Below are positions 1 through 28,527 of a stretch of DNA of 28,527 nt, piece by piece. The first letter of the stretch is position 1. Each line of letters begins with the position of its first letter. The stretch covers positions 1 to 28,527 of IMG/VR virus record IMGVR_UViG_3300033993_002101, one strand, 5' to 3'. The stretch comes from a virus. The position numbers were made by a program, and so were the translations under genes. The notes beneath the pieces were generated by a model that saw nothing but the letters and a program-made list of their open reading frames with translations, was not told the DNA's origin and made no database searches.

Positions 1-2
1 GC

Positions 3-959
3 GTGTGGCGCCACGGCGGGTCTATCGCGGGCATTATTGCGCCGACCTTTGACAGTTCCGCCGTAGGCCTTGAGGATTACATAGGCTTCATTTCCACACG
101 CGGCGAATTGGCTTTGTATCGCGGCACTGACCCGGCAAGCCCCACCACGTTTGAATTGCAAGGCGTGTTTTTGCTTGGCGCGCCGATTGGCCGGCGGTTC
201 TTCATTCAGACCGGCGGCGATTTCGCGCTGATGAATGTGGACGGCGTTGTGAGCCTGACGCAAGCGCTTGGCCTTGATCGCAGCGTGGTGGCGCGCACTT
301 CCGTCACTGACAAGATCACGCGCCTATTTACGGAAGCTGTCCAGCAATACGGCAGCAACTTCGGATGGTCTTTGACGGTGTTTCCCGAGGGCCATCGGGT
401 GATTGTGAACGTGCCAATCAGCACAACCGTGGCCATTCAATACGTGATGAACACGCTTTCCGGCGCGTGGTGCCGCTACACCAATCACAACGCGGCGTGT
501 TGGGCGACCTGGCAAGGCAATCTGTATTTTGGCGGGCAGGCCGGCGGCATCGTGTATCGCGCGGATTTCGGCACAAGTGACAATGGCAACGATATTGCAT
601 GGGGTTTGAAAACGGCCTTTTCTGATTTCAAGGTGCCAAGCCGGTTGAAGCGCTTTACCTTGCTGCGCCCGCTTATTCAGGCAACCGATAACCCGAATGC
701 TTCCATCGCGCTTGATGTGGATTATGGCGACCAGCCGGCGCAGAATGTCCCTTCCTTCACCAACACTTCCGCCTTGTGGGATAGCGCGGTGTGGGATGTT
801 TCGTCATGGGGCGGCACGCAAACGCTGCGGCCATGGGTTTCGCTTGGCAAGATCGGCTATGTGGGGGCGGTGCGAATGGCTGGGCAGACGCGCGGCTTCA
901 CCATGCAGCTTTCCGCTTTTGATATCGTGTTTGAACCAGCGCAAGCCTTGGGGTTGTGA
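3..959 (+). CDS. Tail / packaged-DNA stabilisation protein (gp10-like), 5' partial
   Basis: The frame is open to the window edge, so this is the C-terminal 318 residues of a longer virion protein. The visible part is beta-rich, with repeated short Gly/aromatic blades such as WCRYTNHNAACWATWQGNLY and FGGQAGGIVYRADFG. This resembles the beta-propeller C-terminal half of P22 gp10-like tail stabilisation or hub proteins of short-tailed phages. The family assignment comes from recognised sequence style and from position upstream of the ejection-protein genes, not from a diagnostic motif. Its stop (957-959) overlaps the next start as TGATG, so the two are translationally linked. The GTG at position 3 is only the first in-frame start inside the window and is unlikely to be the true start. 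A receptor-binding or tail-tube protein is an alternative. Confidence 0.6.
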   Translation: MWRHGGSIAGIIAPTFDSSAVGLEDYIGFISTRGELALYRGTDPASPTTFELQGVFLLGAPIGRRFFIQTGGDFALMNVDGVVSLTQALGLDRSVVARTSVTDKITRLFTEAVQQYGSNFGWSLTVFPEGHRVIVNVPISTTVAIQYVMNTLSGAWCRYTNHNAACWATWQGNLYFGGQAGGIVYRADFGTSDNGNDIAWGLKTAFSDFKVPSRLKRFTLLRPLIQATDNPNASIALDVDYGDQPAQNVPSFTNTSALWDSAVWDVSSWGGTQTLRPWVSLGKIGYVGAVRMAGQTRGFTMQLSAFDIVFEPAQALGL

Positions 960-1384
960 TGGATCTGGTGTTTGGCGAGGATCGCGCAATTGCGGAATGG
1001 GTCTTTGCGCGCATCCCCCACGCATCGGGCACTGCCGGCGATGGCTACGCCATTGGCGTGCATGACGGCGCGGCCTTGGTGGCGGGCGCGGTGTATTCCG
1101 GTTTTACTGAGGGCAATTGCGAAATGAGCATCGCCGCGGTGACGCCACGATGGGCGCAGCGCGGGGTAATACGGGCCTTGTTGCATTATCCCTTGGTGCA
1201 ATGCGAATTGCGCCGGGTGACGGCCATGGTGCCGCATGACGCGGCCCGCACGTTGCGCTTTTTGCGTGGTGTCGGGTTTAAGCAAGAAGGCACGTTGCGC
1301 GATTGGTTTTCGCCGCGCGTGCATGGCGCAGTGATGAGTTTCATGCGCCGCGATTTTGAACGGCTATTTGCCAAAAGGAATTGA
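959..1384 (+). CDS. GNAT-like N-acetyltransferase fold protein of the virion gene cluster
   Basis: A 141-residue protein started at the ATG of TGATG; a GTG three bases upstream is also possible. The middle (IAAVTPRWAQRGVIRALLHY) looks like the beta4-alpha3 region of GNAT acetyltransferases, with RWAQRG standing where the acetyl-CoA pyrophosphate loop normally lies. The later segment RTLRFLRGVGFKQEGTLRD matches the usual GNAT ending (an ARxFYxxxGF-like helix, then a strand). Small GNAT-like genes are common between tail and internal-protein genes of podovirus-like phages, and their substrate is generally unknown. It is tightly packed between the tail gene and the S74-domain gene, so it is late-expressed. 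Whether it is enzymatically active cannot be judged from the sequence. Confidence 0.65.
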   Translation: MDLVFGEDRAIAEWVFARIPHASGTAGDGYAIGVHDGAALVAGAVYSGFTEGNCEMSIAAVTPRWAQRGVIRALLHYPLVQCELRRVTAMVPHDAARTLRFLRGVGFKQEGTLRDWFSPRVHGAVMSFMRRDFERLFAKRN

Positions 1385-1386
1385 GA

Positions 1387-2427
1387 ATGGGCAAGAAAGC
1401 ACCTAGCGCGCCTGCCGCGCCTGATCCGGCTGCAACAACGGCGGCGGCTGCAAAAACAAACCGCGAAACGGCCATCACGCAATTTGGCTTGAACGCCATA
1501 AACCAGCGCGACCCTTACGGCAGCTTGCAATTCAACCAGATCGGCACTTGGGCAGACGGCACGCCACGCTTTGAAGCGGTGCAATCCTTAGCGCCGGAAG
1601 AACAACGCGCCTTGGACTTGTCCCGGCAGGCACAAGACATTTACGGGCAGGCTGGGGTGCAACAGCTTCAGTCTGTGCGGGAAAGGCTTGCAACGCCGCT
1701 GAGCCTGAACAACGAAGCCGTTGAAAGCCGCCTGATGGAATTGGGCAGCCGGCGGCTTAATCCGGTATTGGCGGAACGGCGCAACGCCATGGACACGCGC
1801 CTGCGCCAGCAAGGTTTGATGCCCGGCACGCAAGCCTATGATGTAGCAATGCGCAGCATTGGCGAGGCCGAGAACGACGCCTACAACCAACTGTTGCTGA
1901 CGGGACGCGGGCAGGCCATTAACGAAATCCTGACCGAGCGCGCCAGCCCCTTGAACGAGGCGGCGGCGCTGCTGACTGGCCAGCAAGTGCAGGCACCTAG
2001 CTTTGTGAACACGCCGCAGACCAGCGTGGCGCCGACCGATTACATGCAGGCCGAGGCGATGCGGCAGGCGTCTTTGAACAATGCGTTTAACGCGCGGAAC
2101 CAAAGCTACAACACGCAGCTCTCGGGCATGTATGGCCTGGGATCAGCTGCGATTGGCGCGGGTGGGCGATATGCAACCTATGGCGGTATGGGGCGCCAGC
2201 CAGCGCCAGGGCAGCCAGCGGCGCCTTCTGACCGCCGCCTGAAGCGTGAAATCCGCCGCGTCGGCACATGGGTCAATGGCCTGCCGATTTACGTTTGGCG
2301 CTACATTTGGGGCGGCCCGTTGCAAATGGGCTTTATGGCCGATGAAGTGGCGCAAGTGCATCCTGAAGCCGTGCTAACCGGCCCCGGCGGTTTCTTCATG
2401 GTGCGTTATGATCTGGCGGTGAGGTGA
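1387..2427 (+). CDS. Virion protein with C-terminal S74-type intramolecular chaperone domain
   Basis: A 346-residue protein. I place the start at the ATG preceded by AAGGA (about 1374-1378) rather than the TTG at 1381. The N-terminus is Ala/Pro-rich, followed by long helical stretches rich in Q, E, R and N (about residues 60-230), as in internal or core virion proteins. Residues 281 to the end carry SDRRLKREIRRVG, a GLPIYVWRY strand, a GFMADEVAQVHPEAV helix and a final VRYD. This is the layout of the Peptidase_S74 / endosialidase chaperone domain, which normally autocleaves after trimerisation at the Ser of its SD motif. S74 domains usually end tail fibres or spikes, yet this gene sits with the ejection proteins. 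It lies 3 bases before the transglycosylase gene. Confidence 0.7.
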   Translation: MGKKAPSAPAAPDPAATTAAAAKTNRETAITQFGLNAINQRDPYGSLQFNQIGTWADGTPRFEAVQSLAPEEQRALDLSRQAQDIYGQAGVQQLQSVRERLATPLSLNNEAVESRLMELGSRRLNPVLAERRNAMDTRLRQQGLMPGTQAYDVAMRSIGEAENDAYNQLLLTGRGQAINEILTERASPLNEAAALLTGQQVQAPSFVNTPQTSVAPTDYMQAEAMRQASLNNAFNARNQSYNTQLSGMYGLGSAAIGAGGRYATYGGMGRQPAPGQPAAPSDRRLKREIRRVGTWVNGLPIYVWRYIWGGPLQMGFMADEVAQVHPEAVLTGPGGFFMVRYDLAVR

Positions 2428-2430
2428 TCC

Positions 2431-4179
2431 ATGTCTGAATCCTACGCATCCAATCCCGCGCTTGCCATGGCGCTGCGCCGTGGGCGGCTGTCCGATCAAT
2501 TGCTTGCCGATAGCCTAAAGCCGCGCAACGTGGGCGGTCATGCGGGCGGTCTGGCGCAGATGGGCACGGCGCTGATCGGCGGGGTTATGGCTGGCCTTGA
2601 AAACCGGCGGATTGATCAATTGTTGAAGCGTCAAGAGGATGCCCGCAGGCAATCTATGGCGCAAATGCTAGCCGGTCCTTCTGAACCTGCCGAAACGCCT
2701 GCCGCGCCTGTTGAAATGCCAGCGCAGCCAGAAGGCGCGATGGTAACGCCTGCCGCCGCGCCTGCGCGTGTAAACGCTGCGCCCATGCCACCGCCTGATT
2801 TAATGCAGCATTTTGAAGCGGCATCGGCTGAAACAGGCATTCCGGTGCCGGTCTTGGTTGCTCAAGCCCGGCAAGAAAGCAATTTCAACCCACAAGCGCG
2901 CGGCAGGGCTGGCGAGATTGGCGTAATGCAGATCATGCCATCAACGGCGCGCCAGCCAGGCTTTGGCATGGCAGGCGTTGATCCAGAAACGCTAAACGAC
3001 CCCGGCGCAAACATCCGGTTTGGTGCGCGATACTTGCGCGGACGCGCGGGTGCAAATGCGGATTTCAACGATCCGCAAGCCTTGGCCGCCGCGCTTCGGA
3101 ATTACAACGGCGGCGGTGATCCGAATTACGTTCAAAACGTGATGCGCTTTATGCCGCAAGATTTGGCCACGCCCGCCGCACTAAACCCCGCACAAATGGC
3201 CCAAGTGCCTGCGCCTCAAGCGCCCGGCATGGGCCAGCAAGCGCCCACCGCAACGCAACCTGCAAGGCGTGGGGCTGGTGACACTGTGACAATTGGCGGC
3301 CAAAATTTCTCAATGCGCGGCATCATGGCGGCAATGTCTGATCCTGATCCTCAAATGTCTCAATATGCCCGCACGTTGTTCACTTCCGCGCAACGGCAGC
3401 CTGACGAATTTGAGCGATTGCTCAATCAGGCTGGCATAATCCCGGGATCGCCGCAAGCGCAACGCTTCGCGCAACAGCGCCTAGAGCGGCTTGGCGCGCC
3501 TCCGCAAACAAATGTTAACCTTCCGGCAAGCGAAACGGCGCTTTTGCGGGCGGATACTGACACGCTCAAAGCGCAAAATGAGGCTGCGACACAAGCGCGC
3601 GGTCTGATTACTTTGTTTGACCGTGGCGAGGCTGCAATTAAGCGTTTGCCGACGGAAGGCACCGCAGCGCAATTCTTGCCAATTTTTGGTCAGCTTGCAT
3701 CTTCCCTTGGGTTTAAGGTCGAAGGTTCTTCTGAGGCTGAAGTTCTGGACAGCATCACAACGCAACTTGCCGTCTTGCAGCGTGCGCCTGGCAGCGGTGC
3801 AACGTCTGATTTTGAAATGCGGATGTTCCTTCGCGCCGTGCCGCAATTGGGCAAAACCCGCGAGGGCAACTTGCAGATTCTGGATATGGGCCGACGCTTG
3901 GCGCGGCGGCGCATTGAAGAGGCTAATATCTGGCGCCGTAACGCGGGCGCGCCTGACATTATGGATAAGCTTGACAATCTTGGACCTATTTTCAACGAAG
4001 AAGAGCGCCAGATGTTGAACGATGCCATTGCGGTTTCCGATACAGCAGCGCCACGCCCTGGCGCAGCCGAATTTAGGGCAGGGCAGCCGGTGAGGGTAGG
4101 TTCCCCAGATGAAGCTCGCCGATTGCCTAGCGGCACGCCGATCATCTTACCGGACGGCACGCAAGGGCGTGTCCCATGA
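2431..4179 (+). CDS. Internal virion protein with soluble lytic transglycosylase (SLT) domain
   Basis: A 582-residue protein; the ATG is preceded by GAGGTGATCC. Residues about 125-240 form an SLT/Goose-lysozyme-like domain. They include QESNFNP with the predicted catalytic Glu149, the GVMQIMP motif at 164-170, a RFGARYLR helix near 196-203 and NYNGG at 224-228. The domain is flanked by Pro/Ala-rich linkers (about 82-122 and 240-285) and a long helical C-terminal half. The expected role is local cleavage of peptidoglycan during DNA ejection, as for T7 gp16 or P22-type ejection proteins. It sits between two other probable ejection proteins, and its last four bases (ATGA) overlap the next start. 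Since no separate endolysin is seen in the window, an extra role in lysis is possible but unsupported. Confidence 0.88.
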   Translation: MSESYASNPALAMALRRGRLSDQLLADSLKPRNVGGHAGGLAQMGTALIGGVMAGLENRRIDQLLKRQEDARRQSMAQMLAGPSEPAETPAAPVEMPAQPEGAMVTPAAAPARVNAAPMPPPDLMQHFEAASAETGIPVPVLVAQARQESNFNPQARGRAGEIGVMQIMPSTARQPGFGMAGVDPETLNDPGANIRFGARYLRGRAGANADFNDPQALAAALRNYNGGGDPNYVQNVMRFMPQDLATPAALNPAQMAQVPAPQAPGMGQQAPTATQPARRGAGDTVTIGGQNFSMRGIMAAMSDPDPQMSQYARTLFTSAQRQPDEFERLLNQAGIIPGSPQAQRFAQQRLERLGAPPQTNVNLPASETALLRADTDTLKAQNEAATQARGLITLFDRGEAAIKRLPTEGTAAQFLPIFGQLASSLGFKVEGSSEAEVLDSITTQLAVLQRAPGSGATSDFEMRMFLRAVPQLGKTREGNLQILDMGRRLARRRIEEANIWRRNAGAPDIMDKLDNLGPIFNEEERQMLNDAIAVSDTAAPRPGAAEFRAGQPVRVGSPDEARRLPSGTPIILPDGTQGRVP

Positions 4180-6257
4180 GCGGCGTTGATCCTTGGGCAG
4201 ATTTCCGCGTCAGTGCAGAACCGCCTGCAGCAAGTGATCCTTGGGCAGAATTTCGCGTTACCGAGCCGCGCCGTGGGCCGGTGACGACCGGCGAAGTTTT
4301 GACAGGCTTGGGCCGCACTGGTTTGGACATTGCCGATAAGGCAGTCCGCACGCTGGCGCGCGGCGCAACCATGAATTTTGCCGATGAAATTGCCGCGTCT
4401 GCAAGGTCTGGCAGCATTGGCGGCATGACGCCCAATCTCTACGGCAACTATGAGCAAGCCTTGGCGGAAGAACGGCGCCGCGATGCCGAATTTGATGCGC
4501 GCAATCCGGGCTTATCGCTTGCCGGTCAGATGGTTGGCGGTGCGGCATTGCCGGTGCGCTTGGCAAGTGGCGCCAGTTCTATGCTTGGCGCCGTTGCGCG
4601 GGGCGCTGGCACAGGCGCGGCTTTGGGTGCGGCGGCAGGCTTTGGCGAAGGTCAAGGCGGGCTTGTGCCGCGTTCGCTCAATGCCGCTGAGGGCGCCGTA
4701 GTAGGTGGTGCGCTTGGTGCGGCTATTCCGCCTGCTTTGGCTGGCGCCACGGCGCTAGGCGGGCTTGCTGGGCGCTTGACGGGCACAGCAGATCGGACAG
4801 CGCCCGCGCAACGGCTTTTCTTGCGCGATTTAGAGCGCGATGCGATTTCGCCGGAAGAATTGTTGCGCCGGTCAACGGCGGCTGGTGAGGCGCCGCTTGG
4901 CTTGGTGGATTTGGCCGGCGAAAATGTCCGGCAGGCAGGATCGGCAATTGCGCGGATGCCTGGCGAGGGGCAGCGCATGGCTGGCGCGTTGCTGACTGAG
5001 CGCGGTGGTGCGGCGCAAGCTGATCGGCTGCGTAGCACGGTGCGCGAAGTGGTAAACGCGGACGATTACACTGACACACTTGCCAAAGTGGTTAAATCGC
5101 GCCGCGAAGCCGGTCAGGAAAATTATGCCCGAGCTTATGAGCGCATGATGCCGAATGATCCCCGTCTCTCTCGTTTTCTTTCTGATAAAGACGTGCAAAA
5201 AGGCATTTTTGAGGGCATGGAAAGCCTGCGCCGTGACGCGCTAATTCAAGATCGCCCATTTGATCCGTCTGCCTTTGGAATGAGCATCAATGACCGAGGG
5301 CAAATTGTGCTTGGCGATGGTCCAATCCCGACACAATTGATTGATGCGGCCAAGCGCGGATTGGATGCATTGGAAGAAGCATCCCGCACGTCAACAGGCG
5401 CGGCAACGTCAAAAAGCCGAGAGATTTCTGGCTTGCGGCGGGCGCTTTTGGAACGCGCCGATGAATTAAACCCGGATTTTGCCAAAGCTCGTGCCGCTTA
5501 TGCGGGTGACACGGCGCTTATCAACGCGGCGCGCGATGGCCGCCGCCTTGCCGTAATGAGGCCGGAAGATTTTGAGATGACCGCCGCCGATTTGCGTGGC
5601 ATGTCCGAAAGTGAACGCGAGTTCTTCCGGCTTGGCGTGGCGCGCGGGTTGATTGACCGGATCAATTCAGCGCCTGACAATGCAGAGGCTACGCGGCTGC
5701 GCCAGATGTTCGGCACTGAGTTTATGCGTGAGCGCATGCGGGCAATCTTTGATAAGCCGGAAGATTACACGCGATTTTCGCAGATGATGGATCAAGAATT
5801 GGCAATGGCGCAAACCAATCGCGCCATAAATCCGCAAGGCGGCAGCCCAACCATGCCTTTAACGGCGCGCCGTGAGGATTTGGCAACGCCACCGCGCGGG
5901 CCAATCATTGGCAGCATTATCGGGCGCGACCCAAGCGAAGGCTTTAACGTGGGAGACGTCACACGCGCTTATCGTTTTGGCGGCGCGGATTACGCGGCGC
6001 AGCGCGTGCAAGAGCAAGCAAGCCGCGCCCGCAGCGCAAGCGCGTTAGAACGAAACGCGGCAGATTACGCGCGCATGTTGTTCACCACGCCGTCAAGTGA
6101 GCGGTCTAGAATGGCCGAGGCTCTTTTGCAGCGCGGCATTTCCGAAGGAGCGCGAAACCGCCTCGCTGCTTCTCTTGGTCAAGCGCTTTTGCGAGACGCT
6201 GGGATTGTCGGCGGGCAAGCTGACGTTCCCGGAGTTCCGCGACTTTTGCCGCAATAA
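4176..6257 (+). CDS. Gly/Ala-rich DNA-ejection (internal virion) protein
   Basis: A 693-residue protein starting in an ATGA overlap with the transglycosylase gene. The N-terminus has two copies of DPWA(D/E)FRV (residues 5-12 and 21-28), encoded by an identical 14-base stretch at 4188-4201 and 4236-4249. Residues about 110-205 are very rich in Gly and Ala with small hydrophobics (for example GAGTGAALGAAAGFGEGQGG), a glycine-zipper-like segment that could insert into membranes. The rest is helical and charged. This pattern fits the large pore-forming ejection proteins of podoviruses. No enzyme motif is seen. The last 150 bases overlap a probable opposite-strand gene (6106-6357). Confidence 0.7.
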   Translation: MSGVDPWADFRVSAEPPAASDPWAEFRVTEPRRGPVTTGEVLTGLGRTGLDIADKAVRTLARGATMNFADEIAASARSGSIGGMTPNLYGNYEQALAEERRRDAEFDARNPGLSLAGQMVGGAALPVRLASGASSMLGAVARGAGTGAALGAAAGFGEGQGGLVPRSLNAAEGAVVGGALGAAIPPALAGATALGGLAGRLTGTADRTAPAQRLFLRDLERDAISPEELLRRSTAAGEAPLGLVDLAGENVRQAGSAIARMPGEGQRMAGALLTERGGAAQADRLRSTVREVVNADDYTDTLAKVVKSRREAGQENYARAYERMMPNDPRLSRFLSDKDVQKGIFEGMESLRRDALIQDRPFDPSAFGMSINDRGQIVLGDGPIPTQLIDAAKRGLDALEEASRTSTGAATSKSREISGLRRALLERADELNPDFAKARAAYAGDTALINAARDGRRLAVMRPEDFEMTAADLRGMSESEREFFRLGVARGLIDRINSAPDNAEATRLRQMFGTEFMRERMRAIFDKPEDYTRFSQMMDQELAMAQTNRAINPQGGSPTMPLTARREDLATPPRGPIIGSIIGRDPSEGFNVGDVTRAYRFGGADYAAQRVQEQASRARSASALERNAADYARMLFTTPSSERSRMAEALLQRGISEGARNRLAASLGQALLRDAGIVGGQADVPGVPRLLPQ

Positions 6258-6357
6258 CGCCAAAAACCAAAAAAATACTCGCCATGGTGGCGCCCATGCC
6301 AATTCCGGCGCCAAAACCCCATGCGGCTAATTCGACCAATCGCCAAGCATAATCCAT
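6106..6357 (-). CDS. Probable small membrane protein on the opposite strand, moron-like
   Basis: An 83-residue frame reading against all neighbouring late genes. It has a short amphipathic start (MDYAWRLVELAAW), one clear membrane segment of about 25 residues (FGAGIGMGATMASIFLVFGVIAAK), then a strongly basic, Gln-rich helical tail (ELRERQLARRQSQRLAKAL). It occupies a 149-base gap between + strand genes, unusual in this otherwise gap-free genome, and its 3' half overlaps the end of the ejection-protein gene. The ATG at 6357-6355 has only a G-rich stretch (TGCGGGG) as ribosome site. No promoter was identified. It could be a small host-envelope modifier or lysis-linked protein, or a fortuitous antisense frame. 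Confidence 0.45.
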   Translation of the reverse strand: MDYAWRLVELAAWGFGAGIGMGATMASIFLVFGVIAAKVAELRERQLARRQSQRLAKALDQEKQRGGFALLRKCRAAKEPRPF

Positions 6358-6406
6358 CCCCGCACCATACCCGGTTGCGCCCCTTTTGTCATGGAGAAAC
6401 CCGCCC

Positions 6407-7477
6407 ATGCCCCGCAATGGTTCCGGCACTTACACGCGCCCGCAGTCTGATTACGTCCCCGGCACGACTATCCTGGCCACGTCAGTCAATTCTGACCTAA
6501 ACGACATGGCGTCGGCCTTGACGGCATCGCTTGCGCGGGACGGTCAGACCACGCCGACTGCGAACATTCCGCTAGGCGGGTTTCGCATTACCGGCCTGGG
6601 TAATGCCACTGCCGCGACGGATGCCGCAACGCTTGGGCAGGTTGATGGGCGGGCAGAAATTGACCTTGCCAGCGCAAGCACGACTAACATCGGCGCGCAA
6701 CAATCCGACAACGTGCGGATTACTGGCACCACGACGATTACCAGCTTCGGCACTATCGCAAGCGGCGTCACGCGCCAGTTGCGGTTTGCGGCGGCGCTGA
6801 CGCTGACGCATAACGCGACCAGCCTGATCCTGCCGGGCGGTGCCAATATCATCACGGCGGCTGGTGATACCGCTACGGCGGTTAGCCTTGGGTCTGGTAA
6901 TTGGGTTGTGACTGATTTTATGCCGGCGTCAGGCTGGCGTGGGTCTTCTGTTGTGCTGGCCGAAGCCATTGCCAGTGGCAGCGCGACGCTGGACATCACG
7001 ACTGGTCTTGATAACACCTATGATAGATATGAATTGGAATTGGTGGATTTGAAGCCTGCAACCAATGATGTTCAGGCGGCGCTACGCATCGGCACTGGCG
7101 CGGGGCCGACATGGCAGACCGGCGCGAGCGCTTATGCATCTTCGATTTTGGGGATTGGATCTGGATCGACTGCGCTTTTGGGAAATACTGCCGGCGGTTT
7201 TATTCCGTTGTCGCAAGCGCCGGGTGGTGGGAATGGCGTGATAAGTTTGGCTGGTTATCCAGGGTTGCGCGGGCTGATCCGCTTTTACAATCCAGAAAGC
7301 ACGGATCGCTGGAATTGCAATTTGAGCGTCGAGCATTTCACTGGTTCGGGCGCTCTTGTCAGTCTAACCGGCGGCGGTCTTTATGGCGCAGCAAGCGCAA
7401 TCACAGGTTTGCGGTTCTATTTTTCAACGGGAAATATCAGCAGCGGCTCCATTCGCTTGCTTGGGTATAGGAAATAA
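6407..7477 (+). CDS. Tail fibre protein
   Basis: A 356-residue protein; the ATG has GGAG ten bases upstream. The N-terminal 70 residues carry the familiar fibre signature of many podovirus-like phages: MPRNGSGTYTRP, a GTTI turn, an N-rich helix ending ARDGQTTPTANIPLGGF, then GLGNATAATDAATLGQV. The rest is a long Thr/Ser/Gly-rich repetitive region, consistent with a trimeric beta-helical shaft and receptor-binding tip. No S74 chaperone ending is present here; the one S74-like domain in the window is on another gene. It is the last virion gene before the lysis cassette. Confidence 0.85.
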   Translation: MPRNGSGTYTRPQSDYVPGTTILATSVNSDLNDMASALTASLARDGQTTPTANIPLGGFRITGLGNATAATDAATLGQVDGRAEIDLASASTTNIGAQQSDNVRITGTTTITSFGTIASGVTRQLRFAAALTLTHNATSLILPGGANIITAAGDTATAVSLGSGNWVVTDFMPASGWRGSSVVLAEAIASGSATLDITTGLDNTYDRYELELVDLKPATNDVQAALRIGTGAGPTWQTGASAYASSILGIGSGSTALLGNTAGGFIPLSQAPGGGNGVISLAGYPGLRGLIRFYNPESTDRWNCNLSVEHFTGSGALVSLTGGGLYGAASAITGLRFYFSTGNISSGSIRLLGYRK

Positions 7478-7481
7478 TTGC

Positions 7482-7697
7482 ATGGCCCCGATTGATCCTC
7501 GCGATTTTGGCAGGCTGGAGGCGGAAGTCTTGAGCCTGCAAAAGCAAGTAACCGCAATGGCGGAAGACATGCGCGCTGTTCGGACAGTGCTTGACCAAGC
7601 AAAGGGAAGCTGGCGCGTGATTGTCGCGGTGGCAGGCCTGACAAGCGCCATTACCGTGCTGGCCATTAAGCTCCTGCCGTTTTGGCCATTTCGATGA
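7482..7697 (+). CDS. XhlA-like coiled-coil / single-TM lysis-associated protein
   Basis: A 71-residue protein. I choose the ATG at 7482 because AGGA lies just upstream and the longer frame would run into the fibre gene. Residues 8-42 form a heptad-like charged helix (LEAEVLSLQKQVTAMAEDMRA), followed by one membrane segment of about 22 residues (VIVAVAGLTSAITVLAIKLL) and a short aromatic end. This architecture matches the XhlA/hemolysin-like family found beside phage holins. It overlaps the LydA-like holin gene by ATGA. The likely role is as an accessory to host membrane permeabilisation. Confidence 0.6.
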   Translation: MAPIDPRDFGRLEAEVLSLQKQVTAMAEDMRAVRTVLDQAKGSWRVIVAVAGLTSAITVLAIKLLPFWPFR

Positions 7698-7987
7698 ACA
7701 AAGAAGAAATGTTCATCAGCGTTATTTTGGCCGCCGCGTCAGGATGGATTGCGGCGCTTGGGCGCGAATTGAAAAACGAGCGCAGGCGCTTGAATTGGAA
7801 GCTGGTTGCACTGGAAACGCCAAGCGCCATTTCTTGCGGGGTGATCGGCGGCGGCATTGCAATCATGGCAGGCTGGACGCATCCCCTGGCAATCGCAGCT
7901 TGCGCTTCCGTCGCTGGGCATATTGGGAGCGCGGTCATGATGGCATTCATCATCAATTGGCTAAAGAAGCGCGCCGGCAATGAATGA
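7694..7987 (+). CDS. LydA-like phage holin
   Basis: A 97-residue protein; the ATG in the ATGA overlap is preferred over the TTG at 7682. It has a short N-terminal membrane segment (MFISVILAAASGWIAALGREL), a charged cytoplasmic loop (KNERRRLNWK) and two further hydrophobic segments (about 45-65 and 68-90), ending in a basic tail (KKRAGNE). This topology and the 'AAxSGWIAALGREL' start resemble the superfamily III (LydA) holins. Its role would be timed pore formation in the inner membrane. It lies in a cassette with an XhlA-like protein and a second holin. Confidence 0.65.
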   Translation: MNKEEMFISVILAAASGWIAALGRELKNERRRLNWKLVALETPSAISCGVIGGGIAIMAGWTHPLAIAACASVAGHIGSAVMMAFIINWLKKRAGNE

Positions 7988-8267
7988 CGCGATGGTGAAC
8001 GCTCTGAAATCGCGCGGGTCTATGAACAATGAGGATTGCGAAGTCTTGACGCGCATTCTCATGGGCACGCCCGACATGCGCGGCGAGCGCTATCCTGTAA
8101 TGCAACAAGCCGCCCCACTGGCGCCGACCATGCGCGAGCAAAGCGCCGGGCTAATGGCGATGTTGCACAAACGACCAGAAGAATTGACCAATGCTGAAAA
8201 GGCAAAAATGGCTTTGCTTGAGGGGGTTCTCATGCAAGGCGGGCCGTTCCCCAAAGTGCAACGATGA
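7980..8267 (+). CDS. Conserved-looking small protein in the lysis cassette, unknown function
   Basis: A 95-residue soluble-looking protein, starting within an 8-base overlap with the holin gene; an internal ATG at 7992 is an alternative start. It is helical with several Met residues, and no membrane segment, cysteine pair or catalytic motif stands out. It is placed between two holin genes where an endolysin or spanin would often be found. It is much shorter than usual endolysins and shows no amidase, muramidase or peptidase signature, so I do not assign lysis activity. Confidence 0.6.
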   Translation: MNDAMVNALKSRGSMNNEDCEVLTRILMGTPDMRGERYPVMQQAAPLAPTMREQSAGLMAMLHKRPEELTNAEKAKMALLEGVLMQGGPFPKVQR

Positions 8268-8278
8268 AGGATTGACCC

Positions 8279-8680
8279 ATGATCCCCGTAGTGACCGCCC
8301 TACTGCCCGCGCTGGGCACGCTGATTGACCGGCTGATCCCTGACAAGGCCGAAGCCGAAAAGGCGCGCAATCAGCTTGAGGCGCAGCTTGTGACAGCGGC
8401 CAATCAAGCCGCGATGGCGCAGGTCGAGGTCAATAAAGTCGAGGCCGCGCATTCCAGCGTGTTTGTGGCCGGGTGGCGGCCTTCTATCGGTTGGGTATGC
8501 GCCGCCGGCCTGGCCTGGGCATTCGTGGTGGCGCCGGTGGCGTCCTGGGCGCTGATGGTGATGGGCATCCGTGCCGAGCTGCCGGCCATCCAATTTGATC
8601 ACCTTTTCGAGCTGGTGCTGGCCATGCTTGGCATCGGCGGATTGCGGACGTTTGAGAAGCTGCGCGGGGTGGCGCGGTGA
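8279..8680 (+). CDS. Holin of 3TMs (GTA/alphaproteobacterial phage type)
   Basis: A 133-residue protein with AGGA just upstream of the ATG. It opens with a hydrophobic helix (VVTALLPALGTLIDRLIP), then a long charged helix (about residues 22-60) ending in SSVFVAGWRPSIGWVCAAGL. The (F/V)xAGWRPxxGW motif is the hallmark of the 3TM holin family first described in gene-transfer-agent release. Two further membrane segments follow (about 64-95 and 105-118). It is the second holin in this cassette. The 3' end overlaps the convergent leftward operon by 82 bases, so no intergenic terminator separates the two units. Confidence 0.85.
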   Translation: MIPVVTALLPALGTLIDRLIPDKAEAEKARNQLEAQLVTAANQAAMAQVEVNKVEAAHSSVFVAGWRPSIGWVCAAGLAWAFVVAPVASWALMVMGIRAELPAIQFDHLFELVLAMLGIGGLRTFEKLRGVAR

Positions 8681-9042
8681 TTTCCGCCCGCTGCTTGTGA
8701 CGCGGATTCCCATGCGTCATCAAGGGGCCAGCGATGTTGACTCCATAAATGATCGTTGCCTTCAAAGCCCTTCGCCACTCGCGCCGCTTCTTCCAGCCCA
8801 TCGCGCCGGGCATCGGCAACGCGCGCTTCCACTTCGGAGGGTGTGAGGGCTGGGCCAGCGTAAGTCATATCAAGCTGCGAAAATTCTTCCGGCCATGCCG
8901 TTGTGTCTTGGAAGGTAAAATGCCCGCGATGCCAAAGCGCAAGGCTATAAAAATCGCCCCGGACAAACCAATGCCACCCATCCCGTTCCGGGTTCAGCGG
9001 CACCCCAGGCTTGCCAGGCCATCCGTTGTTAAGGTCAGGCAT
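8599..9042 (-). CDS. Early protein of unknown function, last gene of the leftward operon
   Basis: A 147-residue protein. The ATG overlaps the preceding gene by 8 bases and has GGGAAGAAAG upstream. The first 110 residues look well formed (WHWFVRGDFYSLALWHRGHF, then a helical VEARVADARRDGLEEAARVA). The last 30 residues are Ser/Pro-rich and antisense to the 3TM holin gene, suggesting a recently extended or read-through end. I do not recognise the family. Tryptophan- and His-rich starts of this kind are common in small phage early proteins. Confidence 0.65.
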   Translation of the reverse strand: MPDLNNGWPGKPGVPLNPERDGWHWFVRGDFYSLALWHRGHFTFQDTTAWPEEFSQLDMTYAGPALTPSEVEARVADARRDGLEEAARVAKGFEGNDHLWSQHRWPLDDAWESASQAAGGNHRATPRSFSNVRNPPMPSMASTSSKR

Positions 9043-9448
9043 CTTTCTTCCCCTCTAGCCTTTGGATTGCTTCCCAGGGATGTTCATCAAATTCAGCCGG
9101 GCTTTCTTGAAGGTTGATAAAATCGTGAAAGACAGCGCACCACATAGGCCGCCCCCTTTCACTCCAACCGTCTTGGAATACACGAGGGCCAAATTCATTT
9201 GGGCCGCTGTGGTTGGGGCAGCACAAGCCGCCCGAATACCCTTTCCATTTCCCGTCCATGCGGCGCACCGCGCCCGTCCAGCCGTCGCGAAAGGTTGGCC
9301 CTTCGATGTACACGCCAAACGCTGGCTGATCGCAAAATCCGGCAGGCGCGCCGCCCATCCACATAGGGACTTGGCACCTACCTTTGATCGCCCAAGGATA
9401 GGATCGCACCCCAGGGCGCGCGGGGTCGGGCCATGTGTTGTCGCTCAT
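9035..9448 (-). CDS. Cys-containing early protein, possible zinc binder
   Basis: A 137-residue protein; the start at 9448 is supported by GGAG in the leader and an ATGA overlap with the upstream gene. It has cysteines at 25, 39, 76, 77 and 104 and the motif GLCCPNHSGP (73-82), preceded by GAPAGFCDQPAFG (33-45). Paired C..PAFG / C(C)PxHxGP motifs of this sort suggest a small metal-binding fold, but the ligand set is not a textbook zinc ribbon. Function is unknown. It is highly aromatic (many Trp, Tyr and Phe) and is transcribed with the rest of the leftward operon. Confidence 0.7.
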   Translation of the reverse strand: MSDNTWPDPARPGVRSYPWAIKGRCQVPMWMGGAPAGFCDQPAFGVYIEGPTFRDGWTGAVRRMDGKWKGYSGGLCCPNHSGPNEFGPRVFQDGWSERGRPMWCAVFHDFINLQESPAEFDEHPWEAIQRLEGKKDA

Positions 9449-9660
9449 TGTGTTTCTCCTACCAACTTGCGAGCATCCGCGAGAGCGTGGATACACTCAT
9501 GGCCGTCGCCCTCATCGTCGGCTGCAATCCACCTAAGTAGCACCTCCCGCAGCCGGGCGTTCTCTTTTTCAAGATCATCATACTTGGTGCGCAGGTTGTT
9601 TAGCTTGTTCACCGCATCGTTCAATGCGGTAATCAATTCGCCAATATCATGCTTCGGCAT
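9445..9660 (-). CDS. Small coiled-coil early protein
   Basis: A 71-residue protein, started at the ATG with GGGAG upstream; the longer frame would add an unlikely 21 residues. Residues 8-45 form a continuous charged helix with heptad character (ITALNDAVNKLNNLRTKYDD, then LEKENARLREVL), then an acidic linker and a short helix. It shares the peptide ENARLRE, and a 22-base identical DNA stretch, with the next gene upstream in the operon, suggesting partial duplication. It overlaps both neighbours. Function unknown; a structural or partner-binding role is likely. Confidence 0.7.
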   Translation of the reverse strand: MPKHDIGELITALNDAVNKLNNLRTKYDDLEKENARLREVLLRWIAADDEGDGHECIHALADARKLVGETQ

Positions 9661-9790
9661 TGTCTTTTTCTCCCAGCGCCGCATCAATCCTGAGTAAGTC
9701 TTGCGTGTAGAGAATACGATCACTCAGATCACACGCATGGGATACGGCGATACGCGCCAAGATCAGCGCCTCCCGCAGCCGGGCGTTCTC
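9543..9790 (-). repeat. 22-base exact direct repeat in two coiled-coil genes
   Basis: Positions 9543-9564 and 9769-9790 are identical over 22 bases, 226 bases apart, in the same frame on the - strand. They encode ENARLRE plus the first two bases of the next codon in each gene. It indicates a partial gene duplication or recombination-prone site in the leftward operon. Confidence 0.9.
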
Positions 9791-10033
9791 GGCCTGAAGC
9801 TGCTCGCGCTTCTTCTGTTCCACCGCATGTAGATTAGCATTCCTATCGGCCCTGCCGTGCTGGTGATTTCGCTCGCGCTCGACGTCCTTGAGGCGCTTGG
9901 CTAGGTCATCACGTTCCGCCTGCAGCGCATCCCTCTCTGCGGCGAGGGATCGGAGGGCGGTGGCGCGTTCCGTGAAACCGTCAGTGTCGCACCAGCGGGC
10001 GAAGCGTTCCGCTTCTTTTGTGGTGATGGTCAT
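9647..10033 (-). CDS. Coiled-coil early protein
   Basis: A 128-residue protein beginning at the ATG that overlaps the end of the 43-residue membrane protein gene. It is almost entirely helical and charged: residues about 25-90 form a long coiled coil (LAAERDALQAERDDLAKRL, then a QxENARLREAL segment), followed by a short predicted globular end (ILARIAVSHACDLSDRILY). Such 'ERDALxAERDxLxxRL' proteins are frequent in phage early regions and have no defined role. It shares a duplicated segment with the neighbouring 71-residue coiled-coil gene. Confidence 0.75.
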   Translation of the reverse strand: MTITTKEAERFARWCDTDGFTERATALRSLAAERDALQAERDDLAKRLKDVERERNHQHGRADRNANLHAVEQKKREQLQAENARLREALILARIAVSHACDLSDRILYTQDLLRIDAALGEKDNAEA

Positions 10034-10161
10034 ATCACAGCCCCCAAAACAGCCAGCGCCAGAATAGCGCCGCAGATTGCCAAGATTGCCAGCGCCTGAC
10101 CGCGCGTGATCGGCGTGTATTGCCGATCAGGGCCAGGGCCGGGATATATGCCGCCGGTCAT
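10030..10161 (-). CDS. 43-residue small membrane protein
   Basis: A short frame (ATG at 10161-10159, TGA at 10032-10030) with an excellent ribosome site (GGGAGGAAC, eight bases before the start). It overlaps both neighbours in the ATGA / ATATGA style of this operon, which is the main reason to accept it. The sequence has a Gly/Pro-rich polar start (TGGIYPGPGPDRQYTP), then one membrane segment of about 24 residues rich in Ala, Leu and Ile (LAILAICGAILALAVLGAVI) running to the C-terminus. Function is unknown; such peptides in early operons may target host membrane proteins. Confidence 0.75.
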   Translation of the reverse strand: MTGGIYPGPGPDRQYTPITRGQALAILAICGAILALAVLGAVI

Positions 10162-10697
10162 GTGTGTTCCTCCCATTTTGCCCAACTAGGCGTGTGATCC
10201 GGCGCATATCGTGACCAGTTTCGGCTATGCGCTTTGCCGAAGCGACCAAAGTATTTTCGCGCCCGTTCCGCTCGTTTTTCGGCGGCACCCGTTGCAATGC
10301 CGATTACTCTGTCGCGCAATTCAATTTGCGCTAAAGTTTGCAAACCATCGGCCAACCATTCAGCCAATAACTCTTGACTAAATCGCTGGTATTTGCGGGA
10401 TATTTGTTCAGCGTCTTTTATGCGCCATTTCCACTGGTCGCCTTTTTGGTGCGTTTTTGCAACCTTCCTGTGTGCGGCAAGTTCTTTAGCGGCCATCCAT
10501 CGGGAAAAACCATGCCAGCATCCGTCACAAACAAACGGTAGCAAATAACGACGGGCAACGCGCGGAAGCCTAATCCTGCCATCATTAGGATAATGATGCT
10601 CAAATCCGCCAGGGGCAATAGCCCCGGCTGGCGCAGCAGGATCAAACTCCGTCTCACAAAGCCGACACGCGCAATTAAATTTGAATGTGAGGGTCAT
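10158..10697 (-). CDS. Early protein with paired CxxC motifs (putative zinc ribbon)
   Basis: A 179-residue protein overlapping its upstream gene by ATGA. Two CxxC pairs, C11-x2-C14 (ACRLCETEF) and C57-x2-C60 (FVCDGCWHGF), about 43 residues apart, suggest a small zinc-binding N-terminal domain. The remainder is a basic, Trp- and Arg-rich helical region (AAEKRAERARKYFGRFGKA) that could contact nucleic acid. The family is not recognised, so nuclease or DNA-binding activity is only a possibility. Confidence 0.7.
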   Translation of the reverse strand: MTLTFKFNCACRLCETEFDPAAPAGAIAPGGFEHHYPNDGRIRLPRVARRYLLPFVCDGCWHGFSRWMAAKELAAHRKVAKTHQKGDQWKWRIKDAEQISRKYQRFSQELLAEWLADGLQTLAQIELRDRVIGIATGAAEKRAERARKYFGRFGKAHSRNWSRYAPDHTPSWAKWEEHT

Positions 10698-10927
10698 GCT
10701 GCCCCCAATCGAATTTCGCGCGCAATCGGCAAAACATCGCCAGACTTGGCGTTATTGACCTGTTTTGTGTAAGCCATTTCAACTTCCACCGACTGCAAAA
10801 TGACAGCCGCCACCTTGGATGATGCCAATGCGCGGGATGGCGGAATATCGCCACGCCGAAGCGCCTCCCATTCTTCAAACAAGGCTTCGCGCAATCCCCA
10901 TGTGTGGCGTTGAATTTTCTTATTCAT
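10694..10927 (-). CDS. Small helical early protein, unknown function
   Basis: A 77-residue protein with a strong ribosome site (GAGGAGGAAG). It is helical, with LREALFEEWEALRRGDIPPSR near the start and VAAVILQSVEVEMAYTK in the middle. Similar short phage proteins with an 'LxEEIxxLRxGxxxPxxAxAxAxxAxxI' pattern are widespread in early regions and uncharacterised. There is a 12-base gap to the SSB-like gene upstream and an ATGA overlap downstream. Confidence 0.7.
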   Translation of the reverse strand: MNKKIQRHTWGLREALFEEWEALRRGDIPPSRALASSKVAAVILQSVEVEMAYTKQVNNAKSGDVLPIAREIRLGAA

Positions 10928-10939
10928 CTTGCTTCCTCC

Positions 10940-11191
10940 TCAGAACGGGATTTCATCGTCAAGATCAGCCGGCGCCGGGCGTGGCGCGGCTGGCGCGCTG
11001 GCGCCATCCTTCGGCTTGACCGACAGGCTAAAGAACCGCCCGGAGCCGTCCTTGCGTTCCTTGATCCAGCCGGAAAGCCAATAATCGCGGCCTTCAACGT
11101 TGATCGAGCCGGAAAAATCCGGGTGCGTGTCTTGGGTCTTCCGGTCATTGCGCCCGAGAATGCCCTTGTTCGTGTTATCGTATCCGCTCAT
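10940..11191 (-). CDS. Small SSB-like protein with acidic IPF tail
   Basis: An 83-residue protein. The core has strands typical of a compact OB-like fold (FSGSINVEGRDYWLSGWIKE, then SGRFFSLSVKPKD), a pattern known from small phage proteins with 'HPDxxGxxxVxGxxYWLSGW'. It has a flexible Ala/Pro linker and ends in DLDDEIPF (76-83). This acidic tail closely resembles the C-terminal protein-interaction tip of bacterial SSB (DDDIPF). It overlaps the Sak4-like ATPase gene by ATGA. The likely role is binding of single-stranded DNA and recruitment of partners during annealing or recombination. OB fold membership is inferred, not proven. Confidence 0.65.
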   Translation of the reverse strand: MSGYDNTNKGILGRNDRKTQDTHPDFSGSINVEGRDYWLSGWIKERKDGSGRFFSLSVKPKDGASAPAAPRPAPADLDDEIPF

Positions 11192-12192
11192 TCTGCCGCT
11201 TCCTTCTCAGTGTTTTCCTGCACATGCGCCATGACGGCTTCCGTAAGCCGTGCCGAGATCGCCGCGCGAATGTCCTTAACGGTGTCGGGGTAACGCTCCC
11301 CCACCGCGCCAAAGGCGCCGGCGTTCGCATCGGCCCAGGCGCGCAATGCGACGGGATCATGCGCCAGAAGGCCGATTGCCTTCATCGCGGCGCGGTGCCA
11401 CAGTTCCACGGTGGCGATTGAATGTTCCTTGGCGTTCGGATCAATCAGCCGCAAAGGCGCTTCTGCGGGCCGTGCGGCGGGCGCTGGGGCGGGTGCGGGC
11501 GCATCGGCACCGCTTTCCAGCCATTGTAGCAATTGCCGCCCTGTGCCTTCCGTAATGGTGTCGCGCCAGCCGTCGAATAGCGTGGTGCGGTCCTTGGAAG
11601 CCGCCGCCTTGTGGTCAATGTCAATGTCCATAACCACAGTAAATTCGTATTCCACCCCGTCACGCTGGACCGGCGCCAGCCCGACCTTGCGCGGCACCTG
11701 CTTACCCTTTTCATTGACCTCCAGCACGTATTCCGTCTTGACGCGCATGGTCACGATGATGTGGCACCGGCTGGAAAGCAGCGCTTCCACAAGCGCGTTA
11801 TGATCCGGCGTCACCTCGCGCCATGCGGCGTAAGAATTGGTGCCGGGGCGATTGGCAATCTGGCCTTGCTTATCCAGCAAACCGCCCGCGCCTGCCCATG
11901 CGTGGGACAGGCTATCCACAATAATCGTATCGTATCCAGCACCTTCAAAGGCCGCGATGGCTTCACGATATTTGGAAACCGTGTAAGGCTTCTCCAGCGT
12001 GATCACGTCATATTCGCCAAGATTAGCATAAAGATCAGCGGAACCGTTTTCGGTATCAATAATGCCAGTCTTGCCGCCAATGCCAAACGCCAGCTTAAGC
12101 GCAGACATGGTTTTGCCGGACCCTGACGGGCCGATCAGCGCAAGGCGTAGCTTTGCCTTGCGTCGGGTTGCTTTGCGGATTTGCAGTGCCAT
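11188..12192 (-). CDS. RecA-like AAA ATPase, Sak4-type single-strand annealing/recombination protein
   Basis: A 334-residue protein with AAGGAAAAG before the ATG. Residues 21-28 are a Walker A loop (GPSGSGKT), and YDTIIVDSLSH (about 87-97) is Walker B with a following sensor-like region (CHIIVTMRVKTEY). The downstream block (KVGLAPVQRDGVEYEFTVVM) is characteristic of phage 'AAA family ATPase / Sak4' proteins (AAA_24 type). The C-terminal quarter after an Ala/Pro linker is a helical tail. Sak4-like ATPases work with an SSB partner in phage recombination, and the adjacent SSB-like gene fits this. The predicted site of action is DNA replication and repair intermediates. Confidence 0.8.
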   Translation of the reverse strand: MALQIRKATRRKAKLRLALIGPSGSGKTMSALKLAFGIGGKTGIIDTENGSADLYANLGEYDVITLEKPYTVSKYREAIAAFEGAGYDTIIVDSLSHAWAGAGGLLDKQGQIANRPGTNSYAAWREVTPDHNALVEALLSSRCHIIVTMRVKTEYVLEVNEKGKQVPRKVGLAPVQRDGVEYEFTVVMDIDIDHKAAASKDRTTLFDGWRDTITEGTGRQLLQWLESGADAPAPAPAPAARPAEAPLRLIDPNAKEHSIATVELWHRAAMKAIGLLAHDPVALRAWADANAGAFGAVGERYPDTVKDIRAAISARLTEAVMAHVQENTEKEAAE

Positions 12193-12193
12193 T

Positions 12194-12742
12194 TCACTTT
12201 TCCTTTGATGTTATCACAAGAGAGGGCGGCGCAGTCACCAAGATGGCGCCTTTGATTTTGTCGCCTTTCGCCAAGCGCGACTTGATATAAGCCTTATCCG
12301 GTTCGCGCTTGATGCGCCAGCAATCATCAGGCAGCGTCGCTTCATCGGTGATTTCCGCCGATTTAGCACCGTTCAAGCGTAGCGTGGCGCGGTGGTGTTT
12401 GCTTTCGGCAATGGCCGCGCCGGGATCGCCACAGGCTGCCAAGGCAACGCGCATGGCTTCGCGAAGCTGCGCCGCGCCCCGAGTGCAATCCGCTTGAACG
12501 CGTGTCCAATACTCGACCGCGCGCTTGGCTTCTGCCTCAGCAGCCTCCAGCGAGACAATGGCGCCCAAAGCGCCGGAAAACGTCGCGTCAAAGCTATTGG
12601 CCTGTGCCGCCTTAGCCGTGGCCACCTTGGCGTCAATCAGCGCCAAGCGCATCGGATGCGCGTCATAGTTCGGCATGGTCGCCGGCACTTGCACGGCGCG
12701 CACGGCTTCGCGCAGGGCGGCGGCGATTTCATCGGCGGTCAT
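12194..12742 (-). CDS. Gp157-like phage protein
   Basis: A 182-residue protein. The N-terminal two thirds is helical. The C-terminal 70 residues match the Siphovirus Gp157 family pattern: HRATLRLNGAKSAEITDEA, an LPDDCWR turn, PDKAYIKSRLAKGDKIKGA and a final strand pair. Gp157 was named from a streptococcal phage resistance locus; its molecular role is unclear, but it is repeatedly found beside phage annealing ATPases and SSB genes, as here. It ends one base before the ATPase start. Confidence 0.72.
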   Translation of the reverse strand: MTADEIAAALREAVRAVQVPATMPNYDAHPMRLALIDAKVATAKAAQANSFDATFSGALGAIVSLEAAEAEAKRAVEYWTRVQADCTRGAAQLREAMRVALAACGDPGAAIAESKHHRATLRLNGAKSAEITDEATLPDDCWRIKREPDKAYIKSRLAKGDKIKGAILVTAPPSLVITSKEK

Positions 12743-13017
12743 GCTGCACCGCCTTCCGCCTTGGCAATTGCAGCGCGGGCTGCGGCCAATTCGTCAGCAT
12801 AATTGGCGCCAACCTGCACAAGCAAATCATCAACCAAATCGGCCATCATGCGCGCCGCATCCAACAATTCCGGCGCGGCGGCCATTAGATTGCGATTGGC
12901 AACCAAAGGATAGTCTTGTTCCTTGCTGCCAGGGTTGTGGACTTGAGCGATAATTGCGCCATCGGGGGCATAAATATGGGAGCCATGAACGCCCCAAGGC
13001 CCTGGTGAGTGTTTCAT
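12739..13017 (-). CDS. Small phage protein with 'NRxLMAAAPELL' motif
   Basis: A 92-residue protein; the ATG at 13017 lies in an ATGA overlap with the upstream gene and has TTGGAG in front, so the longer frame is rejected. It begins SPGPWGVHGSHIYAPDG and contains YPLVANRNLMAAAPELLDAA. This combination (HTPGPW..., then 'NAxLIAAAPELL') is one of the most common small uncharacterised phage protein families, usually found in early or recombination operons. The rest is helical. No biochemical role is known to me. Confidence 0.75.
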   Translation of the reverse strand: MKHSPGPWGVHGSHIYAPDGAIIAQVHNPGSKEQDYPLVANRNLMAAAPELLDAARMMADLVDDLLVQVGANYADELAAARAAIAKAEGGAA

Positions 13018-13259
13018 TGTCCATCTCCAAAAAGTGAAAGCTGTCCCGGATCGGGGATCAGCACTTGCGCGCCCGCCGCTTGCAGCAGCGCGGCCAATGC
13101 AGAGGCTTCCGCCCGGCATTGCGCAGCGTCATCGCGGGATTGCGCGGCGCGGTCAGGATCGGCGCGGTCATGGCGATCCGCCGATGCCTCAAGGTCGCGG
13201 GCATTCAAGACGCATCGCGCGTGCAAACCGGCAACGGTGGCAATCTGTGCGGCGTTCAT
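13014..13259 (-). CDS. Small helical protein ending in a beta-clamp binding motif
   Basis: An 81-residue protein whose ATG overlaps the TAA of the upstream gene (TAATG). It is helical and charged throughout (for example SADRHDRADPDRAAQSRDDA), then ends in PGQLSLFGDGQ. The pentapeptide QLSLF at 73-77 exactly fits the bacterial sliding-clamp (DnaN) binding consensus QL(S/D)LF and is exposed near the C-terminus, as usual for such motifs. A second protein in this window (20127-20588) carries the same pentapeptide. The inferred role is host replisome contact; everything else about the protein is unknown. Confidence 0.65.
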   Translation of the reverse strand: MNAAQIATVAGLHARCVLNARDLEASADRHDRADPDRAAQSRDDAAQCRAEASALAALLQAAGAQVLIPDPGQLSLFGDGQ

Positions 13260-13426
13260 TATGCCAACCCCAGCAGCACGAGCCAAACCGCCACGATCCA
13301 GGCGATGCCCTGGAATACGGCTTCAAACGCGGCACTGACAGGGCCAGCGCCGACGATCATGGTCAGGATCAGCAGCGCGCAAAGCGGGCCGAGAACAACC
13401 CACCAGATAATACGTTCAGGGGTCAT
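13259..13426 (-). CDS. Small two-TM membrane protein
   Basis: A 55-residue protein that starts one base after the preceding stop and shares TAATG with the next gene. It has two hydrophobic segments, about residues 5-22 (RIIWWVVLGPLCALLILTMI) and 36-54 (GIAWIVAVWLVLLGLA), joined by a short Gly/Ala/Ser loop. The ribosome site is weak, so it may depend on translational coupling. Function unknown. It is the second small membrane protein in this early operon. Confidence 0.6.
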   Translation of the reverse strand: MTPERIIWWVVLGPLCALLILTMIVGAGPVSAAFEAVFQGIAWIVAVWLVLLGLA

Positions 13427-13427
13427 G

Positions 13428-13793
13428 TCAGCACCCGCGCCGCATGTTCGCGGCATCAATCGCGCGATAAAAGGCGCCGTTTACCGCATCATCTTCCGCA
13501 CGGCGTTCGGCTTCGGCGGTCACGGTGCCGGCGGCTTCCACAAGCTGGTCAATCGCGTAATCAATCGCCTCGGAGGCGTCTTGGCTTGGCGCGGCGGCGC
13601 TGATTTCCAGCAAGCGCGAAACCATGCTCTCAATGGCCAGCATCGAGGTCCAGGCGGTGGTGGCGGCCTCGTGCCAGTTGCCGTTTCTGTCATCCGGGCA
13701 CTTTTCCAGACGGGCGCGGAACCGGGCAAGGGACGCCATGGCTTCATGCTTGGCGGGCGCTTCGGGCAGTTGATTGGGGAGTAGCTTAAGCAT
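13428..13793 (-). CDS. First gene of the leftward early operon, unknown helical protein
   Basis: A 121-residue protein. The ATG at 13793 is chosen because AGAGGCA lies upstream and because the longer frame would start inside the promoter region. It is helical and acidic, with a LARFRARLEKCPDD segment near residue 20, a Trp-containing middle (NWHEAATTAWTSML) and long Ala/Glu helices. No motif recognised. It lies about 28 bases downstream of the predicted leftward transcription start, and being first in the operon may mark it as a very early host-directed protein. Confidence 0.65.
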   Translation of the reverse strand: MLKLLPNQLPEAPAKHEAMASLARFRARLEKCPDDRNGNWHEAATTAWTSMLAIESMVSRLLEISAAAPSQDASEAIDYAIDQLVEAAGTVTAEAERRAEDDAVNGAFYRAIDAANMRRGC

Positions 13794-13827
13794 GGCTTGG
13801 TGCCTCTGTTCGGGTTGCGATGGCGTA

Positions 13828-13856
13828 ACCCTATGCCGTGCCGTGCATAGTGTCAA
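13828..13856 (-). promoter_or_regulatory. Leftward early promoter
   Basis: On the - strand, TTGACA (13856-13851), a 17-base spacer, then TAGGGT (13833-13828). The -35 is perfect; the -10 is unusual. The -35 lies inside the 13-bp inverted repeat, and CTATGC/GCATAG half-sites cover the spacer. The expected start near 13821 leaves a short leader before the gene at 13793. Confidence 0.7.
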
Positions 13857-13895
13857 GCATAAAATATGCACAGCCATGCTTTTTTTATGCTTGAC
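13831..13895. repeat. Operator-like inverted repeats between divergent promoters
   Basis: A perfect 13-bp inverted repeat (13852-13864 GTCAAGCATAAAA; 13883-13895 TTTTATGCTTGAC) with an 18-base spacer spans both -35 boxes. A second palindrome, CTATGC/GCATAG, has arms at 13831-13836 and 13845-13850. TATGC or GCATA half-sites recur at 13832, 13845, 13857, 13865 and 13886. These are candidate binding sites for the adjacent Cro-like protein. Confidence 0.65.
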
Positions 13896-13920
13896 AAGCG
13901 CCGCGCCGTGCCGGTAGGGT
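13891..13920 (+). promoter_or_regulatory. Rightward early promoter
   Basis: TTGACA (13891-13896), an 18-base spacer, then TAGGGT (13915-13920), a near mirror image of the leftward promoter. The ATG of the first gene is at 13929, only 8 bases after the -10 box, so the transcript would be leaderless or nearly so. Confidence 0.7.
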
Positions 13921-13928
13921 TCCGGCCC

Positions 13929-14129
13929 ATGACCGTATCAGACCTAATCCATCTTGCCGGCGGCAGGGCAAAACTGGCGGAAACGCTAGGCTGCCGCAAG
14001 CATTCTGTTCATATGTGGCAGTATCAAGGGATACCGCACAAGCATCACGCCCGGCTGCGCGCCATGCTGCGCCGCCGCATTGAACGCCAGGCGCTGGCCG
14101 AGGCGCTGGAATGGAGGCCGACGAAATGA
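13929..14129 (+). CDS. Cro/YdaS-like helix-turn-helix regulator
   Basis: A 66-residue basic protein. The ATG at 13929 gives the standard length; an upstream ATG at 13866 would overlap the promoter. The N-terminal helices SDLIHLAGGRAKLAETLGC and the recognition-helix region RKHSVHMWQYQGIPHKHHA match the short Cro/YdaS-type HTH family (…LA..LG.....V..W...GIP..H...L). The C-terminal helix is Arg-rich (ARLRAMLRRRIERQA). It lies directly downstream of the rightward promoter with no ribosome site, and next to an operator-like repeat that it probably binds. It overlaps the GcrA-like gene by ATGA. Confidence 0.75.
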   Translation: MTVSDLIHLAGGRAKLAETLGCRKHSVHMWQYQGIPHKHHARLRAMLRRRIERQALAEALEWRPTK

Positions 14130-14719
14130 GCCGCCCTTCACCATGGACGCCTGAGCGCCTCGCTACGCTACGCGCCGAATGGGCGACCGACGCATCCACG
14201 GCGGAAATCGGGCGCCGCATGGGTATCAGCAAGAACGCGGTTATTGGCAAGGCACGGCGCTTGGAATTGCCAGCGCGTGAAGCGCCAGCCAATATCGCGT
14301 CACCGAAAAGCCGGGGCATGGTGTCCCGGCCTGCCGCCCGCAGTAATCGAGAACTTCCCGTTTCCGATCCGCGGGCGGCTTCCCCATCGCGGCCACGTGC
14401 TGCTACCTCCTCCGGCGCACTTTCCTCCGCCGTTGAGCGCCAGGCTTCCTCCCGGCCTGAGCGAGACTTGCCCGGCGCGGTTGCCGAAACGCCGCCGCGC
14501 CGGGTCTTTTCACACAAGCAATGCCAGTACATCACAAGCAGCGCGGATCGCGCGCATCTGTTCTGCGAGGCGCCAGTGGTGGAGAACGCGAAGGGCCGGC
14601 CATCGGCATATTGCGTGGCGCATTTTGAATTGTGCTGCATCAAGCCAAGCAAACATTCGACCAATCCGCCGCCTGCGACCTGGCTGAAAAATCGCGGCAT
14701 GGTTTGGGCGCGCGGGTGA
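14126..14719 (+). CDS. GcrA-family transcription regulator
   Basis: A 197-residue protein. The ATG at 14126 (ATGA overlap) has GGAGG eight bases upstream; the 14111 start lacks this. The N-terminus (W7-TPERLATLRAEW, then IGRRMGISKNAVIGKARRLEL to about residue 48) is the GcrA HTH signature, including the NAVIGKxxRL helix. A long Ser/Pro/Arg linker follows. The C-terminus has a Cys/His set (C133, C147, C163, H166) in CQYI…FCEAPV…YCVAH, as in GcrA C-terminal domains. In alphaproteobacteria GcrA joins sigma70 RNA polymerase and responds to CcrM methylation at GANTC. A phage copy probably redirects host or phage transcription. It lies two genes before a DNA methyltransferase. Confidence 0.82.
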   Translation: MSRPSPWTPERLATLRAEWATDASTAEIGRRMGISKNAVIGKARRLELPAREAPANIASPKSRGMVSRPAARSNRELPVSDPRAASPSRPRAATSSGALSSAVERQASSRPERDLPGAVAETPPRRVFSHKQCQYITSSADRAHLFCEAPVVENAKGRPSAYCVAHFELCCIKPSKHSTNPPPATWLKNRGMVWARG

Positions 14720-14750
14720 TGAACAAACAAAACAAGATGGAGGATGCAAC

Positions 14751-16118
14751 ATGCCGTTAGATACGGCCTATGCTGAGTTTGTGATTGCGAAATCGCAAAT
14801 AGGCGGGCAGCACGGGTTTAAACCCGTTTACGAAAACCCACATTGTTATGATTTCCAAAGTTTTTTGGTTGACTGGGCTTGTTATCAAGGCAGGGGGGCA
14901 ACCTTTGCGGATTGTGGCTTGGGCAAGACGTTAATGCAGCTTGTCTTTGCTGAAAATGTGCATCGCCACACAAACAAGCCCGTCTTGATTATGGCGCCGC
15001 TTTCGGTTTCTTCTCAAACAGTCGAGGAGGCGGAAAAGTTTGGTATGCACGCTTTTAGGTCAATTGACGGAAAGATACCCCATGGCGCCGGAATTATCAC
15101 AACCAATTATGAGCGCTTGAAGCATTTTGATCCTGACCTTTTTGGCGGCGTGATTTGTGATGAAAGCAGCATTCTCAAAAACTTTGACGGCGCTTTTAAG
15201 GCGCAAATCACGGAGTTTATGCGGCGCTGCCGGTATCGCGGTATGTTTACCGCAACACCTTCGCCTAACGATTACATCGAGCTTGGAACATCTTCGGAGG
15301 CGTTGGGGTATTTGGGCTATATGGATATGCTTGGGCAGTTTTTTAAGAATGATGAGGACAGCCTGCACCCTGGATTTATTGGGTCTAAGTGGCGTTTTAA
15401 GCCGCATGGCGAGCGAGACTTTTGGCGTTGGGTTGCATCATGGGCGCGGGCTATTCGCAAGCCTTCTGATTTAGGTTTTGAGGATCGCGATTGGATCCTG
15501 CCTAAACTGATTGAGATTGATCACGAAATCAAAAGCCCACCGCTTCCTGGGATGCTGTTTCCCGTTCCTGCTAAGGGATTGACTGAACAGCGAGAGGAAC
15601 GCAAGGCAACTGTTCGCGATCGGTGCGAAAAGGCGGCTGAGATTTTATCGGCGTCCGAGTGTGGTGTGTCATGGTGCCATCTTAACGAAGAGGCTGACAC
15701 AATTTGCGGTATGGTTCGCGGTGCGGTCAATCTTTCCGGCAGCGATAGCGATGAAGAAAAAGAAGAAAAATTCAAGGCGTTTCGCAATGGCCAAATTCGT
15801 CATTTGGTCACTAAGCCGAAAATCGCAGCGCTTGGCGTCAATTGGCAGCACGCATCAACCGCCACTTATTTCACCGATTACAGCTTTGAGCAATATTATC
15901 AGGCGGTTCGGCGGATGTGGCGTTTCGGGCAAAAGAAGCCGGTCACCATTCACAATATCAGCACCGAAAGCCTTCGCGGCGTTGCCTCAAGCCGAAAGGA
16001 AAAGGCAGAAGCTACCGACAAAATGTTTCGCGTGATGGTGGATCATATGCGCGATGCGATGAACCTTGAAAGGTTCAAACAACACAGCAACAATCAGGAG
16101 GTACCGAAATGGCTTTAA
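14751..16118 (+). CDS. SNF2/DEAD-like superfamily 2 helicase
   Basis: A 455-residue protein with GGAGG upstream of the ATG. Motif I is DCGLGKT (54-60), motif II DESS (137-140, in VICDESSILKN), motif III TATPSPND (167-174), and motif VI QAVRRMWRFGQ (384-394). The RxxRxGQ ending is typical of SNF2-like ATPases. DESSxLK helicases are common in phage genomes, often next to a methyltransferase as here (10-base overlap, shared translation). DNA in this gene is clearly poorer in G+C than its neighbours, suggesting it came with the methyltransferase as a module. Possible roles are replication fork remodelling, DNA translocation for modification or counter-defence; the sequence does not choose among them. 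Confidence 0.85.
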   Translation: MPLDTAYAEFVIAKSQIGGQHGFKPVYENPHCYDFQSFLVDWACYQGRGATFADCGLGKTLMQLVFAENVHRHTNKPVLIMAPLSVSSQTVEEAEKFGMHAFRSIDGKIPHGAGIITTNYERLKHFDPDLFGGVICDESSILKNFDGAFKAQITEFMRRCRYRGMFTATPSPNDYIELGTSSEALGYLGYMDMLGQFFKNDEDSLHPGFIGSKWRFKPHGERDFWRWVASWARAIRKPSDLGFEDRDWILPKLIEIDHEIKSPPLPGMLFPVPAKGLTEQREERKATVRDRCEKAAEILSASECGVSWCHLNEEADTICGMVRGAVNLSGSDSDEEKEEKFKAFRNGQIRHLVTKPKIAALGVNWQHASTATYFTDYSFEQYYQAVRRMWRFGQKKPVTIHNISTESLRGVASSRKEKAEATDKMFRVMVDHMRDAMNLERFKQHSNNQEVPKWL

Positions 16119-17113
16119 TAGATCAAGTGATAACGGAGCGATACGCGCTGTATAATGGCGATTGCGTTGAGGTGGTTTCCGATCTTCCGGCAAATTCTGT
16201 CGGATTGTCGGTTTATTCTCCGCCTTTTTGCGGGCTGTATAACTACAGCAGCGACGACCGAGATATGAGCAATAATGCCACTTATGATGGCTTTTATGCC
16301 CATTATGAATTTTTGGTGCGCCAGCTTTCACGCATAACCAAGCCTGGCCGCATAAATGCCGTGCATTGCATGGACATTCCAAACCCTGGCCAGAAAACAG
16401 GGTACCATGATTTGCCGGGGCGACTGATTGAATTGCACGCGCGGCACGGTTTTGATTTTCAAGGTCGCGTTTGTATCTGGAAGGAGCCTTTGGCGGTTGC
16501 CATAAGAACCAGATTAAAGCACCTCCAGCACAAGGCGCTTGTCAAGGATAGCTCTGGCGCCACCATTGCGGCGGCGGATTACCTTTTGATTTTCCGCAAG
16601 CACGGCGAAAATACGGAAGCGATCACGCATGACGGCGGCGGATTGAAAGAATACTATGGAGCAAACCAAGTTCCAGCCGATTTGTGGCAGTATCGAGATG
16701 AACCGGAGCAATCGCAAAACAAATTCAGTCATTGGATTTGGCGGCAATATGCGTCATCCGTTTGGATGGATATTCGTACCGCCAACTCGCAAGCTGCCGG
16801 CGACGGCAGAAAATGCAAGGCGATTTTATCATACAAGGATGCGCGTGATCCTGATGATGAAAAGCACGTACACCCGCTGCAACTTGACGTTATTCATCGC
16901 GCCGTTCAGCTTTGGAGCAATCCTTCGGACGTGGTGTTGACCCCGTTTATGGGAGTGGGATCTGAAGCATATTGCGCCTTGTATCAAGGGCGCCGGGCGA
17001 TTGGTGTTGAATTGAAGGAAAGCTATTTCCGCCAAGCCGTCAAAAACATTTCCGAAGTCAATCAAGACATTCGGGATGATAGCGCGATTGGTTTGTTTGA
17101 GGTGGCATCATGA
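16109..17113 (+). CDS. Beta-class DNA methyltransferase (N4-cytosine or N6-adenine)
   Basis: A 334-residue protein with AGGAGG before the ATG. Catalytic motif IV is SPPF (37-40), following GDCVEVVSDLPANSV, and the AdoMet-binding motif I is near the C-terminus (FMGVGSEAYCAL from residue 280), followed by GRRAIGVELKESYF. Catalytic motif before AdoMet motif is the beta order of the N6_N4_Mtase family. SPP(Y/W/F) is more usual in m4C enzymes, but the base cannot be fixed from this. No restriction endonuclease with a clear match is adjacent, so it is likely an orphan modification enzyme protecting phage DNA or altering regulation. G+C is low, as in the helicase. Confidence 0.85.
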   Translation: MALIDQVITERYALYNGDCVEVVSDLPANSVGLSVYSPPFCGLYNYSSDDRDMSNNATYDGFYAHYEFLVRQLSRITKPGRINAVHCMDIPNPGQKTGYHDLPGRLIELHARHGFDFQGRVCIWKEPLAVAIRTRLKHLQHKALVKDSSGATIAAADYLLIFRKHGENTEAITHDGGGLKEYYGANQVPADLWQYRDEPEQSQNKFSHWIWRQYASSVWMDIRTANSQAAGDGRKCKAILSYKDARDPDDEKHVHPLQLDVIHRAVQLWSNPSDVVLTPFMGVGSEAYCALYQGRRAIGVELKESYFRQAVKNISEVNQDIRDDSAIGLFEVAS

Positions 17114-17277
17114 CCCTCATAGTCCTGACCTTCTTAATCTGCGCCGCAGACGGCACCCAATGCGAGCCCGGATTTCAGGCTCATCGTGATTGCAGAACAG
17201 CGCAAGCGTATGTGCGGGCGCGGCTGCATCCGTCGCTGATGATTAAGGACATTGTTTGTGAGGAGGGGAAGAGGTGA
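17110..17277 (+). CDS. Small Cys-containing protein with hydrophobic N-terminus
   Basis: A 55-residue frame beginning in an ATGA overlap with the methyltransferase gene and ending in a GTGA overlap with the next gene. The first 13 residues are hydrophobic (MTLIVLTFLICAA), followed by a polar part with cysteines at 11, 18, 27 and 50. Two or more of these could form disulfides if the peptide is exported. The hydrophobic stretch is short and lacks a basic leader, so export is uncertain. Function unknown; the tight overlaps are the best evidence that it is real. Confidence 0.6.
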   Translation: MTLIVLTFLICAADGTQCEPGFQAHRDCRTAQAYVRARLHPSLMIKDIVCEEGKR

Positions 17278-17486
17278 CCAACGACGAATACCGCGCGCTT
17301 GTGGAAGCCGGGCCTGCCGTGGTGATGGTGGCAAAGGCGGATATGCTCAGGCTGTTGGATTGGGCCGAGTTTGGACGGCAAGCAAGGGTAACGCTTCGCG
17401 CTGTCCGAATTAGGTTGATGACCGGCAACGAAGCAGAGGCCAGGGCGCATCTTGATCGCCGTACTGCGAAGGCGCCGCCCCTGTGA
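17274..17486 (+). CDS. Small protein of unknown function (GTG start)
   Basis: A 70-residue protein. The GTG start lies in a GTGA overlap with the preceding stop and follows GAGGAGGGGAAGAG, a very strong ribosome site. It is helical and basic (ADMLRLLDWAEFGRQARVTL, then VRIRLMTGNEAEARAHLDRR). No family recognised. It is part of a run of five consecutive genes of 50-115 residues with four-base overlaps between methyltransferase and primase. Confidence 0.65.
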   Translation: MTNDEYRALVEAGPAVVMVAKADMLRLLDWAEFGRQARVTLRAVRIRLMTGNEAEARAHLDRRTAKAPPL

Positions 17487-17653
17487 CCGCCGTCCCCAAG
17501 CGCGCCCGTAAGCTGTCCGATGATGACGTGCGGGAAATTCGCGTCAATCCAATTCCAGGGCCGGTGCTGGCGAAGCATTACGGCGTGAGCCAGAAGGTCA
17601 TTTACGATATTCGGAACCGCGTCACGTATCAGCATGTGAGGGATGAACCATGA
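17483..17653 (+). CDS. Small HTH protein (phage 'KLSDDDVREIR' type)
   Basis: A 56-residue protein with a GTG start, in GTGA overlap upstream and ATGA overlap downstream. The sequence KLSDDDVREIR, a short GPVLAKHYGVSQKVIYDI core and RNRVTYQHV form a compact helix-turn-helix. This is a frequent small phage family in which an L(A/S)xxYGVSxxxIxxIRxxxTxxHV helix pair is the DNA-binding unit (recombinase/transposase-like HTH). It probably binds DNA, but partner and target are unknown. Confidence 0.75.
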   Translation: MTAVPKRARKLSDDDVREIRVNPIPGPVLAKHYGVSQKVIYDIRNRVTYQHVRDEP

Positions 17654-17994
17654 CCCGCGCTGCGCCAGAGCGTGCCATCCAGATCGCCATTAAGCGCCGC
17701 CTGGCCCTGTCTGGCGTGGTGTGTCATCATTCGCCCAATGCTGGCAAGCGCAGCGTGATCGGCGGCAGGATGCTCAAGGCAGAAGGCATGATTACGGGCT
17801 GGCCTGACCTGACGCTTGTCGGGCCGGACAAGCGCATCGCGTTCCTTGAAGTGAAGGCCGAGAAAGGCCGCACCAGCGCCGCGCAAGATGACTGCCTCGC
17901 CATGCTGCGCCGCATGGGCCATGACGTGGCGGTGGTGCGGTCGCAGGATGACGCGGTGCTGATGTTGCAAGAATGGGGATGGAACGTGAGATGA
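17650..17994 (+). CDS. VRR-NUC domain nuclease
   Basis: A 114-residue protein in ATGA overlap with both neighbours. It shows the VRR-NUC version of the PD-(D/E)xK fold: an N-terminal helix (PERAIQIAIKRRLAL), GMITGWPDLTLVGPDK with the metal-binding Asp, then RIAFLEVKAEKGRTSAAQ with the ExK pair, and a final helix and strand (RRMGHDVAVVRSQDDAV). The length is typical of the phage stand-alone form. Such nucleases act on branched or structured DNA, for example replication forks or Holliday junctions, which fits its position beside the primase-helicase gene. Confidence 0.88.
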   Translation: MTRAAPERAIQIAIKRRLALSGVVCHHSPNAGKRSVIGGRMLKAEGMITGWPDLTLVGPDKRIAFLEVKAEKGRTSAAQDDCLAMLRRMGHDVAVVRSQDDAVLMLQEWGWNVR

Positions 17995-18146
17995 ACGATG
18001 AACCCGTCCCATCCACCCTAGAAGAGCGCCTTGCCTTTTACCAGCGCTTCGCCCGCAACCTTGCCGAGCGCGTGCCTGACCCGGTAGAGGACGCCGAGCG
18101 CGAGGCGCATTTTGAGACGTGGAAGCGAAAAGGCGCCAAGAAATGA
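17991..18146 (+). CDS. 51-residue charged helical protein
   Basis: A short frame from ATG 17991 to TGA 18144-18146, overlapping both the nuclease gene and the primase gene by ATGA. The sequence is one or two charged helices (STLEERLAFYQRFARNLAER, then EDAEREAHFETWKRKGAKK). No family is recognised. It is accepted because of its overlaps and because leaving it out would leave 148 bases empty in a gap-free operon. Possibly a co-factor of the primase. Confidence 0.6.
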   Translation: MNDEPVPSTLEERLAFYQRFARNLAERVPDPVEDAEREAHFETWKRKGAKK

Positions 18147-20149
18147 GCCTAACCCAAAGCGCCCTATGGCTTGTTCAGGAAATGCGCCTGCCGGTCTTTG
18201 CCTGCGGGCATGACAAGCGCCCGGTGACGCAGCACGGGTTCCAAGACGCCACGCATGACGCGGTGGAAATTCAGCGCCAGTTTGCCAGCCCAGGCGCGGC
18301 CATGATCGGCGTCCCAACCGGGGACACGTCCGGGTTCTTTTGCCTTGACCTTGACGTGAAGAACGGCGGCGGCGGGCTGGAATGGCTTGCGGCAAACCAG
18401 CACAGGCTACCGGACACGCGCCGACACAAGACACGCTCCGGCGGGGTTCACCTGCTTTTCGCCATGCCCCAGGGCCGGATCATCCGCAACAGCGCGGGCC
18501 GGATCGCGGCTGGCGTGGATGTGCGCGGCAACGGCGGCTATATTATCGCGCCACCCTCCCCCGGCTATCTGGTGGATGAAGCCATGGCGCCCGCGCCTGC
18601 GCCGGCATGGTTGCTGGATCTGATAGACCCGCCCAAGGCGCCAGAAGCCCCGCGCCCAGCACCCGCGCCCCGCCAATCCGGCGACGGCACGCGCTACGGC
18701 ATGACCGCCCTAGACAATGAGTGCCAGGCCATCCTAAGCGCGGCGGACGGCGCCAAGCATGACACCCTAAACCGCGCGGCGTTTAGCATCGGCGGACTGG
18801 TTGCGGCAGGCGAATTGATTGAGGGCCCAGCCTTCGCCGCGCTGGCATCGGCGCTGGCAGGCATCCGGCACCGCTGCGAGGATTACCCGGCGGCGCAGAA
18901 AACCCTTGCCGGCGCATTCCGCGCAGGCATGGCCAAGCCCCGCGAAGCCCCGCCGCGCTTGGTCCGCCGCATTGTGGAAGAATACCGCGAGACGCGCCCG
19001 GAGCCGCCGCCCAGAGACGCGCCGCCAGACCATTGGAGCGCGGAACCGGATCCGGACGTAGGTCTAGAGCCTGAAAAGGTGGCGCCCAACATCAAGCTTA
19101 CCGGCCTGCCGCTGATCTATTTCCAGGACGTGAAGCCTGCCCTGAAATCTGAGGATTTCATCGAGGGCTTGCTGATCAAGGCCGCCATGTCCGTAACCTA
19201 TGGGCCCTCAAATTGCGGCAAGACGTTCTTCATGGCGGACCTGGCGCTTCATGTCGCGCTTGGGCTGGAATGGCGCGGGCGTGAGGTGGAACGCGCAGGC
19301 GTGATCTACTGCGCCATGGAAGGCGCCCACGGCATTCAGAACCGCGTGGCAGCCTTCGCCCTGACGTGCGGCCTGGCAGGGCAGGAAATCCCCTTTGCCA
19401 TTATCCCGGTGGCGTTAAACTTGCTGGACCTGGAAGCGGACACGTCCCGGCTGATAGACGCCATAGCCGAGGCCGCCGCCCGCATGGCGATCCCGGTCGG
19501 GCTTGTGGTCATGGATACCCTGAGCCGCGCCATGGCCGGGGGCAATGAAAACTCCCCGGAGGATATGGGCGCCCTGGTGGCCAATTCCGACCGTATCCGG
19601 CAGGCAACCGGCGCGCATGTGGCGTGGATACACCACAGCGGCAAAGACCAAGCCCAAGGCGCCCGAGGCCATAGCCTGCTGCGCGCCGCAACCGATACCG
19701 AGATCGAGATCAGCCGCGCCGACAATGACAGCCCGTCAATCGCCCGCGTCACCAAGCAGCGCGAGCTGGAGATCGACGGGGTTTTCGGCTTCACGCTCAA
19801 GCGGGTGGAATTGGGCCTAAACCATCGCGGCAAGCCGGTCACGTCATGCGTGGTGGAACCTACCGATGACCGCCCCGCCAAGCCGCGCGTTAGCCTGACC
19901 AATGGCGAGGCCATGGCGCTACGCATCCTGCATGACGTGATGGCCACACAGCCCTGCCCGGTGCCCTACCAGGCCGCCCAAGCGGGCGTGACCGTCGCCA
20001 CAAGCAAGCACGCATGGCGCGAGACATTCTTCGCGCGTTCAACCGCTGATAGCCATGAGGCGAAGAAGAAAGCGTTTAACCGGGCAGCCGATGGGCTTGC
20101 CCAAAAGAGCCAAATAGGGGTGCATCATGACACGGTTTGGGCAGTCTGA
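18143..20149 (+). CDS. Bifunctional prim-pol primase / RepA-like replicative helicase
   Basis: A 668-residue protein; the ATG at 18143 lies in an ATGA overlap (a GTG at 18119 is less likely). Residues about 10-160 are a prim-pol (AEP-type) domain with LDLDVKNGGGG (68-78) and the TRSGGVHLLF strand (97-106). A Pro/Ala linker and a helical middle region (about 180-310) follow. Residues about 320-560 are a RepA/KaiC-like hexameric helicase ATPase, with Walker A GPSNCGKT (354-361), Walker B LVVMDT (454-459) and VAWIHHSGKD (493-502). It is the central replication enzyme of the phage, priming and unwinding. The CGGGACA repeat array directly downstream is a plausible place for it to act. Confidence 0.9.
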   Translation: MSLTQSALWLVQEMRLPVFACGHDKRPVTQHGFQDATHDAVEIQRQFASPGAAMIGVPTGDTSGFFCLDLDVKNGGGGLEWLAANQHRLPDTRRHKTRSGGVHLLFAMPQGRIIRNSAGRIAAGVDVRGNGGYIIAPPSPGYLVDEAMAPAPAPAWLLDLIDPPKAPEAPRPAPAPRQSGDGTRYGMTALDNECQAILSAADGAKHDTLNRAAFSIGGLVAAGELIEGPAFAALASALAGIRHRCEDYPAAQKTLAGAFRAGMAKPREAPPRLVRRIVEEYRETRPEPPPRDAPPDHWSAEPDPDVGLEPEKVAPNIKLTGLPLIYFQDVKPALKSEDFIEGLLIKAAMSVTYGPSNCGKTFFMADLALHVALGLEWRGREVERAGVIYCAMEGAHGIQNRVAAFALTCGLAGQEIPFAIIPVALNLLDLEADTSRLIDAIAEAAARMAIPVGLVVMDTLSRAMAGGNENSPEDMGALVANSDRIRQATGAHVAWIHHSGKDQAQGARGHSLLRAATDTEIEISRADNDSPSIARVTKQRELEIDGVFGFTLKRVELGLNHRGKPVTSCVVEPTDDRPAKPRVSLTNGEAMALRILHDVMATQPCPVPYQAAQAGVTVATSKHAWRETFFARSTADSHEAKKKAFNRAADGLAQKSQIGVHHDTVWAV

Positions 20150-20588
20150 AATGGTAATCGCGCGCAACCAACTATCACTTTTTACCCCTGAAACTAGCCG
20201 GGACATACCGGGACAAATCGGGACAAATCGGGACAATTACCCCCCGGCTGATGCCCCGCAGTCGGGACAATCTGGAACCCCCCCCCTAAAGGGGGGGGTC
20301 CAATGTCCCGCCGGGACAGGGGTGGGAATGTCCCGGTCCCGTCCCGTCCCGGCTGAAGGAATTACAAAACGAAACGAAAGCGCAGATGGCGATTTTGACC
20401 CCGCCCGCAATTACCCGACCCCGGCCAGCATCAAGGCGGCCTTCGACGCATGGGACGCGGAACATGCGGCATGGGTGGCAGCCGGGATGAACGGCGATTA
20501 CCCGCACCCGCCTGCCGGCCTGACTTCCGCCATTGCCTCCAGGCTGATCCCGCGCCGCACCCCCCAGCACGGCAAGCGGTGGCGCTGA
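20127..20588 (+). CDS. Protein with N-terminal beta-clamp motif, coding region spans the CGGGACA array
   Basis: A 153-residue protein if started at the ATG with AGGGGTG upstream; the ATG at 20151, just after the primase stop, is an alternative. QLSLF at residues 15-19 is a perfect sliding-clamp binding motif, near an end of the protein as usual. Residues about 20-75 are low-complexity because they are encoded by the repeat array. The C-terminal 60 residues look folded (TPASIKAAFDAWDAEHAAWV). It may be a replication accessory factor that contacts the host clamp. Function is otherwise unknown, and the repeat-coded part may matter as DNA rather than as protein. Confidence 0.6.
   Translation: MTRFGQSEMVIARNQLSLFTPETSRDIPGQIGTNRDNYPPADAPQSGQSGTPPLKGGVQCPAGTGVGMSRSRPVPAEGITKRNESADGDFDPARNYPTPASIKAAFDAWDAEHAAWVAAGMNGDYPHPPAGLTSAIASRLIPRRTPQHGKRWR
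20199..20351 (+). repeat. CGGGACA repeat array, candidate replication origin
   Basis: CGGGACA occurs at 20199, 20209, 20219 and 20229 (exact 10-base steps), again at 20263 and 20312. The reverse complement occurs at 20304 and 20329, and GTCCC repeats every 5 bases at 20336, 20341 and 20346. 20304-20318 is a perfect palindrome (7-1-7). A C-run/G-run hairpin (20278-20298) lies in the middle. Spacing by one helical turn suggests iteron-like protein binding sites on one DNA face, right after the primase-helicase gene. Confidence 0.65.
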
Positions 20589-20776
20589 TGGACCTAACTC
20601 CTGCCCAAGTGGCGCGTGCCCATGCCGATGATGCGCTTGCCGAGGACTGTTTGCGCCGCGCCAGAGCCGCCCAGGACGGCTTGCAGCATCCGAAGCTAGA
20701 CCAGCCTAGCCGGGAATACCTGGAAGGGCTTGTAGCGCGGTTTGAAGCCCTTGCGGCGCGGTTGAAAGGAAGCTAG
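20588..20776 (+). CDS. Small helical protein, unknown function
   Basis: A 62-residue protein started at the ATG of TGATG after the preceding gene; the longer frame to 20450 is rejected as overlap. It is helical and charged (ARAHADDALAEDCLRRARAAQ, then REYLEGLVARFEALAARL). It resembles common short phage helical proteins but no specific family is recognised. AGGA near its end provides the ribosome site of the next gene. Confidence 0.6.
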   Translation: MDLTPAQVARAHADDALAEDCLRRARAAQDGLQHPKLDQPSREYLEGLVARFEALAARLKGS

Positions 20777-20778
20777 AC

Positions 20779-21276
20779 ATGAATGGAGCCCTTGCCATGA
20801 CGAAGCCGAAACCCGCGCGCCCGCGCGGGCGCCCTGAAAAGCCCATAACCTTGGATTTCGGCCCTGCCCAGCGCTTGGCCAATGGCACGGCCTGGCTTGC
20901 TTACCGGGCGGACCCTGAAAACCCTGGGCGCCCTTCTGTGCGGTCAGCAGGCGCCAAGGTGATCTATCACCAGCTTTGGCTTGCCGGGCACCTGACGGAC
21001 GAACAGCACGAGGCGGCAGATCGCTACCTGACGCGGCTGGAGGTGGCGAGCGGCGCCAAGGTGGACACGCGCGGGCATGGGGCGGCAAGCTATGGCCCGA
21101 CGGCTGCCCAGGTGGCGGCATTGGCGGACTTGCGGATAGCTGACGCGGCGATAGGGCCGGCGCCGCTTGTGGCAGGGGTGCGGACGGTCATCGGCTGGAA
21201 TATTTGGCCGCCGGATTTGCAGGTGCGGGATTTCAAAGGCGCGATGCAGCGCGTGGCGGATGTTTGGGGGATGTGA
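20779..21276 (+). CDS. Unknown protein at the end of the replication operon; possible late regulator
   Basis: A 165-residue protein with AAGGAAGC upstream of the ATG; a second ATG at 20797 is possible. It opens with a basic Pro/Arg-rich tail (KPKPARPRGRPEKPITLDFG), resembling an AT-hook-like RGRP element. A helical core follows (YHQLWLAGHLTDEQHEAADR, then TAAQVAALADLRIADAAIG) and a C-terminal helix (RDFKGAMQRVADVWGM). No family is recognised. Position before the late transcription start is where many phages keep their late activator or Q-type antiterminator; this is only a positional hint. Confidence 0.6.
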   Translation: MNGALAMTKPKPARPRGRPEKPITLDFGPAQRLANGTAWLAYRADPENPGRPSVRSAGAKVIYHQLWLAGHLTDEQHEAADRYLTRLEVASGAKVDTRGHGAASYGPTAAQVAALADLRIADAAIGPAPLVAGVRTVIGWNIWPPDLQVRDFKGAMQRVADVWGM

Positions 21277-21306
21277 AAACAATTCGCGCGGGCAGCATTT
21301 TTTTGC

Positions 21307-21335
21307 TTGCATGTCATCCGCAATATGCGTATAAG
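21307..21335 (+). promoter_or_regulatory. Predicted promoter of first HTH cassette
   Basis: TTGCAT (21307-21312), a 17-base spacer, TATAAG (21330-21335). It falls in a 105-base gap after the replication operon and about 45 bases before the next gene, a good location for a sigma70-type promoter. Confidence 0.65.
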
Positions 21336-21381
21336 ACTTTCACCGAGGCGATGGTGCCCGGTAAATCTAGGGATAGCCCAG

Positions 21382-21684
21382 ATGAACGCGATTTCAAGCC
21401 CAGCTTCTATTAAGCAAATGACACGCGAATTTCTCATCCGTGACACGGTTACTGGCGACCTGAAGTGGACCGCCGCCTTAACCGTGCGTGAAGCCCTAAT
21501 CCTGCGCGAAAATGAGCTTCGCGCCACGGCTATCAAGGAAAACGATTGGCGCCGCGCTGGGCAAAAGGCGTTGCCCGCCAATTCTAAGGCAAGCCATTTT
21601 TCGCAAGGTGATTTGATGAATGTGTCGCTCGCGTATGTGAGTTGCATCGGTCAAAAACAGCATATCATTAGAGAGATACCATGA
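21382..21684 (+). CDS. 100-residue protein of unknown function, first HTH cassette
   Basis: I choose the ATG at 21382, preceded by TAGGGATAG; earlier in-frame starts would lie in the promoter. The protein has a strand-rich start (REFLIRDTVTGDLKWTAALT), a helical middle (VREALILRENELRATAIKEN) and a polar end containing one Cys. It overlaps the downstream HTH gene by ATGA. A two-gene unit of a ~100-residue protein followed by a small HTH protein resembles HigBA-type toxin-antitoxin layout, but no toxin motif (RelE/HigB) is seen, so I leave it unknown. Confidence 0.6.
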   Translation: MNAISSPASIKQMTREFLIRDTVTGDLKWTAALTVREALILRENELRATAIKENDWRRAGQKALPANSKASHFSQGDLMNVSLAYVSCIGQKQHIIREIP

Positions 21685-21887
21685 CTCCCACCAAATTACG
21701 CGAAGCCTTGACACGCTGCCACTGGTCGCAGCGTGGCCTGGCGCGGATCCTGAACAGAGACGAAGGCACCGTTCGCCAATGGGCGCGCGGTGCGGTTCCT
21801 ATCCCGGGAGAAGTGGCGCGATGGATTGCTGGGGTGGATCAGCACATGCGCGATAATCCCGCGCCAGCAAGAGTGCGGCTAGAATAA
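21681..21887 (+). CDS. Small helix-turn-helix protein (first copy)
   Basis: A 68-residue protein. The N-terminal 50 residues are a Cro/C1-type HTH: MTPTKLREALTRCHWSQRGL, then ARILNRDEGTVRQWARGAVPIPGEV, with SQRGLARIL as the first helix and TVRQWARG as the recognition helix. It is clearly similar to the protein at 22382-22564, so they are probably duplicates. It is immediately followed by a terminator, so it ends its own short transcript. Confidence 0.8.
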   Translation: MTPTKLREALTRCHWSQRGLARILNRDEGTVRQWARGAVPIPGEVARWIAGVDQHMRDNPAPARVRLE

Positions 21888-21910
21888 AAAAACGCATTTT
21901 GCGTATTTTT
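21885..21910 (+). terminator. Rho-independent terminator
   Basis: ACGCA-TTT-TGCGT stem (21892-21904), flanked by an A-run before and ATTTTT after. The A-rich 5' side could also stop transcription coming from the other strand. It lies directly after the HTH gene and just before the next promoter. Confidence 0.7.
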
Positions 21911-21914
21911 CCTG

Positions 21915-21943
21915 TTGACAGTGCGGGCCAATGGTCCTATGTT
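21915..21943 (+). promoter_or_regulatory. Predicted promoter of second HTH cassette
   Basis: TTGACA (21915-21920), a 17-base spacer, TATGTT (21938-21943), starting five bases after the upstream terminator. The leader would be about 45 bases, with GGAAGA before the ATG at 21994. Confidence 0.75.
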
Positions 21944-21993
21944 TGCGTTATCAGCAAGGGCAATCAAGCCCGGCTGAAACGGAAGATAGACAG

Positions 21994-22194
21994 ATGAGCG
22001 CTTTTCAAAAAAACGATTTGATTGAATTTTACCCTGGCGAAAACATTGCATTTAAGGCTTATGTTCTGAAAGTGGCTAAGAATGGGCGGGTTTATGTTGA
22101 GCGGTGGTTTTCGTTCATGAACGTTGGTGAGCCTGAACTGCGCCGCGAGTGGCGTGACACCAAAAACGCGGTTTTGGTGCGGAGGCGCGCATGA
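21994..22194 (+). CDS. 66-residue beta-rich protein, second HTH cassette
   Basis: The ATG at 21994 follows GGAAGATAGACAG; the longer frame would begin inside the promoter. The protein is strand-rich with a likely small barrel (NDLIEFYPGENIAFKAYVLK, then GRVYVERWFSFMNVG) and a basic end (AVLVRRRA). The family is not recognised. It overlaps the next gene by ATGA. Context suggests a small early or middle regulator or host-interacting factor. Confidence 0.6.
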   Translation: MSAFQKNDLIEFYPGENIAFKAYVLKVAKNGRVYVERWFSFMNVGEPELRREWRDTKNAVLVRRRA

Positions 22195-22385
22195 TGGGCC
22201 GCGCCATGACCAACCTTCAGATTGCCCGCGAAATTGCAGAACGCGCAATGGATGCTGAAGATCACGATATGGCCGACGCTGCTTTCCGGTGTTGTCGGGC
22301 TTTTAAGCGCGGGTTTGCGCCAGCCGTTCAAGATTGGGCATTAGTAAAAGCGTTTTGGTTTGATACGCAGGACGTTAAAGCATGA
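22191..22385 (+). CDS. 64-residue helical protein, second HTH cassette
   Basis: Starts at the ATG of ATGA (a second ATG at 22206 is possible) and ends in ATGA with the HTH gene. It is helical (NLQIAREIAERAMDAEDHDM, then ADAAFRCCRAFKRGF) with a neighbouring Cys pair at about 33-34 and a Trp-containing C-terminus. No motif recognised. Confidence 0.6.
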   Translation: MMGRAMTNLQIAREIAERAMDAEDHDMADAAFRCCRAFKRGFAPAVQDWALVKAFWFDTQDVKA

Positions 22386-22564
22386 CCCCTGACCAATTCC
22401 GCGCCGCACTGGCCGATCTGCGCTATTCCCAAGCTGCCTTTGCGCGCCTAGCCATGGTTGACGCCCGCACTGTCCGCCGCTGGTGCGACGGGACGCGGGC
22501 CGTGCCTGGGCCGGTGGTGGCGCTGCTGGGGATGATGGATAAACAACGCTTGACAGCCCCCTGA
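22382..22564 (+). CDS. Small helix-turn-helix protein (second copy)
   Basis: A 60-residue protein. MTPDQFRAALADLRYSQAAF, then ARLAMVDARTVRRWCDGTRAVPGPV aligns over its length with the 21681-21887 protein: MTP, then (L/F)RxAL, (W/Y)SQ, TVR(Q/R)W, and a PGxV loop. It is thus a second HTH regulator, ATGA-linked to its upstream gene. Its last 15 bases contain the -35 box of the next promoter, so reading and late promoter overlap here. Confidence 0.8.
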   Translation: MTPDQFRAALADLRYSQAAFARLAMVDARTVRRWCDGTRAVPGPVVALLGMMDKQRLTAP

Positions 22565-22578
22565 TTTATTTGTAGGGG
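22550..22578 (+). promoter_or_regulatory. Candidate late promoter before terS
   Basis: TTGACA (22550-22555), a 17-base spacer, TAGGGG (22573-22578). The -10 resembles the TAGGGT of both early promoters. It overlaps the HTH gene end. The expected start is near 22585, fifteen bases before the hairpin of a terminator. Confidence 0.6.
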
Positions 22579-22599
22579 GACCGTATTCTGTATTTTTGC

Positions 22600-22632
22600 G
22601 CCCGGAGCTTCACAAGGCTGCCGGGCTTTTTT
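22600..22632 (+). terminator. Rho-independent terminator between regulatory and packaging genes
   Basis: Stem GCCCGGAGC (22600-22608) pairs with GCT-G-CCGGGC (22617-22626, one bulged G), an eight-base loop, then six T (22627-22632). It is the strongest terminator hairpin noticed in the window. It ends the HTH cassette transcripts and would also stop transcription from the promoter at 22550. Confidence 0.85.
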
Positions 22633-22646
22633 ATGGCCGAGGCACA

Positions 22647-23060
22647 ATGCGGACCAAGACCACGCGCGTCGGCAATGGCCCCGGCCACGGCGGACCGGCC
22701 AGCGGCGCACCGGCAAGCGGCGCAGGCTACGGGCCAGGCGCAGGCCCGGCCAAGGCGTTCACCGCCAATAACCAGCCGACCGGCGAGGCCAAGTCCGCCG
22801 GCAAGGAAGTGGCCGCCGAGATCAAGGCGCAGATTGCCGCGCGCAAGGAAGAGATACTCGCCGCGCAATTCACGCGCGCCCTGGACCCACTGCACCCGCA
22901 AGGCCACGCGGCGGCTAAGGATTTATTGGACCGTATCGCACCGCCTGAAAGCAGGACGGACGTGACCACGAATGGCGAGCGGCTTGGCTATGTCATCATG
23001 GCGCCGGCAGAGGCAGAGGACGCCGAAACGTGGGCGAAACAGCATCAGCCCCAAGCGTAG
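22647..23060 (+). CDS. Terminase small subunit-like protein
   Basis: A 137-residue protein; GAGG six bases before the ATG at 22647. The frame is chosen because its C-terminus (AAKDLLDRIAPPESRTDV, then TTNGERLGYVIMAPAEAEDAE) is typical of small phage proteins encoded before TerL, and because the other frame (22633-22965) is Arg/Pro-rich noise. The N-terminal third is Gly/Pro/Ala-rich; the middle is helical (EIKAQIAARKEEILAAQFTR). It is assigned to DNA recognition for packaging by position; a clear HTH is not seen. It overlaps terL by 31 bases. Confidence 0.6.
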   Translation: MRTKTTRVGNGPGHGGPASGAPASGAGYGPGAGPAKAFTANNQPTGEAKSAGKEVAAEIKAQIAARKEEILAAQFTRALDPLHPQGHAAAKDLLDRIAPPESRTDVTTNGERLGYVIMAPAEAEDAETWAKQHQPQA

Positions 23061-24475
23061 TCTGGCGCCCCCAGGCAGGCCCGCAAACGGCGCTGCTGAC
23101 TTGCCCGGTCTTTGAGGTTTTCTTCGGCGGGGCACGCGGCGGCGGCAAGACTGACGGCATGTTGGGCGAATGGGCCGTTCATGCGGATCGATACGGCAAG
23201 CAGGCGATAGGCCTGATGGTCCGCCGCACGCGGACGGAATTGCAAGAGACATTCGAGCGGGCGCGGGCGTTGTTCACACCATTGGGCGCGCAATTCACCA
23301 GCGTCCCCATGCGGTGCGTGATGCCCGGCGGGGCAAGACTGACCTTCGCCTATCTTGAGCGCGACGCGGACGCCGAGAGTTACCAGGGCCACAGTTACAC
23401 GCGGGTTTATGTCGAGGAAGCGGGCAACTTCCCCAGCCCGGCGCCGATCTTGAAGCTGTTTGCCACGTTGCGCTCTGGTTCTGGCGTCCCGTGCCGAATA
23501 CGCCTAACGGGCAATCCCGGCGGGCCTGGGCATCAATGGGTGAGGGCGCGCTACATAGACCCGGAGCCGATGGGCTGGCGCGTCATGAAGGACGATGTGA
23601 GCGGCCTGGAGCGGGTCTATATCCCGTCCCGCGTTGGCGATAATCGGCACCTTGGCGCGGATTATGTAGCGCGACTGCGGGCGAGCGGTGCGCCGCAATT
23701 GGTAAAGGCTTGGCTTGACGGCGATTGGTCGGTCATCGCCGGGGCGTTCTTCCCCGAGTTTGATTTACGCCGGCACGTCATCGCGCCGCGTGAATTGCCC
23801 GAGCATTGGTTCCGGTTCCGGTCGCTGGATTGGGGCAGCGCGAAGCCTTTTAGCGTAGGCTGGTGGGCCGTATCGGACGGCGAATTGGCGGACATCCCGC
23901 GCGGTGCGCTGGTGCGATACCGGGAATGGTATGGCAGCACTGGCAAGCCAAATGAAGGCTTGAAGATGACCGCTGAAAAGGTGGCAGAGGGTATCGCGCA
24001 ACGTGAGGCGCGCGACCCTAAGCCCGAGAATGGCCTTCATGGCGTTGCCGATCCGGCCATCTTTTCAAGCGACGGCGGCCCATCCATTGCCGAGCGCATG
24101 GCGCGCGCTGCAAAAGTGTTTTTCCGCCCTGCCGATAATGCCCGCGTTGCGCGTCAAGGCGCGCTTGGCGGGTGGGACCAAGTTCGGGCCAGGCTAGAAG
24201 GCGACGAAACCGGGCCGGGTTTGCTGATTTTCAGCACATGCCGCGACCTGATCCGCACATTGCCGGCGTTGCAGCACGATCCGGACCGCCCGGAAGATGT
24301 GGACAGCGACGGTGAAGATCACGCGCCCGACGAAGCGCGTTACGCTTGCATGAGCCGACCATGGGTGCGGCAAAAGCCCGTGCATCAGCCGGGCGCGATT
24401 GTATCGGTTGGCGCCAGCAACAGCGCCACCTTCAACGACTTGTGGAAAACCGCGCCGCGCGCTTCGCGGTGGTGA
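23030..24475 (+). CDS. terL: Terminase large subunit (TerL)
   Basis: A 481-residue protein; the GTG at 23030 is the best in-frame start. Walker A is GGARGGGKT (33-41), Walker B VYVEEA (126-131), a coupling motif is LTGNPGG (159-165), and the nuclease domain has the first metal-binding Asp in RSLDWGSAKP (D267), then GVADPAI and the C-terminal DEARYACMSRP. The length and motif order fit a Terminase_6/GpA-like packaging ATPase-nuclease. It drives genome translocation into the prohead through the portal and cuts the concatemer; it works with the preceding TerS-like protein. Confidence 0.92.
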   Translation: MGETASAPSVVWRPQAGPQTALLTCPVFEVFFGGARGGGKTDGMLGEWAVHADRYGKQAIGLMVRRTRTELQETFERARALFTPLGAQFTSVPMRCVMPGGARLTFAYLERDADAESYQGHSYTRVYVEEAGNFPSPAPILKLFATLRSGSGVPCRIRLTGNPGGPGHQWVRARYIDPEPMGWRVMKDDVSGLERVYIPSRVGDNRHLGADYVARLRASGAPQLVKAWLDGDWSVIAGAFFPEFDLRRHVIAPRELPEHWFRFRSLDWGSAKPFSVGWWAVSDGELADIPRGALVRYREWYGSTGKPNEGLKMTAEKVAEGIAQREARDPKPENGLHGVADPAIFSSDGGPSIAERMARAAKVFFRPADNARVARQGALGGWDQVRARLEGDETGPGLLIFSTCRDLIRTLPALQHDPDRPEDVDSDGEDHAPDEARYACMSRPWVRQKPVHQPGAIVSVGASNSATFNDLWKTAPRASRW

Positions 24476-24488
24476 TGGAGTTCAAGCC

Positions 24489-24785
24489 ATGTCAATCAGT
24501 GCGCCGTTTTCACCCGGCGAGACGCTCACGCTTGCCGTGACGGATGCCAGCAGCAACGCCAGTTTTGGTGCAGCGGGGGCGCAGGCTTCCGTGATCGAGG
24601 TGCAGAACCTGGGAACGCTGACGTGTTTTGTTGCCTTTGGCGCGACCGCCACTACGGCGGGCTATCCGATTGGCGCGGGGCAGTCCAAGGTGGTCAGCAA
24701 GGCGCCAGGCGTGGCGCAGATCGCGGCCATCTGCGCGACTGGGCAAAGCACCGCGCTATTCATCACGGCGGGCCAGGGCCGGTAA
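24489..24785 (+). CDS. Small virion (decoration-like) protein
   Basis: A 98-residue protein with GGAG in front of the ATG. It is beta-rich and Ala/Thr/Gly-rich, with hydrophobic strands (SVIEVQNLGTLTCFVAFGAT, then SALFITAGQGR). The style and the place between terminase and portal suggest a head-associated structural protein. No specific family recognised. Confidence 0.6.
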   Translation: MSISAPFSPGETLTLAVTDASSNASFGAAGAQASVIEVQNLGTLTCFVAFGATATTAGYPIGAGQSKVVSKAPGVAQIAAICATGQSTALFITAGQGR

Positions 24786-24786
24786 C

Positions 24787-25917
24787 TTGGGCCAGCGCAT
24801 CAACACGCGGCTACGGGCTGGCGGCAACGTCAGCGGCGCCGTGTTTGATTTTATGACAGGCGGTCTTGATCCGCGCATCAGCATTGCGCGGGCATCTTCC
24901 GCTTGGCACTACAATAGCGCGGGCAATCTGGTGGAAGTCGGCAGCAATGTTGCGCGCTTTGATTATGACCCTGTAACGCTTGCGGCGCGCGGTTTGTTGA
25001 CTGAAGGCGCCCGGACCAACATCGCGTTACATTCGCGCGATTTCACGCAAAGCGCATGGGTCAAGACCAACATTACCGCCGCGTTGAACGTCACCGGCAT
25101 TACTGGTGTTACCAATAGCGCTTCTCGCTTGACCGCCACGGCTGGTAACGGGACGGCGCTGCAAACCATTACCTCAGCCAGCGCCACGCATGTCAGCAGC
25201 TTCTCTGCCCGGCGCATTACCGGCACCGGCACGGTGGAAATCACACAAGACAACGGCGCGCTTTGGACGGCTATCACGCTAACCGCCGCGTGGCAGCGGT
25301 TTGTCATTCCGGCCACGACAATTACCAATCCTGTAATTGGTTTCCGCATTGTCACAAGCGGCGACGTGATTGCGGTTGACGTGGCACAATGCGAGGTTGG
25401 CACTTTTGCGACCAGCCCAATCATTACCGGCGCGGCAGCCATCACAAGGGCAACCGAAACCGGCACCATGCCATTTGTGGTTCCTTCGGAGTTTTCTTTG
25501 CTTGCCGAGTTGGTGACGACTGAGCGCGTATCTGGCACTGGCGCTGCCACCAATCAGCTTGTGGCGGCAGATGATGGCACGACAAACAACGTATTTGAAT
25601 TGCAGCAGCGCACAACCGCCACGCCAACATCACGCCTAGTTACAACGATAGGCGGCGTGGGAACAGCGCTGGCAACAAGCGTTTTGACCCTTGGTGCAGT
25701 GCATAAGCACATTGGCGCTTATTCAGGCGGCAACGTGGCTTATTGCGCCAATGGCGGCGCGGTGGCAACGCAATCGGGTTTAACGCTTCCTGCGCTAAAC
25801 CGTATTAGGTTTGCAGCTTTCGGAACCGGCAGTGGCAATTCCGTCACCTATATGCGCCGCATTGTTGTTTATCCGACCAGCCTATCAAGCGGCGTTTTGC
25901 AGGCGTTAACCGCATGA
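24787..25917 (+). CDS. Head-spike / fibre-like protein with carbohydrate-binding style domain
   Basis: A 376-residue protein if started at the TTG at 24787, right after the previous stop; no ATG is in a suitable place and the ribosome site is only AGGG. Residues about 25-75 contain DPRISIARASSAWHYNS, then GLLTEGARTNIALHSRDF with a TQSAW turn, the 'RTNxxxxSxDFxxxxW' pattern of phage fibre and head-spike domains. The rest is Thr/Ser/Gly-rich strands with a lectin-like end. Probably exposed on the capsid or as a receptor-binding fibre. Its location between terL and portal is unusual for a fibre. Confidence 0.65.
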   Translation: MGQRINTRLRAGGNVSGAVFDFMTGGLDPRISIARASSAWHYNSAGNLVEVGSNVARFDYDPVTLAARGLLTEGARTNIALHSRDFTQSAWVKTNITAALNVTGITGVTNSASRLTATAGNGTALQTITSASATHVSSFSARRITGTGTVEITQDNGALWTAITLTAAWQRFVIPATTITNPVIGFRIVTSGDVIAVDVAQCEVGTFATSPIITGAAAITRATETGTMPFVVPSEFSLLAELVTTERVSGTGAATNQLVAADDGTTNNVFELQQRTTATPTSRLVTTIGGVGTALATSVLTLGAVHKHIGAYSGGNVAYCANGGAVATQSGLTLPALNRIRFAAFGTGSGNSVTYMRRIVVYPTSLSSGVLQALTA

Positions 25918-26207
25918 CCTGGACCTATACGTTCCACCGCTTCGCCAATCGCGCGGCGTTTGACGCGGTTTATGACGCGGCAGGCTTCCCCCGTGAAGGC
26001 GGCCAGATCGCACCGCCTGAGACTGTGGCGCTGGACGTTATCGGAACGTTGTATGACCCGGCGGAATACACCCTCCAAGGCGTCATGACCAAGCCGCCCG
26101 CAGCGCTGCAAGGGTTCCACGTCAACGCGGCATGGGCTGGCGAAGTGCCTGATGCCTTTAAGGCTAGCTTGGTTGTGCCAACTGCCCCCAGGAGGGTTTT
26201 CGCGTAA
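25914..26207 (+). CDS. Small conserved-looking virion-region protein
   Basis: A 97-residue protein in ATGA overlap with the fibre-like gene and TAATG overlap with the portal gene. It begins TWTYTFHRFANRAAFDAVYDAAG, then has a strand-rich core (VALDVIGTLYDP) and an FHVNAAW region near the end. Proteins with this 'WxxxYTFxxFxxxxxF' start are often linked to phage fibre genes; function is unknown. Possible fibre chaperone or adaptor for the preceding gene. Confidence 0.65.
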   Translation: MTWTYTFHRFANRAAFDAVYDAAGFPREGGQIAPPETVALDVIGTLYDPAEYTLQGVMTKPPAALQGFHVNAAWAGEVPDAFKASLVVPTAPRRVFA

Positions 26208-28456
26208 TGTCGCAGGAACCCGACGATCTTGATTATGACACGCCTGCCGGCAAATACCGCCGGTGGATTGTCGAGATCGAGCAGGCCGATCAGTGGTGCA
26301 ATGACTGGTATGAGACCGCGCAGCGTTGCTTGCGCCGATACCGGGACGAACGGAAGAACGCATCTTCATCGGATGACGGCGAGCGCCGCATTAACATTTT
26401 TTGGTCCAATGTCTCGACCTTGCAGCCTGCGCTTTACGCGCGCCGCGCAAAACCGGTGGTTGAACGGCGCTTCAAGGATGCTGACCCGATTGGGCGCACG
26501 GCGGCGGAAGTGCTTGAGCGCGCCGTCACCTTTGCGACTGACAGCGACCAATTCGACGAGGTTATCAAGCAAGCGCGCGATGACCGGCTAATCGTGGGCC
26601 GTGGCACGGCCTGGCTGCGTTATGTGCCGCATTTTGAGAAGATGCAGCCGCCGACGCCTTCCGAAGGCGTGGGCATTACTGACGACGCTTCCGAGTATGA
26701 GGCCGAGACGCCAGAAGAACCCGGCGATATGCTGGTATTCGAGGAAGTGGCGCATGACTATGTGGCGTGGCGCGATTACCTTATGTCGCCGGCCAAGACC
26801 TGGCGCGAAGTGCGCTGGGTTGCGCGCAAAGTGCAGATGACGCGCGCCGAATTGATTGAGCGATTTGGTGAAGAGATTGGCCGAGCGGTGCCGCTTAATG
26901 CGCGCTTGCGGCAAGACAACCCTGACAGTCCAGAAGCGCGGTTTCGCGATGGCATGGCCGCGCGGGCTGAGGTCTATGAGATTTGGGATAAGGCTGAACG
27001 CAAGGTTTGCTGGATTGCCAAGGGCCACGAGGCGCCGCTTGATGAGCGCGACGATCCGCTGCGCTTGCGTGAGTTCTTCCCTTGCCCCAAGCCGTTGTTT
27101 GCCACGATCACGACTGACAGCCTGATCCCAAGGCCGGATTTCCTGTTTTACAAAGATCAGGCCAATGACCTTGATGACGTCACCTATCGCCTATCCAAGT
27201 TGACCGAGGCTTGCCGCGTTTCTGGCGTCTATGACGCATCGCAGGATGCAAGCCTTGGGCGATTGTTCCAAGAGGGCGGCGATAACCGGCTGATCCCGGT
27301 CAATACTTGGGCGGCCTTTTCCGAAAAGGGCGGCTTGCGCGGCGTGATGGATTTCGTTCCGCTTGACGGCGTGATTGCGACCATCCGTGAATTGACGGGC
27401 CGCGAGCAAGCCCTAAAGGCGCAGATTTACGAGATCACTGGCATTTCGGATATCGTGCGGGGCTATTCGGCACCATCCGAGACTGCCACGGCGCAGCAGA
27501 TTAAGGGGCAGTTTGCCGCGTTGCGGTTGCAGGAACAGCAGGCCGAGGTGGCGCGATTTGCGCGCGACTTGATCGCCATGACGGCGGAGATTATTGCCGA
27601 GCATTTTCAGCCGCAGACGATTGCGCTGATGTCGGGCTTGCAGGAGCAGGCGCCAGAGTTTCAGCAGGCTTTCATGCCGGCGGTGGAATTGCTGCGCCAA
27701 GATGCAATGCGGAGTTTCCGCATTGAGATCGAGACCGACAGCACGATTGCTATTGATGAACAGGGCGACAAACAGGCCGCGACTGAGTTTCTGACCGCGA
27801 TGGGCAATTACATGGCCAGCAGCCTGCCCATGGCGCAGCAGGCGCCGGAATTGCTGCCAGTGGTGGGGCAAGGCGCGGTGTTCCTTGCGCGGCGGTTCCG
27901 CGCTGGGCGTCAGCTTGAGGGCGCCATTGAACAGGCGTTCCAGGCGCTTGAGCAGCGCGCGCAGCAGATGGCGCAGCAGCCGCAACAACAGCAGCCGGAC
28001 GCGGCCATGTTGAAGGCCCAGGCCGATCAGCAGCGCTTGGCGCTGGAGGCCGAAATCAAGGGCCGTGAGCTGATGCTGCGAGAGCAAGAATTGGCGTTCA
28101 ATGCCGATCTGAAGGCCCGTGAAATGGGCTTGCGTGAAGCGGAGATGGCGCAGGCCGCAAGCCTTGAGGCCCAGCGGTTGCAGGATGGCCAGGCGGCGCG
28201 GGCTGATGCGCGCAAGGATGCGCTATTGCCTGACCGTGAAGCGTTGATGGGCGAAAACGAGGAAAACATGCGCGAACTGGCGGCGGCCTTGGCCGCATTA
28301 GGGCAGAGCCTGCAAGCGATGCAACAACAGCAGGCCAGCACGGCGCAAGCCCAGGCGCAGGCCTTGGCGCAATTGGCGGCTTCCATGACGGCGCCGAAGC
28401 GCGTGGTGCGAGGTCCTGATGGGCGCGCCATGGGCGTTGAAACGGTGATGAACTGA
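26207..28456 (+). CDS. Portal protein (P22-like)
   Basis: A 749-residue protein. The N-terminal region (YRRWIVEIEQADQWCNDWYE, then INIFWSNVSTLQPALYAR) and the following helical/strand core match the P22-type portal family, and its length is close to that of P22 gp1 (725). Residues about 410-440 (GISDIVRGYSAPSETATAQQ, then IKGQFAALRLQEQQAEV) are the conserved portal core motif. The last 190 residues are an unusually Gln/Ala/Glu-rich coiled coil (QQPQQQQP; LMLREQELAFNADLKAREM), corresponding to an extended barrel/crown. It forms the dodecameric DNA channel used by TerL. It ends in TGATG with the next gene. Confidence 0.92.
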   Translation: MSQEPDDLDYDTPAGKYRRWIVEIEQADQWCNDWYETAQRCLRRYRDERKNASSSDDGERRINIFWSNVSTLQPALYARRAKPVVERRFKDADPIGRTAAEVLERAVTFATDSDQFDEVIKQARDDRLIVGRGTAWLRYVPHFEKMQPPTPSEGVGITDDASEYEAETPEEPGDMLVFEEVAHDYVAWRDYLMSPAKTWREVRWVARKVQMTRAELIERFGEEIGRAVPLNARLRQDNPDSPEARFRDGMAARAEVYEIWDKAERKVCWIAKGHEAPLDERDDPLRLREFFPCPKPLFATITTDSLIPRPDFLFYKDQANDLDDVTYRLSKLTEACRVSGVYDASQDASLGRLFQEGGDNRLIPVNTWAAFSEKGGLRGVMDFVPLDGVIATIRELTGREQALKAQIYEITGISDIVRGYSAPSETATAQQIKGQFAALRLQEQQAEVARFARDLIAMTAEIIAEHFQPQTIALMSGLQEQAPEFQQAFMPAVELLRQDAMRSFRIEIETDSTIAIDEQGDKQAATEFLTAMGNYMASSLPMAQQAPELLPVVGQGAVFLARRFRAGRQLEGAIEQAFQALEQRAQQMAQQPQQQQPDAAMLKAQADQQRLALEAEIKGRELMLREQELAFNADLKAREMGLREAEMAQAASLEAQRLQDGQAARADARKDALLPDREALMGENEENMRELAAALAALGQSLQAMQQQQASTAQAQAQALAQLAASMTAPKRVVRGPDGRAMGVETVMN

Positions 28457-28527
28457 TGTCAGATAATATCGGCTACACGCCCGGCACTGGCGCTATTGTT
28501 GCGGCGGACAACATCGCGGGCGTTCTT
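28456..28527 (+). CDS. Start of the next head gene, 3' partial
   Basis: The ATG of TGATG after the portal stop opens a frame to the window end: 24 codons beginning MSDNIGYTPGTGAIVAADNI. The 'YTPGTGAxxAADxIxGVxxQ' start is typical of a small head protein that follows the portal in many phages and precedes scaffold and coat. The remainder is outside the window. Confidence 0.7.
   Translation, partial: MSDNIGYTPGTGAIVAADNIAGVL

Follow-up and report, generated by a model that had tools for sequence, protein, structure and literature searches.

A phased iteron array and hairpin behind a prim-pol-helicase gene as a candidate phage replication origin

What is the role of short repeats set at exact 10-base steps inside an open reading frame, immediately behind the gene for a fused primase-polymerase and helicase? 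The window analysed here is a single virus record of 28.5 kb, and an earlier note made from its sequence had proposed that such repeats form an origin of replication. Direct reading together with script counts located all of the elements described there (phased CGGGACA copies, inverted copies, a 15-base palindrome, a hairpin and GTCCC steps), and the array does lie within the open reading frame at 20127-20588. The features discussed below are as follows.

18119-20149, plus strand: putative initiator gene encoding Prim-Pol, RepA-like helicase and winged-helix domains (Pfam, profile match, Foldseek)
19895-20146, plus strand: C-terminal winged-helix domain, about residues 593-676, the predicted iteron reader (AlphaFold2, fold matches, covariation)
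20127-20588, plus strand: clade-specific open reading frame overlapping the array, with an N-terminal QLSLF (near and distant relatives compared)
20199-20235, plus strand: four CGGGACA iterons in exact 10-base steps, starting at 20199, 20209, 20219 and 20229 (script count, shuffles)
20263-20269, plus strand: fifth direct iteron (script count, relatives compared)
20273-20302, no strand: central hairpin TGGAACCCCCCCCCTAAAGGGGGGGGTCCA, a C-run, TAAA and a G-run, with a CTWWAG-centred palindrome (sequence reading)
20304-20310, minus strand: inverted iteron adjoining the hairpin (script count, relatives compared)
20312-20318, plus strand: sixth direct iteron, found in part of the clade only (script count)
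20329-20335, minus strand: second inverted iteron (script count, relatives compared)
20336-20350, minus strand: three GTCCC in 5-base steps (20336, 20341 and 20346), degenerate inverted iterons (script reading)

The array and its hairpin

The array begins 50 bp past the stop codon of the prim-pol-helicase gene (20147-20149). CGGGACA occurs 11 times in the window against an expectation of 3.27, and eight of these copies fall in the array, in a stretch of 137 bases. When positions 20150-20400 were shuffled 5000 times with dinucleotides preserved, no shuffle contained a hexamer recurring three or more times at 10-base steps, as against the four copies observed, and GGGACA or its complement TGTCCC, present eight times, averaged 0.25 copies with a maximum of three. 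The inverted iteron next to the hairpin and the sixth direct iteron together make a perfect 15-base inverted repeat, TGTCCCG-C-CGGGACA, at 20304-20318, and the single strand from 20196 to 20356 folds at -53.6 kcal/mol (z -6.2). Comparison of 23 relatives shows that copies 2-4 of the 10-base-step block are almost invariant, as is the central hairpin, the outer arms of which occur in two matching versions; the GTCCC steps are poorly conserved.

Iteron-type origins are marked by several short direct repeats in phase, together with inverted copies, and both are present here. DnaA boxes and AT-rich elements are common but non-defining traits of such origins; the whole window has a single DnaA box match, at 24441 and thus not near the array, and no clear AT-rich opening element was seen in the sequence beside it. 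The hairpin was also considered as a transcription terminator, a reading that we rejected because no T-run lies behind it. Elsewhere in the window, a minus-strand gene block at ∼9-14 kb includes a gene for an AAA_24 / Sak4-like annealing protein (11188-12192, minus strand).

Arrays behind the helicase genes of relatives

The product of 18119-20149 matches the Pfam domains Prim-Pol (PF09250, E 4e-30) and AAA_25 (E 6e-34), its profile matches RSF1010 RepA (1g8y, E 9e-12), and the top Foldseek match to its predicted structure is again RepA (1nlf, E 2e-10), so that it carries a RecA-fold helicase domain of the RSF1010 RepA family. The C-terminal ∼85 residues are modelled by AlphaFold2 with a pLDDT of about 93-98 as helices followed by a beta hairpin, and they match winged helices including the MCM C-terminus, ORC and CAP-type domains. 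The winged helix is a common fold, and these matches therefore give the fold and not the function. With a recognition helix at residues 646-662, the predicted domain would provide the DNA-binding part of an initiator, for which covariation (see below) suggests sequence specificity.

We assembled 26 non-redundant members of this family, the window included, choosing relatives by protein and not by repeat, and compared the count of a repeated hexamer in the 400 bp past the stop codon with 300 shuffles. A repeated hexamer lies behind the gene in 25 of the 26, with up to 16 copies. It is clear in 20 members, where no shuffle reached the count, and weak in five (L333, L360, L369, L370 and L373), with counts of 5-6 that were reached by 1-24 of the 300 shuffles; Caulobacter phage GB2A (L293) is the only member of the 26 with no downstream array. 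Counts in the gene body and in upstream DNA are 2-5, with the exception of the upstream DNA of L374 (10). The earlier note had proposed a search for phased repeats behind the prim-pol genes of relatives, with loss of the repeats beside a retained protein as the result that would speak against an origin. The repeats were found, often with a changed hexamer, and the relatives have retained them along with the protein.

The array hexamers differ from member to member (GGGACA, CGGACA, CAGACA, GAGACA, GTGACA, GTAACA, GCAACA, CCGACA, ATCACA, ACTACA and GAAACA) and in most members follow the pattern NNNACA, in which NNN varies and the ending ACA is shared. A CTWWAG-centred hairpin follows the stop codon in 22 of 37 members, being absent or imperfect in the other ∼15, and essentially never occurs upstream or in the gene body; examples of such palindromes flanked by arrays are CCCCCTTTAGGGGG, ACACACCTATAGGTGTGT and AAACCCTTTAGGGTTT. 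We note two variations on this arrangement. L360 lacks a strong iteron array and has instead a perfect inverted repeat with a 19-base stem around TCAC, ∼199 bases past the helicase stop codon. In one subfamily (L024, L088 and L296) a DnaA-box-like TGTGGATAA, absent from the window, lies a few dozen bases past the last inverted iteron.

The association is also seen when the repeat is the starting point. Virus contigs scanned for GGGACA three times over at 10-base steps contained at least 119 such loci, and a prim-pol/helicase relative lies within 700 bp of 47 of 119, compared to two of 89 loci of the control repeat GAGCAG (Fisher p about 1e-11), a control that is non-ideal in that it encodes common E/Q repeats, albeit usable for comparing neighbours. 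In these loci the array typically begins between a few and ∼50 bases behind the prim-pol/helicase stop codon. When genome contigs were scanned for four copies of GGGACA, 79 scattered matches were obtained, and some of these are perfect tandem repeats. Siting beside the cognate initiator gene and conservation across relatives are further marks of an iteron-type origin, and the array has both if the helicase is its initiator.

GGGACA arrays were also observed in other settings. Some adjoin unrelated replication proteins, namely VapE-type helicases (L007, L009, L037 and L040), a DUF927 protein with a Cch HTH (L086), a PriCT primase (L076) and a protein with a DnaA_C domain (L061), in some cases again directly behind the gene; these may reflect either convergence or a shared reader. 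At L001, L013, L018, L033, L041 and L092 the array is inside a small gene (∼210-400 aa), recalling the lambda ori inside O; the gene is of a replication type in some loci, and the single such gene searched against Pfam and PHROG matched neither. Eight loci (L012, L028, L030, L043, L046, L058, L072 and L074) have symmetrical blocks of inverted and direct GGGACA copies with a constant outer spacing of 51 bases, overlapping a PriCT-2 / prim-pol-helicase gene at its 3' end.

Circular plasmid records that contain phage genes and a RepA-like helicase gene carry an array at the same site, behind the helicase gene: CGGACA in pMRAD08, GCAACA with ACAACCCTATAGGGTTGT in a Methylobacterium currus plasmid, a GCGGCA-type repeat in Klebsiella pKp_Goe_795-4, and GCGGAA in Caenibius p1. 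The pMRAD08 helicase matches AAA_25 only, with no Prim-Pol domain detected, although the array still lies behind it. In the three records examined in full, the PLSDB annotation, which is incomplete, shows no further obvious initiator of replication. Cumulative GC skew had been suggested as a check on the origin, but it gave no pointer to the array in two circular relatives, and because its extremes lie far from the array in both we set it aside as uninformative.

Iteron letters, the recognition helix and the reading of the array

Where the hexamer differs between relatives, the DNA-binding domain of the putative initiator differs too. Among 23 members chosen regardless of repeat, iteron distance correlates with recognition-helix distance, also when allowing for the helicase core (Mantel r 0.58, permutation p 0.0002, with ancestry partly corrected), as against r 0.09 (p 0.20) for helicase core distance in the same members. 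A column scan of core and C-terminus in 30 members, again with ancestry partly corrected, placed K651 highest, with iteron bases 2 and 3; this residue sits near the start of the recognition helix, and residues 648, 652 and 650 are also among the top columns. Column-base pairs above z 3 make up 14% in the winged helix and 1% in the helicase core. The iteron sequence thus appears to follow the recognition helix of the winged helix and not the helicase core.

A natural exchange provides a line of evidence that is independent of these covariation tests. On the left, both L334 and L335 agree with the window as far as 19050, and L334 agrees with it again on the right, from 20529; between these limits helicase, winged helix and array have been exchanged as one block, in which the repeat is ATCGGGG. 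The regions concerned are 3001-5360 in L334 and 2688-5050 in L335, and in them the Prim-Pol half is retained.

Taken together, these comparisons make it very probable that 20199-20350 is the replication origin of this phage and that its initiator is the prim-pol-helicase encoded directly upstream; the origin proposed in the earlier note is well supported by comparison, short of proof. Weighing against it are the GC skew of the two circular relatives, the lack of a DnaA box or obvious AT-rich element nearby, GB2A with no array, the five members with weak repeats, and the hairpins absent or imperfect in ∼15 of 37 members.

Other readings of the array have been weighed against an origin. It could be an operator at which the winged helix controls transcription, either of its own gene or of those downstream, with the origin elsewhere: a domain of the winged-helix type could act as a repressor, sites beside a protein's own gene are typical of autoregulation, and covariation of iteron and recognition helix would look identical. 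We consider this unlikely, as the array is behind and not before the gene, a search of 19900-20800 found no promoter-like site, ∼8-16 copies with a hairpin would be unusual, the DNA-binding domain sits on a helicase, and the precedents with the same layout are origins (PMC7581432, PMC4234260).

The repeats could instead be read single-stranded, as sites at which Prim-Pol starts primer synthesis and not as an array bound by the winged helix. A template preference is possible in prim-pols and related enzymes, as with the start-site preference of CCPol-MP of SCCmec (PMC7581432) and GTG for pRN1 (PMC4234260). However, of the two domains compared, it is the winged helix and not the helicase core with which the iteron sequence varies; arrays also lie behind members with no detected Prim-Pol (pMRAD08, whose protein matches AAA_25 only, is one example), and the presence of copies on both strands fits binding to duplex DNA, all of which makes this reading highly improbable. 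Still more doubtful is a partition, incompatibility or packaging site. Repeat arrays also fill such roles in plasmids and phages, but this one is tied to the helicase gene and swapped along with it, and no link to terminase or ParA genes was found.

Near relatives keep the overlapping open reading frame, 20127-20588, its indels being matched and its C-terminal half variable, and distant ones lack it; paired +1/-1 indels in the near relatives restore its frame, and it is probably translated. Its QLSLF start, which we take to resemble a beta-clamp-binding motif, reads QPSLF, DMPLF or ELPLF in relatives, which have several alternative C-terminal halves. Iteron bases at third codon positions are invariant in 12 of 14 cases compared to five of 36 elsewhere (p 4e-6, 23 near relatives), and in the same relatives invariance of iteron bases is as frequent at third positions as at the others; the 10-base step furthermore places successive copies in different reading frames. 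The earlier contention that coding pressure does not explain the phasing therefore holds, and since arrays are also kept in distant relatives without this frame, we conclude that it overlays a DNA signal that does not require it. Either the prim-pol-helicase or the QLSLF protein had been suggested to bind the array; the first is now favoured, and the second is an unlikely binder because its reading frame is limited to the nearest clade and the array persists in distant relatives that lack it. That the repeats are a mere by-product of a low-complexity linker encoded by this frame, as its retention in near relatives with frame-restoring paired +1/-1 indels might suggest, has a negligible likelihood, being refuted as a full explanation by the equal invariance of third positions and by arrays that persist with no such crossing frame, while the 10-base step shifts the reading frame between copies.

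A proposed origin design and its precedents

The array, where it lies, its conservation throughout the family, the domains of the protein (the C-terminal fold by prediction) and the tie between iteron and recognition helix are observations; from them we infer initiator binding, opening, priming and origin activity in the following form. The C-terminal winged helix would bind along one face of the DNA double helix, at the phased NNNACA repeats, which in the window read GGGACA, and also at the inverted iterons beyond the hairpin. Docked winged helices would then load RepA-type helicase rings to open the DNA, and at the CTWWAG hairpin, exposed or extruded, the fused Prim-Pol could assemble or prime, beginning synthesis at or near it.

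More broadly, we lean towards the view that the phages and phage-plasmids of one large, dispersed family have a common origin design: a RepA-like helicase, in some members preceded by Prim-Pol, that ends in a winged helix, followed by NNNACA iterons flanking a CTWWAG hairpin. Letters one to three of the iteron would be read by a few residues of the recognition helix (∼648-652) and would have diversified many times, moving between phages as one cassette with the helicase, possibly to prevent cross-talk among the origins of elements that share a host. For most phages the origin is unknown, and NNNACA repeats with a CTWWAG hairpin behind a RepA-like helicase gene would be a signature from which origins could be called by sequence in a large group. 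The pairs of iteron and recognition helix are a natural data set for the reading code of winged helices, and the findings favour modularity, with the helicase, the DNA reader and the origin moving as a unit. No published description of the array was found among open-licence papers, a search whose limits make it only weak evidence of novelty.

The phage lambda ori lies inside gene O, with iterons within coding sequence as in the window, although the initiators are unrelated. The alpha protein of satellite phage P4, likened here by protein make-up, also combines primase, helicase and a repeat-binding C-terminal winged helix in one phage protein, but its primase is of the Toprim type and its helicase of a different class (as reviewed in PMC4234260). 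RSF1010 has a helicase homologous to that of the window, and iterons and hairpins where its primase starts; its RepA, RepB' and RepC are three separate proteins and it has two ssi hairpins (as reviewed in PMC4234260), whereas in the window iteron reading, unwinding and priming are apparently fused and there is one CTWWAG hairpin.

ORF904 of the crenarchaeal plasmid pRN1 is close in layout, a single protein that combines prim-pol and helicase with a winged helix at the C-terminus; the pRN1 origin lies just 3' of its gene, and the minimal replicon of pRN1 needs a stem-loop there (PMC4234260). It differs in having an SF3 helicase and a stem-loop of ∼100 bases, with iterons absent according to its authors (PMC4234260), where the window has a RepA-like helicase and iterons. 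The C-terminal domains of SaPI Rep and SCCmec Cch2 recognise iterons that immediately follow the genes encoding these proteins (PMC7581432). Like the window, these systems place short iterons directly behind the gene of an initiator helicase, with inverted repeats nearby (PMC7581432), binding being predicted in our case. Their helicases are of the D5/AAA+ class (Cch/Rep-type) and their iterons are different, AAGTG for Cch2 (PMC7581432); the window protein matches AAA_25 and RSF1010 RepA instead, and has a RecA-fold RepA-like helicase, a fused Prim-Pol and NNNACA iterons. The system in the window is thus a departure from these precedents in the class of its helicase, in the fusion of three functions and in the design of its iterons.
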